Below are positions 1 through 64,000 of a DNA stretch of 64,000 nucleotides, piece by piece. Source of the stretch: Bacteroidota bacterium (GTDB lineage Bacteria > Bacteroidota > Bacteroidia > NS11-12g > UBA955); contig JAIYAW010000008.1 in assembly GCA_027488835.1 (NCBI GenBank), positions 62,001 through 126,000 on the forward strand, written 5' to 3'. Both the position numbers and the translations under genes were made by a program. The notes below the pieces were generated by a model. That model was not told where the DNA came from. It saw only the letters and a list, made by a program, of their open reading frames with translations, and searched no databases. How positions within the stretch are numbered: the stretch's first letter is position 1; each line of letters starts with the position of its first letter.

Positions 1-119
1 CTTGCTTGAGCATGTCCCTCATCATTTAAAGTAGAATCAACACCAGAACCTTGAACAATTCCTTGTTTATTGAAATCTGTTTGACCATGACGAATTAAAT
101 AAATTGTTTTTTTGCTCAT
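1..119 (-). CDS. Histidine phosphatase family protein, N-terminus only (cut by window edge)
   Basis: The reverse strand starts with ATG at 119 and reads MSKKTIYLIRHGQTDFNKQG..., continuing off the left edge after about 39 codons. The RHG motif at residues 10-12, with His11 as the expected phospho-acceptor, and the following QTDFN are the signature of the phosphoglycerate-mutase/histidine-phosphatase superfamily. The family covers 2,3-bisphosphoglycerate-dependent mutases and small-molecule phosphatases, and 39 residues cannot separate them. The start lies 20 bases from the divergent menI start, so the two genes share a very short control region in which I see no TAnnTTTG element. Family call is firm, specific activity unknown. 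Confidence 0.85.
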   Translation of the reverse strand, partial: MSKKTIYLIRHGQTDFNKQGIVQGSGVDSTLNDEGHAQA

Positions 120-139
120 TGTGAGTGAATTTTGCGTGA

Positions 140-577
140 ATGATGGCCAATATTTTTGATACTGCAAATATAAGCATAGATGCATTAAACAAGCGCTGTG
201 AAAACACCATGTCAACTGCAATGGGATTGGTATTTACAGAAATTACCACAGATGCATTAAAAGCAAAAATGATGGTTAATGCCTCTAATTGTCAACCATT
301 GCGCATGTTAAACGGCGGTGCTTCAATGGCAGTTGTAGAAATTCTAGGAAGTATGGCGGCTAATTTGATTTTAGACAGAGATAAAGAAGTTGCCTTGGGG
401 CAGTCAATTACAGGGAATCATTTTCGTCCGGTTAAGGAAGGAGAATGGATTGAAGCGGTTGCATATGCTATTCATATTGGAAGAAAAAGTCAAGTTTGGG
501 AGGTTTCAATCTATCAATCTGAGGGTAAATTGGTGTGTAAAGGAACGATGAATATGGCTGTGGTCGCGATAAATTGA
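140..577 (+). CDS. menI: Hotdog-fold thioesterase, probable 1,4-dihydroxy-2-naphthoyl-CoA hydrolase
   Basis: This 145-residue single hotdog domain of the PaaI/YdiI type would release DHNA from DHNA-CoA in menaquinone synthesis. The core LNGGASMAVVEILGS (residues 57-71) matches the YdiI/MenI active-site helix: Glu67 corresponds to the catalytic Glu and Gln52 to the conserved Gln, but the usual His of HGGA is Asn58 here. The N-terminal LNKRCENTM segment also aligns with MenI, which supports a start at 140 or at the second ATG (143). It is followed after one base by the isochorismate synthase gene, which is the main argument for MenI over a generic acyl-CoA thioesterase. Substrate is inferred from context; the fold is clear. 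Confidence 0.78.
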   Translation: MMANIFDTANISIDALNKRCENTMSTAMGLVFTEITTDALKAKMMVNASNCQPLRMLNGGASMAVVEILGSMAANLILDRDKEVALGQSITGNHFRPVKEGEWIEAVAYAIHIGRKSQVWEVSIYQSEGKLVCKGTMNMAVVAIN

Positions 578-578
578 A

Positions 579-1592
579 ATGGGGATTTCATTTGCAATAT
601 ATAGAGAAGCCAATGACAATCAAATTTATCTTTGCAAAGGTAATTGTCAAAAATTAACGGCGAATTTAGCATTTCGTAATTTTCCGCATGGATTTATACT
701 CTCTCCTTGGGCTAAATCAAATGAACTTTGGTGTATTTTGGGTGATAAAGAAAATATTTCTAAAATAAAGGTTCTTGATTTTTTGAGGGACTTCGATTTT
801 CAAATTAATGAGACTCAAACTTCATCAACAAACTACATTGAATTTGAAAATGAGGTTATAGCAATTCAAAAGGAAATTGAAACTGGAAATATAGAAAAGG
901 CAGTAGCCAGCAGGATTGTGGCTGAAGGTGAAGCTTTCAACATTGAAAAAATTGCTGCTTGGTTTCAATTGCTTCTAAAAAATCATCAAAATTCATTTGT
1001 TTCTTTGGTTTACACTAATGAGTTTGGTTTGTGGATCGGGGCTACTCCAGAAACATTAATATCATACGAAAATGAATATGTTCAAACCATGAGTTTGGCA
1101 GGAACTTTGGTTAACGAGAACGATCAATGGTCGGCAAAGGAGGCATTGGAGCAAAGTGTGACAAGTAAATTTATCCAAGAAACTTTGCAGCAATTTGCAA
1201 TAAAACCAATTGAACCTACATCAATTGATGAATCTTCAAGTGGCAGTTTGAGGCATTTAAAAAGTGGATTTAAAACGCAAATAAATGCATCCGATTTATT
1301 TGATTTAATTGAATCACTATCTCCAACACCAGCGGTTGGTGGATATCCCCAAAAAACTGCGGTAAAATGGCTGATGGAAAATGAAACTTTCAACCGTGAA
1401 TTATTTACAGGATTTATGGGTCCTATAGTCAATCATAAACTTTTACTTTTGGTAAATTTACGTTGTGCAAAAATTACACAAAATCAACATATCTATTTTG
1501 CGGGTTGTGGCGTAAATAGCGGTAGTGAAGTAAAAAAAGAATGGTTAGAAACGGAAGCTAAAATGAATGTAATTCGAAGTTTTTGGAATTAA
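579..1592 (+). CDS. menF: Isochorismate synthase (chorismate-binding enzyme)
   Basis: A 337-residue chorismate-binding enzyme that would convert chorismate to isochorismate, the first committed step of menaquinone synthesis. Conserved elements in order are EKAVASR (about 105-111), GATPETL and SLAGT in the middle, then the TPAVGGYPQ segment and the E-NRELFTGFMGP block near the C-terminus that carries Mg and substrate ligands. It is about 100 residues shorter than E. coli MenF because the N-terminal region is reduced. It starts one base after menI and is probably translated from the same mRNA. It could in principle be a salicylate or anthranilate relative, but the MenI neighbour favours menaquinone. 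Its stop codon shares the four bases TTAA with the stop of the opposing gene. Confidence 0.86.
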   Translation: MGISFAIYREANDNQIYLCKGNCQKLTANLAFRNFPHGFILSPWAKSNELWCILGDKENISKIKVLDFLRDFDFQINETQTSSTNYIEFENEVIAIQKEIETGNIEKAVASRIVAEGEAFNIEKIAAWFQLLLKNHQNSFVSLVYTNEFGLWIGATPETLISYENEYVQTMSLAGTLVNENDQWSAKEALEQSVTSKFIQETLQQFAIKPIEPTSIDESSSGSLRHLKSGFKTQINASDLFDLIESLSPTPAVGGYPQKTAVKWLMENETFNRELFTGFMGPIVNHKLLLLVNLRCAKITQNQHIYFAGCGVNSGSEVKKEWLETEAKMNVIRSFWN

Positions 1593-2686
1593 TCCTCGTC
1601 GTCATTTTCATCCTCATCTTCTTCGTCATCATCTGATTTTTTCTTTTTTTCTTTTTTCTTAGAATCAGATTTAGGCTCAGGCTTTTTTTCTGCTGGTTTA
1701 GTGGTTTTAGACTCCGATTTTTTTGGCTCTTTTGTTGTTTTTTCGTCTTCAGATTTGTCTGACGGTTCATCAGGTGGAGGAGTTAAATCTTCTGGTAGAG
1801 AAAGTGTTTTTGGGTCTAAAGGCTTTGGATCTTGTCCAAAATTCATAGATGTCATTGTCTTTTTTACCAAGGTTTTTCCATTCAATGGATATCCATCATA
1901 ATCGCCGGTTGGTATATAGTAAGCTTTGTTACCTCTCACTTTTTCATAAGCTGGACCGAGATGGTCCATGACAATCACTTTGTCTTCAGGTTGATAACGT
2001 AAAACCATTTGAGAAGACTTGTGGTATTCAAAAACTACCCTATTGGATGCACTAGGATCATCTTCCCCATCTCTAAATAGAGGATATCCAAAAAGGGGTT
2101 CTCCATCTTCAAAATAAAGAACATCGAGAAATGAGCGGTTTGATTGGTTGTTATGTCCATCAAATGCCATTAATAAAATTAAACTCTTACCATCATATCT
2201 GTATGGCTGCATTTGATAATATAATGCTCCGGGCCATTTGGCAAGGGTATAGGTTTCCTCTTCTGCATCTTTGGCAATATTTTCTAATGTATCCATGAGA
2301 ATAAAAGTTCTCATTTGCTTTTTGATTTTCCTTTGGATGACACCAAAATGCATGAATTTGCCATTTTGAAGTATGGCGTTATAAGTAAAAATGCGGCAAT
2401 CGGCATCTTTATGACTTGCAATTGCAATAGTTGTAAACTTGAGAGAATCAAAGGGATATGTAAATGATAATGGATTTAATAATCCCTCAAGAAGTTGATC
2501 TTGTATTTCAATAGATGCCTTGATTCTCTCGGCATCTGTGGGTGCCGAGAGTGGCTTTAAATTAATAGAGAGAATGTTTTTTTCTAGTGTTCGTGGATTG
2601 ATTAATTCTTGACAAAACGCAGTGTTGAATTGTAAGAATGATACAAAAAATAGAATAAGAAAAAACTTAAAACGCAACATATTCAT
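1589..2686 (-). CDS. Secreted protein of unknown function with a charged low-complexity tail
   Basis: 365 residues. Residues 1-25 form a signal peptide (KFFLILFFVSFLQ core, cleavage near FCQ). The body (about 26-290) is predicted globular, with phrases such as GALYYQMQPYRYDGKSLILLMAFDGH and a DYDGYP segment. I do not recognise a named domain with confidence; similar exported proteins are common in Bacteroidota. From about residue 300 the chain becomes a Lys/Pro/Glu/Ser-rich stretch and ends in an almost purely acidic Asp/Glu tail. The gene follows the thiolase gene on the same strand after 44 bases and runs convergently into menF, sharing TTAA as the stop of both. Envelope location is likely; function unknown. 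Confidence 0.75.
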   Translation of the reverse strand: MNMLRFKFFLILFFVSFLQFNTAFCQELINPRTLEKNILSINLKPLSAPTDAERIKASIEIQDQLLEGLLNPLSFTYPFDSLKFTTIAIASHKDADCRIFTYNAILQNGKFMHFGVIQRKIKKQMRTFILMDTLENIAKDAEEETYTLAKWPGALYYQMQPYRYDGKSLILLMAFDGHNNQSNRSFLDVLYFEDGEPLFGYPLFRDGEDDPSASNRVVFEYHKSSQMVLRYQPEDKVIVMDHLGPAYEKVRGNKAYYIPTGDYDGYPLNGKTLVKKTMTSMNFGQDPKPLDPKTLSLPEDLTPPPDEPSDKSEDEKTTKEPKKSESKTTKPAEKKPEPKSDSKKKEKKKKSDDDEEDEDENDDED

Positions 2687-2730
2687 TTATAACGTTAATA
2701 TGAATGAATTTATTGAGGGACGGTGAAAAA

Positions 2731-3909
2731 TTAGCAATTTTCTATAACCATTGCAGAAGCTCCGCCGCCGCCATTGCAAATACCCGCGCCACCAAATTTA
2801 CCATTGTTTTGTTTTAAAACATTGATAAGGGTAACAATGATTCTTGCACCTGAAGCACCCAATGGATGACCCAAAGAAACAGCACCACCGTTTACGTTCA
2901 CTTTGTCTGCAGATAAGTTTAATAATTTGTTATTAGCCAAACCAACAACAGCGAATGCTTCGTTTAGTTCAACATAATCTAAATCTGCTATAGAAATACC
3001 AGCACGCTGTGCTGCTATTGGAAGGGCTTTGCTCGGAGTTGTGGTAAACCATTCTGGAGCTTGTTCTGCGTCTGCAGCGCCAACCAATTTGGCCAATGGA
3101 GTTAACCCTAATTCTTTTAATTTTTCACCACTTACCAAAACTAGCGCAGCAGCACCATCGTTCATTGTACTTGCATTTGCAGCAGTAACAGTACCATCTT
3201 TTTTGAAAACAGCCCTTAATCCTGGTATTTTAGTGAAATCTACACTTTTATATTCTTCATCTTCAGAAACAATTACATCACCTTTGCGGGTTTGAACTGT
3301 AACAGGAGCAATTTCGCTAGCAAATTTACCGTCTGCCCAAGCTTTTGCAGAACGTTTATAGCTTTCAATGGCAAAATTATCTTGGTCTTCACGGGTAAAA
3401 TTGTATTCATCTGCACACATTTCAGCACATGCACCCATTAAGGTTTGGCTGTAAACGTCAGTTAATCCATCCGTAATAATGCCGTCAAGCATATTGATAT
3501 TTCCGTATTTGTTTCCTGAGCGAGAACCTGGCAAATAATGTGGCACTTGGCTCATATTTTCCATACCACCAGCAACAACCACATCGGCATATCCAAGTTG
3601 GATGCTTTGAGCGGCCAAAGCAATTGCTTTCATACCACTAGCGCAAACTTTGTTTACTGTAGTAGCAGAAACATTATCTGGAATACCCGCGAATTTTGCA
3701 GCTTGTCTTGCTGGTGCTTGACCCAAACCAGCTTGTAAAACGCTACCCATAATAACTTCTTGAACCAATTCAGGATTGATGTTTGCTTGCTCTAACGCAG
3801 CTTTGATTGCTACAGCACCAAGTTTGGTTGCAGAAACTGAGGCCAAAGATCCGTTAAAACTGCCTAGGGGTGTGCGCATTGCACCTACGATATACACTTC
3901 TTTTGTCAT
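2731..3909 (-). CDS. Acetyl-CoA C-acetyltransferase (thiolase)
   Basis: A 392-residue biosynthetic/degradative thiolase condensing or cleaving acetoacetyl-CoA. Catalytic residues are visible: nucleophile Cys89 in KVCASGMKA, the His of GGAVSLGHPLGASGAR, and the second Cys in GICNGGGGAS near the C-terminus. The frame is open to an ATG at 3939, but the start was placed at 3909 (MTKEVYIVGAMRTP) because thiolases begin at this point and because a good promoter (3927-3957) has its -7 element between the two ATGs, so an mRNA would begin downstream of 3939. AtoB/ThlA-like versus FadA-like roles cannot be separated from sequence alone. No fatty-acid oxidation partner lies next to it. Confidence 0.93.
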   Translation of the reverse strand: MTKEVYIVGAMRTPLGSFNGSLASVSATKLGAVAIKAALEQANINPELVQEVIMGSVLQAGLGQAPARQAAKFAGIPDNVSATTVNKVCASGMKAIALAAQSIQLGYADVVVAGGMENMSQVPHYLPGSRSGNKYGNINMLDGIITDGLTDVYSQTLMGACAEMCADEYNFTREDQDNFAIESYKRSAKAWADGKFASEIAPVTVQTRKGDVIVSEDEEYKSVDFTKIPGLRAVFKKDGTVTAANASTMNDGAAALVLVSGEKLKELGLTPLAKLVGAADAEQAPEWFTTTPSKALPIAAQRAGISIADLDYVELNEAFAVVGLANNKLLNLSADKVNVNGGAVSLGHPLGASGARIIVTLINVLKQNNGKFGGAGICNGGGGASAMVIENC

Positions 3910-3926
3910 AGCTTTATTTTGTATTA

Positions 3927-3957
3927 CAAAGGTATTCAAAATAGGGCAAAGCCAAAA
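3927..3957 (-). promoter_or_regulatory. Bacteroidota-type promoter of the thiolase gene
   Basis: On the reverse strand TTTTG (3957-3953) is followed after 18 bases by TACCTTTG (3934-3927), matching the TTTG-N19-TAnnTTTG consensus of the Bacteroidota primary sigma factor within one base of spacing. A start about 6 bases downstream leaves a leader of roughly ten bases before the ATG at 3909. Confidence 0.7.
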
Positions 3958-3968
3958 GGGGATTTGCC

Positions 3969-3976
3969 TATATTTG
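3969..3976 (+). promoter_or_regulatory. -7 element of tsaB
   Basis: TATATTTG fits TAnnTTTG and ends four bases before the GTG start of tsaB, so the transcript would be leaderless or nearly so. No -33 element at the expected distance is seen. Confidence 0.4.
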
Positions 3977-3980
3977 TAGC

Positions 3981-4646
3981 GTGATTCTTATCATTGAATC
4001 TTCGGCTGATTTTCCCTCTGTTGCAATTTGCGATTTGCAAGGAATTGTGCAATTTGAAAAACATGCCGATGTTTTTCAAAGTCATTCAGAGCAACTACCC
4101 GTTTTGGTTAAAAATGCGTTGGATTTTATTGATGAGCATTCGCTTAATTTGTTAGCAATTGGCGTAAATCAAGGTCCAGGAAGTTATACTGGTCTTCGAA
4201 TTGGGGTTAGTTTGGCAAAAGGATTGTGTTATGCTAAAAATATTCCATTGTTGGCAATCGATGCATTTGAAGCGATGGGGCAATTTTTGTTTTTGGGGAA
4301 TCCTGACTTGAAAATCGTTTATGCTATGATTGATGCGCGCAGAGATGAAGTGTTTATGAAGCGATTGGAATTTGGTAAAATTGCAAAAGTGGAAGCCAAA
4401 ATTTTGGATAATTTGATTTCAGAAGAAAATTGGCAAGAAATTGGATTCATAGGAAATTCAAATGAAAAGGCAGTGCGGATTATTGAAAAAGAACCTAAGG
4501 TGATGCTTTTTGGCCCATTTGCAAATCAACTCAGCATTGAAGCGAGTAAATTATTTCAAAACAGTCAATTTCAAAATGTGGCATATTTTGAACCTTTTTA
4601 TTTGAAGGATTTTGTGCCAGGAATCAGCAAAAAGTTCGCGGTGTGA
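3981..4646 (+). CDS. tsaB: tRNA threonylcarbamoyladenosine biosynthesis protein TsaB
   Basis: 221 residues of the ASKHA-fold YeaZ/TsaB family, the scaffold partner of TsaD in making t6A37 on ANN-decoding tRNAs in the cytoplasm. The N-terminal LIIESSADFPSVAI and the central GPGSYTGLRIGVSLAKGL block are diagnostic. The start is GTG at 3981; no ATG precedes the conserved N-terminal strand. A TATATTTG element ends four bases upstream. The gene ends in an overlap with the next one: GTG (4643) and TGA (4644) share bases, so translation of the amidotransferase is probably coupled. tsaD, tsaE and tsaC are not in the window. Confidence 0.93.
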   Translation: MILIIESSADFPSVAICDLQGIVQFEKHADVFQSHSEQLPVLVKNALDFIDEHSLNLLAIGVNQGPGSYTGLRIGVSLAKGLCYAKNIPLLAIDAFEAMGQFLFLGNPDLKIVYAMIDARRDEVFMKRLEFGKIAKVEAKILDNLISEENWQEIGFIGNSNEKAVRIIEKEPKVMLFGPFANQLSIEASKLFQNSQFQNVAYFEPFYLKDFVPGISKKFAV

Positions 4647-5221
4647 CCATAGCTTTTATAGATAATTTCGACAGTTTTACCTTTAATTTGGTGCATTACC
4701 TTGAAAAAGCAGGTGCAAAAACTAAGGTTTTTAATAATGGTGAACTATTTAAGTTTCAGTCGGAAATATTAGAATGCGAAGGTGTTTTGATTGGTCCGGG
4801 ACCAAATACCCCATATCAGTCGGGCGAGTTAATGTTGTTTTTGCCAGTTTTAATTGAGTCGGGTACGCCTATTTTCGGCATATGTTTGGGACAACAGGCA
4901 ATAGGAGAATACTTTGGAATGAATTTAATTCATGCCAAAATTCCAATGCATGGCAAAGCATCCGAAATTACGCACAATAGAATTGGCATTTTTAGTGGAA
5001 TTCATTCGCCTGTTGCTGTTGGGAGATATCATTCTTTAATTTTAGAACAAACAGTTGAGTCATCTAAAAATATTGATATTTTGGGTGATTGCGAAGGCGA
5101 AATAATGTCCATTCAGCACATGGAATTACCAATTGTTGGCGTTCAATTTCATCCGGAAAGTGTTTTAACTCCAATGGGACAAAAAATTATAGATAATTGG
5201 GTTAATAGCCTGATTCGATAG
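4643..5221 (+). CDS. pabA: Class I glutamine amidotransferase, anthranilate/aminodeoxychorismate synthase component II
   Basis: A 192-residue TrpG/PabA-type subunit that supplies ammonia from glutamine to a chorismate-using synthase. The triad is visible: Cys81 in GICLGQQ, and the His and Glu in VQFHPES (about 171-173). NFDSFTFNLVHYL at the N-terminus and GPGP at 51-54 are also typical. Start is GTG at 4643, overlapping the tsaB stop. No trpE or pabB is adjacent, so the partner (tryptophan versus folate) cannot be decided; the symbol pabA is a convention for stand-alone copies. The last 20 bases overlap the end of convergent dxs. Confidence 0.88.
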   Translation: MTIAFIDNFDSFTFNLVHYLEKAGAKTKVFNNGELFKFQSEILECEGVLIGPGPNTPYQSGELMLFLPVLIESGTPIFGICLGQQAIGEYFGMNLIHAKIPMHGKASEITHNRIGIFSGIHSPVAVGRYHSLILEQTVESSKNIDILGDCEGEIMSIQHMELPIVGVQFHPESVLTPMGQKIIDNWVNSLIR

Positions 5222-6905
5222 CCGAAACTATTACATCTATTCCATACCCAGCCATTTCATAGAGATTTTCATTATTTCCATGAGGGATAAATTGATCTGG
5301 TATTCCTAGATGCATCCAGCTTCCTTTGAAATTTGAATGATTCATTTTTATGGATTGCCCAAATCCTCCAATAATTGAACCATCTTCAACTGTAATTATT
5401 TTAGAATACTGTGATAGGTTAAGATTAGGAATAGGTTTGATTTGATTGATATGTAAAGAATCGAATGAAATTGAAGTTTTGCTTTTTGCTGTGTCCACGA
5501 AATTACTCACAACACCCGTAGAGATCATTAAGATTTTATTATTGGTTTCAATTTTAGATTCAACAATGGCATGGTTTTCTGGAGACCATTGATCGTTCTT
5601 TACTGATCCTTTGGGATATCGAATTGCTATAGGCTTTCCTGCGCAAATGGAATATTTCATATTGTTATATAACTCCTGCGCATTTTTAGGTGCAAAAATT
5701 TCAATATTTGGGATACAATTTAAAAAGGAAATATCAAATGCACCGTGGTGGGTTGGTCCATCTTCACCAACCAATCCAGCGCGGTCAATACAAAAAACGA
5801 CCGGTAAATTTTGTAGCGCAACGTCGTGAATAATTTGATCATAAGCACGTTGTAAAAATGTGCTATAAATATTTACAAAAGGAATTTTTCCTTGTGTTGC
5901 CAAACCAGCCGCAAAGGTCACAGCGTGTTGTTCTGAAATTCCAACATCAAAAAAACGATTGGGAAAAGCATCCATTGCTTTTTGCATGCCACAAGAACTC
6001 GGCATTGCTGGGGTTATGCCTACAACTTGTATGTTTTGCGTGGCCAATTCAACTAGGATTTCACCAAAAACATCCTGCCATTTCTTTGAAACATGATTTT
6101 CGTCTGGTTGGATTTTTATGTATTTATTGGTGCTATGATATTTGGTTTGTTCTTTTTCTGCCGGTAAATAGCCTTTTCCTTTGGTTGTTTTTACATGGAT
6201 AATTTTAGGTCCGTGAATGGTTTTTGCTTTTTCAAATGCCGTCAATAATTCATGAACATTATGCCCATCAATAGGGCCATTGTAATTCAATCCAAACCAT
6301 TCGAACCACTGTTTTATATGATGGTAATCTTCGTTGGTTAGATGATAATTTAAAGCCCCTGTATTTGGGTCTATCCCAATCTGATTGTCGTTGAGTACAA
6401 TTGTAATATTTAATTTGCTATTTACAATATTATTTAGAGCCTCATAGCTCATGCCTCCGGTAAGGGCTCCATCTCCAACTACGGCAATAAAATTACGATT
6501 GGTTTCATTATTGATTTTTGCAGCTTGAGCCATGCCCATTGCTGCCGAAATTGCTGTACTTGAATGGCCGGTACCAAAATGGTCAAAACTACTTTCTTCT
6601 ATTTTTGGAAAACCTGAAATTCCATTGATATTCCTGATTAACTTAAGTTCTTCTTTGCGTTGGGTAAGCACCTTGTATGGGTATGATTGATGTCCTACAT
6701 CCCAAACTATTCGATCCGTATTAAAGTCAAAGTTTTTAAGTAAAACTGTGGTAAGCTCAATTACACCGAGATTCGCTGCAAAATGTCCTCCATTTTGCAA
6801 AATTGTTTCAATGATATATTCGCGTAGTTCTGCAGATAATTCAATCAACTCATCAGCAGTGAAAGATTGGATTTCGGAGGGGTGATGAATATTTTCAAGA
6901 AACAT
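5202..6905 (-). CDS. dxs: 1-deoxy-D-xylulose-5-phosphate synthase, compact form
   Basis: A 567-residue thiamine-diphosphate enzyme making DXP from pyruvate and glyceraldehyde-3-phosphate, first step of the MEP isoprenoid pathway. Landmarks in order: VWDVGHQSYPYKVLTQR, DHFGTGHSSTAISAA, the ThDP motif VVGDGALTGGMSYEALNN, GPIDGHN, KTTKGKGYLPAE, the catalytic Glu in GISEQHAVTFAAG, YSTFLQRAYDQ and FCIDRAGLVGEDGPTHHG. All catalytic blocks are intact. It is about 50 residues shorter than E. coli Dxs because the segment between GALNYHL and the FGLNYNGPIDGHN block is only about 15 residues. A weak -7 element lies just upstream. Its 3' end overlaps the convergent pabA gene by 20 bases. Confidence 0.95.
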   Translation of the reverse strand: MFLENIHHPSEIQSFTADELIELSAELREYIIETILQNGGHFAANLGVIELTTVLLKNFDFNTDRIVWDVGHQSYPYKVLTQRKEELKLIRNINGISGFPKIEESSFDHFGTGHSSTAISAAMGMAQAAKINNETNRNFIAVVGDGALTGGMSYEALNNIVNSKLNITIVLNDNQIGIDPNTGALNYHLTNEDYHHIKQWFEWFGLNYNGPIDGHNVHELLTAFEKAKTIHGPKIIHVKTTKGKGYLPAEKEQTKYHSTNKYIKIQPDENHVSKKWQDVFGEILVELATQNIQVVGITPAMPSSCGMQKAMDAFPNRFFDVGISEQHAVTFAAGLATQGKIPFVNIYSTFLQRAYDQIIHDVALQNLPVVFCIDRAGLVGEDGPTHHGAFDISFLNCIPNIEIFAPKNAQELYNNMKYSICAGKPIAIRYPKGSVKNDQWSPENHAIVESKIETNNKILMISTGVVSNFVDTAKSKTSISFDSLHINQIKPIPNLNLSQYSKIITVEDGSIIGGFGQSIKMNHSNFKGSWMHLGIPDQFIPHGNNENLYEMAGYGIDVIVSAIESGY

Positions 6906-6910
6906 ATGCG

Positions 6911-6918
6911 CAAAAATA
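6911..6918 (-). promoter_or_regulatory. Possible -7 element of dxs
   Basis: Reverse-strand TATTTTTG fits TAnnTTTG and ends six bases before the dxs ATG. No TTG is found at the -33 distance, so support is weak; if used, the message is essentially leaderless. Confidence 0.35.
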
Positions 6919-7159
6919 CGTTCGAATGTTGAATAGGATGCGCATTGAGCTTGAAATTTAGAAATTCATAAAAATATTCAAACTGAATTTTTACCATTTG
7001 ATTTGTTTTTTATGTAAGGTTTTGGTCATTTTTGAAAAATATTTTTTAATTTTAAGGGTTATTAAATAGCAATTTTACGTTGTAATGATAGAGGTTTTGC
7101 GTAATTTAAGTAATTGTAAAATAGCATGATAAATTTCATGAATTACATAATTTAGTAAT

Positions 7160-7175
7160 TTAATTTCGAAATTAA
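7160..7175. repeat. 16-base perfect palindrome upstream of the AT-hook gene
   Basis: TTAATTTCGAAATTAA reads the same on both strands. It lies about 110 bases before the AT-hook start and could be an operator, but AT-rich palindromes also arise by chance. Confidence 0.5.
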
Positions 7176-7216
7176 TTTTAACTATCGATATCGTTTAAGG
7201 TAAACTATTATTCGAT

Positions 7217-7250
7217 AATGAACACATTTTAATGAAATAAATTGTTCATT
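7217..7250. repeat. Inverted repeat just upstream of the AT-hook gene
   Basis: AATGAACA (7217-7224) and TGTTCATT (7243-7250) are exact reverse complements separated by 18 bases, ending 37 bases before the start codon. The spacing suits a dimeric regulator or a leader hairpin. Function is inferred. Confidence 0.45.
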
Positions 7251-7287
7251 TTTGTAATACTAAAATCTCTCTTAATCTCTAATCAAC

Positions 7288-7923
7288 ATGAATCAAAAAA
7301 ATGAAATTGTTGAACCTAAAAAACGTGGTAGAAAAAAAGGTTCAAAAAACAAATCAAAGTCAAAAAGAACTGCGAGTAACAATGGTTACAATGTAATATT
7401 TAAGACTCTTGAGAGTGAAATGGTTGCCGTTATGGGAGCCATTCAAAAAGCACAAGAATTGGCCGCCAAACAAATTGAAAAATTAGAAGCCAAACATAAA
7501 AAAGATATTTCTAAAATTAAAGATAAATCAGATTTGTCTGTTAAACTTTGGAAAGAACGTGCGAAAGAATATCGACATAAATTGTTGAATGCAGGTTCAA
7601 TAAAAAAGAGATCAGTTGGTAGGCCGGCATTATTAGTTGCTAAGCCGGCGTTAAAACGGGGTCGTCCTGTGAAAGGAGAGCCGAGAAAAGGTGGTGGTCG
7701 TAAAAAAGCGGGTGAATTGACTAAGAAGGATATTATTCTCAGTTATATGCGTACTTTTAACAAGGAAATTACTTCTAAAGAATTAATTAAACAATTGTTC
7801 TTGTTGAGTGGAGAGAGCGATGCCAAAAGATATTCACAAGGTATTTATACTACATTGACTCAAATCTACAAATCGGGTGAGTTAATGAACAATGGCGGAG
7901 TTATCACGCTATCTAAAAAGTAA
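7288..7923 (+). CDS. AT-hook DNA-binding protein with coiled coil and a winged-helix-like C-terminus
   Basis: 211 residues. The N-terminus (10-26) is a Lys/Arg patch, KKRGRKKGSKNK, resembling an AT-hook. Residues 55-100 are Lys/Glu/Ala/Gln-rich and strongly helical, probably a coiled coil. Residues 107-145 hold KRSVGRPAL, LKRGRPVKG and GGRKKAG, two of them canonical GRP AT-hooks. The C-terminal 65 residues (TKKDIILSYMRTFNKEITSKELIKQLF... IYTTLTQIYKSGELMNNGGVITL) look like a small winged helix of the kind used for dsDNA binding. I infer a nucleoid-associated or regulatory protein; no named family is assigned. It stands alone behind the palindrome-bearing gap and is followed by a strong terminator. 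Confidence 0.8.
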   Translation: MNQKNEIVEPKKRGRKKGSKNKSKSKRTASNNGYNVIFKTLESEMVAVMGAIQKAQELAAKQIEKLEAKHKKDISKIKDKSDLSVKLWKERAKEYRHKLLNAGSIKKRSVGRPALLVAKPALKRGRPVKGEPRKGGGRKKAGELTKKDIILSYMRTFNKEITSKELIKQLFLLSGESDAKRYSQGIYTTLTQIYKSGELMNNGGVITLSKK

Positions 7924-7926
7924 TTT

Positions 7927-8733
7927 TTACTTCACTACATATACAAATCGAGGATTTTTGGAAAGATCCTCGATTTTTTTTGCCCTAAATTTTGTATTAA
8001 ATAATTCTATTACATCGTTGCAATAATCTTGGTGGGTTTCCATCCAAAGTTGTGCGTTGGGATTCGTGTTTCGTTCGAAAAATGCGAACAAAGCAATATA
8101 GAATTCTAAAACATCATGTGTCACAAATAGTGCCATATGAGGTTCGAAATGGGTAACTCTAGATTCCAAATTATCTCTTTCTTTTGGATCGATATACGGA
8201 GGATTAGAAACAATAATATCGTAATTGTTGGTTACGTTTTGATTTTCTAGAAAGTTTTGATTTATCAATTCCAATCTATTTGAAAGTTGGTATTTTTTTG
8301 TGTTTGTTTCAGCAACTTTTAAGGCATTTACGGATAGGTCTAAGGCTCTGAATTTCCAATTTGATCGTTCATTAAGCAATGTAATTGGAATACATCCAGA
8401 ACCAGTTCCAATATCAATTCCAAATAATGGTGTATTCTGATTTTGATTTAAAATTAATTCACACAATTCCTCGGTTTCTGGCCTTGGAATTAAGGTATCA
8501 GACGTTACTTGGAAACAATATTTATGAAAAAATGAATACCCAAATATATATTGAATGGGTTTGCCACTAATTAATTCAAGGCACCATTTATTGTAATTGT
8601 TTTCCAAATCCGTAGGGTTGGAAATACTTATCAAGTTTTCATTAAACCATTGCCAAAAGCTATGAATTTCATCTTTTGAAAATTGAGGATCGCATTTTTC
8701 TTGAAAGTCGGCTTTGAATTCTTGAATGGTCAA
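7927..8733 (-). CDS. prmC: Peptide chain release factor N5-glutamine methyltransferase
   Basis: 268 residues. PrmC/HemK methylates the GGQ glutamine of release factors RF1 and RF2 using S-adenosylmethionine. Visible are the N-terminal helical region with the GKPIQYIFGYSFF and LIPRPETEEL segments, the SAM-binding loop GIDIGTGSGCIPITL, and the catalytic VSNPPYI motif. The length matches the family. It is the last gene of the leftward run from panD, four bases after the lamin-tail gene. Its final codons also encode the stem of a terminator serving the opposite strand, an unusual constraint on the C-terminal DLSKNPRF sequence. Confidence 0.93.
   Translation of the reverse strand: MTIQEFKADFQEKCDPQFSKDEIHSFWQWFNENLISISNPTDLENNYNKWCLELISGKPIQYIFGYSFFHKYCFQVTSDTLIPRPETEELCELILNQNQNTPLFGIDIGTGSGCIPITLLNERSNWKFRALDLSVNALKVAETNTKKYQLSNRLELINQNFLENQNVTNNYDIIVSNPPYIDPKERDNLESRVTHFEPHMALFVTHDVLEFYIALFAFFERNTNPNAQLWMETHQDYCNDVIELFNTKFRAKKIEDLSKNPRFVYVVK
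7945..7981 (+). terminator. Intrinsic terminator of the AT-hook gene, inside the prmC coding end
   Basis: An exact 11-base inverted repeat (7945-7955 with 7966-7976, core ATCGAGGAT/ATCCTCGAT) with a 10-base loop is followed by a run of eight Ts. It works in the + direction, 21 bases past the AT-hook stop, and lies wholly within the last codons of the opposing prmC. Confidence 0.75.
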
Positions 8734-8737
8734 CAGT

Positions 8738-11278
8738 TTATTGGTTTAGAATGGTAAATCTATGTATTTCTCTACAAAGGTCACCATTTGGGTAGAAAGC
8801 TTCAAGTTTTATTACATAATTTTCATTGGGTAAAATTTGATCATGTTTGCTTGGCCAAATTGTGAGTGTGCCTTGTTGTGTAAGTCTTTGATTTCTTATA
8901 CTTTCGCATATAATTTGTCCGAATTTGTTGAAAATTATTGCGTTGCAAATGTAACCAGATTGGGGGAATTGATATTCAACATGCAAGGGTGAAATTGTTA
9001 ATGATTGATTTATTATTCTTTTTTGAGGGATGGTAAAGTGTTTTACAGTTGATGGTTCAATTGCTTTTGTGAAAACTGAATTTGTAAGACCGGGTGTTGC
9101 CCCGCCACTCGTCTCTATGGCACTTTGCCAATTTCTATAATCGCCGCTTTCTGCATTCGGTGAATTTTTTTCAAGGGAAGTGGCGACGGGATTTGCGATA
9201 TTGGGACTATGATATTTATCGTCAAAAGAAAGTTTATCAATTGTCAATCCATTTTTGATATTGACTAATAATAATGATCCCCCTTCTGAAGATAAATTTG
9301 GGAAATCAGGTATTTCAATGATTTTTTCTTTATTAGATGCAGTGAATTGATGTATTAAATCACTTGAATATCCCGTGAAAGCCAATATTTCATTTGGCAA
9401 GATTAATTCTCGATATGGATTTTTAAAGGCGTATATGGATTTGAAATTTTGAAAATATACATCGTAGATTTTTAAGTTAATATTTTCAAAAAAAACGGCT
9501 GAGGTATCGGTATTAATAAATTCAATGAAATCGGGTTTGTAAGCATAATTGCGAAATAATATTTCATTGAACTGAATATTCGAATTTGAAGCATTCGAAT
9601 TGTAAGCCACAAAAGGATTTATAATTTTATTTTCCAAAACATTTTCTAGCTGAATAGGGATAATTTTTCCGGAGTTTTGTGTTGGGCATTTACAATATCC
9701 TTTAGCAGTGTTTTTGAAATAGTTCAAATAAATAGTGTCGGATTGTGTTAGGAACCTTGCTTTGCCTATTTTGTTGGGATTGGTATTGTGATTGAATTTT
9801 ATTACCAAAGTGTCATTTTTAAAATAGGATTCAATTATTTTAAATGGATTGATTTTGATTGAAGTATCAATGCTATTTGGAGCTCCTGGAGTACCTCCAA
9901 CGTTTGAATTACTTTGCCAATTATTTGTTTCTAATACGCCAACGGTTACATTTCTTTTTTCGAGCGAATATCCCCCATTATTTTTTTCTGGCTGATGCAT
10001 ATTTTGGAAATATTCGAATTGAAAGATAAATTCGTTTTTAGTGGTTTTCAGGGAAATGAAATCTGATTCAATGTTAAAAGATGGAAAGCTTTTTATTTTA
10101 AGTATTTGGTTTTTTGGAAAAAAATTGGAATCTGTTTCGTTTACACACAAATAATATTTAAATGGTTCCATTACAATATCAGGGAGCTTGGCAGTGGTTC
10201 TAGAATCTGAGAGATACAGTGTGTTTGTTTTAAGAAATTTTGGACTTCGATTGTAAATTTCAATGTGTTTTTTTTCGGGAAGAATGCCCAATGACGGATT
10301 AGGATTCGACATAATTTCAGTGAGAATGATATCTCCAAATTTGGGTGTGTCGAGATAGATGTAATCCAAATTTATTTTGATTTGTTTTGTGTTTTTAGAA
10401 AATAGGTCTTGAATGTTATTTAGTTCAATGGTTATTGAATCGCGTTTAATTCTCAAGAAATTTGAGATTTGCAATAAAAATTGAGTTTTGGATAATTGTA
10501 ATACAGAATCAATTATTAGTTTATCTATTGTGCATTGAAGTTTTATTATTGGCTGAACAGGTCTTTCGAATTCAATCAAGATTCTTTGATTGTCAACTTG
10601 ACGGAATTTATAAATTTTGGGTAGAGACTCATCGGTTCTGTTTTTGCCAAAATAAAGAAAATTGTAGCTAATTTTCCCGATTGCATTTGTTCCGAATTGT
10701 TGAATTTTTATGTACCCGTTTATTTTTTCAAATCGAACACTCAACAATAGGGTATCATCTGTAGAAACAGAATTTAGGTGATTAATTTTCTGTAAGAATA
10801 TTGTGTCTGATTTGATTTTGAGATCAAAAGTATAATTGAATTTTGAAACGTCGAATTCGTTTTCTTGTCCTCGGTAAATAATGGTATCATTTTTTAATAT
10901 TTGCCATTGATCTTGCGTATTGCCAACGCGAAATTGGATTTTTTGATTTGTTGAATCAGTAAAGCCGAATTCAAGAAAATTCGAACTAGACAGGTTAATC
11001 TCGGAGGTGATATCAATGTGATATTGAGCTTCTTTTAATTGTGAGTTATTAAAGTTTAGTTGAAATTGATGCTTTAAGGGATTTGAAGAATTTGTAATAA
11101 CTGCTTTTGTTGTTCTTTTGAATTTTGCAGTATCACCAATAATCCCGATTGGCCATTTTGTTGAATTTGCGCTGTCGTTTAAATTCACTTGGCAATAGGA
11201 TGAAGAGTATAAACCCGCGATTAACGTGCTAAGAATAAATCCTTTGTTTCCAATCTGTTTTGCTAAATGGATGGGCAA
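8738..11278 (-). CDS. Large secreted protein with two lamin-tail domains
   Basis: About 846 residues from a TTG start at 11278. The frame stays open to an ATG at 11428, but that would overlap the preceding glycosyltransferase gene by 200 bases and put 60 residues before the signal peptide. The TTG start gives a short basic N-terminus and the hydrophobic core GFILSTLIAGLYSS ending near YCQ. Two lamin-tail-type modules are recognisable: one starting DIILTEIMSNPNP and ending GGTPGAPNS, and a second starting IQFNEILFRNYAYKPDFIEFIN and ending GGATPGLTNS. The last 80 residues resemble a FlgD/CTD-like beta sandwich. Lamin-tail domains occur in exported proteins of Bacteroidota. Role unknown. Start codon uncertain. 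Confidence 0.78.
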   Translation of the reverse strand: MPIHLAKQIGNKGFILSTLIAGLYSSSYCQVNLNDSANSTKWPIGIIGDTAKFKRTTKAVITNSSNPLKHQFQLNFNNSQLKEAQYHIDITSEINLSSSNFLEFGFTDSTNQKIQFRVGNTQDQWQILKNDTIIYRGQENEFDVSKFNYTFDLKIKSDTIFLQKINHLNSVSTDDTLLLSVRFEKINGYIKIQQFGTNAIGKISYNFLYFGKNRTDESLPKIYKFRQVDNQRILIEFERPVQPIIKLQCTIDKLIIDSVLQLSKTQFLLQISNFLRIKRDSITIELNNIQDLFSKNTKQIKINLDYIYLDTPKFGDIILTEIMSNPNPSLGILPEKKHIEIYNRSPKFLKTNTLYLSDSRTTAKLPDIVMEPFKYYLCVNETDSNFFPKNQILKIKSFPSFNIESDFISLKTTKNEFIFQFEYFQNMHQPEKNNGGYSLEKRNVTVGVLETNNWQSNSNVGGTPGAPNSIDTSIKINPFKIIESYFKNDTLVIKFNHNTNPNKIGKARFLTQSDTIYLNYFKNTAKGYCKCPTQNSGKIIPIQLENVLENKIINPFVAYNSNASNSNIQFNEILFRNYAYKPDFIEFINTDTSAVFFENINLKIYDVYFQNFKSIYAFKNPYRELILPNEILAFTGYSSDLIHQFTASNKEKIIEIPDFPNLSSEGGSLLLVNIKNGLTIDKLSFDDKYHSPNIANPVATSLEKNSPNAESGDYRNWQSAIETSGGATPGLTNSVFTKAIEPSTVKHFTIPQKRIINQSLTISPLHVEYQFPQSGYICNAIIFNKFGQIICESIRNQRLTQQGTLTIWPSKHDQILPNENYVIKLEAFYPNGDLCREIHRFTILNQ

Positions 11279-12404
11279 TTCCCAAAATCGGAATAAAGAA
11301 ATTTTGAAAGATCGATGACACAATAATTTCAATAACAGAAATCGGTTGTTTGAAGGAGTGGAAAATTTTTTTAAGGATAATTGTGTCGGAAACAATTTTT
11401 CCAAACCAAAGAAAAAGCATAATTTCATAGCAAGAATAGTACAGTGCCATGAAAGTTAAGCCCCAAAAAAGCATAAAAAATAGTGCTAAATATTTTTGCG
11501 ATTTTTCAGTATTTGAAGTTGTTTGAAAAGCGGTTTTTTTAACCCATCTGATTCGCTGTTTCCATAGTTCACTTAAGCTTTTGAGTACATTTGTTGAAAT
11601 TGCGGCATTAGGATCTGAAATAAAAATAACCTTGTTTGGATTGAATTTATAAAATGCCTCTAGGTTGAAAATGTCATCCCCTCCTGCTATTTTTCTGTTG
11701 TTTTCAAACGGATTTAACGTAAGGAAAATAGACTTTTTAAAAATTAAATTGGCACCATTTGCCATGGTTGGTTTCCCAATATGAAATTGGTAAAATCCCA
11801 ATGCAATCAATGCGGTGTTTTCAATTTTTTGATAAATTTGATGAATTGAAAAACGGTTAGAGTCAAAAATAACTGGACCAATTCCCATGTTGGCATTTTT
11901 TTCTGTAAATGCCTGAATGAGAGTTTTAAATGTTGAATTCATCAGCACACAATCTGCATCAGTTGTAATGATTATTTCGTTGTAAGCTGCCGAAATCCCT
12001 ATTTCTAATGCATCTTTTTTGCCATGTTTGTCGTTTTCAAGATGAATGATTTTGCAATCATTCGATAGAAAAGTATCGTGATTTTTGATAATCTCGGCTG
12101 AATTATCGGAACTATGGTCATTGATAAATAGGAACTCAATTTGTCCCTCAAAATCAATTTTTTGAATTGAATTTAAAAGTGGAATAATTCTATGGGCTTC
12201 ATTTCGGAATGGTATAATCACTGAAATATTTGGATTTTCCTTAGTTGACAAATGTGTTTCATAAGGTTTAAATATTTCCGAATTGTGTTGTGCAATTTTA
12301 TGCCAAGTAAAAAAGTAATTCCCAATTAAGAGCAAAGCAATTAGCCATAAAAATAAAAGATAAAAATTTGGTATTACTTGTAATATTTGCAAAAAAGAGA
12401 TCAC
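11229..12404 (-). CDS. Membrane-anchored family 2 glycosyltransferase
   Basis: 391 residues. One N-terminal membrane helix (about 8-32) precedes a GT2 domain with ISVIIPFRNEA, DHSSD, TTDADC (the DxD-type metal site), GGDD and the QRIRW motif of processive or lipid-linked GT2 enzymes. Two or three membrane helices follow (about 305-375). GTG is the start, sharing GTGA with the rfaE2 stop. It lies in a run with a heptose-phosphate nucleotidyltransferase and a flippase-like protein, so envelope glycolipid or polysaccharide synthesis is a fair inference, but donor and acceptor are unknown. Confidence 0.88.
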   Translation of the reverse strand: MISFLQILQVIPNFYLLFLWLIALLLIGNYFFTWHKIAQHNSEIFKPYETHLSTKENPNISVIIPFRNEAHRIIPLLNSIQKIDFEGQIEFLFINDHSSDNSAEIIKNHDTFLSNDCKIIHLENDKHGKKDALEIGISAAYNEIIITTDADCVLMNSTFKTLIQAFTEKNANMGIGPVIFDSNRFSIHQIYQKIENTALIALGFYQFHIGKPTMANGANLIFKKSIFLTLNPFENNRKIAGGDDIFNLEAFYKFNPNKVIFISDPNAAISTNVLKSLSELWKQRIRWVKKTAFQTTSNTEKSQKYLALFFMLFWGLTFMALYYSCYEIMLFLWFGKIVSDTIILKKIFHSFKQPISVIEIIVSSIFQNFFIPILGIAHPFSKTDWKQRIYS

Positions 12405-12892
12405 AATATATTCGCTGCAATGATCTTTTTTTCAATGGCTGTTGTAGAATATCCCGAAAGAAATTCAATGGTCTTAACTTGACCACCATGTTTTAATACC
12501 CAATCTGCACCTACAATATTTGAAATTTCATAATCAGCTCCTTTGACTAGGACATCAGGGGTAATAATTTCAATAATTTCTTTTGGGGTATCTTCATTAA
12601 AAACTAACACGGCTCCAACAAAGCCAAGAGACGCCATTACGTGGCATCTAGAATATTCGTTTTGTAAAGGACGGGCAGGTGATTTATCTAACCGTTGTAC
12701 CGACTCATCAGTATTCAGAGCAACAATGAGGAAATCGCCGAGTTCAGAAGCCTCTTCAAGATACTGAACATGTCCTGCATGTAAAATATCGAAACAGCCA
12801 TTTGTGAAAACAATTTTCTGGCCGTTTGATTTCAATTTGGAAATTTCACTTTCAATCTGATTGTAAGCCCAAATTTTAGTTGATGTTTTCAT
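12401..12892 (-). CDS. rfaE2: D-glycero-beta-D-manno-heptose 1-phosphate adenylyltransferase
   Basis: A 163-residue nucleotidyltransferase equal to the C-terminal half of E. coli HldE. It would make ADP-heptose for the lipopolysaccharide core. The family motifs are clear: VFTNGCFDILHAGHVQYLEEA (residues 25-45), LNTDESV, RPLQNEYSR, and VLVKGADY. The kinase half is absent, so a separate rfaE1-type gene must lie elsewhere. The 5' end overlaps the flippase-like gene by 17 bases and the 3' end overlaps the GT2 start by four, indicating one operon. Confidence 0.92.
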   Translation of the reverse strand: MKTSTKIWAYNQIESEISKLKSNGQKIVFTNGCFDILHAGHVQYLEEASELGDFLIVALNTDESVQRLDKSPARPLQNEYSRCHVMASLGFVGAVLVFNEDTPKEIIEIITPDVLVKGADYEISNIVGADWVLKHGGQVKTIEFLSGYSTTAIEKKIIAANIL

Positions 12893-13850
12893 TTTTGGCT
12901 TCTATTTTACGTATTTCAAAAAATAACAATCCATAGCAAATAGCACCCATGGTGATATGGAAAATATTTGAAAAGGCGATATTGAATATCGAGAATGTTT
13001 GAGCCTCTTTGGTAGGTAAACCATACATCAAAGTAAGGCCAAGTGCAATTGTTCCATAAACACCTGCACCACCTGGAATTGGTATAATAATTCCCATTGC
13101 AGAAAACATTAAAATACCCAACGCGTTTGCAAGGTTAAAATGTACGGTTATATCAAGTGCCTGTAATTGAAAATACATGCCAACCCAATAACCCATCCAA
13201 ATAGCCAAAGACAATATTGCAAATAGGAGTGGGTTTTTTAATTTGAGAATGCTTTTCATTCCAATTAGCAAACGGCCTAAAAGAGAATCTTTGTTGCCTT
13301 TTTTATTTTTTGTGAGTCTTTTTATGATAAACCAACTTCCAATAATTGCAACAATAATTACCACTATTATGATCGGATTTTGGGTCAAAGGCATTAAAAT
13401 ATTTTGATTGATGAACCCATAAAACTGATTAAATTGTATGCAAACACAAAGAACTCCCAATACAAGCATAAATACCAAATCTGCAATTCTTTCAGTAATT
13501 ACGGTTCCTATTAACGTTTCAACTGGTGCTTTTTCACTTTTCGCAGTGAGTGCGCAACGCACAACTTCGCCACCTCTTGAGGTTGCTGTATTTACCAAAT
13601 ATCCTATCATTACTGAATAAAACGATCTTCTATAATTTAGATTGATATTGGCTGTTTCTGTGAGCATATTCCAACGGTAACCACGTAAAAAATGGGCAAT
13701 AAGCATGGTAATAGTTCCTAAGCCAATCATATAAAAATTGGCTTTTTTAATAGACTCCCACGTGGCCTTTAAGTCCATAGAATATCCAATAAAAGCGAAT
13801 ACCGCAATTGCTAAAGCAATCATAATAATGGTGGAGATATGCTTTTTCAA
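12876..13850 (-). CDS. Lysylphosphatidylglycerol synthase transmembrane-domain / UPF0104 family protein
   Basis: 324 residues with about eight predicted membrane helices and the family segments HFLRGYRWNML and RGGEVVRCALTAK. This is the membrane flippase-like part found in MprF and in many stand-alone YbhN-like proteins; it has no aminoacyl-transferase domain. Stand-alone members have been linked to lipid or glycolipid translocation, but the substrate here is unknown. The surrounding heptose and glycosyltransferase genes suggest the envelope. It begins six bases after panD. Confidence 0.85.
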   Translation of the reverse strand: MKKHISTIIMIALAIAVFAFIGYSMDLKATWESIKKANFYMIGLGTITMLIAHFLRGYRWNMLTETANINLNYRRSFYSVMIGYLVNTATSRGGEVVRCALTAKSEKAPVETLIGTVITERIADLVFMLVLGVLCVCIQFNQFYGFINQNILMPLTQNPIIIVVIIVAIIGSWFIIKRLTKNKKGNKDSLLGRLLIGMKSILKLKNPLLFAILSLAIWMGYWVGMYFQLQALDITVHFNLANALGILMFSAMGIIIPIPGGAGVYGTIALGLTLMYGLPTKEAQTFSIFNIAFSNIFHITMGAICYGLLFFEIRKIEAKNENIN

Positions 13851-13856
13851 AACTGG

Positions 13857-14204
13857 TTAAGTGAGTTTATTGTATTGATCCGGAAAGATGTTGTTTGGAA
13901 GATGTTGTTTTGCTTTTTCCGGTTCCATTGAAATAAAGGTCATGATAATGAGTTCATCACCTTTTTGACCTTTTCTAGCAGCAGCGCCGTTAAGTCCAAT
14001 AATTCCTGAACCACGTTCTCCCGCAATAATGTAGGTTTCAAAACGTTCGCCATTGTTGTTGTTTACTATAAGCACTTTTTGGTTAGGAATCATTCCCGCT
14101 GCATCAACTAGATCCATGTCAATGGTAATACTGCCCGTATAGTTCAGCTCAGTTTGAGTTAAACGGACATTATGAATTTTGGCTTGAAGTACTTCGATGT
14201 ACAT
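13857..14204 (-). CDS. panD: Aspartate 1-decarboxylase
   Basis: 115 residues. PanD is a pyruvoyl enzyme making beta-alanine for pantothenate and coenzyme A. The self-cleavage site Gly-Ser lies in LNYTGSITID (about residues 24-25), and RFETYIIAGERGSGIIGLNGAAAR is the conserved substrate-pocket block. Length matches the family. It is first in the leftward run that continues through the flippase-like gene, rfaE2, GT2, lamin-tail gene and prmC, and it has the best promoter of that run. Its physiological link to the envelope genes is probably only shared transcription. Confidence 0.95.
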   Translation of the reverse strand: MYIEVLQAKIHNVRLTQTELNYTGSITIDMDLVDAAGMIPNQKVLIVNNNNGERFETYIIAGERGSGIIGLNGAAARKGQKGDELIIMTFISMEPEKAKQHLPNNIFPDQYNKLT

Positions 14205-14211
14205 GTTGGTG

Positions 14212-14242
14212 CAAAGTTAATTTTAAAAAATGTAATCGCAAT
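14212..14242 (-). promoter_or_regulatory. Promoter of the panD run
   Basis: Reverse-strand ATTG (14242-14239), exactly 19 bases, then TAACTTTG (14219-14212): a full match in spacing to the Bacteroidota consensus. The -7 element ends seven bases before the panD ATG, so the mRNA is predicted to begin at or next to the start codon. Confidence 0.65.
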
Positions 14243-14264
14243 CAAATACATATAATGTTTGATG

Positions 14265-14272
14265 TATTTTCG
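14265..14272 (+). promoter_or_regulatory. Possible -7 element of recR (TAnnTTCG variant)
   Basis: TATTTTCG ends five bases before the recR GTG. The same TTCG-ending variant sits in front of yicC, ald, ccmB, accC and the barrel gene at 41153. Confidence 0.35.
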
Positions 14273-14277
14273 CAGTT

Positions 14278-14883
14278 GTGCAATTTACATCGTCAATTGT
14301 TGAAAAGGCAGTAGAGTCATTGTCGGGTTTTCCAGGTATTGGAAAACGCACGGCATTGCGTTTGGTTATGTATTTGCTAAAGCGCCCAGAGACAGAGGTT
14401 TCGGTGTTGGCTCAATCATTAATGAAGTTGAAAACCGAGTTGCATTTATGTGAAAAATGTTGCAATGTAAGCGATACCCCAGTTTGTGCAATTTGTTCAA
14501 ATCCAATGCGACAATCAGACATAATTTGCGTTGTTGAGGATTTTTCTGACCAAATGGCAATTGAATCAACCTCTCAATTTTTAGGTCAATATCATATTTT
14601 GGGGGGATTGATTTCACCTATGGATGGAATTGGACCCGATGATTTAAGTATCTTAAAGCTGGTTGAGAGAGTTTCACAGAATCAAATTGCCGAAATTATA
14701 CTTGCATTGAGCGCAACGGTTGAAGGTGATACAACTATGTATTATATTGCAAAAAAATTACAACATCTTCCCGTGAAAATTACATGTATTGCACGAGGTA
14801 TTGCCGTTGGTGGTGAGATTGAATACGCCGATGAAATTACCTTGGGTAGAAGTTTGATTCAACGAACCCATTATTCAATTTAA
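14278..14883 (+). CDS. recR: Recombination mediator protein RecR
   Basis: 201 residues. RecR acts with RecO (and RecF) to load RecA on SSB-coated single-stranded DNA. It shows the helix-hairpin-helix LSGFPGIGKRTALRL, the four-cysteine zinc finger CEKC...CAIC (about 60-78), the Toprim segment VVEDFSDQMAIES, and the C-terminal TCIARGIAVGGEIEYADEITLGRSL. Start is GTG at 14278, giving a family-typical N-terminus. Four bases separate it from the next gene. Confidence 0.94.
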   Translation: MQFTSSIVEKAVESLSGFPGIGKRTALRLVMYLLKRPETEVSVLAQSLMKLKTELHLCEKCCNVSDTPVCAICSNPMRQSDIICVVEDFSDQMAIESTSQFLGQYHILGGLISPMDGIGPDDLSILKLVERVSQNQIAEIILALSATVEGDTTMYYIAKKLQHLPVKITCIARGIAVGGEIEYADEITLGRSLIQRTHYSI

Positions 14884-14887
14884 CTTC

Positions 14888-16840
14888 ATGCAGAAACTCT
14901 CAATTGTTATTGTAAATTATAATGTAAAGCACTTTCTCGAACAAGTAATTGTTTCTGTTGAAAAGGCTATTTGCAATGTAGATGCTGAAGTTTGGGTGGT
15001 TGACAATAACAGTGTTGATGGCAGTATGGAAATGGTGGCAGATAAATTTCCTTGGGTTAAAACCATTTGTAATAAAGTAAATGTTGGCTTTTCAAAAGCA
15101 AATAATCAGGCCATTCGAGAAAGCAAGAGTGAGTACATATTGTTGTTAAATCCTGACACTGTTTTGCAGGATGATTCATTGGTTAAATGCCTAGATTATT
15201 TGGACAATCATCAAGATGTTGGTGGATTGGGTGTGAGAATGATAGATGGCAAAGGAAATTTTTTACCAGAAAGTAAACGTGGATTACCTACTCCCAAAGT
15301 CGCATTTTTTAAAATGACTGGCTTATCTACATTGTTTCCTAAGTCACGTTACTTTGGAAAGTATCACATGAAGTATTTGCCTGAAAATGAAACCCACGAA
15401 GTGGATGTTTTGTCGGGAGCTTTCATGATGATGCGTTGCAGTGTGCTTGAAAAGGTTGGATTGTTAGATGAAGATTTTTTCATGTATGGCGAAGATATTG
15501 ATTTAAGTTATCGCATTACTTTGGGAGGATCTAAAAATGTATATTTTGCGGATACAACTATTATTCATTATAAAGGTGAATCGACCAAAAAGAAATCTGC
15601 GAATTATGTAAAAGTTTTTTACAACGCAATGGTGCTTTTTGCCCAAAAACACTATTCACAGCGAATGGCTGGTTGGTTTGCGTTTTGGATTAAAATTGCG
15701 ATTTATTTAAGGGCAAGTTTGGCTGTTTTATTTAGAGGACTTCATTCAATTTTTTTGCCATCTTTAGATTTTCTTTGTATTTATCTTGGATATCTGGGAA
15801 TTGCCAAGTACTGGGAATTGTATCACAAATTTGTGAGGGGATTTTATCCAGAAATATATTATGCAGTGCATATTCCTATATATGTATTTGCTGTTTTATT
15901 TGCAGTATTTATTTCGGGGGGATATGATAAGCCATTTCAAGGTAAAAGATTGCTAAGAGGCGCAGTTATTGGAGCATTAGCGTTGTTTGTAGTTTATGGT
16001 CTTATGCCAAAAAATCTGCAGTTTTCTAGGGCTATTTTGGCGCTTGGGTCGGCTTGGGCATTGGGTATCCTGTTTTTTATTAGGCTCGTTGCTCAATTTT
16101 TAAAACTTGGTGAAATTAACCTTACTTCAAATTCCGAAAAGCGCATAATTATTGTCGGAAATAAAGAAGAAGCAACACGTATTCAGCAGCTGTTAAATAG
16201 GAGTCAAGTGAATCATCAAATGTTGGGCTGGGTATTGCCGATTGCAGACAAAACCGAAGGTTTTCTGGGAGGCATTCATCAACTTTCTGAAATTATTGAA
16301 ATATACAAATCGAACTTGGTGATCTTCAGCGGTAAAGATGTTGCAGCCTCTGAAATTATGAAAACTATGTCGCAGTTTGCAAAATCAGGAATTCAATTGA
16401 AAATTGCACCAGATAAAGGGGAATCAATCATTGGATCGAGTTCAAAAAATGATCCAGGCGAGTTGTTTACCATTGAAGTTAAATATGAGCTTGCCGAAAT
16501 GCATCAACAAAGAAGAAAGAGAATATTTGATATTTTATTTTCTAGTTTGGTTTTGGCAACATTACCCGCCTTTTTGATTTTTGCAATGTTTAATAAGTCC
16601 ATAAAATTGATTATCCAAAACGTATTGGGTGTGTTATTTGGATTTAAAACATGGGTGAGTTATTCAAATTCAAAAACTTCTGAATTTTTGCCAAAAATAA
16701 AAACAGGCGTATTTTCCATTAGTGGAAATTGGAAAAATACCATTTATGAAGGAGATGTTAATCTTTTGTATGCAAAAGAATATCATGTTTCCAAGGATTT
16801 CAATAGGTTGATACATTCGATTTTTAATAAACCTTTATGA
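14888..16840 (+). CDS. GT2 glycosyltransferase fused to a membrane region and a remnant sugar-phosphate transferase module
   Basis: 650 residues in three parts. Residues 1-250 form a rhamnosyl-type GT2 domain: LSIVIVNYNV, VVDNNSVDG, LLNPDTVL, SGAFMMMR, and MYGEDIDLSYR. Residues 265-420 contain about five membrane helices. Residues about 425-545 form a Rossmann-like segment beginning KRIIIVGNKEEATRIQQLL, like the nucleotide-binding part of WbaP/WcaJ-type initiating transferases. RRKRIFDILFSSLVLATLPAFLI (about 548-570) then resembles the membrane hairpin of a polyprenyl glycosylphosphotransferase, but the usual catalytic cytoplasmic domain is shortened to about 70 residues without clear motifs. 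Donor and acceptor unknown. ATGA overlap with the following kinase gene. Confidence 0.82.
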   Translation: MQKLSIVIVNYNVKHFLEQVIVSVEKAICNVDAEVWVVDNNSVDGSMEMVADKFPWVKTICNKVNVGFSKANNQAIRESKSEYILLLNPDTVLQDDSLVKCLDYLDNHQDVGGLGVRMIDGKGNFLPESKRGLPTPKVAFFKMTGLSTLFPKSRYFGKYHMKYLPENETHEVDVLSGAFMMMRCSVLEKVGLLDEDFFMYGEDIDLSYRITLGGSKNVYFADTTIIHYKGESTKKKSANYVKVFYNAMVLFAQKHYSQRMAGWFAFWIKIAIYLRASLAVLFRGLHSIFLPSLDFLCIYLGYLGIAKYWELYHKFVRGFYPEIYYAVHIPIYVFAVLFAVFISGGYDKPFQGKRLLRGAVIGALALFVVYGLMPKNLQFSRAILALGSAWALGILFFIRLVAQFLKLGEINLTSNSEKRIIIVGNKEEATRIQQLLNRSQVNHQMLGWVLPIADKTEGFLGGIHQLSEIIEIYKSNLVIFSGKDVAASEIMKTMSQFAKSGIQLKIAPDKGESIIGSSSKNDPGELFTIEVKYELAEMHQQRRKRIFDILFSSLVLATLPAFLIFAMFNKSIKLIIQNVLGVLFGFKTWVSYSNSKTSEFLPKIKTGVFSISGNWKNTIYEGDVNLLYAKEYHVSKDFNRLIHSIFNKPL

Positions 16841-18021
16841 AGTTTGGGTTTCAAAAAATAAACGCGTTTGAATTAAAACGAATTGTAAAAATTATTTTAT
16901 TGCTGTTGGCTGTATTGATCAGCATTTTTACATTGTTTTTATCTCAGAGGCTTGTGAATAAAATTGCCGCTGAGGAGACTAAGAAAATGCAGATTTGGGC
17001 CGATGCCGAACATATACTTTCTGATCCCAATAGTGAAGGAGATTTGGGTTTTCATTTGACAATTATTCAATCGAATACAACTATTCCTGCCATATTGGTA
17101 AGCGAAACTGGTAGGGTAATTCAACATATTAATCTTGAAAAATCTGATAAACCTAAAGATAAAATTTCCGATACTAAACTAAAATCGAAAATTGAAGAAT
17201 TCAAATTAGAAAATGAGCCAATCGATATTCCAATTGACGAAAAAACTATTTTCAAAGTATATTACGGTAAAAGTACGGTTTTAAAACAATTGGCCTATTA
17301 TCCTTATGTGGTTTTGGGTATTGTAGCGTTGTTTATGTTGGTGAGTTATTTTGCGTTTTCTTATTCTACCAGAAGTGAGCAAAATCAAGTGTGGGTTGGA
17401 TTGGCTAAGGAAACGGCGCATCAATTGGGTACTCCAATTTCGAGTTTAATGGGTTGGGTTGAATGTTTGGAAATGGATATTATTCCTGAAAATGCGCCGA
17501 TTGAAATGCGAAAAGATATTGACCGCTTGAAAATAATCACAGAACGGTTTTCCAAAATTGGTTCAGAACCTATTTTGGAAGATGTTGAACTGAATCAAGT
17601 GCTGCGTGATTCAATAACCTATATGCAAACCAGATCAGGTGTAAATGTTCATTTTGATGTTCAACTTTTAAATCACAATGTGTATTCTAAAATTAATGTA
17701 AATTTATTTAACTGGGTAGTTGAAAATTTAATCAAAAATAGTATCGACGCGATGGAAGGAAGAGGCGAATTGTTATTTAAAGTTTATACCCGTAATCAGA
17801 AAGTGATAATTGATTTCATTGATAATGGAAAAGGCATACATAGAAATCAAATGACCGATATTTTTAAACCCGGTTTTACAACTAAGAAACGTGGTTGGGG
17901 TTTGGGATTGTCTTTGGCCAAGCGAATCATTGAAGATTATCACAAAGGTCAAATCTTTGTAAAGGAGAGTAATCCATTTGTAAAAACAACTTTTAGAATA
18001 ATTTTAGAAGGAAATACTTAA
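16837..18021 (+). CDS. Sensor histidine kinase
   Basis: 394 residues. Two membrane helices (about 13-37 and 150-178) flank a roughly 110-residue periplasmic sensor with no recognisable fold. There is no obvious HAMP. The H-box is AKETAHQLGTPISSLMGW (phospho-acceptor His about 200), followed by the N-box VENLIKNSIDAM, G1 DNGKGI, F-box and G2 GWGLGLSLAKRIIEDY. HQLGTP is a common Bacteroidota version of the H-box. No response regulator is adjacent, so it is an orphan. The start ATGA overlaps the glycosyltransferase stop, so the two are translationally linked. Confidence 0.92.
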   Translation: MKFGFQKINAFELKRIVKIILLLLAVLISIFTLFLSQRLVNKIAAEETKKMQIWADAEHILSDPNSEGDLGFHLTIIQSNTTIPAILVSETGRVIQHINLEKSDKPKDKISDTKLKSKIEEFKLENEPIDIPIDEKTIFKVYYGKSTVLKQLAYYPYVVLGIVALFMLVSYFAFSYSTRSEQNQVWVGLAKETAHQLGTPISSLMGWVECLEMDIIPENAPIEMRKDIDRLKIITERFSKIGSEPILEDVELNQVLRDSITYMQTRSGVNVHFDVQLLNHNVYSKINVNLFNWVVENLIKNSIDAMEGRGELLFKVYTRNQKVIIDFIDNGKGIHRNQMTDIFKPGFTTKKRGWGLGLSLAKRIIEDYHKGQIFVKESNPFVKTTFRIILEGNT

Positions 18022-18029
18022 ACAAAATT

Positions 18030-18037
18030 TATCTTTG
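18030..18037 (+). promoter_or_regulatory. -7 element before the DUF4293 gene
   Basis: TATCTTTG fits TAnnTTTG and ends four bases before the ATG at 18042, suggesting an internal leaderless start within the recR-to-M14 run. No -33 match. Confidence 0.4.
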
Positions 18038-18041
18038 AATT

Positions 18042-18533
18042 ATGATACAACGCATCCAAACACTTTATTTATTTTTGATTTTTGCAATTGCATTGTTGTT
18101 GATGCTTTCAAATCCAATATATGCAGAATTTAGAATGAAACATGGTTTTAATCCTGAATCAGTTTTAATGCAATATTGGAGTCAATTTTCAATTTCTACT
18201 GAAAGTCGAATTCCATTATATAGCTACAAGTTGTTGAATATGATTTTATTGGTATTTGTCGGATTAGGGTCACTTGTAAATGTCTTTCTATTTGGAAATC
18301 GAAAGCTTCAGCTGAAACTTGTTGCTATCCTAGTTTTGTGTGCATTTGTATTTTTTGCAATTTTATTAGTCGATTATTTTATGACCAAAAGCCAATTTGA
18401 AAATAATTCTATTTCAACAACATTGGGATATCAAATTGTTTGGCCATTACTCATGTTCGTTTTTTCAATATTAGCCTATTTTGGAATTAGACACGATGAG
18501 CGTTTGGTTCAAAGTATGGACAGGATACGATGA
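18042..18533 (+). CDS. DUF4293 family membrane protein
   Basis: 163 residues with four membrane helices (about 6-24, 60-80, 90-110 and 125-147). The opening MIQRIQTLYLFLIF and an extracytoplasmic loop after the first helix are typical of DUF4293, a family confined mostly to Bacteroidota with no known role. It starts 20 bases after the kinase and its stop overlaps the carboxypeptidase start (ATGA). The family assignment is from pattern recognition; function unknown. Confidence 0.8.
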   Translation: MIQRIQTLYLFLIFAIALLLMLSNPIYAEFRMKHGFNPESVLMQYWSQFSISTESRIPLYSYKLLNMILLVFVGLGSLVNVFLFGNRKLQLKLVAILVLCAFVFFAILLVDYFMTKSQFENNSISTTLGYQIVWPLLMFVFSILAYFGIRHDERLVQSMDRIR

Positions 18534-20419
18534 AAAAGTGGGTGTTCTTAGTCATTGCCATTGTGCATTGCTCCTTTGTTTCTGGTCAATCCAAGAAAAA
18601 GAAAAACATCCCTCAAAAAACAAAAAACCAACCTGTTTTTGTTGTTCCTACAGTTGATGTTGGTGAAATAGACGATCAATCACCGGAATTTCACAAAACA
18701 CCTTATGAATTAAGTAATTATACAAAAACTGCTACTTATGATGAAGCCGTAAATTGGTATAAAAAGTTGCACCGTTCATTTCCCAATACCGAATTGATGA
18801 ATATTGGAAATAGCGATGCGGGTTTGCCTATTTATTGTTTTCATATTTTGCCTGAGATAATTTTAATGAATGCCCCAGAAGGATTTCCTGATGGTTCAAT
18901 TGATTATGAAAAATACAAAAACCGACAACAGGAAAATCCAATCAAATTATTAATCAATAACAATATTCATCCAGGTGAACCAGAAGGAACTGATGCAAGC
19001 ATGTTGTTTGCGCGAGACATTTTAACAAAGCAGTTAAGACTGGGAAAAGAAGTTTATCGGAATGCCGATATATATATCATTGTTCAATACAACGTTGATG
19101 GAACAATCAACAGAAGTGGAACTTCTAGAGCCAATCAAGATGGACCTGTTGAATATGGATTTAGAGGGAATGCCAAAAATTTAGATTTGAACCGCGATTT
19201 TATTAAAATGGATAGCCGCAATGCCAAAACTTTGGTTGGATTTATGGCAAAACAAAAATTCGATTATTTCATTGATAACCACACTTCGAATGGAGCTGAT
19301 TACCAATATACATTAACTTATTTTCATACTCGGGTTGAGAAATTGCCGAAATATTTGGTGAGTAATACATTGATTGTAGATTCGGTGTTGAAATTGTCCC
19401 TCAAAAACATGGGTTATCCAACTTCTCCATACGTGAATACAATGCAAGAAGTTCCAGACAGCGGTTTGGTTGGTTTTTATGAATCTCCAAGATTTGCAAC
19501 TGGTTGGGCTGCTTTGAATCATACCATAGGATTTACGGTTGAAACGCATATGCTAAAACCATTTAATAAAAGGGTTGATGCAACAAAGGCATTTTTAGAC
19601 GCTTTTTTGAGTTGTGTGTGTGCAGATAAGATTCGAGAGAATTTGTTGAAATCAAAAGATGGTTTTGGATTGTATAACAATCTGAACAAGATTCAATATA
19701 CCCATTTCACACTCGATCAAACAAAGTTTGAAATGTTTGATTTTTTGGGATATGAATTCGGTTATAAACCCAGTGCGGTTTCGGGTTTTCCGAGATTGTA
19801 TTACGATAGATCTAAACCCAAAACTATTTCATTAAAATATTATAATCATTACATTCCAACTGATTCAGTTGAATTGCCTAAAGCCTATGTGTTACCTTAT
19901 GCCTACAAGGAAGTATTGGAGAGGCTAGAGCTCAATAATATCAAATCCAGAACAATTACTTCTGATACAGTGCTGCTTTGCAAAGTAAGTTATGTAATAG
20001 ATTGTAAGACGGTAAAAGAGCCTTATGAGGGACATTACTTACATTCACAAGTTATAACCAAAGACACCATGATGAAGGTGACTTTGAGAGCGGGAGATAG
20101 GTTGATATTCGTGAATGACAGTAACAGTGCTTTCTTATCGGCAACCTTAGAGCCTAAATCACCTGATAGTTATTTCTGTTGGAACTTTTTTGATGGCATA
20201 TTGCAGCAAAAGGAAGGTTACAGTGCTTATGTTTTTGAAGACAAAGCTGCTGAAATATTGAAGGTAAATCCTAAACTAAAAGAAAAGTTGGAAGCAAAAA
20301 GAAAATCAGATCCAGCATTTGCCAAAGATGGTGCAGCTCAATTGGATTTTGTTTATAAGAATTCACCGTATTACGAACCTTCACACAGGAGATATCCTGT
20401 TTATCGAATCGTTCGTTAA
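18530..20419 (+). CDS. Secreted M14-family zinc carboxypeptidase
   Basis: 629 residues with a signal peptide (1-20, cleavage near SGQ). The M14 site is visible: the zinc pair His/Glu in NNNIHPGEPEGTDAS, Asn-Arg region NLDLNRDFIK, the third zinc ligand in YFIDNHTSNGADYQYT, and the catalytic Glu in GFTVETHMLKP. About 250 residues after the peptidase domain form an accessory region without a recognised family. It probably acts in the periplasm or outside the cell on peptides. It is coupled by ATGA to the DUF4293 gene. Specificity cannot be read from the sequence. Confidence 0.88.
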   Translation: MKKWVFLVIAIVHCSFVSGQSKKKKNIPQKTKNQPVFVVPTVDVGEIDDQSPEFHKTPYELSNYTKTATYDEAVNWYKKLHRSFPNTELMNIGNSDAGLPIYCFHILPEIILMNAPEGFPDGSIDYEKYKNRQQENPIKLLINNNIHPGEPEGTDASMLFARDILTKQLRLGKEVYRNADIYIIVQYNVDGTINRSGTSRANQDGPVEYGFRGNAKNLDLNRDFIKMDSRNAKTLVGFMAKQKFDYFIDNHTSNGADYQYTLTYFHTRVEKLPKYLVSNTLIVDSVLKLSLKNMGYPTSPYVNTMQEVPDSGLVGFYESPRFATGWAALNHTIGFTVETHMLKPFNKRVDATKAFLDAFLSCVCADKIRENLLKSKDGFGLYNNLNKIQYTHFTLDQTKFEMFDFLGYEFGYKPSAVSGFPRLYYDRSKPKTISLKYYNHYIPTDSVELPKAYVLPYAYKEVLERLELNNIKSRTITSDTVLLCKVSYVIDCKTVKEPYEGHYLHSQVITKDTMMKVTLRAGDRLIFVNDSNSAFLSATLEPKSPDSYFCWNFFDGILQQKEGYSAYVFEDKAAEILKVNPKLKEKLEAKRKSDPAFAKDGAAQLDFVYKNSPYYEPSHRRYPVYRIVR

Positions 20420-20422
20420 GAA

Positions 20423-20839
20423 TTATTCTCCGAGGTACTCTACGAAGTTATTTTGGGTTTCCCAAAGGGTAATTTTATGCAATTGAACGCCAACAGGGAG
20501 TTTCGCGGCAATGCGATGCCACACTGCAACAGATATATTTTCTATTGAAGGCATTTGTCCTGATAACCAAGGAACATCTAAATTTAGGTTTTGATGGTCT
20601 AAATGGTCAATGACTTCTTCTCTTATAATGACTTTTAACTTTTTTAAGTCCATTACACAACCTGTATCTGGATTGGGCTGGCCTTTCACACAAACGTATA
20701 AATCGAAATTATGTCCGTGGAAATGTGGATTTGCGCATTTCCCAAAAATGGCTAAATTTTGTTCCTCAGTCCAATTGCTGTTCCAAAGCTGATGGGCTGC
20801 GTTGAAATGTTCTTTTCTTGTGATGTAAAGTAGCGGCAT
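20423..20839 (-). CDS. queD: 6-carboxytetrahydropterin synthase QueD / PTPS family
   Basis: 138 residues of the 6-pyruvoyltetrahydropterin synthase fold. Zinc ligands are His in HFNAAHQL and the pair in NPHFHGHNF; the preceding GKC holds the catalytic Cys. SIENISVAVW and LWETQNN carry conserved Glu residues. In bacteria this family usually feeds the queuosine pathway (7-cyano-7-deazaguanine), but a tetrahydropterin role cannot be excluded. It lies 32 bases after the cysteine desulfurase gene and has its own TAnnTTTG element there. Confidence 0.85.
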   Translation of the reverse strand: MPLLYITRKEHFNAAHQLWNSNWTEEQNLAIFGKCANPHFHGHNFDLYVCVKGQPNPDTGCVMDLKKLKVIIREEVIDHLDHQNLNLDVPWLSGQMPSIENISVAVWHRIAAKLPVGVQLHKITLWETQNNFVEYLGE

Positions 20840-20847
20840 TGCGGGTG

Positions 20848-20855
20848 CAAAAATA
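20848..20855 (-). promoter_or_regulatory. -7 element before queD
   Basis: Reverse-strand TATTTTTG fits TAnnTTTG and ends nine bases before the queD ATG. No -33 match, so queD may use this and/or read-through from the efp run. Confidence 0.35.
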
Positions 20856-20871
20856 AATTAAAAAATTCGGC

Positions 20872-22008
20872 TTAATACCAAGTTTTTAATTTTTCTATGG
20901 TAGTTTGAATATCTTCAAGGGTATTGTATTTTCCAAAGCTAAAACGAACGGTGTTGCGTTCTGATGCTGGACAAATACAATTCAAAACATGACTTCCAGT
21001 ATTCGCTCCACTAGAACATGCACTTCCGCCACTTGCAGAAATTCCATTGATGTCTAAGTTGAATAATAACATGTTTCCAGCGTCTGATTTAGGGAAAGAA
21101 ACACTCAAAACGGTGTAAAGACTATTACCTTCAGGATCGCCGTTGAATTGAATGTCGGTAATGTTTTCACGCAATGCTTTTATCATTTCAGCTTTGAGCA
21201 TAGAAATGTGAGATTTTTTCTTTTCTAAATCTCTATAACTGATTTCAAGGGCTTTGGTTAATCCAACAATTCCGTATACATTTTCTGTTCCACCACGAAC
21301 TTCTCTTTCTTGTGCACCGCCAGTAATTTCAGGAGAAACACGGTTTTTTTTGTTCATGTACAGGAAACCAATTCCTTTCGGTCCATTGAATTTATGTCCT
21401 GCACCACAAAGAAAATCTACATAGCCTTGGCTTAAATCAAAGTTGTAATGCCCCATGGTTTGTACAGTATCGCAATGAAAAATCGCCCCTGCGTTATGGA
21501 TGTTTTTGCCAATTTCTTCTATTTGAATCATGTTGCCAATTTCATTGTTTGCATGCATTAAGCTTACCAATGAATTTGGGTTATTCGAAACCAAGTTATA
21601 TAAATGGGCTGTGTCTATATGTCCATTCGGCAAAATATTAACCAATTCAAGATTTACCCCAGCATTTTTATGTAGGTCTTCTGCAGTGTGCAAAACAGCA
21701 TGGTGTTCAATAGGGGATGTAATTAAGGTTTTAATGCCCAAATTAGCCACTGAGCCTCTCAGTGCTAAGTTGTCTGCTTCTGTTCCTCCAGAAGTGAAAA
21801 ATATTTCACCGGGAGAGCATTTTAATAAGGATGCTATTTTGCTACGAGATTCTTCAATAACATTTTTTACTTTCCTGCCGTTGGCATGGGTAGAGCTTGG
21901 ATTTCCAAAATGCTCACGCATCATTGGAATCATTACGTCAACTACTTCAGGATCCATTGGGGTGGTAGCTGCGTTATCTAAATAAATTCTGTTAGTAGGT
22001 GTTGTCAT
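20872..22008 (-). CDS. Cysteine desulfurase (NifS/IscS-like)
   Basis: A 378-residue class V aminotransferase-fold enzyme that takes sulfur from cysteine for Fe-S clusters or tRNA thiolation. Seen are YLDNAATTPMDPEV, TSGGTEADNLAL, the His stacking on PLP in SPIEHHAVLHT, the PLP lysine in GAGHKFNGPKG, and the active-site cysteine loop SGGSACSSG. The loop type is that of group I (IscS/NifS). Its ATG overlaps the speB stop by one base (TAATG). No iscU or tRNA thiolation gene is adjacent, so the acceptor is unknown. Confidence 0.92.
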   Translation of the reverse strand: MTTPTNRIYLDNAATTPMDPEVVDVMIPMMREHFGNPSSTHANGRKVKNVIEESRSKIASLLKCSPGEIFFTSGGTEADNLALRGSVANLGIKTLITSPIEHHAVLHTAEDLHKNAGVNLELVNILPNGHIDTAHLYNLVSNNPNSLVSLMHANNEIGNMIQIEEIGKNIHNAGAIFHCDTVQTMGHYNFDLSQGYVDFLCGAGHKFNGPKGIGFLYMNKKNRVSPEITGGAQEREVRGGTENVYGIVGLTKALEISYRDLEKKKSHISMLKAEMIKALRENITDIQFNGDPEGNSLYTVLSVSFPKSDAGNMLLFNLDINGISASGGSACSSGANTGSHVLNCICPASERNTVRFSFGKYNTLEDIQTTIEKLKTWY

Positions 22009-22901
22009 TAAATGTGGTTATTTATATTTAAATATCCTAAAAATTTGTAGCAGAGTTTTGCCATTGCAAATTCAGAAATGATATCTACTTCGCGCGGTGC
22101 AATTTCAACAATATCAAAACCTACCACTTTTTTGCGTTCACACAATCTTTTCAGAAGTTTGGTACCTTGTTGCCAAGACAAACCACCGGGTTCAGCGGTT
22201 CCAACGGCAGGAACAATAGATGGGTCAAATCCATCTGCATCAATTGAAACGTATACAACATCTCCAAGTTTGTCAATACAATCGTCAATCCATGTTTCAT
22301 CTTTGTCTAACATATGGGCATACCAAGTATTGATAATTGGTGAAGATTTGATTAATTGAGACTCTTCGATGCATTGTGCCCTAATTCCAACTTGAACCAA
22401 ATTCACTCCCATGTCGTTGATTCTTGCCATAACGCTGGCATGAGAATACGGGTTGCCGTTGTATTCTTGGCGTAAGTCAGAATGGGCATCAATTTGCAAA
22501 ACTGAAATACTCGGGTATTTTTCTTTGTATGCACGAATAAATCCGTTTGTTACGGTATGTTCAGCACCCAAGGAAACCACGAATTTATCATTCTGTAAAA
22601 GTTGGCGGGTTTGGTTGGCAATGGCTACCATTGCATTTTCGTCTACAAGTCCCTCAAAATTAATGGCTTCAAGGGTTGCAATACCAATATTTTTGTATGT
22701 TTCTTGATCGAGTTCCTCGTCGTAAAATTCAACGAAGTGACTTGCATCAATTATTGCTTGTGGACCTTTGTCAGATCCGGCAATATAACTACTTGTAAAT
22801 TCGTAAGGAACTTGTTGAATAACAACTTTTGCATTCTCAAGTGTAGTGATATCGTTATTTGGGAGGGCTAAAAAGCCATCTTCGGCATTAAGTACTTTCA
22901 T
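22008..22901 (-). CDS. speB: Agmatinase / ureohydrolase family
   Basis: About 297 residues of the arginase/agmatinase fold. The two-manganese site is complete: GAEHTV, IDAHSDLR and SIDADGFDPS. It would hydrolyse agmatine to putrescine and urea, or a related guanidino compound. The frame extends to a TTG at 22916, but the ATG at 22901 (MKVLNAEDGF) was preferred because it gives the normal N-terminus and leaves 15 bases to the efp stop. The operon with efp and cysteine desulfurase does not define the substrate, so agmatinase is the likely rather than proven call. Confidence 0.86.
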   Translation of the reverse strand: MKVLNAEDGFLALPNNDITTLENAKVVIQQVPYEFTSSYIAGSDKGPQAIIDASHFVEFYDEELDQETYKNIGIATLEAINFEGLVDENAMVAIANQTRQLLQNDKFVVSLGAEHTVTNGFIRAYKEKYPSISVLQIDAHSDLRQEYNGNPYSHASVMARINDMGVNLVQVGIRAQCIEESQLIKSSPIINTWYAHMLDKDETWIDDCIDKLGDVVYVSIDADGFDPSIVPAVGTAEPGGLSWQQGTKLLKRLCERKKVVGFDIVEIAPREVDIISEFAMAKLCYKFLGYLNINNHI

Positions 22902-22916
22902 TTTTTGCAATCGCAA

Positions 22917-23480
22917 TTACTTAACACGCTCCATGTATTCACCAGTACGGGTATCCACTTTGATTTTGGTTCCGATATCAATAAACAAAGGAATAAATAC
23001 TGTTGCACCAGTTTCAACGGTTGCAGGTTTCAATGTATTGGTAGCGGTATCTCCTTTAACGCCAGGTTCGGTGTAAGTAATTTCTACTATTGCAGTATGA
23101 GGAGGTTCCGCAGAAATAGGGGTATCATCACCTTCAAAAGCAATGATTACAGTATCGCCTTCTTTCATGAATTTAGCACCTTCACCAAATAAGTGTTTTT
23201 GCACTGGAATTTGGTCGTAAGTGTCGTTGTCCATGCAAATGTATGCATCACCTTCTTCATAGAGATATTGAAGTTCTCTGGTTTCAACACGAACAATTTC
23301 AACAGTTTCACCACTGCGGAAACGATTTTCAGCCGATTTTCCGTCTTTCACTCTGCGCATTTTTGCTTGATAAAATGCACGTAAATTCCCTGGAGTTCTG
23401 TGTTGCCATTCAATAATTTGGCATAATTCGCCGTTAAAGCGAATAAAATTACCGTTTGAAACGTCTTGAGTTGTAGCCAT
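22917..23480 (-). CDS. efp: Elongation factor P with an unusual tip loop
   Basis: 187 residues, three-domain EF-P that relieves ribosome stalling at consecutive prolines. The C-terminal part (VEITYTEPGVKGDTATNTLKPATVETGATVFIPLFI) is typical. The domain I loop reads HRTPGNLRAFYQ (about 27-38): the position modified as lysine (K34) in E. coli is Asn32 here, with Arg34 two residues on. So EpmA-type lysinylation at that place is not possible. It heads the leftward run to speB, cysteine desulfurase and queD, with a TACCTTTG element close to the ATG. No epmA, epmB or earP gene is in the window. Confidence 0.95.
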   Translation of the reverse strand: MATTQDVSNGNFIRFNGELCQIIEWQHRTPGNLRAFYQAKMRRVKDGKSAENRFRSGETVEIVRVETRELQYLYEEGDAYICMDNDTYDQIPVQKHLFGEGAKFMKEGDTVIIAFEGDDTPISAEPPHTAIVEITYTEPGVKGDTATNTLKPATVETGATVFIPLFIDIGTKIKVDTRTGEYMERVK

Positions 23481-23487
23481 ACAATTG

Positions 23488-23495
23488 CAAAGGTA
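23488..23495 (-). promoter_or_regulatory. -7 element of efp
   Basis: Reverse-strand TACCTTTG, the same word as before the thiolase, ruvX and glutaminyl-cyclase genes, ends eight bases before the efp ATG. A TTG at the -33 spacing is lacking. Confidence 0.5.
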
Positions 23496-23516
23496 GGATA
23501 ATTTTTTTTAATGTTA

Positions 23517-23533
23517 GAATTTCAACGAAATTC
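23517..23533. repeat. Short perfect hairpin between mtgA and efp
   Basis: GAATTTC (23517-23523) and GAAATTC (23527-23533) pair exactly around AAC. It lies downstream of the mtgA stop and upstream of the efp promoter. The T-run on the + strand is on the wrong side for an mtgA terminator, so the role is open. Confidence 0.35.
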
Positions 23534-23564
23534 AAACATGGATTATAAATCAAATTTATTGTTA

Positions 23565-24230
23565 TTAATACTTTAATTTCAATCCGTATCGTTTCATAGC
23601 GTAATTGATTAAATATTGGCGATTTCTGGCAAGGGTACTATTAAATCCACAAGTTCTTGGGCAAGGTAGGGTAGAAATAATCAAAATACTTTGTTGGCGA
23701 GAGAGTTTTTCAGCAGGAATATGGAAATAGTATTGCGCAGCTTCATCAACACCAAATGCTCCGCGGCCCATCTCAATTACGTTTAAATAGACTTCTAAAA
23801 TGCGTTTTTTACTCCAAAATAGTTCAATCATGCATGTGTAATAGGTTTCAACTCCTTTTCTTAACCAACTGCGTCCCTCCCAACAAAATACATTTTTTGC
23901 TGTTTGCTGAGAAATGGTGCTTGCTCCGCGGGTTTTGTTACTCGTAGCATTGTGTTCAATGGCTTTTTCAATAGCCCTGAAATCAAATCCCCAATGATCG
24001 AAAAATACTTGATCTTCTCCGGCCATAGCCGCCAATTGAAAAGATTTAGGAATTTCGTCTATGTCTATCCATCGTCCTTCTTCACCGCGAATATGACTTT
24101 GTGAATTTTGTATCATGGTGAATGGAGGATTTACCCATTTGTAAATGATTACAGGAATGAGTGAAATTCCCCAAAAAATTAAACAATATTTAAAAAACTT
24201 ACGGAAGAAAATCATTGTAAACATGGGCAA
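23565..24230 (-). CDS. mtgA: Monofunctional peptidoglycan glycosyltransferase
   Basis: 221 residues of family GT51. One membrane helix (about 12-29) anchors a periplasmic domain that polymerises lipid II into glycan strands. The catalytic block AGEDQVFFDHWGFDFRAIE has the first essential Glu, followed by RGASTISQQTAKNVF, the EVYLNVIEMGRGAFGVDEAAQYYF block with the second Glu, and no transpeptidase domain. The first of two nearby ATGs is used. It starts 17 bases after the ferredoxin-NADP reductase gene and probably shares its message. Confidence 0.93.
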   Translation of the reverse strand: MPMFTMIFFRKFFKYCLIFWGISLIPVIIYKWVNPPFTMIQNSQSHIRGEEGRWIDIDEIPKSFQLAAMAGEDQVFFDHWGFDFRAIEKAIEHNATSNKTRGASTISQQTAKNVFCWEGRSWLRKGVETYYTCMIELFWSKKRILEVYLNVIEMGRGAFGVDEAAQYYFHIPAEKLSRQQSILIISTLPCPRTCGFNSTLARNRQYLINYAMKRYGLKLKY

Positions 24231-24247
24231 TAATAATGAAATCTAAA

Positions 24248-25255
24248 TTAAAACCCTTGAACTCCGTTGACTGTAGTATACTTTAATACCAAGTTTTTGT
24301 TGGGGTAAATGCGTTTGAAAGCACTTTGAACCATCAAGGTAGCTTCGTGAAAACCGCATAAAATAAGTTTCAATTTTCCTACGTAAGTATTGATGTCGCC
24401 AATGGCATAGATACCTGGAATATTGGTGCTATAATCAAATGTATTTACTTCAATTGCAATTTTATTGATGTTCAGACCCCAATCTGCGATTGGTCCCAAT
24501 TTAGGCGAAAGTCCAAATAAAGGTAGAAAGCAATCGGCCTCAACCCATTGAATTTCTGATTCACCTTTGATTGTAGCACCCACTTTATTGAGGTTTTCGC
24601 TTCCATCTAGGTGTGTGATTTCGGAATTTAAGATCAATTTCATTTGTCCATTGCTGCTTAAATCCATCACTTTTTGCACGCTATCTAAATGCCCTCGAAA
24701 CTCTGTGCTCCGATGTGCCAAAACAACCTCAGAGGCAACGTCCTTCAAAAATAATGCCCAATCTAAAGCACTATCACCACCGCCGGCAATGACCACTTTT
24801 TTGTTGCGATATTTTTCGGGATCTTTAATCATATAATCAACCCCTTTGCCTTCAAATTCTGAGATATTGGCAATTGGTGGTTTTCTTGGTTCAAATACGC
24901 CCAAACCACCGGCAATGGCAATGTTTGGAGCAATGTGTTGTGTGCCGTTTTCTGTGGTTACAATAAATTTATTATCTTCAGTTTCTTCAATGGAAATTGC
25001 TTTTTCACCCAAAGTAAAACCAGGTTTAAAAGGGGCAATTTGCTCCATTAAATTATCAATTAAATCTCCTGCCAAAATTGATGGGAAACCAGGGATGTCG
25101 TAGATTGGTTTTTTTGGATAAATTTCAGTTAATTGCCCACCTGGTTGAGGCAATACATCAATGATATGGCACCTTAGTTTCAAAAGTCCTGCTTCAAAAA
25201 CAGTGAACAAACCTACCGGTCCAGCGCCTATGATGATTATATCAGTTTCAACCAT
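24248..25255 (-). CDS. Ferredoxin/flavodoxin-NADP+ reductase, thioredoxin-reductase-like
   Basis: 335 residues, FAD- and NAD(P)-binding. FAD motifs are IIIIGAGPVGLFTVFEA at the N-terminus and GIYAIGDINTY near 285; the NADPH-binding motif is VVIAGGGDSALDWAL. There is no redox CxxC between the two nucleotide motifs, which separates it from true thioredoxin reductase and fits the homodimeric TrxR-like ferredoxin-NADP+ reductases of Bacillus and Chlorobium. The electron partner is unknown. bshB1 lies three genes upstream, so a bacillithiol-disulfide reductase role was considered but is not shown. Confidence 0.85.
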   Translation of the reverse strand: MVETDIIIIGAGPVGLFTVFEAGLLKLRCHIIDVLPQPGGQLTEIYPKKPIYDIPGFPSILAGDLIDNLMEQIAPFKPGFTLGEKAISIEETEDNKFIVTTENGTQHIAPNIAIAGGLGVFEPRKPPIANISEFEGKGVDYMIKDPEKYRNKKVVIAGGGDSALDWALFLKDVASEVVLAHRSTEFRGHLDSVQKVMDLSSNGQMKLILNSEITHLDGSENLNKVGATIKGESEIQWVEADCFLPLFGLSPKLGPIADWGLNINKIAIEVNTFDYSTNIPGIYAIGDINTYVGKLKLILCGFHEATLMVQSAFKRIYPNKNLVLKYTTVNGVQGF

Positions 25256-25263
25256 TTCGCTTA

Positions 25264-25271
25264 CAAAGATA
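25264..25271 (-). promoter_or_regulatory. -7 element of the fnr-mtgA pair
   Basis: Reverse-strand TATCTTTG fits TAnnTTTG and ends nine bases before the reductase ATG. TTTG words upstream are not at the ideal spacing. Confidence 0.4.
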
Positions 25272-25315
25272 GTGAATGAAAAACAAATGGTTTTGCAAAC
25301 AAAAAAAGGGGAAGT

Positions 25316-26671
25316 TTATTCTTTGGAGATTTGTAGGCCAAATTCCGATAAGCGGTAAGATCTTTCCCCGACTTCGATAATATCGCCTTTTTTGTATTTA
25401 CGTAAATTCCTTATTTCATCATCAGTTTGGATGATTGTTCCGCCCGTTTCTCTAGCCAATTGGAAATAATCAAATGGAACATTTCCATTTACACTGCCGC
25501 AAAGTAATATAGAAACAGGTTTTTTGAGGTTTTTTATTAACACCAAATCTTTAATGGGTGCTTCCGCATCGGCAATCATGAGTATGGTATCAATATCTAG
25601 CCATTTTTTTGAAGCACTAATAGCAGCTTCAATGTTGTTTTCAGGAATATCGCCGCCATTTCCATTCTCCATTGCCGTTAATATGGTTTTGAAAATGGTA
25701 TCGAAATTATTGCTATTTACATTGTAAATACCACCCGAACTTCCTGGTCTTTTGATTAATTCGGGAGCACCATTGCCATCGTTGAAAAAGGTAAATCTGC
25801 TATTTTTAAGTACTTCCGAATTGTATTTCAAAAAGAGAAGTACTTGGGCCGAATATGGGCCCATGCTACCAGTAACATCTGTTACGATACACCATTTGCC
25901 GTTGAATGTTTTGTTTACGAGAGCGTCATATTCATTCGTGTTTTTTAGAAACTTTGAATCAAATTTTCCAACACGTTTTCTCTTGGCTTTTATTTTTCTA
26001 GCAACCACACTATCTACCACCAATTTGGTTTCTTTTTCTCTAAACCAAATGGATGGAGTTTTGAATTTCTGACCGTCTTTGCGTTTTTCAGGATCGTTGG
26101 CCAAATAGTATCCAGTTTCAATATAGCGTTTTCGCTTTTTGTATATTATTTTTTCGGGAATATTAATGAAAGTATCTCTGTAAGTTCCAATAGTATAACT
26201 GATTAATCCTTTTTCTTTTTTTACTTTTTCAGTAGGTTTTGATTTGTAAAAAATGATAAATCCATGAAATAGTTTTTTAGCATCGTCCTCCGTTTTTGCT
26301 TTGTTTTGTTCAAATGCCCGAAATTGAATTCCTTTTAAAACAAACAATTCTGGCCATAGTGTTTTTAGGTTTTCGTAACGATTTCTATTCAACAATGGTT
26401 GATTGAAAGTATCTACTTCCCTGTATTTGGTATAAACCAAATGAACTGTTAAGATTGTTCTGTCGTTGGGTAAATTGGGCAAAGTTTTAGATTTGAATTC
26501 AGATGAAGAAAACTCCATTGGTAAATAAACAATATTGGTATCTGATACAATGGGGTGACTACCTACAACCATTGGTTTCATTTTCATTAATTTTTCTACG
26601 TTGGTTTGTGCAAAGGCAGTGTTCCCCCCTGAAGAAATGAAAAAAAACAATATGATTGCAAAAATTCTCAA
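25316..26671 (-). CDS. Secreted von Willebrand factor A-like protein
   Basis: 451 residues. TTG start at 26671 overlaps the bshB1 stop (TTGA); it is the only start that keeps the signal peptide (RIFAIILFFFISSGG, cleavage near FAQ). Residues 23-240 are an unassigned region rich in Lys and Tyr. From about 260 a vWA-like fold begins: CIVTDVTGSMGPY is a MIDAS-type DxTxS motif, and WLDIDTILMIADAEAPIKDL and ISILLCGSVNG-like strands follow. Such domains bind metal and protein partners. No ATPase or other vWA partner gene is adjacent. Function unknown; likely periplasmic or surface. Confidence 0.8.
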   Translation of the reverse strand: MRIFAIILFFFISSGGNTAFAQTNVEKLMKMKPMVVGSHPIVSDTNIVYLPMEFSSSEFKSKTLPNLPNDRTILTVHLVYTKYREVDTFNQPLLNRNRYENLKTLWPELFVLKGIQFRAFEQNKAKTEDDAKKLFHGFIIFYKSKPTEKVKKEKGLISYTIGTYRDTFINIPEKIIYKKRKRYIETGYYLANDPEKRKDGQKFKTPSIWFREKETKLVVDSVVARKIKAKRKRVGKFDSKFLKNTNEYDALVNKTFNGKWCIVTDVTGSMGPYSAQVLLFLKYNSEVLKNSRFTFFNDGNGAPELIKRPGSSGGIYNVNSNNFDTIFKTILTAMENGNGGDIPENNIEAAISASKKWLDIDTILMIADAEAPIKDLVLIKNLKKPVSILLCGSVNGNVPFDYFQLARETGGTIIQTDDEIRNLRKYKKGDIIEVGERSYRLSEFGLQISKE

Positions 26672-27384
26672 AGTGTGGTCATCAAATTTTCAATACCCAA
26701 GGGCCTATCTATTTTAAATCCTTCACCGTATTTAACGCCAATTAAACGCCCATATTCTAGAGCGCGCCCTTCGAGAAAATCAAGAAATTCCTTGCTGCTT
26801 ATTGGTGTATTTGGCTCGGGGCTATTGGGGTCGTAAAACTGGCTTTTAAATGCCATTATTCCCTCTATTTTTTTTGTGTAAAATTCAGAAACATCTATAA
26901 TAAAATCGGGGCCAATGTTATAATCTTGGATATAAAAGTATGTTGCTTTTGGTCGGTGTGCTTCTTGAGGGACATTGTTCAGCGAGGTTTCAATTTTAGG
27001 CAATCCAGCAAGGAAACAAGCTCTTGAAATTAAGGCTGATGCTCTTCCATGGTCTGGATGTCTGTCGCGCATTGCATTGGCAAAAACAATTTTTGGTTTT
27101 GCGGCACGAATTTCAGTGATAATGGTTTTTAGTGTCGCTTCGTTTTCTTCAAAAAATCCATCGCCAAGGTTTAAGTTTTTCCTAAAAGAAACGCCCAAAA
27201 TGTGTGCACTGTTGTTCGCTTCTTCAAGTCGAATTTCTGCAGTACCTCTTGTTCCTAATTCCCCTTGTGTCAAATCAACAATGCCGGCAGTGTATCCCAT
27301 GCTGATGTGCTTTAAAATAGTTCCAGAGCAAGCGAGTTCAATGTCGTCTGGATGGGCAGCTATGGCTAAGATATCAACTTTCAT
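26668..27384 (-). CDS. bshB1: Bacillithiol biosynthesis deacetylase BshB1
   Basis: About 238 residues of the LmbE/PIG-L zinc deacetylase family. It removes the acetyl group from GlcNAc-malate during synthesis of the thiol bacillithiol. The zinc site AHPDDIEL with the later RDRHPDHGRA (His ligand) is intact, and LNLGDGFFEENE and the long PDFIIDVSEFYTKKIEGIMAFKSQF segment are typical of BshB1. The frame opens with TTG at 27387, but ATG at 27384 shares TGATG with the preceding stop and is preferred. bshA and bshC are not in the window. Confidence 0.93.
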   Translation of the reverse strand: MKVDILAIAAHPDDIELACSGTILKHISMGYTAGIVDLTQGELGTRGTAEIRLEEANNSAHILGVSFRKNLNLGDGFFEENEATLKTIITEIRAAKPKIVFANAMRDRHPDHGRASALISRACFLAGLPKIETSLNNVPQEAHRPKATYFYIQDYNIGPDFIIDVSEFYTKKIEGIMAFKSQFYDPNSPEPNTPISSKEFLDFLEGRALEYGRLIGVKYGEGFKIDRPLGIENLMTTL

Positions 27385-28376
27385 CAATATGATAAACTAG
27401 GAGGAGGGAAAAATATTACGTTTTGCAAAGTATTGCCAACTGCGAATAAGGTATTTTTATCAATGCTTCCAATATTGTCGTCATGGGTATGCCAATAAGG
27501 TGCAAATCCTGTTTGTGGGTTGTATTGAATGATGTCGATCATCGGTATTTTTGTTGCCTCATAAACGTATTTGTGATCGTCGATAATTTGACCAATTGTA
27601 TTTCCAACGAAATAATTGGCATGGCCTAATTCTTGGGCAACAGCCCAAATATGAACAAGAGCAAAATTTCCCCAAGTATTTGAGTTTTCTTCCCACATAA
27701 ATTGGGCATCTTTTCCTCCAACCATATCCAGTAAAACGCCAAAGTTTGCAGTGTAATTTGGAGAGTGCAAATTTTTACCCCAGTATTGACTTCCCAAACA
27801 AAAAGAGTTTTCGAATTCGCTTTTGCCATAATCTTCGGCATCGAAGAAAATAATATCAATGCCAATATCTGGTTTTGAAATGCTTAAGTTTCTTGCAATT
27901 TCAAGCAAAACAGCAACTCCTGAGGCGCCATCATTTGCAGCGTCAATTGGTTTGTCCGCGTCTATATCGTCTTGATCGCCCCAAGGTCTAGAATCCCAAT
28001 GAGAAGCAAATAAAATACGTTTGGTTGCTTTTGGATTAAAAGTGCCAATGATGTTATAAACAGGAATTCGTTTTTTGTCATAAGTAACTGCGCTCCCTTT
28101 TTGAAAGATTGCTGTATCCGAATAGCTATTTAATTTTTGATAAAGCCAATTTGCACATTTTTCATGTTCTTTTGTTCCGGAAACGCGATATCCAAAACTC
28201 AATTGTTTTTGAATAAAAGCAAAGGCGCTGTCTTGTGAAAAACCAGAAACGGGTTTGGTTACAATTTTAACTTCAACTTCTTCTGAATTGTTGTTTTTTG
28301 TATTGTTTGTGCAACTGTTTGTTATGCAGATTAATGAGATGCAAATAGCAGTAAAAATGACAAGTTTAAATTTCAT
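27384..28376 (-). CDS. M28-family glutaminyl-peptide cyclotransferase-like lipoprotein
   Basis: 330 residues. N-terminal hydrophobic segment ending in TNSC suggests a lipoprotein. The M28 zinc fold is clear: FASHWDSRPWGDQ, DAANDGASGVAVLLEIAR, FFDAEDYG, LLDMVGGKD and the late YWHTHDD. The WDSRPW and FDAEDYG forms are those of glutaminyl cyclases that convert N-terminal Gln to pyroglutamate, rather than aminopeptidases. In Bacteroidota such enzymes act on exported proteins whose mature N-terminus is Gln, which fits several signal peptides in this window that end ...Q. It heads the bshB1-vWA run. Confidence 0.82.
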   Translation of the reverse strand: MKFKLVIFTAICISLICITNSCTNNTKNNNSEEVEVKIVTKPVSGFSQDSAFAFIQKQLSFGYRVSGTKEHEKCANWLYQKLNSYSDTAIFQKGSAVTYDKKRIPVYNIIGTFNPKATKRILFASHWDSRPWGDQDDIDADKPIDAANDGASGVAVLLEIARNLSISKPDIGIDIIFFDAEDYGKSEFENSFCLGSQYWGKNLHSPNYTANFGVLLDMVGGKDAQFMWEENSNTWGNFALVHIWAVAQELGHANYFVGNTIGQIIDDHKYVYEATKIPMIDIIQYNPQTGFAPYWHTHDDNIGSIDKNTLFAVGNTLQNVIFFPPPSLSY

Positions 28377-28391
28377 AAAATTTTAATTTTA

Positions 28392-28399
28392 CAAAGGTA
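28392..28399 (-). promoter_or_regulatory. -7 element of the cyclotransferase-bshB1-vWA run
   Basis: Reverse-strand TACCTTTG ends 16 bases before the ATG. TTTA at exactly 19 bases upstream (28422-28419) is a weak -33 candidate. Confidence 0.5.
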
Positions 28400-28490
28400 G
28401 TTGATTCTATTTAAAAGGTAAAGATACTGAATTTTATATTAGATTAACGCTCTTTTTACATGATGGAATTTGTGAAGAACTTGCAATTGT

Positions 28491-28543
28491 TTTGCACGTG
28501 GTGAAAAGTATGATAATTTTTGCATTAAATATGTCTATTTTCG
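28491..28543 (+). promoter_or_regulatory. Promoter candidates of yicC
   Basis: Two overlapping options: TTTG (28491-28494), 19 bases, then TAATTTTTG (28514-28522, one base longer than consensus); and TATTTTCG at 28536-28543, ten bases before the ATG, like the TTCG variant before recR and ald. Confidence 0.4.
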
Positions 28544-28553
28544 CCTATTAAAC

Positions 28554-29441
28554 ATGTCAATAAAAATTCAAAGTATGACAGGCTTCGGGAGGGCAGTCAT
28601 AGAAAACGATAAACTCAAAGCAACCTGCGAAATTAAAGCACTTAACGGGAGATACTTTGAAGCCGACATTCGCTTGCCAAAATTCTTATATGAAATCGAT
28701 GCTTCTATGCGTAGAATGTTATCGGAAAAATTAGAAAGAGGTACAATAACTTGTGTTTTTAACATAAAAATTGTAGATGAACAAAACTCATCTCAAGAAA
28801 TTCAGATTAACGAAGCTTTAGCAAAAAGATATTTGGATGCTTTGCAAACGTTAAGCAATAATTTAAATGTTGAATTTAGTGATCCTTTTCGAGAAATTAT
28901 TCGCGTTCCTGAGGTTATTGGAACTGCAGATCGTGAAATTTCTGATGATATCAAAGATCAGATCAAGGAGTTAACAATGATGGCTGCTGACAATTTGATC
29001 AAATTCAGAGAAATTGAAGGCGTTGCTACAGGTGAAAAACTATTGCAATTGGTTCAAAGTATTTCACAAGATTTAATACTGGTTGAAAATGAAGAAGATG
29101 CCCGCAAAGAAGCTTTGAAGGAGCGAATTTATGGCAACTTGATGGAACATGTTAAAGAAGAATTACTTGATCCAAATCGGTTGGAACAGGAAATTTTGAT
29201 TTATTTAGATAAATGGGATATTGCTGAGGAGAAGCAACGCTTGAGTCAACATATAAATTATTTTATCACCACCTTGAAAACCGAACCCAAGGGTCGAAAA
29301 TTGAATTTTATTGCTCAAGAAATGGGCAGAGAAATGAATACTATGGGTGTGAAGAGCAATTATTTTCCTATGCAGCAGGCGGTAGTCCAAATGAAGGAGA
29401 AGCTTGAACAGATTAAAGAACAAGTTCTGAATTTGGCATAA
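28554..29441 (+). CDS. yicC: YicC/YloC family protein (endoribonuclease-like)
   Basis: 295 residues. The opening MSIKIQSMTGFGRA and the C-terminal LNFIAQEMGREMNTMGVKSN block are diagnostic of YicC/YloC. The family has been described as an endoribonuclease affecting small RNA and stationary-phase behaviour; that role is from the family, not seen here. Length is normal. It begins a rightward run in which small gaps and ATGA overlaps join it to two secreted proteins, though a functional relation to them is not evident. Confidence 0.93.
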   Translation: MSIKIQSMTGFGRAVIENDKLKATCEIKALNGRYFEADIRLPKFLYEIDASMRRMLSEKLERGTITCVFNIKIVDEQNSSQEIQINEALAKRYLDALQTLSNNLNVEFSDPFREIIRVPEVIGTADREISDDIKDQIKELTMMAADNLIKFREIEGVATGEKLLQLVQSISQDLILVENEEDARKEALKERIYGNLMEHVKEELLDPNRLEQEILIYLDKWDIAEEKQRLSQHINYFITTLKTEPKGRKLNFIAQEMGREMNTMGVKSNYFPMQQAVVQMKEKLEQIKEQVLNLA

Positions 29442-29457
29442 TTTAAAAGTTATAACA

Positions 29458-31290
29458 ATGAATTTTATGAAATTTAGATTGTTTGTAATTCTGAGTTTAT
29501 TAATCCCGTTGGGATTATTCGCTCAAAAAAACGGGTCAGAAAATAGAAAATTAGCCGACGCAAAATTCAATCTGTTTCATGTAAAGGATTATACTTTTGA
29601 TGAAGGTGATTTTGCACTTTTTCTAAGTTCAATTAAGCCAAATTTGTCCGACAAAAAGCAAAACAATATCATTGCTAATTTTGATTGGACTTCGGAATAT
29701 TTGATTAAAAAAGGAATAGAATACAAGTATGTAGATTCTTTGAAGTATGGAAAGATATTAGATATGGTTGATAAAGCATCCAATAATTTTTACGATATCA
29801 AAAGGATAAAAATGGTATTGAAATTTATTGACAGTTTATCGCCCGAAGTATTAGCGAAGACAAAATTTATTCAAAATGTTTCACCTTTCTCAGATTTCTT
29901 CGATAAATCAATTGTTTATATACTTGATGATATTTTTGAGGGACTTGATGCATCTGCTCTGATAGATATTGAAATTCAAAATCAAATTGATGCTGTTAGG
30001 GCTTCTAAGAAATACGTTTACAACCAATATAAATTAGGGGGGGATTACAGTGGCAAAAAAGGTTTGGGTGAAAGTGAAATTGATGAGCGTGTAAGTTTTT
30101 CAAGTTCTTTTGATGTTAAATCTACGATGAAGCGTTTTTTGGATTCTATCAATGTTTTAGATAAAACATTGAATGGAAAACTCAATACTGAAAAGCAAGC
30201 CGATTGGAATCAATTCAAAGCATACATTGACTTTCTTGTCAAGAATAATGTTGTTTATTATTCAAATTACGGAGTTTGGGAGGTTTCAGACGATATAGTG
30301 AATTCCCTGATGGATGATTTGTATTTTATTGACAAAAGAATGAATGAAAATGCCACCAATTATTGGATGTTATATAATTCGGGTAATTTTTTTGATACAA
30401 CTTTAAATTTGGAAAGAATTGGAATCTCTACCCGCGCTGTATTAAAAGAGTATTATCCCATGGCTACTGTAAATAGAATTTGGATAGAATTCGATACTGT
30501 ATTTGTAAAAGATGATAGGAATGATTTTGAAAGTAACGATACAGCAAATTTAATTGTTTGGCAAGTAAATCCAGATTCAATGTTTATGGTCCAACTTTTG
30601 ATGAATGATGATTATAACGTAATCGCAGATTCTACCGCAGCTATTGAAGATTCAACTGCAGTGGATTATAGCTCAAGGAAATTATTGAATTCGAGAACAT
30701 TTGGAGTGGAACCTTTTGCTATGAAGTTTTATAACAATTTCAATGAAATCAATGAAGTTTTAAAATCTGAGGGATTTAAAGAAATGGCGAACCTAAATAC
30801 TGTTGGGTTATCTTTTGTGTTTCAGCAAAGTGATGATGACACTCGTTTTCGTTTTTCTTATGGTAGAACCTTGGCTACCGATCAAAATTCTGAAATTAAC
30901 GAAACTTATTGGGGTGATAATTTCATGTTCTCAACCGAATCTACCATTCTCAATAAGAGGTTTGCAACTTTATCATTGATAACGAATTTGAGTTATATGA
31001 GAAATAGTATGACATTTTATAATGGGTTTCAAATGGGCGATCCTTTGATAACAAATCCTCAAGAAATTTATCAAGTCACCAAGAATTCATTTTTATACGG
31101 TTTGGGATTGAACGGTAAAATTGGATTTAGTAAATTCCATTTGATTGGTGAAGTAGGTTATCTATGGGATTATGGGGATGGTCGATGGAAATACAACGAC
31201 AATTACATCAATGGCAAAGGCCGTATGTCGAACAGGGGATTATATTTCTCAGTTGGTTTAGGAGTTAATATTTATCAGAAATACAAATGA
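29458..31290 (+). CDS. Secreted protein of unknown function, first of an unknown pair
   Basis: 610 residues with a signal peptide (FRLFVILSLLIPLGLFAQ, cleavage before KN). Residues about 30-300 are mainly helical and rich in Asp, Ser and Lys (YKYVDSLKYGKILDMVDKASNNF). Residues about 330-430 hold a charged Asp-rich region, DTVFVKDDRNDFESNDTAN and AAIEDSTAVDYS. The last 150 residues alternate hydrophobic and aromatic residues and end in LYFSVGLGVNIYQKYK, like outer-membrane beta strands. No family recognised. Its stop overlaps the start of the next gene (ATGA), so both proteins are probably made together. Confidence 0.7.
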   Translation: MNFMKFRLFVILSLLIPLGLFAQKNGSENRKLADAKFNLFHVKDYTFDEGDFALFLSSIKPNLSDKKQNNIIANFDWTSEYLIKKGIEYKYVDSLKYGKILDMVDKASNNFYDIKRIKMVLKFIDSLSPEVLAKTKFIQNVSPFSDFFDKSIVYILDDIFEGLDASALIDIEIQNQIDAVRASKKYVYNQYKLGGDYSGKKGLGESEIDERVSFSSSFDVKSTMKRFLDSINVLDKTLNGKLNTEKQADWNQFKAYIDFLVKNNVVYYSNYGVWEVSDDIVNSLMDDLYFIDKRMNENATNYWMLYNSGNFFDTTLNLERIGISTRAVLKEYYPMATVNRIWIEFDTVFVKDDRNDFESNDTANLIVWQVNPDSMFMVQLLMNDDYNVIADSTAAIEDSTAVDYSSRKLLNSRTFGVEPFAMKFYNNFNEINEVLKSEGFKEMANLNTVGLSFVFQQSDDDTRFRFSYGRTLATDQNSEINETYWGDNFMFSTESTILNKRFATLSLITNLSYMRNSMTFYNGFQMGDPLITNPQEIYQVTKNSFLYGLGLNGKIGFSKFHLIGEVGYLWDYGDGRWKYNDNYINGKGRMSNRGLYFSVGLGVNIYQKYK

Positions 31291-33185
31291 AAAAGGGCAT
31301 AGTTTACACATTGACTTTTTGTTGTATTCAATTTTTATGTGCGCAAAATGTCCCTCATGGAATAAAATTAGATTTAAATCATCTTGATTTTAGTAAAGAT
31401 GCAGGCATGAAAACAATGTACGAAGCTGCAAGAAATGCAAGGGTTGTTTTTGATGGTGAAAATCATTCAATGACTGAATTGAATTCCAGGTTGGAATTTT
31501 CAATGATGAAGGGTTTGTATGAAAATTGTGGTTATCGCAATTTTATTGTAGAAATGAGCGGAAATAGGGCTTATTATATGGAGCAATATATTTGTAAAAA
31601 CGATTCGAATGCTCGTCGTTTGTTAAATTCTATATCTTCAGAAAAATACATGCGGTTTTTCGATCATATGAATAATTGGATGCAAAAAGTTCCTGAAAAA
31701 GATAGGATTCATATTTATGGATTGGATGTTGAACGATTTTATGATTTAAGTTTACAAAGGTTAGTCGATCATTTAAATTCAATAAAAATTAAAATTCCTA
31801 AAAATCTTTTTCCCTCTGTTAATGCTGCAAAACTATTGGCTAAGGATTTGTTAAAAACAAATGAGGAATATCAAACTTATTTCAATACGAGTAGCAAGAA
31901 AAGTTTACATGGTGATTATGCATATGGGTCTGATTATCCAGAACCTAATGAAAGGCACACACTTTCAATTATTGATTCAATGACTAAGCAATTGTCTATG
32001 TACAAAATCTGGTTAGGTTCTGATTATGAAACATTTAAAACCAACTTGACTTCGCTTCAGGAATATTTTAAATGGATTAAACTTGAAAACGATGCACAGC
32101 AATATTTGTGGAGAGAAGAGTACATGGGTAGGAAGTTTCAGCAAATATTAGCTGCAGACACAAACCAAAAGTTTTTTGGCCAGTTCGGTCGTTGCCATGT
32201 AGCTTATTCAAAACAAGACAATGATTGTGGTTGGTATAATTATCATAGTCTGTGCAACAAAATACGCACAAATTACTTTCGTGGAGATTCAAGTAAAATT
32301 GTAAGTATTGCTTTGTTTTACAGAGATGAGGAAGAACAATTGTCGGCAGTGGATTTAGAAAACAACTCAATCATGCTAGAAGAAGTACGTTCAATTAAAA
32401 ATATTTCATCAAAAATACATTTGCTTTTTGATTTGTACGATACAACCAATCAATTCGTTGAGTTGAAGAAAAAGTTTCGCTTTGTTCTGTTAAGTGGTTC
32501 CGATGTGGTTGAATTGCCTTCAATTAGAAAAGGAGATACAACCAAAAAAATAGATTTAGTCTTCAGTGAAAGTAGTCATGGCAGAAAGCGAAGATTCACT
32601 TTTAATATATTGGGTCTCTCTTTTTTGAAGATTAATTTGACGAATTTTCAAAACCATATTGAAAGTGTAAATTTTGGCAATACGATTAAAAATCCTTCTA
32701 ATTGGTATTTTAATCATAGTTTAGGTTATCAGCATGGTTTTATTAAAACGGAATTAATGTGTTTTTATAGCTTAGGTAACGACGAAACCTTGCTAGATTT
32801 GCCATCAGGTTCACTGCACTATTCAGCTGGAGGAGCAATTGGTTCATTGGGTGTTTCATTTGATGTTTCGAACTTTTCATTTGATGTTATGGCTGATTGT
32901 GGCGTGTTTTCACAGAAGATAAAGAATGACCCAAAGTCACCAGATATAGCAAGTGCTAGCAGCAATATTGTAAATATCGTGTCCAACTCATTTGTATATG
33001 GTGGACATATTGGTTGTGATTATCATTTTTCCGATGCAAGTATAGGAATGTCATATCAAATGATGTTTCAGCCACAAGATGATATTTGGAGGTATCAGCA
33101 CAGTCAATACGTCTATCAGAATTTTGGAAAAATAAATGGTTCGCTGGTTTGGAATGTCTCTTTGTTGATGAAATTAAAATTATAG
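31287..33185 (+). CDS. Secreted protein with an erythromycin-esterase/ChaN-like N-terminal domain
   Basis: 632 residues with a signal peptide (TLTFCCIQFLCAQ). From about residue 50 the pattern FDGENHSMTELNSRLEFSMM, then YRNFIVEMSGNRAYYMEQYI, later IHIYGLDVERFYD and FGQFGRCHVAYS, follows the order Glu/His - Glu - Arg - Glu - His seen in EreA/EreB and relatives (TIKI/ChaN-like fold). I infer a distant member, with active-site residues apparently kept; the substrate is unknown and resistance should not be assumed. After about residue 420 a beta-rich C-terminal region (SLGYQHGF, SLHYSAGGAIGSLGVSFDV) looks like a barrel or adhesin module. Coupled to the preceding secreted gene. Confidence 0.62.
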   Translation: MKKGIVYTLTFCCIQFLCAQNVPHGIKLDLNHLDFSKDAGMKTMYEAARNARVVFDGENHSMTELNSRLEFSMMKGLYENCGYRNFIVEMSGNRAYYMEQYICKNDSNARRLLNSISSEKYMRFFDHMNNWMQKVPEKDRIHIYGLDVERFYDLSLQRLVDHLNSIKIKIPKNLFPSVNAAKLLAKDLLKTNEEYQTYFNTSSKKSLHGDYAYGSDYPEPNERHTLSIIDSMTKQLSMYKIWLGSDYETFKTNLTSLQEYFKWIKLENDAQQYLWREEYMGRKFQQILAADTNQKFFGQFGRCHVAYSKQDNDCGWYNYHSLCNKIRTNYFRGDSSKIVSIALFYRDEEEQLSAVDLENNSIMLEEVRSIKNISSKIHLLFDLYDTTNQFVELKKKFRFVLLSGSDVVELPSIRKGDTTKKIDLVFSESSHGRKRRFTFNILGLSFLKINLTNFQNHIESVNFGNTIKNPSNWYFNHSLGYQHGFIKTELMCFYSLGNDETLLDLPSGSLHYSAGGAIGSLGVSFDVSNFSFDVMADCGVFSQKIKNDPKSPDIASASSNIVNIVSNSFVYGGHIGCDYHFSDASIGMSYQMMFQPQDDIWRYQHSQYVYQNFGKINGSLVWNVSLLMKLKL

Positions 33186-33251
33186 GAGTGAGTTTTCAAT
33201 GTCTGAATTTTGGTAAGCCAATATTAAATTTTAAATTAAAAATAAAATAAA

Positions 33252-33986
33252 ATGATTCAATCTATTCCAAATTTGATCACTTTAGGCAATTTGTCTTGTG
33301 GTTTATTGGGTATTACAATGGTAATGCAAGGAAATCCGTTCGCTGGGTTTCTTTTTATGATATTAGGTGCAATTCTTGATTTTTTTGATGGATTTGTGGC
33401 ACGCTTGTTAAAGGCAGATGGTGAACTTGGAAAGCAGTTAGATAGTATGGCAGATGTGGTTACATTTGGTGTATTGCCAGGATTGATTTGGCGATATTAT
33501 ATACAAAATCAAGGATATTGTTCGGCTTCAGGATTTTGTATCAATAATTATGTATGGATGTTTATTCCACTCGGGGCAGCTTATCGATTAGCAAAGTTTA
33601 ATATTGATACCCGTCAAACAACAGGATTCTTAGGAGTCCCTACACCTATTACGGGGTTGGCTTTGGCATCTTGGAGTTGGATTATGTATTCAATGGGTAA
33701 ACCAACTTTTTCGGTATTGGATGTTCGTGAGATTTTGACTCATTTTTATTTTTGGCTGTATGTCCCAATTTTGGCTTCATATATGATGATTTCTGATTTT
33801 CCTATGTTGGCTTTGAAGTTTAAAAGTGGCGATCCATTAAACAAGTGGAAATATGCACTTTTGGGTCTTGGAATCATAAGTATTGCATTGTTTGGAGCGG
33901 CTGGTGTTGCAGTTTTTTATTTTATTTATATACTTATATCATTTATTGCGAACTTTGCAATACAAAAACAATCTATTAATTTATGA
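33252..33986 (+). CDS. pssA: CDP-diacylglycerol-serine O-phosphatidyltransferase
   Basis: 244 residues, about seven membrane helices. The CDP-alcohol phosphotransferase motif is complete at about residues 45-70: D-x2-DG-x2-AR-x8-G-x3-D-x3-D, seen as [20 protein letters not shown] followed by [19 protein letters not shown] and the long N-terminal [17 protein letters not shown] are typical of PssA type II, which makes phosphatidylserine for phosphatidylethanolamine. It starts 66 bases after the secreted pair. ATGA overlap with purE. No psd gene is next to it. Confidence 0.93.
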
Positions 33987-34495
33987 AAGTTGGAATAATT
34001 ATGGGTAGCGATAGCGATTTGCCAGTGATGCAAGAAGCAGCAATAATATTAAGTCAATTGGGCGTTGAATATCAACTCACCATAGTGTCTGCCCACAGAA
34101 CACCAAATCGCTTGGTAGATTACGGCAAAAATGCCCACAACAATGGAATTGGTGTTATTATAGCAGGAGCAGGTGGGGCTGCCCATTTGCCAGGAATGAT
34201 TGCAGCTTTCACACACTTGCCTGTAATTGGTGTTCCAGTGAAGTCTAGTAATATGAGTGGTTTAGATAGTTTATATTCAATTGTACAAATGCCTCCAGGT
34301 GTTCCTGTAGCCACTGTTGCTATCAATGGAGCCCGGAATGCAGGAATTTTGGCGGCACAAATTATAGGGATTTCAAATGAGGAGGTTGCGAATTCCGTAA
34401 TCGAATTTAAAGATTCAATGAATACTGAGGTATTAGAAAAAGCAGCCAAGGTTGAAGAAATTGGGTATCAAAATTATTTGAACCTTAAAAAATGA
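33983..34495 (+). CDS. purE: N5-carboxyaminoimidazole ribonucleotide mutase
   Basis: 170 residues, class I PurE, converting N5-CAIR to CAIR in purine synthesis. The nucleotide site [15 protein letters not shown], the catalytic SAHRTP, and the central [15 protein letters not shown] and [30 protein letters not shown] blocks are all conserved. purK is not adjacent. It is joined by ATGA overlaps at both ends, to pssA and to the DUF3109 gene, so regulation is probably shared by position rather than pathway. Confidence 0.96.
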
Positions 34496-35070
34496 TTATT
34501 GTTGGCAACGCCCTCATTTCTGAGGATGTATTAGAAAGAAAATTTGCTTGTCAAATTAACAAATGCAAGGGTGAATGTTGTGTGCAAGGAGATGCTGGCG
34601 CACCTTTGCTGAAAGAAGAAGCTGATATTATACTTGATATTTACGATGAGATTGAGCCTTACTTGAGTGTTGAAGGCATTAATGTGATTAAAGATCATGG
34701 ATATGTAACCAGAGATATTGATGGTGATTTGGTTACTGTTTGCAGACCTTCGGGAGAGTGTGTTTTTGTCGTGTATGAAGATAATGGTATCGCTTCATGT
34801 GGTATTGAAAAAGCATTCACAGATGGAAAGATTGATTTCAAGAAACCAATAAGTTGTCATTTATATCCAATAAGAGCCAAAAAATATGGATCTTATGTTG
34901 CCATGAATTATCATCATTGGGATATTTGCGGTGATGCTTGCAGCGCAGGTTCAGAATTGAACATTCCAGTATATGAATTTTTGAAAGAACCGTTGATTCG
35001 CAAAATGGGTGAGGACTGGTATCAAGAACTATGCGATGTTGCGAGAGATTGGCGAAATAGGGAAGTTTAA
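34492..35070 (+). CDS. DUF3109 family cysteine-rich protein
   Basis: 192 residues, no signal peptide or membrane helix. Cysteines are arranged as [15 protein letters not shown] (about 20-30), [16 protein letters not shown] and CGDACSAG, close to the YkgJ/zinc- or iron-sulfur-binding pattern. The DUF3109 assignment rests on this cysteine order and length. It could bind an Fe-S cluster or zinc; no activity is known. It follows purE with an ATGA overlap, and its stop shares TTAA with the convergent prenyltransferase gene. Confidence 0.8.
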
Positions 35071-35924
35071 CAGAATAAGCTAGAAAACAATCCAATGAAC
35101 ATCGTTAATTTTAGCCAATTGGATATTTTTCTAAATTGACCCTTGTCTTTTGCATTGTAAAGCAAATACAAATAATAGAAAATAGGCGCAATGATAAATG
35201 CTGATATGTAAATTTTAAATAAACTTACGTTTGATTGAAACATGAGTAAAACTGCAATTAAAAAGGTCAAAAGGATGAAAATGGCAGCCAATATTTTTGT
35301 GGCTTGCACCCCTTTCAAAATGGGATAAGTTACATATTCTTGTGCTTTATCTCCTTCAATGTCTTCAATGTCTTTGATTAATTCTCTTGCCATTGTAATA
35401 AAAAAGGCCACACTTGCATATTCAGCGAAATAAGTGTTTTGTACGTTGAAAACACCTCGAGATGCAACGTAGACTACCATGCCTGCCATTATTGAAATCA
35501 AAAGATTCCCTTGTAGCATTTCGCCTTTTAAGTCGCTAGAATAGAAATAAAGAAGAATTGCCAATACAATGCAAAGGATTCCCATTCCTATACCTGTTAA
35601 AAAGCCTGAAATAATACCGATTGATGTTAGAATTGCATAGAATATTTTGGCAGACTTTGTTGAAATATGTTTGCTGAGAATAATCTTTTCTGGTCTGTTA
35701 ATTTGGTCGGTTTCAATATCAAAAATATCGTTGATTACATAACCTCCAGCTGCCACAAAAACGCAGGCAAACATTGTGGTGATTGATTCTTGAAATCGGA
35801 TATTGCTCCAATCGAAATGTGAGAAGCTATGATTAATTCTTGAAGCTGATAATATAAAAAGGAGCTGTGTGAGAACAGTTAAAGTTAAATTAATAGGTCT
35901 AATAAGCTTCAAGTAGTATTTCAC
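35067..35924 (-). CDS. UbiA-family prenyltransferase, geranylgeranylglycerol-phosphate transferase-like
   Basis: 285 residues with about eight membrane helices. The two Asp-rich motifs of UbiA enzymes are present: INDIFDIETDQINRPEK (about 62-78) and KDIEDIEGDKAQEYVTYP (about 182-199). The NDxxDxxxD form with N-R-P-x-K is that of digeranylgeranylglyceryl-phosphate synthase-like proteins, widespread in Bacteroidota, where the natural product is unclear. Quinone or heme prenylation are alternatives. It lies five bases after def and is the last gene of the ruvX-def run. Confidence 0.82.
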   Translation of the reverse strand: MKYYLKLIRPINLTLTVLTQLLFILSASRINHSFSHFDWSNIRFQESITTMFACVFVAAGGYVINDIFDIETDQINRPEKIILSKHISTKSAKIFYAILTSIGIISGFLTGIGMGILCIVLAILLYFYSSDLKGEMLQGNLLISIMAGMVVYVASRGVFNVQNTYFAEYASVAFFITMARELIKDIEDIEGDKAQEYVTYPILKGVQATKILAAIFILLTFLIAVLLMFQSNVSLFKIYISAFIIAPIFYYLYLLYNAKDKGQFRKISNWLKLTMFIGLFSSLFC

Positions 35925-35929
35925 AGTAA

Positions 35930-36481
35930 TTATTTCTTTGGGAATTTCATTTTGTAATCAATATCTACAAATCCTTTTGAAATATTTTCTAATCGTTTTT
36001 TTATCATTCCTCTTTTCAATGGACTCAACCTGTCGGTAAATAAAATTCCCTCAATATGATCATATTCATGTTGAATAATTCTTGCTGCCATTCCATCAAA
36101 AGTTTGGGTATGTTCTTGCCATTTTTCATCAAAAAAGTGAATGGTTAATTCACCTTTTCTTTTAACGTTCGCCCTTACATTGGGTATACTTAAACAACCT
36201 TCTTCAAAGTCCCATTCATTTCCAAACTCTTCTTCTATAGTTGCATTAATAAAAACTTGTTTAAATCCTTTAGGCTTAATATCATCTATGTCTGTCCCAT
36301 CAACAATAAACAATCGAATTGGTAAGCCTATTTGTGGAGCAGCCAACCCAATACCATTGCTTTCATACATGGTTTCAAACATATTGCTAATTAATTCAAG
36401 TAATTGAGGATAATCTTGATCAATGTTGTCGGCTTTTTTTCGAAGCACTGGTTGTCCGTATGCGTATATTGGAAAAATCAT
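35930..36481 (-). CDS. def: Peptide deformylase
   Basis: 183 residues. Removes the formyl group from nascent N-termini. The three family motifs are intact: GIGLAAPQIG (about 44-53), EEGCLSIPN (metal-binding Cys) and QHEYDHIEG (HExxH metal site and catalytic Glu). Length fits type 1B enzymes of this phylum. The ATG overlaps the ruvX stop by four bases (ATGA). Confidence 0.95.
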   Translation of the reverse strand: MIFPIYAYGQPVLRKKADNIDQDYPQLLELISNMFETMYESNGIGLAAPQIGLPIRLFIVDGTDIDDIKPKGFKQVFINATIEEEFGNEWDFEEGCLSIPNVRANVKRKGELTIHFFDEKWQEHTQTFDGMAARIIQHEYDHIEGILFTDRLSPLKRGMIKKRLENISKGFVDIDYKMKFPKK

Positions 36482-36891
36482 GAAATTCTTTGTAGGTGTG
36501 TTTGAAGTATCAATGTAGCAGAAATGGTATCTACTAGTTTTTTGTCTTTTCTATTTTCTCTTTTTACTACTGATTTGTTAATGAATTGTTGGGCTTCGTG
36601 GCTGCTTAATCTTTCATCAATAGTTGCCAAGGGAATTTGTGGGTAATTTGAATTTAACCAAATTATAAAATCTCTTACAGGCTGAGTGGCATCAGTATCT
36701 TCTCCAGACAATTTGGATGGCATGCCCACAACAAATTCGTCGATTGATTCGAGTTGAGCATAATCAGAAAGCCATTTTGGAAAGTCGGAGGCAAAAACAG
36801 TCGTAAGCGGTTGTGCAAAAATTTTCAATGGATCTGTTATTGCTATGCCAATGCGTTTAAGGCCGTAGTCAATTCCAATAATTCTACCCAT
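36478..36891 (-). CDS. ruvX: Putative pre-16S rRNA nuclease / Holliday junction resolvase-like (YqgF)
   Basis: 137 residues of the RNase H-like YqgF family. GRIIGIDYGLKRIGIAITD at the N-terminus holds the first catalytic Asp; DEFVVGMPSKLSG and ATIDERLSSHEA carry later conserved residues, and LVDTISATLIL ends with the last Asp. E. coli YqgF processes the 5' end of 16S rRNA. First gene of the ruvX-def-UbiA run, with a TACCTTTG element ending only five bases from the ATG. Confidence 0.92.
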   Translation of the reverse strand: MGRIIGIDYGLKRIGIAITDPLKIFAQPLTTVFASDFPKWLSDYAQLESIDEFVVGMPSKLSGEDTDATQPVRDFIIWLNSNYPQIPLATIDERLSSHEAQQFINKSVVKRENRKDKKLVDTISATLILQTHLQRIS

Positions 36892-36895
36892 ACTG

Positions 36896-36903
36896 CAAAG
36901 GTA
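36896..36903 (-). promoter_or_regulatory. -7 element of the ruvX-def run
   Basis: Reverse-strand TACCTTTG ends five bases before the ATG, giving a leaderless prediction. The -33 position falls inside the groEL terminator hairpin, so the promoter and terminator are packed together. Confidence 0.5.
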
Positions 36904-36906
36904 AAC

Positions 36907-36938
36907 AAAAAAGGTGCGAAATTCTTCGCACCTTTTTT
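36907..36938 (-). terminator. Intrinsic terminator of groES-groEL
   Basis: A perfect 14-base stem (36907-36920 with 36925-36938, core AAGGTGCGAA) with a four-base loop, about 20 bases past the groEL stop. It carries six A on one side and six T on the other, so it can act on both strands. Confidence 0.88.
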
Positions 36939-36958
36939 GTTGTATTAGGGAGATATGA

Positions 36959-38605
<1,647 letters not shown>

Positions 38606-38881
38606 TTATAAAATTGCTAAAATGTCGCTTTCGCGCATGATTAAATAATCTTTGCCTTCAACGTTGATTTCAGTACCAGCATATTTGCCATACAAAACAG
38701 TGTCGCCAATTTTTACAGTCATGGGCTCATCTACTTTCCCAGAACCTACAGCAACAACTTGTCCTTTTTGTGGTTTTTCTTTTGCTGTATCAGGGATAAT
38801 AATACCTGAAGCTGTTTTTAGATCTGCGGCAACCGGCTCTACTAGAACTCGGTCGGCCAATGGTTTAATGTTCACTGACAT
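38606..38881 (-). CDS. groS: Co-chaperonin GroES
   Basis: 91 residues, the heptameric lid of Gro[13 protein letters not shown] at the start, the mobile-loop region [25 protein letters not shown] and [14 protein letters not shown] are conserved. Upstream there is no CIRCE repeat; instead a different inverted repeat lies 102-138 bases before the ATG and may take part in heat-shock or other control. Confidence 0.98.
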
Positions 38882-38982
38882 ATTTTTATTGGATTTATAT
38901 AATTGTTAATTTCTCTTTTCTTCTATCGAATATTATGCCAAGGCATTTTGAACGATTTTTGACTGCAATTTTATCAGAAATT

Positions 38983-39019
38983 TATGACAAATGATATTTC
39001 TCTGTGTCAATTTGTCATA
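38983..39019. repeat. Inverted repeat upstream of groES, candidate operator
   Basis: TATGACAAAT (38983-38992) and ATTTGTCATA (39010-39019) are exact reverse complements with a 17-base spacer. A further half-site TGTCA at 39004-39008 makes a direct repeat TGTCA-N3-TTGTCA. It lies between waaA and groES, about 100 bases upstream of the groES ATG, where a heat-shock regulator could bind. Function is inferred. Confidence 0.55.
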
Positions 39020-39070
39020 TCTGAAAATTTGACTTAATAAAATCAATAATTGAAAATATAAAACGGATTT

Positions 39071-40306
39071 TTATTTGCTGTTGAGTATTTCCTTAGTTGC
39101 ATTTTCAATTTGTGGGATACGCGTGTCGAAGTGCGATTTAGTTTTTTGTTTTAGCAAGTTCAATTCAGACGAATTGAACATTGCTTCAATTGTTTTAGCA
39201 AGTTCATCAACTGTTTTTATCTGCATGCCAATTTGGGCATCTACGAATTCCTTTGCCTCAGGAAATTTAAAAGTGTTTGGTCCGAATATAACAGGGACGC
39301 CCGCTGCAGATGCTTCAATTATGTTATGCAATCCATTTCCAAAAGCACCACCAATTACTGCCAAGTCTGATAAGGCATATAATCTCGACAACAATCCAAT
39401 ACTATCAATAACTACAATTTTGGTTGTGGAATTGTTTTGGAAATTAGACAATCTTTCTATTCCAAAATGGTTAAACTTTTGTTCAATTTTATCAATGTGA
39501 TTTTTAGAAATATCATGTGGTGCGATTAAAATACACTGATTCTCTTCCAGAGATTTATTTTGCAAATATTTGAGAAGACCATTTTCTTCTGATTCCCACG
39601 AACTGCCCAAAATCAAAGTGCTTTTGCCAAATGTAAAGTCTTTTATATTTTGAGGGATATCTGCAAGCTTTGATTGTATTTTTTGAGTGCGCAAATATCG
39701 AATGTCTCCAAGAAGTTTCATGTTAGGTAATTGAATTGAATTCCCCAATTCCACCGTGTTTATATTTTGGGCAAAGAAACCTGTACATTTTTTCAATGAG
39801 TTCTGCCAAAAAGATGCCCAAGGTTTTAATATGAAATGATTATCGCGGAGTAAGAAATTCCAATACCAAAATGGGATGATTTTTTGATGGCATTCATTGA
39901 TCAAATTTGGCCAAAATTCATATTTAATAAATATAGCAATGTCTGGATTGATTGCTTGAATCCATGTTTTTGCATTATCAATTGAATCAAATGGCAGATA
40001 TAATTTTATACAATTTGAGAGCAATTTGGCGTTTTTATATCCAGATGGTGAAAAAAAACTGATAATTAACTCTGTTAAAGGTTCGTTTTTAGAAATTTCT
40101 TCAATTAAAGGAACAGCCATTTCATATTCCCCTAAACTCGCTGCGTGGATCCAAATTCGTTTGTTCGTTTTTGGTGGTAATTGTTTGATAAAATCAACTT
40201 GTAATTTTCTTCCCGTGATCATTTCTCGGGCTTTGGGATTAATTATTCCTGCAAGGCGAATGAGTCCCTCAAAAATGAAAATGAAAAAAGAATAAATGAC
40301 TTTCAA
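39071..40306 (-). CDS. waaA: 3-deoxy-D-manno-octulosonic acid (Kdo) transferase
   Basis: 411 residues, GT30 family, adds Kdo to lipid A precursor at the inner membrane. The N-terminal hydrophobic anchor (about 4-20) and the active-site segment IWIHAASLGEYEMAVPLIEEI (Glu as general base) are clear; the C-terminal half has LILGSSWESEE, VVIDSIGLLSRLYALSDLAVIGGAFG and NIIEASAAGVPVIFGPN, the donor-binding region. Whether it adds one or more Kdo cannot be told. It starts four bases after the barrel gene, last of three genes beginning at 41950. Confidence 0.93.
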   Translation of the reverse strand: MKVIYSFFIFIFEGLIRLAGIINPKAREMITGRKLQVDFIKQLPPKTNKRIWIHAASLGEYEMAVPLIEEISKNEPLTELIISFFSPSGYKNAKLLSNCIKLYLPFDSIDNAKTWIQAINPDIAIFIKYEFWPNLINECHQKIIPFWYWNFLLRDNHFILKPWASFWQNSLKKCTGFFAQNINTVELGNSIQLPNMKLLGDIRYLRTQKIQSKLADIPQNIKDFTFGKSTLILGSSWESEENGLLKYLQNKSLEENQCILIAPHDISKNHIDKIEQKFNHFGIERLSNFQNNSTTKIVVIDSIGLLSRLYALSDLAVIGGAFGNGLHNIIEASAAGVPVIFGPNTFKFPEAKEFVDAQIGMQIKTVDELAKTIEAMFNSSELNLLKQKTKSHFDTRIPQIENATKEILNSK

Positions 40307-40310
40307 AATA

Positions 40311-41153
40311 TTAATCCATAAAATACTCTTGATCTCTTAATTTTTGATCAATTCTAATTGGAATAATCATACCAAAATGAACTCCAGTTGTAAATTCGTT
40401 AATAGAGGCATTGTCGGCTTTGTTATTTCCAAAATCCCAAGGTCGCAAACTGTGTGACACCCCTTGAATAAAATCAAAGCCCAAAACGCAACTAATTGCA
40501 TTGAAGTTAAAATACTGAATGCGAATTCTTTGAGCAATTTGATATCCACCGGCAAGTTTGTCGTATCCCGTTATATTATTTCCTTCTATTTGTGGAACTG
40601 TACCCTGGTCTACCTGATATTCTATGTAGGTTTGTGAATAGCCACCACCAATGCCAATTTGCAATGCGAGGTGTTTTTTAGTGAATTTTTGAACTGGATA
40701 AAAATTCCTAGAAATGTATGCACGAGATGAAAATCCTCTTAATCTTGCGCGAATCACCGCAGGATGTCCATTTATATCAATGATATCGCCATTCTCGTTG
40801 GATATATTGTTGAAGAATCCTGCAGTTTTTACGTTGTTTCCTAAGTATATATTGTATTCGAAACTTCCAACCCACTTTCCTTGGTGTTGATATTCGATTG
40901 CGATTGGAAAACTTGTAAAATCCGGGTATTTTAAAGCAATGTCGCTATAATTTATATTATATGCCGCACCGAAATTTAAAAAAATCCAAGATTTGTCTTT
41001 GTTAGAGAAAATTGATATTTTTTTATTGTTTAGGGTATCGGTTGTTTTAACTTTTGCGGTATCGGTATCAATATAATTTGATGCTTTAATTTCATTAGAA
41101 ATGAAAAAAAGAACACAAATAAGAATAAGTTTCAAAGCAACTGTATACCGCAT
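40311..41153 (-). CDS. Outer-membrane beta-barrel-like protein of unknown function
   Basis: 280 residues with a signal peptide (LKLILICVLFFISNEIKAS). After a short Thr/Asp/Lys linker, alternating aromatic and small residues (SWIFLNFGAAYNINYSDIAL, WVGSFEYNIYLG, ALQIGIGGGYSQTYIEYQV, FTTGVHFGMIIPIRI) indicate eight to ten beta strands of an outer-membrane barrel. No specific family recognised. Between an alpha/beta hydrolase gene and waaA, with gaps of 20 and 4 bases. A TAnnTTCG element lies just upstream. Confidence 0.7.
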   Translation of the reverse strand: MRYTVALKLILICVLFFISNEIKASNYIDTDTAKVKTTDTLNNKKISIFSNKDKSWIFLNFGAAYNINYSDIALKYPDFTSFPIAIEYQHQGKWVGSFEYNIYLGNNVKTAGFFNNISNENGDIIDINGHPAVIRARLRGFSSRAYISRNFYPVQKFTKKHLALQIGIGGGYSQTYIEYQVDQGTVPQIEGNNITGYDKLAGGYQIAQRIRIQYFNFNAISCVLGFDFIQGVSHSLRPWDFGNNKADNASINEFTTGVHFGMIIPIRIDQKLRDQEYFMD

Positions 41154-41159
41154 ATAATT

Positions 41160-41167
41160 CGAAAATA
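41160..41167 (-). promoter_or_regulatory. Possible -7 element (TAnnTTCG) of the barrel gene
   Basis: Reverse-strand TATTTTCG ends seven bases before the ATG at 41153, in the 20-base gap after the hydrolase gene. Confidence 0.3.
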
Positions 41168-41173
41168 ATATTA

Positions 41174-41950
41174 TTAATTGAGATGTGATAAAATTTGGTT
41201 TATTATTGTTAAAAATTCTGAGGGATTATCAGCATGTACCCAATGCCCTGCCTTGGAAATGGTATGGTAACAAGCAGTAGGGAAATAATGCTCAATAAAG
41301 GGTTTGTCTGATTCTTTTAAGTACCCACTTTTTTCTCCCAAAATAAAATGGGTTGATCGTGTGAACTCTTGCGTAAAATCTAGACCACCAATAATTTCCT
41401 CATAATAATTTTCTATGGCAGGTAAATTAATTTTTAGTTTATACCCTCCATTGGCATCAGCTTCTAAATTCTTTAGCAAAAACTGACGAACGCCCATATC
41501 GGGTGCAAAAGGTAAAAAAGCAGATTCTGCTTCCCTTCTAGAATGGATTTGTGAAAAATCTAGTTCTTTGAAAGCCCTGAAATATTCTAAATGCCCGGGG
41601 TGATATTGTTTGGGTGCAATATCAACAGCAATTAAGTTTTTAACCATATCAGGAAACATGTTGGCAAACAACAACGAGGTTTTTCCACCCATAGAGTGGC
41701 CAATGATATCAGCTTCATTATCGTTCATGTGTTCCATCAAATGTTTTAGATCTTTTGCCATGGCTTTGTATGAGCAATCATCGTTATGAAATGATTTACC
41801 ATGATTGCGGGCATCAAATGTAATTACCCGATATTGATTTGAAAGGTGATTGGCAATATTGTGCCAATTGTCGAGCATACCAAAAATTCCATGGAGAATG
41901 TAAATAGGCCTTGAGTTTTCTGCTCCGTATATTTTGTGGTTTACAAGCAT
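41174..41950 (-). CDS. Alpha/beta hydrolase, YbfF-like esterase
   Basis: 258 residues, cytoplasmic. ILHGIFGMLDNWHNI (oxyanion region), RVITFDARNHGKS, the nucleophile elbow IIGHSMGGKTSLLFA, the acid residue in HFILGEKSGYL region, and the catalytic His in KAGHWVHADNP are present. This pattern is close to E. coli YbfF and PhaZ-like short esterases. Natural substrate unknown. First of a three-gene leftward group with the barrel protein and waaA. It follows the ald terminator by only 12 bases. Confidence 0.87.
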   Translation of the reverse strand: MLVNHKIYGAENSRPIYILHGIFGMLDNWHNIANHLSNQYRVITFDARNHGKSFHNDDCSYKAMAKDLKHLMEHMNDNEADIIGHSMGGKTSLLFANMFPDMVKNLIAVDIAPKQYHPGHLEYFRAFKELDFSQIHSRREAESAFLPFAPDMGVRQFLLKNLEADANGGYKLKINLPAIENYYEEIIGGLDFTQEFTRSTHFILGEKSGYLKESDKPFIEHYFPTACYHTISKAGHWVHADNPSEFLTIINQILSHLN

Positions 41951-41961
41951 TTTGTTTTTAT

Positions 41962-41996
41962 AAAAAAGGGGAAAAGATGGTGATCTTTTCCCCTTT
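41962..41996 (-). terminator. Intrinsic terminator of ald
   Basis: A perfect 14-base stem (41965-41978 with 41983-41996, core GGGGAAAAGAT) with loop GGTG, about 20 bases past the ald stop on the reverse strand, followed by Ts on that strand. Confidence 0.88.
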
Positions 41997-42014
41997 GTAT
42001 GTATTAGACTAAAA

Positions 42015-43130
42015 TTAATTTAATATTGATTCAACAGGAGTATATGGAAGGTTAAATGCTTCGCTTACGCCTTTGTACACGACATCACCATTTACAACAT
42101 TTAATCCTAATTTAAGGTCTTGGTTGTCGCTACAAGCTTTTTTCCAACCTTTGTTAGCCAATTGCACCGCATAAGGAAGCGTTGCATTTGTGAGTGCCAA
42201 AGTAGAAGTATAGGGAACTGCGCCTGGCATGTTTGCTACGCAATAGTGAATTACACCATCAATTTCGTAACAAGGTTCTGCGTGTGTAGTAGGTTTCGAT
42301 GTTTCGAAGCAACCACCTTGGTCAATTGCAACGTCAACAATCACTGCACCTTTACGCATAGTTGGCAACATATCGCGGGTAATTAATTTTGGAGCTTTTG
42401 CGCCAGGAATTAAAACACCACCAATTACCAAATCGGCAGTTTTGATTGCTTCTCTGATGTTGTAGTCGTTGCTATATTGTGTATTTACATTTGCAGGCAT
42501 TGTGTCGTCTAGTTGACGTAAACGTGGCAAGCTAATATCCATCAATGTTACGTTAGCACCTAATCCAGCAGCCATTTTAGCAGCTTGTGTTCCAACTATA
42601 CCACCACCCAATACAATTACGTTTGCAGGTTTTACCCCAGGTACACCTCCCAAAAGGATACCACGTCCACCCATAGGTTTTTCGAGGTATTTTGCTCCTT
42701 CTTGAATACTCATTCTACCCGCAACTTCACTCATTGGAACCAATAAAGGTAAGCTTCTGTCAGGACGTTCAACGGTTTCATATGCCAAACATACGGCTTT
42801 GCTTTTGATCATAGCGTGTGTTAAGGGTTCATATGAAGCAAAGTGGAAATAGGTGAAAAGCAACTGATTTTCTTTGATCAAAGGATATTCAGATTCAATT
42901 GGTTCTTTAACCTTAATGATCATTTCGGCAATGCCGTAAACTTCTTCAATGGTTGGAATGATTTTAGCACCTGCACTAACATATTCCTCATCTGAAAAAC
43001 CACTTCCGTTTCCAGCAGTAGCTTGTACATACAACGTGTGACCGTTTTTTACCAATTCACTAGCCCCAGCTGGGGTTAAAGCAACGCGATTTTCGTTGTT
43101 TTTGATTTCTTTAGGAACGCCAATTATCAT
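42015..43130 (-). CDS. ald: Alanine dehydrogenase
   Basis: 371 residues. NAD-dependent interconversion of L-alanine and pyruvate plus ammonia. MIIGVPKEIKNNENRVALTPAGA, substrate-binding Lys and His regions (VKVKEP, LFTYFHFAS), the Rossmann GGGIVGTQAAKMAAGLGANVTLMDIS and the C-terminal VANMPGAVPYTSTLALTNATLPY are diagnostic. Monocistronic: its own TTCG-type -7 element upstream and a strong terminator downstream. Confidence 0.97.
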   Translation of the reverse strand: MIIGVPKEIKNNENRVALTPAGASELVKNGHTLYVQATAGNGSGFSDEEYVSAGAKIIPTIEEVYGIAEMIIKVKEPIESEYPLIKENQLLFTYFHFASYEPLTHAMIKSKAVCLAYETVERPDRSLPLLVPMSEVAGRMSIQEGAKYLEKPMGGRGILLGGVPGVKPANVIVLGGGIVGTQAAKMAAGLGANVTLMDISLPRLRQLDDTMPANVNTQYSNDYNIREAIKTADLVIGGVLIPGAKAPKLITRDMLPTMRKGAVIVDVAIDQGGCFETSKPTTHAEPCYEIDGVIHYCVANMPGAVPYTSTLALTNATLPYAVQLANKGWKKACSDNQDLKLGLNVVNGDVVYKGVSEAFNLPYTPVESILN

Positions 43131-43147
43131 GATAGTTAAAATTCGTG

Positions 43148-43155
43148 CGAAGATA
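43148..43155 (-). promoter_or_regulatory. Possible -7 element (TAnnTTCG) of ald
   Basis: Reverse-strand TATCTTCG ends 18 bases before the ald ATG. A TTTG lies 22 rather than 19 bases upstream. Confidence 0.35.
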
Positions 43156-43194
43156 ATAATTGAAGAGCAATACCCCGCAAAAACTTTTCTATAA

Positions 43195-43221
43195 TTTAGA
43201 TGAGGTTTTGCCTCATTTAAG
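43195..43221 (-). terminator. Hairpin at the end of the MurG-like gene
   Basis: A stem of about 11 pairs with two G-T pairs (43195-43205 with 43211-43221, core GATGAGG/CCTCAT) and a five-base loop overlaps the stop codon at 43217. No clean T-run follows, so it is a weak terminator candidate. Confidence 0.4.
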
Positions 43222-44215
43222 TCAAGGCAATTTCCATTGCTTTTTCAATTATGTGATTCGTAGGTAGGAAATTAGGCATTTCTAAATCAAGTGTGGTAGG
43301 ATTTTGATGATACCATTGATTTATTTTACTTCCAAAATAATGGTCAATATCATACACACTTTGTGCTCCATATTTTTTTAATGATTCAGCGTTACAAAGT
43401 TGTTCATATTGGCCTTTTATGGGAATCAACAACATTTTTTTACCCAAAAACAAGCTCTCTGCAGGTGTTTCAAAACCAGCGCCTGTAATTATGCCATGAC
43501 AGTGAATCAAACTATTTGCAAAGTTATCATTATCAATTGGCATCCAAGTTATGTTTTGTTCGGTTTTTTTAGTTTGAACATGCTTTGAAAATACTTCAAA
43601 TTGAATTTTTTGCAGCGAGCTGAAAGCTCTGTAAAGATTAAAATCGGAATATTGTGGTAAATAAACTGCAACATGTCCTTTGTTCGTAGGTTCAGCATTC
43701 CACAAGCTCTGTTTGATTACAGGTGGTAAAATCCAATTTTCATAAGCTTCATAATGAAATCCAATATTGTTATTGCTTTTACAATAATTTTTTAATACCC
43801 ATTCCGCAACAGCATCGGATTTTTCATGGCGTGGTACATTTTTTGAAACGAAACTTGCCTGATGACCAATATGAATCATTTTTTTCTTCGCTATTTTACA
43901 CGCTTTGGCGCATATAAATTCAAAGTCATTTAAAATCAAATCATATTTATTTACTGGCAATTCTTTTGATTCTTTTTGAATTCTGGATAAATTAATTTGT
44001 GAAATGATTTTCGGGTAATCTAAACTTCCCGTGTTTCGGTAAAATAGGCTTAATCCAGAGCTTCTGTATTTAACAGGTAAATTGGGATTTAAAGATGAAT
44101 TACTGCCACTTAAAAATACATCTACTTCGCCATATTTTTGCAAATGGGGCATCATTTCGATTGCTCTCGCAATGTGTCCATTTCCAGTGGCTTGCACTGC
44201 GTATAATATTTTCAT
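43217..44215 (-). CDS. MurG-like GT-B glycosyltransferase family protein
   Basis: 332 residues. The N-terminus MKILYAVQATGNGHIARAIEM is the glycine-rich loop of GT-B transferases acting on lipids. LIHCHGIITGAGFETPAESLFLGKKMLLIPIKGQYEQLCNA in the C-terminal half is the nucleotide-sugar donor site. It matches uncharacterised MurG/UGT-like proteins of Bacteroidota. Its ATG shares TAATG with the stop of the LpxH-like phosphoesterase, so the two enzymes are made together and may act on the same glycolipid. Donor and acceptor unknown. Confidence 0.82.
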   Translation of the reverse strand: MKILYAVQATGNGHIARAIEMMPHLQKYGEVDVFLSGSNSSLNPNLPVKYRSSGLSLFYRNTGSLDYPKIISQINLSRIQKESKELPVNKYDLILNDFEFICAKACKIAKKKMIHIGHQASFVSKNVPRHEKSDAVAEWVLKNYCKSNNNIGFHYEAYENWILPPVIKQSLWNAEPTNKGHVAVYLPQYSDFNLYRAFSSLQKIQFEVFSKHVQTKKTEQNITWMPIDNDNFANSLIHCHGIITGAGFETPAESLFLGKKMLLIPIKGQYEQLCNAESLKKYGAQSVYDIDHYFGSKINQWYHQNPTTLDLEMPNFLPTNHIIEKAMEIALT

Positions 44216-45057
44216 TACAAAACGCTTTGAATCCAGAATGCAACTTGCTCAGTAATTACATCCGGAACTTTGGGTGTGCGTTGGTATTCTTTGTTGTAAT
44301 TTATTTGTGATTTGAGCGTTTCAAATTGATGAATATTCCATTCTCCCTTGTCGTATTCCAAAGATGTAAGGTTTTCAATCCAATCGCCACTATTTAAATA
44401 AACTACAGAACCCTTTTCATTTGTAATTGTTCTTTGTTGCGGTTGGTGAATATGCCCACAGATGACATAGTCGAATCCCTTTTCAATTGCCAATTCTCCC
44501 GCTGTTTGTTCAAAATCTCCAATCCAGGCAACCGCTTTTTTAACACTATTTTTGATTTTTTTGGAAAAACTCATTTTGTCACGACCAAAAAAAGTTAAAA
44601 TTTTATTTAACCAATGATTCATCCAAATGAGGAAGTCATATCCTTGTCCCCCTAATTTGGCAATAATTTTGGCACTCCCTTTGGTTGTTGAATCAAATAC
44701 ATCTCCATGGAAAATCCATGTTTTCTTTCCATCAAGATCAAGTACCAATTTGTCGTCAAGCAACAAATTTCCTAAACGGGTACCTGAATATTTTCTTAAA
44801 GCTTCATCATGATTTCCGGTAATATAATAAACCATTGTACCAGCTTCCATTAATTTTAAAATTTCCCTAATCACCTGCATGTGAGCAGGAGGGAAGTATT
44901 TTTTACGGAATTGCCAAATGTCAATTATATCGCCATTTAAAACTAATATCTTTGGATTGATCCCTTTCAAATAGCGAACAATTTCATTTGCATGACAACC
45001 AAATGTACCTAAGTGTAGATCACTTATTACGCATACTTGCAAGTTTTTTCTTTCCAT
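44215..45057 (-). CDS. LpxH-like UDP-2,3-diacylglucosamine diphosphatase family metallophosphoesterase
   Basis: 280 residues of the calcineurin-like phosphoesterase fold. The di-metal motifs are ISDLHLGTFG, LNGDIIDIW, ITGNHDEALR, IFHGDVFD and VICGHIHQPQ. The spacing and the WQFRKKYFP segment fit the LpxH-related proteins that split UDP-diacylglucosamine in lipid A synthesis. It is longer than E. coli LpxH (about 240) and has an extra segment (GYDFLIWMNHWLNKILTFFG) likely to sit on the membrane. Whether it is the true LpxH or a paralogue is not decided. Coupled with the following MurG-like gene. Confidence 0.82.
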   Translation of the reverse strand: MERKNLQVCVISDLHLGTFGCHANEIVRYLKGINPKILVLNGDIIDIWQFRKKYFPPAHMQVIREILKLMEAGTMVYYITGNHDEALRKYSGTRLGNLLLDDKLVLDLDGKKTWIFHGDVFDSTTKGSAKIIAKLGGQGYDFLIWMNHWLNKILTFFGRDKMSFSKKIKNSVKKAVAWIGDFEQTAGELAIEKGFDYVICGHIHQPQQRTITNEKGSVVYLNSGDWIENLTSLEYDKGEWNIHQFETLKSQINYNKEYQRTPKVPDVITEQVAFWIQSVL

Positions 45058-45175
45058 AGAATTAGATTCATGCGAAGAAACGAAGTGAATATGCTCTTAT
45101 TGTTTTTTTTATGTCAAATAGAAATGAAATACATATTATCAAATTCCTAATTGATAATAACTTGGTAACAATTTG

Positions 45176-46363
45176 TTAAATCCCCAGGCTTTTTCGGGTA
45201 ACTTTGGATAATCCATTTTTATGTAGCATAATAGAAATAGATTTGTAACGAACATAAGGTTCGCTTACAAATAAATAACCATTACATGGGTTGTTAATAC
45301 CCCAGGAATTTTTCACTTCATAGAAGTTTTTGCCTGTTGATTTTTCATTGTACATGCCTGTTATGTGCATGCCATGGTCATCTGTAGTTTTTTGTTGATC
45401 AAAGGCTTCTTGACGCATTGCCTCGGTTATTTCAGGTTCTGCACAAGGCGTATCAAAAACATTTCCTGATCTATTCGCGCCAGCATCGTTAAATCCTTTG
45501 TTATCAGTACCAATTTTTTGAATTAATGAATCGTGCAATGGTACAATCGCAATGCCATTTTTGAATGAAAAACCTTTTTCTCCAACATCCGCCGACCAAG
45601 CCAAAGAATATCCAACTTTTATCGCATTTTTAATATTTTCAATAAATTCATTTAGAGGGACATTGTATGCGGTTTGCATAACCCAATTATCTGGAACTTC
45701 TAATGCAAATGGTTTGTAATATGGATGGTGTGTAAAAGAGGTCAATACCACATAATCGTCTAAATTGATGCCTAAACTTTGAGCAAAGCTTATGGGTGTA
45801 TATTTTTTGCCATTGTATTCAAATTCAGTTGGAATTTTACCTAGATAAGCATCGAGAATTCCTTCTATTCCGGCAATCCATTCTTTGCCCAATGTAGTTG
45901 GGTCTTTTTTTACAATGGTTTCCATATAGCTTTTAAGCACATCAATTAATTCGTTGTGGTTATGTCTGGTTTTTCCATTGATTAAGCCTGTGTAAACTGA
46001 TTCAGGTACGATACCATATTTGTTCATAATGTAGGGTATATCATGTCCCTCACCTCCTTGTTCAAACTGATGTTTGCCATTCATTCTAACATAAGTAATT
46101 GCTTTTTCAACATAAGCCCAGCGTGCTATAAACATTTCGCTTAAGTCATAATTGCCTTTGCCTAAACGAATCAATTCTGATTCCAACATTGAAAGTGTAC
46201 TATAACTCCAGCATGTAGAAGTTTTGCATTGGTCTTTTACAGTTGTTTTTTGCGTTTCCGCAACCTTAGTGAATTCATATTTACTACCGGGTTTATTGGT
46301 TGTGATTTGGGCATTTGACGCAGCAAAAAATAAGGAAATAATTGCAAAGACTATTTTTTTCAT
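45176..46363 (-). CDS. C1-family cysteine peptidase, bleomycin hydrolase/PepC-like, exported
   Basis: 395 residues with a signal peptide (IVFAIISLFFAASNAQ). The papain-like triad is visible: Cys in QCKTSTCWSYSTLSM, His in DDHGMHITGMY, Asn in YEVKNSWGINNP. Order and spacing match aminopeptidase C / bleomycin hydrolase, but those are cytoplasmic hexamers, so the signal peptide is notable. Role could be peptide trimming in the periplasm. A TATATTTG element lies upstream; an AT-rich hairpin (45135-45158) lies downstream. Confidence 0.87.
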   Translation of the reverse strand: MKKIVFAIISLFFAASNAQITTNKPGSKYEFTKVAETQKTTVKDQCKTSTCWSYSTLSMLESELIRLGKGNYDLSEMFIARWAYVEKAITYVRMNGKHQFEQGGEGHDIPYIMNKYGIVPESVYTGLINGKTRHNHNELIDVLKSYMETIVKKDPTTLGKEWIAGIEGILDAYLGKIPTEFEYNGKKYTPISFAQSLGINLDDYVVLTSFTHHPYYKPFALEVPDNWVMQTAYNVPLNEFIENIKNAIKVGYSLAWSADVGEKGFSFKNGIAIVPLHDSLIQKIGTDNKGFNDAGANRSGNVFDTPCAEPEITEAMRQEAFDQQKTTDDHGMHITGMYNEKSTGKNFYEVKNSWGINNPCNGYLFVSEPYVRYKSISIMLHKNGLSKVTRKSLGI

Positions 46364-46369
46364 GGTTTA

Positions 46370-46377
46370 CAAATATA
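46370..46377 (-). promoter_or_regulatory. -7 element of the C1 peptidase gene
   Basis: Reverse-strand TATATTTG ends seven bases before the ATG; no -33 match at 19 bases. Confidence 0.4.
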
Positions 46378-46383
46378 GGAGTT

Positions 46384-47358
46384 TCAGTTTTTAAATGGAT
46401 TACGGAGAATGAATTCAGGTTTTTTATGGATATATTTGGTGTAAGATTGGTTAATAAAATGTAGTATGGGATTTTTTGTAAAAATGATAAAACTATTTTC
46501 TATTGGAACCGCGCCAATTGTGCTTTTTATCTCAGTGGCTGTTCTGCCAAGATTAATAAAAGTAATTTTATTGTCAATAGAATAACTCACCAAATCATAC
46601 ATCATTCGTTGGTAAAGAGAGTATGATAAAGGTAGTTGTATATCAATCCCTAAATGTGTAGCATGGATCATAGTCCCATCTTGTATAAAGCTTATAAATC
46701 CTACAATTTTACCATCTAAGTAATATCCAATTACTTTAAAATTTGAGCCTAAAGATTTTTGATAGCAATGAATAAGTTGAGATAAGTTTTGACCTATTGC
46801 TATTGTTTTGTCTTGGAGGGTGTGATACAATAATTTTCCGCATTGAGAAATCCAATCATTGGGTGGCAAATCATGCAGTGGTTTTGAAATGATATCATCG
46901 CTGTTTTTTAATACTTTCTGGGCACGAACCCTATATTTTGAAGAAAATAATTGTAAATATTCTTGGATTGAAGAGAGGTTGTTTTTAAGGGAAATTACCA
47001 TAAATGGTTCAGCGGGAATGGTTGTTCCTAATTCATATTTTTCATGTCCCAAAACATTGGCGATTAAAACACCACAATTGTTTTCTGTATTGTTTAATAA
47101 TTCCTTGGTTTTGATATTTGAAAAATCAGGAAACGCTATTCCGGGTGCGCAGGCATTTCCAATGATTCGGATATATCCCTTTCTTCCAAAAAGATTAAAA
47201 AGTTTGATAAAGATCCTATATACATATTTTCCTGTTGGTTTACTTAATTCCATGAAGCTAACAGGGAAAACAGTTCCATTTACAGCTACAGTTCCGTAAT
47301 GATTTGGCATCGAAAGCAACAGCTTATCTGTAAGTTCTGGGTTAATTTGTTGAATCAA
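46384..47358 (-). CDS. GNAT/FemAB-like acyltransferase family protein of unknown substrate
   Basis: 324 residues, no signal peptide. An N-terminal unassigned region (1-150) is followed by a segment resembling the FemAB/GNAT_6 fold: FKVIGYYLDGKIVGFISFIQDGTMIHATHLGIDIQLPLSYSLYQRMMYDLVSYSIDNKITFINLGRTA is the typical strand-helix-strand with a GR-like acceptor loop. These proteins often transfer aminoacyl or acyl groups to envelope components. The fit is weak. It lies 20 bases upstream of the C1 peptidase. Confidence 0.6.
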   Translation of the reverse strand: MIQQINPELTDKLLLSMPNHYGTVAVNGTVFPVSFMELSKPTGKYVYRIFIKLFNLFGRKGYIRIIGNACAPGIAFPDFSNIKTKELLNNTENNCGVLIANVLGHEKYELGTTIPAEPFMVISLKNNLSSIQEYLQLFSSKYRVRAQKVLKNSDDIISKPLHDLPPNDWISQCGKLLYHTLQDKTIAIGQNLSQLIHCYQKSLGSNFKVIGYYLDGKIVGFISFIQDGTMIHATHLGIDIQLPLSYSLYQRMMYDLVSYSIDNKITFINLGRTATEIKSTIGAVPIENSFIIFTKNPILHFINQSYTKYIHKKPEFILRNPFKN

Positions 47359-47495
47359 GGGTATTTGGAATAAGAATCGATTACAAAGATGCTTGAAAAT
47401 TGATGCTTCAGCTATTCAAATCGGTAGAAACTATATTTTTGTCGTTTATTTTAAGTTATTTAAAGGTTGCTGTTTTTTTAACATGATTAACCTCA

Positions 47496-47503
47496 TATTT
47501 TTG
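47496..47503 (+). promoter_or_regulatory. -7 element of the M49-like peptidase gene
   Basis: TATTTTTG ends four bases before the ATG at 47508, another leaderless prediction. Confidence 0.4.
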
Positions 47504-47507
47504 TAAA

Positions 47508-49385
47508 ATGGCATTAAATAAAGTCTATCGTTTCGTATTGATTGCAATCGCTGTTGTATCGGCGTCTGCATCATTTGGTCAAAAGGCGGTAAAGGGTTAC
47601 CCTGTTGCTGAGAGATTAGCAAGTTATAAGAAAATTTCCCTCAAAACCGATACATCATTATTAAGTGAAGCAGAAAGAAAATGTTTGGTGCATTTGATAA
47701 AAGCAGCTCAAAAAGCCGATGAGATTTTTTGGAAACAGGCTTTTAAAGAAAAATCTAAAGCGTTGGAGGGAATCAAAAATGATACGTTACGGAGATTCGT
47801 AGAAATCAATTATGGGCCATGGGATCGTTTAAACGACGATAAGCCATTTTTACAAGGTTACGGAGCTAAGCCCAAGGGCGGAAATTTCTATCCCGAGAAT
47901 TTTGATATCAATACCGTACCTCCAAATTTTCGCGAGAGATTGATGTTGCCATATAGTATTGTTAAGCCTCTTTCAAAAGCAGACTTAATGCCGCCGCAGC
48001 CAAAGAAAGGTGAAAAACCTAAAATGCCAGAAAGACCAATGATGATGGAACGTTTTCCGCTATTAAATGGCAATGAAATAGCCTTGATAGAATACAATAG
48101 TTTTTTTGAACAAGATTTGCAATTGGTTTTGCAAGAAATGATGAAGGCTGCCACTGCAATTGAAAAAGAAGATAAATTATTTGCAATATACCTTAGAGAA
48201 CGAGCGATGTCAATTACATCAAATCAATATATTCTATCAGATATAAAATGGATGACATTAAAATCACATTTAGACATTGTAATTGGTCCAATTGAAAATT
48301 ATGAAGATAAATTATTGGGTACAAAAACTTCATTTGAAGCATATGTTTTGGTGCGTGATAGAGAATGGGGAGTTAAATTAGAAAAATATGTTTCATATTT
48401 GCCAGAACTTCAAGCAAATATTCCAGTAGAAGCAGCGTATAAGCCAATAATTTCGAACAATACAGGTGTAAATCAATTTGATGAAAATGGGAACATAATG
48501 CCATCAGGCGATATGATTGACATTCCGGGATACCCACCTTTGCAAAAACCCAATGCATCTTTAAGTCAATTGGCGGTTTTTGATGCGGTTTATTATGCGG
48601 GTGATTGCAATGCAGGTAGTAAAACAATTGCGGTGAATTTGCCAAATGATGAAGTTCTTCAGAAATATTATGGTACAAGAAGATCTCAGTTAAAAAATAC
48701 AATGAAAGCAAAATTTGAAGAAATTGTAAAACCGATTTCTCAAATTTTGGTGGATCCATCTCAGCAAAAAAATATTTTGTTTGATGCGTTTTTTGCAAAT
48801 GTGATGTTCCATGAGGTTGCGCATGGTTTAGGTGTGAAAAACTTAGTTAAAGACACAATTAAGACAGTACGTGAAGCTCTTGGCGCAGATTATTCTGCAA
48901 TTGAAGAATGCAAAGCTGATGTATTGGGATTGTATATGGTTACCCAATTGTTTAACAAAGGAGAATTAACGGGTTCGTTGGATGATTACTATGTAACATT
49001 TGTTTCATCTGTTTTTCGTTCGGTACGTTTTGGTGCGGCAAGTGCCCATGGCAAAGCAAATATGATTACATTCAATACACTTTTAAATAGTGGCTGCATA
49101 GTTTCGGGCAAAAAAGGATATTATGTGAATGTTGTTGAGATGAAAGCGGTAATTGAAAAACTGGCTGCTGAATTGCTTCATTTACAAGGGGATGGCGATC
49201 AAAATGGCGTTGCTAAAATGTTACAAGAACGAGGAATCATAAAAGCGTCTTTGCAAGAAGATTTGGCGAAGCTAGAAAAGGCAAAAATTCCTGTAGACAT
49301 TATTTTTGATCAAGGAATTGATACGTTGGGTTTGAAGGCTTACGACGAAAATGAAAAGTCTGCAGTTAAAAAAGAAAAGAAGTAA
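47508..49385 (+). CDS. Exported M49-like (dipeptidyl-peptidase III-like) zinc peptidase
   Basis: 625 residues, signal peptide 1-25 (cleavage near SFG-QKA). The metal site is HEVAH (435-439), and EECKAD (466-471) supplies the second motif typical of M49. Classical M49 enzymes have a six-residue HExxxH; the five-residue HExxH here is a known minor variant in this family (reported for Caldithrix DPP III). A C-terminal charged tail ends in Lys/Glu. It would trim dipeptides from peptides outside the cytoplasm. Followed 26 bases later by the S41 protease gene, possibly as one unit for envelope proteolysis. Confidence 0.82.
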   Translation: MALNKVYRFVLIAIAVVSASASFGQKAVKGYPVAERLASYKKISLKTDTSLLSEAERKCLVHLIKAAQKADEIFWKQAFKEKSKALEGIKNDTLRRFVEINYGPWDRLNDDKPFLQGYGAKPKGGNFYPENFDINTVPPNFRERLMLPYSIVKPLSKADLMPPQPKKGEKPKMPERPMMMERFPLLNGNEIALIEYNSFFEQDLQLVLQEMMKAATAIEKEDKLFAIYLRERAMSITSNQYILSDIKWMTLKSHLDIVIGPIENYEDKLLGTKTSFEAYVLVRDREWGVKLEKYVSYLPELQANIPVEAAYKPIISNNTGVNQFDENGNIMPSGDMIDIPGYPPLQKPNASLSQLAVFDAVYYAGDCNAGSKTIAVNLPNDEVLQKYYGTRRSQLKNTMKAKFEEIVKPISQILVDPSQQKNILFDAFFANVMFHEVAHGLGVKNLVKDTIKTVREALGADYSAIEECKADVLGLYMVTQLFNKGELTGSLDDYYVTFVSSVFRSVRFGAASAHGKANMITFNTLLNSGCIVSGKKGYYVNVVEMKAVIEKLAAELLHLQGDGDQNGVAKMLQERGIIKASLQEDLAKLEKAKIPVDIIFDQGIDTLGLKAYDENEKSAVKKEKK

Positions 49386-49411
49386 TCAAAGTCTTTATTT
49401 GATATTATTAG

Positions 49412-51505
49412 ATGAAAATTAATAAGTGGGTCTCCCTAACCAGTATAGCGGCCGTAATGGCTGTCTTGGTTTTTTGCAGTAACAAACAAAGCAATGCCAA
49501 TGAGCCTTTGCTAATAAGGTTAACCGATGCAATGTCTGAACAACATTATGCACCATTGAAACTTGACGATAAGTTTTCAGAAATGGTGTATGATAATCTT
49601 TTGAATAATTTGGATGATGATAAGCATTTTTTTACGCAAGAAGATATTCTGAAATTAAGTGTATTTAAAAAGTCTATTGACGACCAAATTAAGGTGGGGA
49701 GATATGATTTTTTAGATTCAGCATGGTCTATATTAATGATGCGGTTGAACGCTCTTGAACCCCTAATTGAAAAAGAATTGTCTGCCCCTTTGAACTACAA
49801 ATCAAATCAAAGTTATATACTCGAGAATAAGGTTGTAAAATATAAACCTAATTTAGAAGCCCTGAAAACCGATTGGAAAAATTGGTTGCAGTTTCAAACT
49901 ATAGATAGGTTGTATCGTAAAATTGAAGATCAAGAAAATGTAAAGCAAAAGAAAGATTCTGCAATTGTTAAAATATTGCCTTTTGATACATTGGAGTTAA
50001 AAGCGAGAACAGAAACTTTAAAGTTTTGTAAAGATTGGTTTAAACGTTGGAGAAAAATGGATCAAAAAGATAAATTGAGCCTTTACGCAAATTGTATAAC
50101 CGAAATTTATGATCCGCATTCTAATTATTTCCCTCCCGAAGAAAAAGCGAATTTTGATATTTCGATGACTGGAAAATTGGAAGGAATTGGTGCTACCTTA
50201 ACGGAAAAAGATGGATATGTAAAAGTAGAGCGTATTGTTCCAGGTAGTGCAAGTGCACGCCAAGGTGAATTAAAAGCGGGTGATTTGATATTGAAAGTTG
50301 CGCAAGGGAAAGCTGATCCAGTTGACGTTGTCGATATGAAATTAGATGATGCCATTCAATTGATTCGCGGTAAGAAAGGAACGGAAGTAAGATTAACTGT
50401 GAAAAAACCAGATGGCAGTATTCATGTGATACCGATTGTTCGTGAAGTTGTTGTAATTGACGAAAGTTACGCAAGAAGTGCCATTGTGAATTTTAAAGGA
50501 AAACGATTTGGTTTAATTCAATTGCCAAGTTTTTATGCAGATTTCGCAGCACAAGGCAGAGGCAGACATAGTAGCGAAGATATTCGTTTGGAACTTGAAA
50601 AATTAAATCTAGAAAAAGTAGATGGTATTGTAATGGATTTAAGAAATAATGGTGGGGGAAGCTTGGCTGATGCAATTGATATGGGAGGCTTGTTTATTAA
50701 AGATGGTCCAATTGTTCAAGTGAAAGATCCAAGTCAACGCATACAACAAGCGCAAGATTCTGATCCTGAAATTCAATTTTCAGGGCCATTGGTTATTTTA
50801 ACGAATACATACAGCGCATCGGCATCTGAAATTTTGGCGGCTGCTTTACAGGACTATAAACGCGCAATCATTGTGGGTACAAACACAACTTTTGGTAAAG
50901 GAACTGTTCAAACCATGTTGCCACTTCAAGGGGGTAAATCAACAATGTTTCCTCGTGGATATGGTGAAGTGAAGGTAACCATTCAAAAATTCTATAGAAT
51001 TAATGGTGGAACTACCCAATTAATGGGTGTGGTTCCCGATGTAATTTTACCAGATATTTATGACGGAATTGAGCAAGGTGAAAAGGAAATGGATTATCAC
51101 TTGCCTTTTGATAAAATTCCTGCTGCCAAATACACATTATTTAATAATGCTGCTCGTGCTTCAGTTATAAAAGAGGCAATTATTAGGACACAAAAGAATG
51201 AGTATTTTAACTTAATCAAAAAACGCGCTGTTGATATTGCAAAGCTGAGGAAATCTTATACTTATAGTTTGAGTATGGACGGATATAAAGCACAACAGAA
51301 AGCATTAAAAGCACAAGAAAAAGCATTTAAAGATTACAAGTATAAGAATCTAATTGACACTGTTATGGCTTTGCAAATGGATATTGATGAAGTAAAATCA
51401 GATGAAGTTAAAAAGGCGCAAAGACTTGATTGGGTGAAAAGATACATGAAAGATGCTCAATTAGATGAATCTATTCAGATTTTGTATGATTGGACCAATA
51501 AGTAG
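49412..51505 (+). CDS. S41-family carboxy-terminal processing protease (Prc/Tsp-like)
   Basis: 697 residues. N-terminus has a hydrophobic stretch ending LVFCSNK, so lipoprotein attachment is plausible. A helical domain (about 30-230) precedes a PDZ domain (GKLEGIGATLTEKDGYVKVE... KAGDLILKVA, about 250-330). The S41 core follows: MDLRNNGGGSLADAIDMGGLF, the Ser in NTYSASASEILAAAL, and the Lys in NTTFGKGTVQTMLPL. Size and layout match the Prc/Tsp type rather than the short CtpA type. It probably degrades or processes periplasmic proteins. Confidence 0.92.
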   Translation: MKINKWVSLTSIAAVMAVLVFCSNKQSNANEPLLIRLTDAMSEQHYAPLKLDDKFSEMVYDNLLNNLDDDKHFFTQEDILKLSVFKKSIDDQIKVGRYDFLDSAWSILMMRLNALEPLIEKELSAPLNYKSNQSYILENKVVKYKPNLEALKTDWKNWLQFQTIDRLYRKIEDQENVKQKKDSAIVKILPFDTLELKARTETLKFCKDWFKRWRKMDQKDKLSLYANCITEIYDPHSNYFPPEEKANFDISMTGKLEGIGATLTEKDGYVKVERIVPGSASARQGELKAGDLILKVAQGKADPVDVVDMKLDDAIQLIRGKKGTEVRLTVKKPDGSIHVIPIVREVVVIDESYARSAIVNFKGKRFGLIQLPSFYADFAAQGRGRHSSEDIRLELEKLNLEKVDGIVMDLRNNGGGSLADAIDMGGLFIKDGPIVQVKDPSQRIQQAQDSDPEIQFSGPLVILTNTYSASASEILAAALQDYKRAIIVGTNTTFGKGTVQTMLPLQGGKSTMFPRGYGEVKVTIQKFYRINGGTTQLMGVVPDVILPDIYDGIEQGEKEMDYHLPFDKIPAAKYTLFNNAARASVIKEAIIRTQKNEYFNLIKKRAVDIAKLRKSYTYSLSMDGYKAQQKALKAQEKAFKDYKYKNLIDTVMALQMDIDEVKSDEVKKAQRLDWVKRYMKDAQLDESIQILYDWTNK

Positions 51506-51509
51506 CAAA

Positions 51510-52178
51510 TTACTCTTTCCAAAGAGCTGAAAATAAAATGCCCGACAGCACTAGAATTAAACCATCTAGTGCTGTTAGCATTAAAATGTCCTTGTTTACT
51601 GAGCTAACTAGTATTGGATTAAATACTTTGTTGGATGCTTTAATGCCCAACAAAATCAACGGTAATATTACGGGTAAACTTAAAACAGGAGCCAAAAATC
51701 CAGCTTGGTTTGCTTTGGAGGCAATTGCGCCTATAAATGTAAATATTGTTGAAATTCCTCCAGTTACAAGAATCAATATTTTTATGTACGCAAACATGTG
51801 AATTACAGGAATTCCCATAAAAAATCCAAATAAGATTAAATTGATTAGGGTTAGAATGATCATTGTAATCCAACCGTAAATAATCTTTGACCATAATATT
51901 TGTCCTGGTGAAGATAACTGATTCCAATAAATCCATCGGTTTCGTGAAACTGTTAAAAATGATTTAGAAATCGCTTGTAATGTGCAGAATATTAATGTTA
52001 TCCAAAATAAACTATTCCAAATTTTGGTGGCTTTTTCTGGCTGAGACAGCATAGAGAGCATTGATAACATGGCCATTACTGCCATTTGCAATATGGCAGA
52101 AGCCAAAATTGCCGGTCGTTTTAAATCTAAGGACCATTCAATTTTTATAAGTGAAATTACTTTGGCAATACTGCGCAT
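51510..52178 (-). CDS. ccmB: Heme exporter protein CcmB
   Basis: 222 residues with six membrane helices. CcmB is the permease of the CcmAB(C) ABC system of cytochrome c maturation system I. The opening KVISLIKIEWSLDLKRPAILAS, the segment WNSLFWITLIFCTLQAISKSF and the late NKVFNPILVSSVNKDILMLTALDG are typical. ccmA, ccmC and ccmE are not in the window. It is divergent from accC across a 20-base palindrome that gives each gene a -7-like element. Confidence 0.9.
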   Translation of the reverse strand: MRSIAKVISLIKIEWSLDLKRPAILASAILQMAVMAMLSMLSMLSQPEKATKIWNSLFWITLIFCTLQAISKSFLTVSRNRWIYWNQLSSPGQILWSKIIYGWITMIILTLINLILFGFFMGIPVIHMFAYIKILILVTGGISTIFTFIGAIASKANQAGFLAPVLSLPVILPLILLGIKASNKVFNPILVSSVNKDILMLTALDGLILVLSGILFSALWKE

Positions 52179-52183
52179 CTTTT

Positions 52184-52203
52184 TTTACCTTCGCGAAGGT
52201 AAA
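52184..52203. promoter_or_regulatory. Palindromic two-way promoter between ccmB and accC
   Basis: TTTACCTTCGCGAAGGTAAA is a perfect 20-base palindrome, so TACCTTCG occurs on both strands (52186-52193 on +, 52201-52194 on -). The - copy ends 16 bases from the ccmB ATG, the + copy 62 bases from the accC ATG. A TTTG lies 21 bases before the + copy. Confidence 0.55.
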
Positions 52204-52254
52204 TCAGAATCTCAAACAGATAACGATTTCACAAATAATTTTATAACAACAAAA

Positions 52255-53754
52255 ATGTTTACCAAAATATTGATTGCAAACCGTGGTGAAATTGCCATTA
52301 GGGTAATGCGCACTTGCCGTGAAATGGGTATCAAAACCGTAGCTGTTTATAGTGAAGCAGATGCTTTGGCGCGTCATGTGCGCTATGCCGATGAAGCTTT
52401 TTGTATTGGAAAGGCCCCATCAAACGAAAGTTACTTAAAAATGGATACACTCATTGATTTGTGTATCAAGACAGGAGCACAAGCGGTGCACCCCGGTTAT
52501 GGTTTCCTTTCTGAAAATGCAATTTTTGCGCGTAAGTTGGTTGAGAACGGAATTGTTCTCATTGGTCCAAGTGCAGAGGCGATGGAAGTAATGGGAAGCA
52601 AGATTGCAAGTAAACAGGCGGTTGAGAAGTACGGTGTACCATTGGTTCCTGGTATCAATGAAGCCATTGTAGATTCAAATGCAGCTTTACAAGTGGCAAT
52701 TAGTATTGGATTCCCTGTTTTGGTGAAAGCATCTGCAGGCGGCGGTGGAAAAGGGATGAGGGTTGTAGAAAAAGAATCAGAATTTTTAAGTGCATTACAA
52801 ATGGCTCAAAATGAAGCCAGAAATGCATTTGGTGATGATAGCGTTTTTATAGAAAAATATGTAGGTAGTCCAAGGCATATTGAGCTACAAATTATGGCCG
52901 ATCAACATGGAAATGTTTGCCATTTGTTTGAAAGAGAATGCAGTATTCAAAGACGACATCAAAAATTGGTGGAAGAAGCACCAAGCATTGCTCTTACCGA
53001 AGAAATTCGCGAAAAAATGGGTCAAGCCGCGGTGAATGTTGCCAGAGCGTGTGATTATACTGGAGCGGGTACTGTTGAGTTTTTATTTGATGGGAAAGAT
53101 TTTTATTTTCTAGAAATGAATACCCGTTTGCAAGTAGAACACCCTGTTACTGAATTAATTACAGGATTAGATTTGGTTCGTGAGCAAATAAATGTGGCAG
53201 CTGGGTTGCCATTGTCCTTCAAACAAAATGAATTGAAAATTAATGGTCACGCCATAGAATTGCGTGTTTGTGCTGAAGATCCATTCCAACAATTTTTACC
53301 CAATATTGGTAAGGTAATTCAATATTTGGTTCCAAATGGTCCAGGAATTCGTGTTGACGATTGCATGGAATCCAACATGGAAATTCCTATTTATTACGAC
53401 AATATGCTGGCGAAGCTAATTGCTTGGGGTCCAACGCGTGAGGAAGCCATTTCTAGATTGCGCCGAGCCATTAAAGAGTATGTGATTACAGGTATTGAAA
53501 CTACACTAAGCTTTGGTGAGTTTGTTTTAACTCATCCGGCGTTTGTTTCAGGGAACTTTGATACTCATTTTATACAGAATTATTTCAACCCTGAAGAATT
53601 GGTTGCTGAAAAATTGTCTGAGGAAGAACTTTCTGTATTGGCAACTGCGGCCGTGGCATTCTTTGCTCAAAGTAAAAGCAATCAATCTGCGAATGTAGTT
53701 GACTACTCTTCTCATTCTGAATCAGAGTGGTATCGTGCTAGAAAAAATTATTAA
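52255..53754 (+). CDS. accC: Biotin carboxylase subunit of an acyl-CoA carboxylase
   Basis: 499 residues, ATP-grasp biotin carboxylase. LIANRGEIAIRVMRTCREMGI, HPGYGFLSENA, the ATP-site loop KASAGGGGKGMRVV, RECSIQRRHQKLVEEAPS and EMNTRLQVEHPVTE are diagnostic. The open frame reaches 52069, inside ccmB, but the ATG at 52255 gives the correct N-terminus (MFTKILIANRG) and lies after the promoter palindrome. The C-terminus is about 50 residues longer than E. coli AccC. No accB or carboxyltransferase gene is adjacent, so acetyl- versus propionyl-CoA carboxylase is open. Confidence 0.93.
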   Translation: MFTKILIANRGEIAIRVMRTCREMGIKTVAVYSEADALARHVRYADEAFCIGKAPSNESYLKMDTLIDLCIKTGAQAVHPGYGFLSENAIFARKLVENGIVLIGPSAEAMEVMGSKIASKQAVEKYGVPLVPGINEAIVDSNAALQVAISIGFPVLVKASAGGGGKGMRVVEKESEFLSALQMAQNEARNAFGDDSVFIEKYVGSPRHIELQIMADQHGNVCHLFERECSIQRRHQKLVEEAPSIALTEEIREKMGQAAVNVARACDYTGAGTVEFLFDGKDFYFLEMNTRLQVEHPVTELITGLDLVREQINVAAGLPLSFKQNELKINGHAIELRVCAEDPFQQFLPNIGKVIQYLVPNGPGIRVDDCMESNMEIPIYYDNMLAKLIAWGPTREEAISRLRRAIKEYVITGIETTLSFGEFVLTHPAFVSGNFDTHFIQNYFNPEELVAEKLSEEELSVLATAAVAFFAQSKSNQSANVVDYSSHSESEWYRARKNY

Positions 53755-54714
53755 GTGTCTATCATTCAAAAGGTTTTAATAGTTGATGATGTACATCAAA
53801 GTTTGGTATTTGGATTGATATCAAACAATTTTGATGTATTTTATAAGCCTGATATTCAAGCAAAGGAAATTGCTGATTTTATTGTTCGGGAAAATATTGA
53901 GGGACTTGTTATTCGTTCGAAATTATTTCTAACCGAAGATTTTTTCTCCAAATGTTCAACCTTAATTTGGGTGGCCAGGGGTGGAGCTGGTATGGATAAT
54001 ATTGATGAGGATGCAGCCTTTAAGGCTGGGGTAAAACTTATGAATTCGGAGAATGCCAATGCCGATGCTGTGGGTGAGCAAACTCTGGCAATGCTGTTGG
54101 CTTTGAGAACGAATTTGGTAAAATCACATAATGAAGTTAGTAGAGGAATTTGGAACAGAGAAGGAAATCGAGGTATCGAGTTGAAGGGCAAAACAGTTGG
54201 AATTATAGGTTACGGAAATACGGGAAAAGCTGTTTGCCAAAAATTAAGTGGTTTTGGGGTTGAGATTTTGGTATACGATAAATATAAGTCTAAATTTAGT
54301 GACACAAATTTGACAGAAGTGAATTTTGATGAAATTTTGGCAAAATCTGATATCATATCTTTACATATTCCACTTAATATGGAAACCCAAAATTTGGTAA
54401 ATGACGCATTTATTAATAAGGTTTCTAAGCCCTTTGTATTATTGAATTTATCGAGGGGTAAAATTGTTGATATACAATCTGTTATACAGTTTTTAGAAAC
54501 AGGAAAAATTGTTGGTTTTGGTGCAGATGTTTTGCCAAATGAGCCTGTAGATTTAAACAACGATTTCGATAAAATTATGTTACAAAAGTTAAACTCATTT
54601 TCAAATGTTTTGCTAACACCGCATGTAGGTGGGTGGACAATTGAAAGTTACGAGAAAATCTCGCAAATTTTGTTGTTTAATATATTGAAATTCAATAATA
54701 TAGTTGGAGTTTAG
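53755..54714 (+). CDS. D-isomer-specific 2-hydroxyacid dehydrogenase
   Basis: 319 residues of the phosphoglycerate-dehydrogenase-like family. NAD-binding GIIGYGNTGKAVCQKL (about 145-160), the catalytic Arg in LLNLSRGKIVDIQ, and the late Glu/His pair in VLPNEPVDL and LLTPHVGGWTIES are seen. No ACT domain, so it is not a full-length SerA of the long type. Start is GTG immediately after the accC stop (zero gap). Substrate unknown; the link to accC is transcriptional only as far as can be seen. Confidence 0.88.
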   Translation: MSIIQKVLIVDDVHQSLVFGLISNNFDVFYKPDIQAKEIADFIVRENIEGLVIRSKLFLTEDFFSKCSTLIWVARGGAGMDNIDEDAAFKAGVKLMNSENANADAVGEQTLAMLLALRTNLVKSHNEVSRGIWNREGNRGIELKGKTVGIIGYGNTGKAVCQKLSGFGVEILVYDKYKSKFSDTNLTEVNFDEILAKSDIISLHIPLNMETQNLVNDAFINKVSKPFVLLNLSRGKIVDIQSVIQFLETGKIVGFGADVLPNEPVDLNNDFDKIMLQKLNSFSNVLLTPHVGGWTIESYEKISQILLFNILKFNNIVGV

Positions 54715-54866
54715 CGCTGTTTTTTTTGCACTATTTGTAAAAAATATTTTGTAAGTTTCGTAACAAAAGGATAAAATAAACTTGTTAAATCCTTGTTTTT
54801 TGGGTAAACTTGCCGATAAATGGTCGATGATTATCGATTAATGACAAATTTAGATTTAAAGTTGAT

Positions 54867-57800
54867 ATGAAGTATAGATTACTACGATTCGCATTATTAG
54901 CCACTTTTGGATTAATTTGTGGTTGGGCAAACGCTCAAACAAACTACGCCGATTTCAGGGTAAAAGTTATTAACGATGACTCTCGTCCAATGAGCGGAGT
55001 TAAAGTGTCAATGTTGTTAAATAATATTGAGCAAGCTGCAGATACTTCTGACAGAGATGGTAACGTATTGTTCCAAACATTAACGCCGGGTACTTATTCA
55101 ATTGTATTTACAAAAGAAGGATATCCTACAAATACGATAACAGAATTAACCTTGACTGAAGGGTTGAATAAAGAATTGGAACAAGAAATTTTGAAAAGGG
55201 GAAATGTCATTCAAATTGACAGAAAGAGAAAGAAATCTCCTATTAACATGATTCAAATTGGTGATCCAATATCTGGTGAGAAAGCCTTGAATTCTGGTCG
55301 TCGTGGAATGAACGCGGTGATTTCTACCAACGTTGCAGTAGTTGAGTCAAGAGCAGGTATTTCGGTTCGTGGTACACGTCCAGATGGTAACGGTACCTTT
55401 ATTGATGGAATGAGAGCAGTTGGTTCAGGAGCTTTGCCTTCACTTGGTACGGATCAATTGGCGGTTTCAATTGGTGGTATTCGTGCCATGTACGGTGATT
55501 TAACTGGAGGCGCATTTTCATATACGTCTAAAAGTGCCACCGAAAAAGTAGTAGGTATCATAGAAGGTATTTCATCAACTGGCTTAGATCCCTATGGTTA
55601 TAATACTTTAGAAGGTTTCGTATCTGGTCCACTATGGGTTAAGAAAGACGTGAAACAATCTGATGGAACACGTAAAAATATTGTAAAATTGGGTTACACA
55701 ATGAATGCCAATATTGGTTATTTTGTTGATCCTTCACCAACTCGAACTGGTGTTTATGTGTTGAACGATGCAAAGCAAAAAGAATTAGAGGAAAATCCTT
55801 TAAAAATAACTCCAAATGGTTTTGTTAGTGGTGCGTCTTTTTTGAGAGAATCAGATTTTACAAGATTAGCCACTCGCCCCAACGCAGCACAATACAATGG
55901 TAACTTTATTGGTAAGCTCGAATACAAACCAACTACATTGACTTCATTGGTTGCTTATGGAAGTTATTTTTATGGGGGAGGAAGAAACACTTCCAACTCA
56001 ATTATGAATTACCAAAATACTGGAAGTACCGAAAACCAAACAATGCGTGCTTATTTACAGTATACTCAAAATTTTAAATTACCGAAAGAAGGAACTATAA
56101 AAAGTGCTTTCTACACTGTTCGTGCAGAATACCAAAATGCAATGGCTTCGGGAGGTGATGTAAATCATGGAACTAATTTCTTTGATTATGGCTACATTGG
56201 AACTTTCCAAGCAAAACCAACTGAATTGTTTGCTTATGCAAATAATGATGCACAACAAAATCCAAACAAAGAGCCACGAATTGTTCGTGATCAATATGGA
56301 AAATATGTACAATTAAGAAACTATTGGGATCAAGTTGGTTTTTTTGATACCGCGTTGACTTTTGATTACACAACATCTAAAAACCCGATAAGGTCTAACT
56401 ATACAAAACAAGTGTATAGAGACGTAGAAAGCTTAGGTAGTTCTATATCAAATTCTTTCAATGTTTTATTGTTACAAGGATTGTTAAACGGATATAACCC
56501 AGCAGCCGTATATTCAATTCACCAAACTCCAGGGACAACAGTTACGGGTTACTCTAAAAGCCAAACTGAAAAATATGCGGTATTTGCAATGGGTCAAATG
56601 CAAATTAAACCAAAATCAATTGCAGGTGTTGAGCGCGCTCCACATGATTTACAAGCCGGTTTTTATTATGAGCAATTGCAAGTTAGAGGTTATAATTTAA
56701 ATGCGAATGGTTTATGGATCTTGATGAATCAGTTGACCAATAAACATATTTCAGAATTAGATATTAATAATCCTATTTTAAGCTATGATGCAAATGGTGT
56801 ATTTACCGACACAGTTCGTTATAACCGTTTAATTAATTATGGTGAACAATCAACTTTTGATCGTAATTTTAGAGATCAATTAATTAGTAGAGGTTCAAAA
56901 GACGTTTACGGTAAGAAAATAGATGAAAGAACATTCGTTGATATTAACTCATATAAGCCAGAAGATTTTAAATTGAACATGTTCAGCGCCGATGAGTTGT
57001 TGAATAACGGTAACAGTTATGTAAGCTATTTTGGTTTTGATCATTTAGGAAATAAAGTAGTGGGTAAACCATCAATAAATTCATTTTTAAATGACAGAAG
57101 CAAAAGAACAATCGGGGCATTCCAACCCGTTTATATTGCAGCGTGGTTAGAAGATCAATTCCAATTTAAATCGTTAATCTTTAGAATGGGATTGCGTATG
57201 GAACGTTATGATGCAAATCAGTTGGTTATGAAAGATCAATATAGTTTGTATCCAATTAGAACGGTTGGTGAAGTAAAAGAATTGAATGGATTAAAATTAG
57301 ATCACCCAACAAACATTGGAAGTAATTTTGCAGTTTATGTAAATGACATGCAAGCGCCTACTAAGATCATTGGTTACAGAAATGGAGACAGATGGTTTAA
57401 TGCTGATGGTAGCGAACAAAGAAATCCTGAATTCTTGGCTAACCAAACTACAAATGGTAAAATTGCGCCTTATTTGGTGGATTATAACAAACAAGAATTG
57501 ACAGAAAAGTCATTAACAGATTATACTCCGATTATTAACTTGTTGCCTCGTATTTGGTTCTCTTTCCCTCTAGACAAGAAAAGATCTTTCTATGTCAGTT
57601 ACGACATGTTGGCTCAGCGCCCAGATCAAGGATCTTCTTTCTTGAGTATTGATGAATTGTATTACATGAAATTTAGACAAGGTTCTACGATTTCTAATGG
57701 TTCATTGAATGCCCGTTTAAAAACAGATTATGAAGTTGGGTTTAAGCAAATCTTTGGAAGTAAAAGTGATAAAGGTTTAGAATTATCTGCATCATATACT

Positions 57801-58619
57801 GAAATCAGAAATGACTTTGGACAATTTCAAATTAACCAAGGTTATCCTATTACCTATGTAACTTTCCGTAATATTGACTTTTCTACGATTACTACTTTTA
57901 GAGGAAACTTAAACTTGTTAGATATCGGAGCGATGAATTTAACTGCTGGTTATCAATTACAATTTGCAGATGGTACTGGTTCAAATATTAGTTCACAAGC
58001 GGCATTGATTGCAAGTAACCAACCTAACCTAAGAAACGTAATTCCTTTGGGTGAATTAGATATTCGCCACAATATCAAAGTTTCTGCAACTTGGGCTTGG
58101 GCTGGTGGAAAAGATCCAGTTTCTAAAAAGAACTTATATACCGGTCCTATTGTGGGTGGATATGAAATTTTTAAATTTGCAAGTTTCAACTTAATCGGAA
58201 ATACTTATTCAGGTGGTCCATACACTCCTACTACGAGAGCAGTACAGATTGGAGCTGTTGACCGCGCACAAATCAAAGGTGTTCCTTATGGTTCTCGTTT
58301 GCCATGGCAATATAATTTTGATATAAACATTACGAAAGGATTTGAAATTAAACGTGGCGCGAAAAAAGCTTTAAGATTTAATGCATTCTTCTGGGTGAAT
58401 AATGTATTAAATACTTGGAATGTTTTGGGTGTTTTCCCATATACTGGTCAACCAAATGATGATGGTTTCTTGAACTCTTCTCAAGGTAAGTTGTTGGTTA
58501 AAACCCAAACAGATGCTCAAAGTTATATTGATCTATACAAAATTTTGTTAAATTCTCAAACGGGTAACTGGAATGCACCAAGAACCATTCGTTTGGGTAT
58601 ACGTTTAAACCTTAATTAA
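54867..58619 (+). CDS. TonB-dependent receptor with carboxypeptidase-regulatory-like N-terminal domain
   Basis: 1250 residues. Signal peptide 1-24 (cleavage after NAQ). Residues 27-110 form a CarboxypepD_reg-like beta sandwich (VKVINDDSRPMSGVKVSMLL... TLTPGTYSIVFTKEGY), then a plug domain (ISVRGTRPDGNGTFIDGMRAV) and a large outer-membrane barrel ending in RTIRLGIRLNLN, with the last strand up to the C-terminus. A region of some 20 short aromatic strands fills 400-1240. It is not followed by a SusD gene. The partners downstream are a 1303-residue secreted protein and a PorV-like barrel, spacing 24 and 11 bases. Ligand unknown. Confidence 0.9.
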   Translation: MKYRLLRFALLATFGLICGWANAQTNYADFRVKVINDDSRPMSGVKVSMLLNNIEQAADTSDRDGNVLFQTLTPGTYSIVFTKEGYPTNTITELTLTEGLNKELEQEILKRGNVIQIDRKRKKSPINMIQIGDPISGEKALNSGRRGMNAVISTNVAVVESRAGISVRGTRPDGNGTFIDGMRAVGSGALPSLGTDQLAVSIGGIRAMYGDLTGGAFSYTSKSATEKVVGIIEGISSTGLDPYGYNTLEGFVSGPLWVKKDVKQSDGTRKNIVKLGYTMNANIGYFVDPSPTRTGVYVLNDAKQKELEENPLKITPNGFVSGASFLRESDFTRLATRPNAAQYNGNFIGKLEYKPTTLTSLVAYGSYFYGGGRNTSNSIMNYQNTGSTENQTMRAYLQYTQNFKLPKEGTIKSAFYTVRAEYQNAMASGGDVNHGTNFFDYGYIGTFQAKPTELFAYANNDAQQNPNKEPRIVRDQYGKYVQLRNYWDQVGFFDTALTFDYTTSKNPIRSNYTKQVYRDVESLGSSISNSFNVLLLQGLLNGYNPAAVYSIHQTPGTTVTGYSKSQTEKYAVFAMGQMQIKPKSIAGVERAPHDLQAGFYYEQLQVRGYNLNANGLWILMNQLTNKHISELDINNPILSYDANGVFTDTVRYNRLINYGEQSTFDRNFRDQLISRGSKDVYGKKIDERTFVDINSYKPEDFKLNMFSADELLNNGNSYVSYFGFDHLGNKVVGKPSINSFLNDRSKRTIGAFQPVYIAAWLEDQFQFKSLIFRMGLRMERYDANQLVMKDQYSLYPIRTVGEVKELNGLKLDHPTNIGSNFAVYVNDMQAPTKIIGYRNGDRWFNADGSEQRNPEFLANQTTNGKIAPYLVDYNKQELTEKSLTDYTPIINLLPRIWFSFPLDKKRSFYVSYDMLAQRPDQGSSFLSIDELYYMKFRQGSTISNGSLNARLKTDYEVGFKQIFGSKSDKGLELSASYTEIRNDFGQFQINQGYPITYVTFRNIDFSTITTFRGNLNLLDIGAMNLTAGYQLQFADGTGSNISSQAALIASNQPNLRNVIPLGELDIRHNIKVSATWAWAGGKDPVSKKNLYTGPIVGGYEIFKFASFNLIGNTYSGGPYTPTTRAVQIGAVDRAQIKGVPYGSRLPWQYNFDINITKGFEIKRGAKKALRFNAFFWVNNVLNTWNVLGVFPYTGQPNDDGFLNSSQGKLLVKTQTDAQSYIDLYKILLNSQTGNWNAPRTIRLGIRLNLN

Positions 58620-58643
58620 TTGTAAATTTTAAAAATTTAAAAT

Positions 58644-61600
58644 ATGAAAAAAATTGGTATATATGTTTTAGGATTGTTGGCTTTTCAATTTGCGACTGCA
58701 CGTCCAATTGAAAATCTGACTCGCAGAACAATCAAACCAACGATTGACAAGCGTGCAGGTGCATTTGCAAATACCTGTGATCCAGCTTCTCAATCTGTAG
58801 ATTTGGACATAAACAACGTTCGTACAAAATTATTGAACGGCGGTGATATGTGGTGGGATTTGAATAATCCAAAATATGAAATTCCTAAAATTACTGATCC
58901 GAACGCAGTTCGTAAACATTCATTGTTTGCAGGTGCTATATGGATAGGTGGTAAAGACAATGGTGGCAACCTTAAGTTGGCGGCAATGACATACCGTCAA
59001 AGTGGTGTGGATTTCTGGCCAGGACCGTTAGATACATCTACTGCTTCTACTGATCCATTGCGTTGCAAGTCTTATGATAAAATGTGGAAAGTAACCCGCG
59101 ATGAGTTAGAAGAATTTGCAAACAGTAAATTTTTATCTCAAAGTGCGGGTATTCGCGATTGGCCAGCAGGAAGTTCTCGTTCTTACAAAGTTGGAGCAGA
59201 ATCAGAATATTTGGCTCCATATAAAGAAGTTGTTCCTGATGGCTTGTATAATCCAACCGATGGAGAACATCCAGTAATTGACGAACGTCGCCCGGTTGCT
59301 GAAAACGGGGTAGACCGTCAGCCAGATATGTTTATTTGGTGGGTTTACAACGATAAAGGAAATATTCACGGTACCACAGGCCAAGCAATTGGTATTGAGT
59401 GTCAAACTACTGCGTTTGCTTTCTCTACCAATGATGAAGTAAATAACATGACTTTCTATTCAACCAAAATTATAAATAGAGGTTTTACCGCTTTGAATGA
59501 TTGTTATATGGGACAATGGGTAGATGCCGATTTGGGTAACTATGCGGATGACTATGTAGGTTGTGATGTTGGTCGTGGTTTGGGTTTTTGCTACAATGGA
59601 GATGACGATGATGAAGGTGTTTTGGGTTATGGTTTAAATCCTCCTACAATTGGAGTTGATTATTTTGAAGGTCCAACGGATACTTCAGGAAAACAAATGG
59701 GTTTGAGTCACTTTATGTACTACAACAATTCAAATGACCAAATTACAGGTGACCCAGGAACTGCCAACCAATATTATAATTTCTTAATGGGAAAATGGAA
59801 GGGTGGCCAAAACGTAACTTGGGGTGGAAATGGATTGGGTGGATCTAGGGTTTGTAATTATATGTTCCCTGGTAATACCGATCCTCAATTTGCAGGTGAG
59901 ACATGGACAGAAAAAACTGCCGGAAACCGTCCTGGGGATCGTCGTTTTATACAATCTACTGGACCTTTCCTCATGAAACCAGGACAAGTTCAACGTATTA
60001 CAGTTGGTGTTGTATGGGCTAGAACTACCCAAGGTGGTGCCCAAGGTTCATTGGATTTATTGAAATTGGCTTCTGATAAAGCGCAAACATTATTCAATAA
60101 CAATTTTAAAATTTTAGATGGTCCTAATGCACCTGATGTAGACGTTCAAGAATTGAATCAAGAAGTTGTTTTGAAATTCTTAAATACAAATTCAACAAAA
60201 ATTGAGAATTATACAGAGCTTTATAAAGACGCGAATAACAAAACCAAAACATACAAATTTGAAGGATATTTGGTTTATCAATTAAAAGATGGTACAGTTA
60301 ATACTGGTGATTTAGATAATATTGACAAAGCACGTTTGCTTTTCCAATGCGACATAAAAAATAACAGAGGTCAAATCATCAATAAAGTGTTTGATCCAAA
60401 ACTATCTCAAAATATTCCAGTTGAAAAAGTGGATGGAGCCGATAAAGGAGTTCAACATTCATTCAGCATTAAAAATGACTTATTTGCAACAACAGCAAAT
60501 ACCCAATTGATAGATTTTAAAAACTATTACTACTTGGTTATGAGTTATGCGATCTTGAGTGATGACTCTTTACAAGTTGATCCAAATCAATTTTTAGCGG
60601 GTAGAAGAAATATAAAAACTTACCGTGCAACTCCGCACGACCCTATGCCGGAAAATGCAGGAACTGAATTGACTTCAGGTTACGGTTCAGGACCGTTATT
60701 GTCAAGAATTTCAGGTCGTGGTAATGGTGGAATGTCATTGGAATTTACAGAAGAAACGATAAATGAAATTCTTAAAAATAACTTTTCAGATAAACCAACA
60801 TATGTTGGAGGTGCTGGTCCCGTGAATATTAAGGTGGTTGATCCTCTGAAAGTGCCAGATGCTAAATTTGAATTGGTACTTAAAGAAAATAAACCATCGT
60901 TATTGGCAGGATTAAAAGATTCAATAACTAAAAATACATCATGGTTCTTGGTAAAGAAAAATGACGAAGGCAATGATACGATTTTCTCTGATACAACTTT
61001 GGCTTATCGTTTCGAATCGGTTCAAGGTAAGAGAAGTTTGCAGAATCGCACCAAAGAAACTTTGGCTGATTGGGGATTAAGTATAGAAATTGCTCAAACA
61101 AACAATCCGGGTGAATTTGTAAACGGAGATCCTTCCAATGGATTAATCGATTGGTCTGTGAAATGGGAAGACAATGGAAAACAATGGTTAAATGCGGTTG
61201 CTGATAATGATGCTCAAAGTACACCAACATCAGGGAGTATTTGGTTGAATTGGATTCGCTCAGGTTACACAGGAAGAGGTGTTGCTACTTTTGATGGATA
61301 TACCTTCGATTATATGATGGCTGATGGGAATACTCCAGTAGATCCTAGTCAATCTTTTGAGAAAATTTGGGGTGGTAGAATTGCACCTTATGGATTGGCT
61401 GCGCGTGAAAAATATAGCGCAACTGCTGATAAAAATACTTATGGATTCGCTTGGTCTGGTAATGCTAGTGGGTTGCAAAATCCAATTTCTGAATTATCAA
61501 GTTTCAAATTGGTTATCACAAAAGACAAATCAAAATGGACACGTTGCCCAGTATTGGAAATGGGTGATGAAGAACTTTTGAATAGTACTGAAGGGAGAAT

Positions 61601-62555
61601 GAATAAATTCAACATGCGTTGGGCTAATTCTAAAGATAAAGAAGGTAATGATGTTGCCGGTAGGGGTTTAAGTTATTTCCCAGGTTATGCCATCAATTTG
61701 GAAACTGGTGAGAGATTGGCTTTGGCATTTGGAGAAGATAGTTATTTGGCAGGTGAGAACGGTAGAGATATGCTTTGGAATCCAACTTCAAATATTTACA
61801 ATGACAATGCAAATTATCCTGCTATTGGTGGTAAACACTTCATTTATATTTTTGGAACAGGTAAATCGGGGTTAACTAGAACAAACCAAGGTGTGCGTTA
61901 CATGGGTGAAGCTGAGCCGGATTTTGACAGATTCAGAAAAGGACTTGAAGCACCAGCTATTGGCGGGGTGCCAACCAATACAGAAAAATTGAAATTATTG
62001 TCGCAAGTAAATTGGATTATCCCAACTTATTTGGCCGGTGGTTATTCAATGAAGGATGGTATTCCTCCAACCGATGTAACCATAACCGTGAGAATCAAAA
62101 AAGCGTATGCTCCATTTGAATCTGCAGATAAGAGAAATTTAGTTGATAGAGGTGGAGCTAATAAATATTCTTTGCCAATGTACGAATTTGATGGTGGTTT
62201 AATTGCCCCTAAAAGATCTACAGAGATTGGTAAAAAATCATTGGAAATGGTGAATGTTGTTCCAAATCCCTATAGAGGCTATAGCGAATATGAAAATAGC
62301 CCAATTGATTCAAGAGTGAAAATAATTAATTTACCACCAACATGTAAGATTACAATTTTTGATATGTCAGGTAATTTAATTCGCACAATCAATAAGGCTG
62401 ATGATGCAACTTATTACCAATGGGATTTGAAAAATGGAAGTAATGTACCTATTGCTAGTGGTTTGTATTTGATTCATGTGAAAGCTCCTGGTTTGGGTGA
62501 GAAAATTGTACGTTGGTATGGAATAATGCATGCCGTTGATTTAGATACTTATTAA
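58644..62555 (+). CDS. Giant secreted protein with type IX secretion-like C-terminal domain
   Basis: 1303 residues. Signal peptide about 1-20 (GIYVLGLLAFQFATA). The main chain has no domain I can name; repeated phrases such as LFAGAIWIGGKDNGGNLKLAAMTYRQ, MTFYSTKIINRG and GPFLMKPGQVQRITVGVVWA resemble surface proteins found beside PorV homologues. The last 90 residues (NVVPNPYRGYSEYENSPIDS... KITIFDMSGNLIRTI... GLYLIHVKAPG...) follow the VxPNPY - FDxxG - GxY pattern of T9SS C-terminal target or FlgD-like domains. Secretion via T9SS is inferred. It lies between the TonB receptor and the PorV-like gene. Confidence 0.8.
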   Translation: MKKIGIYVLGLLAFQFATARPIENLTRRTIKPTIDKRAGAFANTCDPASQSVDLDINNVRTKLLNGGDMWWDLNNPKYEIPKITDPNAVRKHSLFAGAIWIGGKDNGGNLKLAAMTYRQSGVDFWPGPLDTSTASTDPLRCKSYDKMWKVTRDELEEFANSKFLSQSAGIRDWPAGSSRSYKVGAESEYLAPYKEVVPDGLYNPTDGEHPVIDERRPVAENGVDRQPDMFIWWVYNDKGNIHGTTGQAIGIECQTTAFAFSTNDEVNNMTFYSTKIINRGFTALNDCYMGQWVDADLGNYADDYVGCDVGRGLGFCYNGDDDDEGVLGYGLNPPTIGVDYFEGPTDTSGKQMGLSHFMYYNNSNDQITGDPGTANQYYNFLMGKWKGGQNVTWGGNGLGGSRVCNYMFPGNTDPQFAGETWTEKTAGNRPGDRRFIQSTGPFLMKPGQVQRITVGVVWARTTQGGAQGSLDLLKLASDKAQTLFNNNFKILDGPNAPDVDVQELNQEVVLKFLNTNSTKIENYTELYKDANNKTKTYKFEGYLVYQLKDGTVNTGDLDNIDKARLLFQCDIKNNRGQIINKVFDPKLSQNIPVEKVDGADKGVQHSFSIKNDLFATTANTQLIDFKNYYYLVMSYAILSDDSLQVDPNQFLAGRRNIKTYRATPHDPMPENAGTELTSGYGSGPLLSRISGRGNGGMSLEFTEETINEILKNNFSDKPTYVGGAGPVNIKVVDPLKVPDAKFELVLKENKPSLLAGLKDSITKNTSWFLVKKNDEGNDTIFSDTTLAYRFESVQGKRSLQNRTKETLADWGLSIEIAQTNNPGEFVNGDPSNGLIDWSVKWEDNGKQWLNAVADNDAQSTPTSGSIWLNWIRSGYTGRGVATFDGYTFDYMMADGNTPVDPSQSFEKIWGGRIAPYGLAAREKYSATADKNTYGFAWSGNASGLQNPISELSSFKLVITKDKSKWTRCPVLEMGDEELLNSTEGRMNKFNMRWANSKDKEGNDVAGRGLSYFPGYAINLETGERLALAFGEDSYLAGENGRDMLWNPTSNIYNDNANYPAIGGKHFIYIFGTGKSGLTRTNQGVRYMGEAEPDFDRFRKGLEAPAIGGVPTNTEKLKLLSQVNWIIPTYLAGGYSMKDGIPPTDVTITVRIKKAYAPFESADKRNLVDRGGANKYSLPMYEFDGGLIAPKRSTEIGKKSLEMVNVVPNPYRGYSEYENSPIDSRVKIINLPPTCKITIFDMSGNLIRTINKADDATYYQWDLKNGSNVPIASGLYLIHVKAPGLGEKIVRWYGIMHAVDLDTY

Positions 62556-62566
62556 TATTGACAACG

Positions 62567-63712
62567 ATGAAAATCAATTTAAAAAATATATCAGCAGTTG
62601 CTTTGACACTAGTGTTATCTAGTGCAAGTAACCTTTTCGCTGGCAATCCTGAGCGTCAAGGACAAGCGGGTGCTGCTCAGCTTACAATTAATCCTTGGAG
62701 CAGAAGTGCAGGAATGGGATGGGCAAACGGAGGTAGAATTACTGGTGCTGAGGCAATGTTCATGAATGTAGCTGGTCTCGATAGAATGTTAAATAATACT
62801 GAATTAGTATTTAACCGCACAGAGTGGCTTGTAGGGTCAGGGATTGGCGTGAATAATGTTGGCTTCGCTCAGCGCATGGGTGAGGATGGAGAAGGCGGTA
62901 CTTTGGGTATCCAAGTAATGCAATTTGGAATTGACCCAATTGATATCAGAACTGAACAAAATCCATACGGTGGTATCGGTACTTATAGAGTAAGCATGAC
63001 CAATATTGGTCTATCTTATTCTAAGAGTTTCAGTAAAAATATTTCAGCGGGTGTGACAGCAAGAATGTTATCTGAAGGTATACCCGATGCACAAGCAAAT
63101 GGAATGTCAATTGATGCGGGAGTTCAATATTCTGCTAATTTAAGTCCTTCGAGAAATAATATCAAAAAGAACGACTTTAACTTTGGTATTTCAATTAAAA
63201 ATATTGGTCCAGATATGGACTTCACAGGAGAAGGTTTAAGTTATAAAGCAATGTTGCAAAATGGAACATTTGATAAAACCATGATTGTGAAAACATCTGC
63301 GGTGAAACTGCCCGCTTTGTTGAATATTGCTGCTTCATATGATCTTAAATTAGACAAAGCTGATAATCAATATGACAACCGTTTAACATTGGCATTTGGA
63401 TTTACAAACAATTCTTTCAGTGCAAATCAAACTACGCTGTCTGCCGAATATGCTTATAAAGATTTCATTATGGTGCGTGGTGGTTTTGCTTATCAAGAAG
63501 GTATTTTTAGTGAGGATACAAGATCGTCTGCATTCACAGGTCCATTTTGTGGCTTAAGCTATGATTGGCATGTTTTAGATGGTGACGAGCAAGACAATGT
63601 AATTTCAATTGACTACAGTTACCGCGCAACAAACCCATTCGGTGGTTGTCATTCCTTCGGAATTAGAATTGGTTTAGGTTCAGAATCTAAAGGAAAAGTA
63701 AAGAAAGACTAA
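62567..63712 (+). CDS. PorV/PorQ family outer-membrane protein
   Basis: About 381 residues from ATG at 62567; the frame opens at a TTG at 62558. Signal peptide ends near NLFAG. The N-terminal AAQLTINPWSRSAGMGWANGGRITGAEAMFMNVAGLDRML is the PorV-type conserved block (two-small-residue motif and N-A/V-AGL), and the rest consists of barrel strands (IGVNNVGFAQRM, ISAGVTARMLSEGI, FNFGISIKNIGPDMDF). PorV shuttles or anchors T9SS cargo; this homologue sits directly after a cargo-like gene. A terminator follows. Confidence 0.87.
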   Translation: MKINLKNISAVALTLVLSSASNLFAGNPERQGQAGAAQLTINPWSRSAGMGWANGGRITGAEAMFMNVAGLDRMLNNTELVFNRTEWLVGSGIGVNNVGFAQRMGEDGEGGTLGIQVMQFGIDPIDIRTEQNPYGGIGTYRVSMTNIGLSYSKSFSKNISAGVTARMLSEGIPDAQANGMSIDAGVQYSANLSPSRNNIKKNDFNFGISIKNIGPDMDFTGEGLSYKAMLQNGTFDKTMIVKTSAVKLPALLNIAASYDLKLDKADNQYDNRLTLAFGFTNNSFSANQTTLSAEYAYKDFIMVRGGFAYQEGIFSEDTRSSAFTGPFCGLSYDWHVLDGDEQDNVISIDYSYRATNPFGGCHSFGIRIGLGSESKGKVKKD

Positions 63713-63725
63713 ATTAAAATTTTAT

Positions 63726-63733
63726 TATATTTG
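63726..63733 (+). promoter_or_regulatory. Possible -7 element upstream of greA, before a terminator
   Basis: TATATTTG fits TAnnTTTG. The predicted start at about 63740 lies immediately before the hairpin at 63741-63768, so any transcript starting here would first meet that terminator. No other -7 element is seen between it and greA. Confidence 0.4.
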
Positions 63734-63740
63734 TATAATT

Positions 63741-63776
63741 GTTGCATCAATGAAAACATTGGTGCAACTTTTTTTT
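63741..63776 (+). terminator. Intrinsic terminator between the PorV-like gene and greA
   Basis: A 12-pair stem (63741-63752 with 63757-63768, core GTTGCATCAATG, one G-T pair) with loop AAAA is followed by eight Ts. It ends the TonB-receptor run and may also act as an attenuator in the greA leader. Confidence 0.8.
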
Positions 63777-63804
63777 AATCAACAATCAAAACAAAACTAG
63801 AATT

Positions 63805-64000
63805 ATGAGTAACATTCAATATTTTACCCAAGAGGGCTTAGACGCAATTAAAGCTGAATTACAGGAATTAAAGCAGGTACAACGTCCTCTTATTATCCAA
63901 GCAATCGCTGAAGCCAGAGATAAGGGTGATTTAAGTGAAAATGCCGAGTATGATGCTGCTAAGGAAGCTCAGGGCCACATAGAAGATAGAATTGCACAGA
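63805..64000 (+). CDS. greA: Transcription elongation factor GreA, N-terminus only (cut by window edge)
   Basis: The + strand reads [23 protein letters not shown] from ATG at 63805 and runs off the right edge after about 65 codons. [18 protein letters not shown] and [28 protein letters not shown] are the coiled-coil hairpin of GreA, with the acidic tip (D-x-S-E-N-A-E-Y) that stimulates transcript cleavage by backtracked RNA polymerase. Separated from the PorV-like gene by a terminator at 63741. Confidence 0.95.

Follow-up and report, generated by a model that had tools for sequence, protein, structure and literature searches.

A palindrome between ccmB and accC as a probable bidirectional promoter built from two face-to-face Bacteroidota -7 boxes

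Introduction

Bidirectional promoters have been described for the TATAAT box, and the near-symmetry of TATAAT explains them. Those characterized in E. coli and Salmonella (Warman, Grainger) have a short symmetric core that takes polymerase in two orientations; some lie between divergent genes, and two polymerases cannot bind together (PMC12825309, PMC10268837). As reported for E. coli, basal activity was too low for competition at all five bidirectional promoters tested, and repression of the opposite direction set in once one direction was substantially activated (PMC12825309).

Within the Bacteroidota, the F. psychrophilum consensus is given as TAnnTTTG, spanning -12 to -5 (PMC9723704). In the account of F. 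johnsoniae, the -7 box is TAHHTTTG, with a nearly invariant T at -6, a distance of 4-5 nt from box to start, and a -33 element far less evident than the -7 box (PMC6847099). Titles and abstract openings, partial in coverage, yielded no two-way promoter in Bacteroidota; this is not proof of absence.

The locus considered here is like the E. coli and Salmonella cases in its short symmetric core, in its position between divergent genes and, on our reading, in offering two orientations to polymerase. We hold, with a probability of roughly 80%, that its palindrome is a compact bidirectional promoter, in which two primary-sigma -7 boxes stand face to face without a spacer. An earlier note on this DNA had proposed a two-way promoter, and the sequence supports the proposal: both halves look like -7 boxes of the form TAnnTTYG, and conservation extends to the two of them.

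The palindrome and its flanking genes

The features of the locus, numbered within the window (the whole 64-kb stretch of DNA that was analysed), are as follows.

51510..52178, minus strand: ccmB, 222 aa, haem-exporter membrane subunit family (PF03379, 31.5 bits; cut-off 24.9)
52161..52164, plus strand: TTTG, candidate -33 element of accC, lying 21 nt upstream of the box and within the ccmB frame
52184..52203, no strand: TTTACCTTCGCGAAGGTAAA, perfect 20-bp palindrome between ccmB (minus) and accC (plus)
52186-52201, within the palindrome: TACCTTCGCGAAGGTA, 16-bp core, two abutting putative -7 boxes
52186..52193, plus strand: TACCTTCG, putative -7 box toward accC, of the TAnnTTTG class but carrying C at -6 in place of T
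52194..52201 (read 52201-52194), minus strand: TACCTTCG, putative -7 box toward ccmB, same class, C at -6
52188..52189, minus strand: predicted ccmB transcription start, from the 4-5 nt box-to-start distance of F. johnsoniae (PMC6847099)
52198..52199, plus strand: predicted accC transcription start, from the same distance (PMC6847099)
52255..53754, plus strand: accC, biotin carboxylase, 499 aa (TIGR00514, 640.4 bits; cut-off 626.5)

The earlier note had the sequence and coordinates of the palindrome exactly right: 52184-52203 holds two arms of 10 bp, 100% complementary, with a spacer of 0. No perfect palindrome in the window is longer, and the runner-up has 16 bp. Simulation (first-order Markov model of the window, 60 runs) predicts that chance supplies 0.13 perfect palindromes of 20 bp in 64 kb; length is therefore weak evidence, was dropped as a proof of function, and leaves the decision to conservation. 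The two full boxes meet at 52193/52194 and have no base in common, and the symmetry extends over the variable nn positions of the boxes and the flanking TTT/AAA.

A sigma-70 scan found no match at the palindrome, as expected of a phylum that, to our knowledge, is without TATAAT promoters. An RNA hairpin or attenuator was ruled out by inference, because the predicted starts would leave neither transcript with both halves.

ccmB starts at 52178 on the minus strand and accC at 52255 on the plus strand, so that the end of the -7 box lies 15 nt from the ATG of ccmB and 61 nt from that of accC. For ccmB, the ABC-2 transporter profile PF01061 (29.8 bits) came close behind PF03379, and an NCBIfam profile search gave no match. 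The accC start was set at MFTKILIANRGEIA; over 52069-52254 the frame nevertheless stays open, across the palindrome and back to an ATG at 52069 that falls within ccmB, antisense to it. Automatic callers may set the accC start too far upstream. Conservation of the TTTG at 52161-52164 is uninformative because of the coding constraint on ccmB, and inspection of the minus strand by eye showed no -33 element for ccmB.

Two further sites in the same genome may be recorded here. Apart from the palindrome, the genome holds one match to TANNTTYGCRAANNTA, namely TATCTTTGCAAAGGTA, at 627-642 of the window; it is probably a chance occurrence, as it lies inside an ORF (579-1592). A second ccmB-like gene (L213), on another contig and 34% identical, has no palindrome; by eye, a TATCTTTG box faces this paralogue.

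The -7 box class in the window's genome

The genome that contains the window (G000) measures 2.49 Mb, and box statistics were taken from 464 kb of it (the window plus 20 stretches), with 370 upstream regions. Among TA..NNNN words with at least 12 hits, TA..TTTG was the most enriched upstream of genes (141 against 47.7 expected). Enrichment of TA..TTCG was weaker (26 against 14.0); for TA..TTCG followed by C it was as high as for TA..TTTG (12 against 3.2). TACCTTCG itself, found once upstream of genes against 0.7 expected, is too rare to judge; each box differs from TAHHTTTG by one mismatch, the C at -6. The TA..TTTG and TA..TTCG classes have their maximum 0-20 nt upstream of the ATG, and the accC box, at 61 nt, is farther out than is usual. 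On its sequence each half of the palindrome is a putative -7 box of the main Bacteroidota sigma factor, in the TAnnTTTG class but for the C at -6.

Conservation at ccmB loci

The survey set comprised 70 searchable genomes of the window's family, with a ccmB hit in 66. The exact 16-bp core occurs in 19 of the 70, one copy in each, and the same pattern read backwards in none of them; all 19 copies adjoin ccmB, and thus occupy 19 of the 66 ccmB loci. Opposed boxes of the form TAnnTTYG|CRAAnnTA are present at 42 of these 66. That the palindrome is a functionless product of chance would suit the simulated frequency, which amounts to roughly one in eight such windows, but beside a core kept in 19 genomes with no backward counterpart, and boxes paired at 42 loci, the idea is hardly credible.

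The earlier note had tied the palindrome to the ccmB/accC gene pair, and this holds in part. Within the window's own genus (14 loci), the core is exact at 11 and variant at 2, and the accC-facing half is lost at 1. In genera g4 and g5 the accC-facing half is lost and the ccmB-facing half kept at 16 of 16 loci. Loci of other relatives that carry the palindrome show the same gene arrangement; they come largely from the same assemblies as the 70 family genomes and were left out as further evidence.

The constant part of the pairs is the part that the sigma factor requires on either strand, but the search pattern already demanded TA and TTYG. What the pairs add independently is that G never stands at nn, that nn can be unequal, and that the gap changes. 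The boxes abut (gap 0) in 29 of the 42 pairs and stand 2 bp apart in 13, all 13 in a single genus, g13; gaps of 1, 3 or 4 bp were absent in a search from 0 to 4. G is found at nn in 0 of 84 boxes, in agreement with the TAHHTTTG of F. johnsoniae. The pairs fall into 16 distinct types, in 8 of which nn is alike on both sides and in 8 unlike; shuffling gives a mean of 3.2 alike types (p 0.002, with types related by descent and relatedness not corrected). This excess could be explained by equal strength of the two directions, by template-switch mutation or by a dimer, and it counts against the promoter reading, since two independent boxes need no matching nn.

The dimer deserves its own consideration, as the earlier note had offered a dimeric regulator as the alternative. 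In this perspective the palindrome would serve a dimeric transcription factor as its operator, through which ccmB and accC are controlled together, and it could overlap a promoter. The perfect symmetry, including nn and the flanking TTT/AAA, is what such a protein would want to see; the surplus of alike types (8 of 16) fits as well, as do the cases in which nn is equal on both sides yet not CC (TAAC/TAAC in G004/G006, and 13 of 15 g13 loci). Dimer operators would be expected to hold the letters and the spacing of their half-sites constant, and usually stand at several genes. Here fixed spacing fails, with the half-sites at gap 0 or gap 2; a fixed half-site sequence fails, with nn differing between sides in half of the types; and the exclusion of G from nn in all 42 pairs speaks against an operator too. 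Each of the 19 carriers has one exact copy. G000 has no other site within 2 mismatches, and at 3 mismatches it has 5 others against 18 for the backwards control; no regulator was found among the five genes tested around the palindrome, though a dedicated one may be encoded at a distance. The changes of gap, the one-sided changes of nn and the single site favour a promoter over an operator; the dimeric regulator, so weakened, is kept as a quite improbable alternative.

For the two-way promoter, the two halves must both matter. The ccmB-facing box is the alignment anchor and its own conservation is inflated; the fair comparison is for the accC-facing box. Its mean pairwise identity in the 14 loci of the own genus is 87%; the 7 nt that precede this box reach 65%, and the 20 nt that follow the pair 48%. 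Across the family, a ccmB-facing TAnnTTYG box is present at 63 of 66 loci and was not found at those of G015, G021 and G031. A strict pair is missing at 24 loci, and 21 of these still have the ccmB-facing box: it lies 13-48 nt upstream of the aligned ccmB start at 19 of them and 98-105 nt upstream at 2.

Loss of the pair takes several forms. Throughout the 16 g4 and g5 loci, GATATTTG lies 8-10 nt before the aligned accC start (e.g. L010, L011, L012); it is only a candidate accC box, because upstream of genes in G000 it shows no enrichment (3 against 3.3 expected). In G001 the accC-facing half is lost and TATCTTTG lies nearer accC. Overall, accC-adjacent loci without the accC-facing half have another candidate box nearer accC in 17 of 17 cases. 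Both boxes are present in G034 (g14), 12 nt apart; at the three g2 loci no strict box points at the other gene; G015 has a box on that side alone; and two g9 loci have neither box near the start. A faint relic, CGATTTCA, noted by eye, may survive in some members of the own genus.

These losses are the natural ground for supposing that only the ccmB-facing box works, that the accC-facing half is a leftover, and that accC is started elsewhere. The near-universal ccmB-facing box agrees with this, as does the loss of the other in g4, g5 and G001, where accC has another candidate; so does the accC box of the window's own clade, which ends 61 nt before the ATG. Yet in G002 and G011 accC starts 12 nt past the core, with no other TA..TTYG box in between, and the accC-facing box keeps 87% identity where the 20 nt that follow the pair keep 48%. 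That all 17 accC-adjacent losers carry a replacement candidate also argues against a dispensable half, although GATATTTG is not enriched. We consider the leftover very unlikely.

Where the pair persists, it stays with ccmB while its partner changes. In several genera an extra gene separates ccmB from accC, and the pair faces that gene (e.g. L024, L063, L066, L070). In L024 the gene encodes 157 aa, whose weak similarity to TerB (17.3 bits) falls short of the 24.4-bit cut-off; by eye only, the g13 and g11 pairs face one and the same TerB-like gene. A search of G000 for the TerB-like gene came back empty, a result that by itself does not show its absence.

Against the promoter reading one must set the C at -6, the 61-nt distance to accC, the lack of an evident -33 element for ccmB, and the 24 of 66 loci without a strict pair.

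The same architecture at other loci

Face-to-face boxes occur beyond ccmB as well. Sites matching TANNTTYGCRAANNTA fall in divergent gaps in 7 of 10 cases in G023 and 5 of 14 in G033, where such gaps make up 2.4% and 2.1% of positions. Restricted to intergenic sites, the divergent share is 7 of 8 in G023 (p 6e-4) and 5 of 9 in G033 (p 0.036). The ccmB site is one of the 7 and the fbp site one of the 5. Matches exist in 58 of the 70 genomes; when one site was taken from each of 26 family genomes, 10 lay in divergent gaps, among them the ccmB sites L152 and L170 and the fbp/aspartate kinase sites L157, L159 and L167 (L152 and L160 overlap the G023/G033 site sets). The gene caller picks the most upstream ATG, which misplaces some genes in these counts: the window's own site was not scored as divergent, and the fbp/aspartate kinase sites L161 and L164 were scored as tandem and coding.

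A second case is in g13, a sister genus, at the divergent pair of class 1 fructose-bisphosphatase (fbp) and aspartate kinase. TAnnTTTG|CAAAnnTA with gap 0 stands there at 15 of 15 loci (L295-L309), drawn from 16 genomes with a hit, the sixteenth (G070) being split between contigs. The boxes end 17-19 nt before the kinase ATG; the pair's edges are separated by 9-11 nt from the kinase ATG and, as judged by eye, by roughly 12-25 nt from that of fbp. Outside g13, a strict pair at fbp/aspartate kinase was found at 0 of 15 loci and, in another set, at 1 of 20 (gap 3).

This second locus bears on a variant of the main reading, namely that the promoter is truly two-way and owes its perfect symmetry to template-switch mutation, which repairs imperfect inverted repeats, rather than to selection for equal strength. 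The variant is compatible with a bidirectional promoter; it would account for the excess of pairs with the same nn, and for nn that is equal but lineage-specific at two unrelated loci. Such repair would not be dominant, as nn is unequal in many pairs: in 8 of 16 types at ccmB, and at 6 of 15 loci at fbp/aspartate kinase. We regard it as unlikely, though worth keeping in view.

A genome-wide excess of symmetric sites was not relied on as evidence. Symmetric sites number 210 in the 70 genomes against 127 for the backwards control, with 114 against 39 in g13; the own genus (g1) shows no over-representation (34 against 31), g5 has 4 against 23, and gap-2 sites are fewer than the control (127 against 182 overall, 52 against 83 in g13). 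The control contains AAACGTTT or similar words that include a CpG. Across the phylum outside the family, divergent gaps held 4 of 15 forward sites and 6 of 25 control sites, the control having picked up the repeated ATGTAAACGTTTACAT; a phylum-wide class of face-to-face promoters is not established. ATGTAAACGTTTACAT is repeated within some Bacteroidota genomes, with as many as three copies in one (L279, L280, L282, L286, L287, L288), and the 6 loci classified are all intergenic; perhaps it is the operator of a regulator, as we presume from its look.

Within the family, one might go further: face-to-face primary-sigma promoters with enforced symmetry would form a standing class for unrelated pairs of housekeeping genes (ccmB/accC, fbp/aspartate kinase), and competition for one slot would balance the outputs, hence the matching nn. 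This we offer as a speculation that is rather improbable as it stands.

How the proposed promoter would work

The boxes are paired, they are conserved, and they vary in a manner that looks promoter-like. If they act as proposed, polymerase bound one way would start accC near 52198, and bound the other way would start ccmB near 52189. The predicted leaders are 56-57 nt for accC and 10-11 nt for ccmB. On the box-to-start distance, the starts on opposite strands would be 9-11 bp apart, each inside or next to the box of the opposite direction; the geometry would then admit one polymerase at a time, and steric blocking between two polymerases is likely. Activity in both directions, the positions of the starts and this exclusion are what we infer from the letters of the site.

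The earlier note had suggested that the genes could be mutually exclusive. Physical blocking of polymerases, as the geometry would have it, is likely; mutually exclusive genes find no support as stated, given the little competition reported at the basal activity of five E. coli promoters (PMC12825309). The likeliest case is that both promoters are weak and basal and that the two housekeeping genes are only slightly coupled, since both boxes carry the unusual C at -6. That a haem-export gene and a lipid-synthesis gene share a promoter would reflect their being neighbours and not their pathways.

A conserved pair of whole asymmetric boxes would be a second way to build a bidirectional promoter. 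As the Bacteroidota box is without symmetry, the paired design suggests selection, and not a by-product of box symmetry. With boxes at gap 0, at gap 2, one-sided and split, the family also offers a ready-made series for measuring the coupling of two genes via one polymerase slot.

Comparison with known systems

Set beside the primary-sigma promoters described for Bacteroidota (TTTG/TAnnTTTG), each half agrees in its letters except at -6, in the absence of G at nn, and in the closeness of the ccmB box to the ATG (PMC6847099, PMC9723704). It differs in the C at -6 in both boxes, in the lack of a clear -33 element for ccmB, and in that the boxes are face to face.

A near-palindromic promoter motif has been described in the same phylum, PM2 of Bacteroides thetaiotaomicron (PMC7366714). 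By its description, the motif has elements centred on positions -10 and -30 rather than -7, and the genes that carry it are reported as enriched for oxidative stress response (PMC7366714).

From the E. coli and Salmonella promoters there are two differences. Starts on opposite strands there are mostly 10-23 bp apart, 18 bp being the commonest distance (PMC12825309, PMC10268837), whereas 9-11 bp is predicted here. In E. coli a near-symmetric TATAAT -10 element is shared by the two directions, as described in the same reports; TAnnTTTG is not self-symmetric, so the two directions share no box bases here and two whole boxes abut instead. We take a shared -10 element to be usual, not defining, and so count the palindrome as a variant of the bidirectional promoter. 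On its sequence we file the arrangement of abutting, non-overlapping boxes as a new variation on the bidirectional promoters, one that would work as those of E. coli do.
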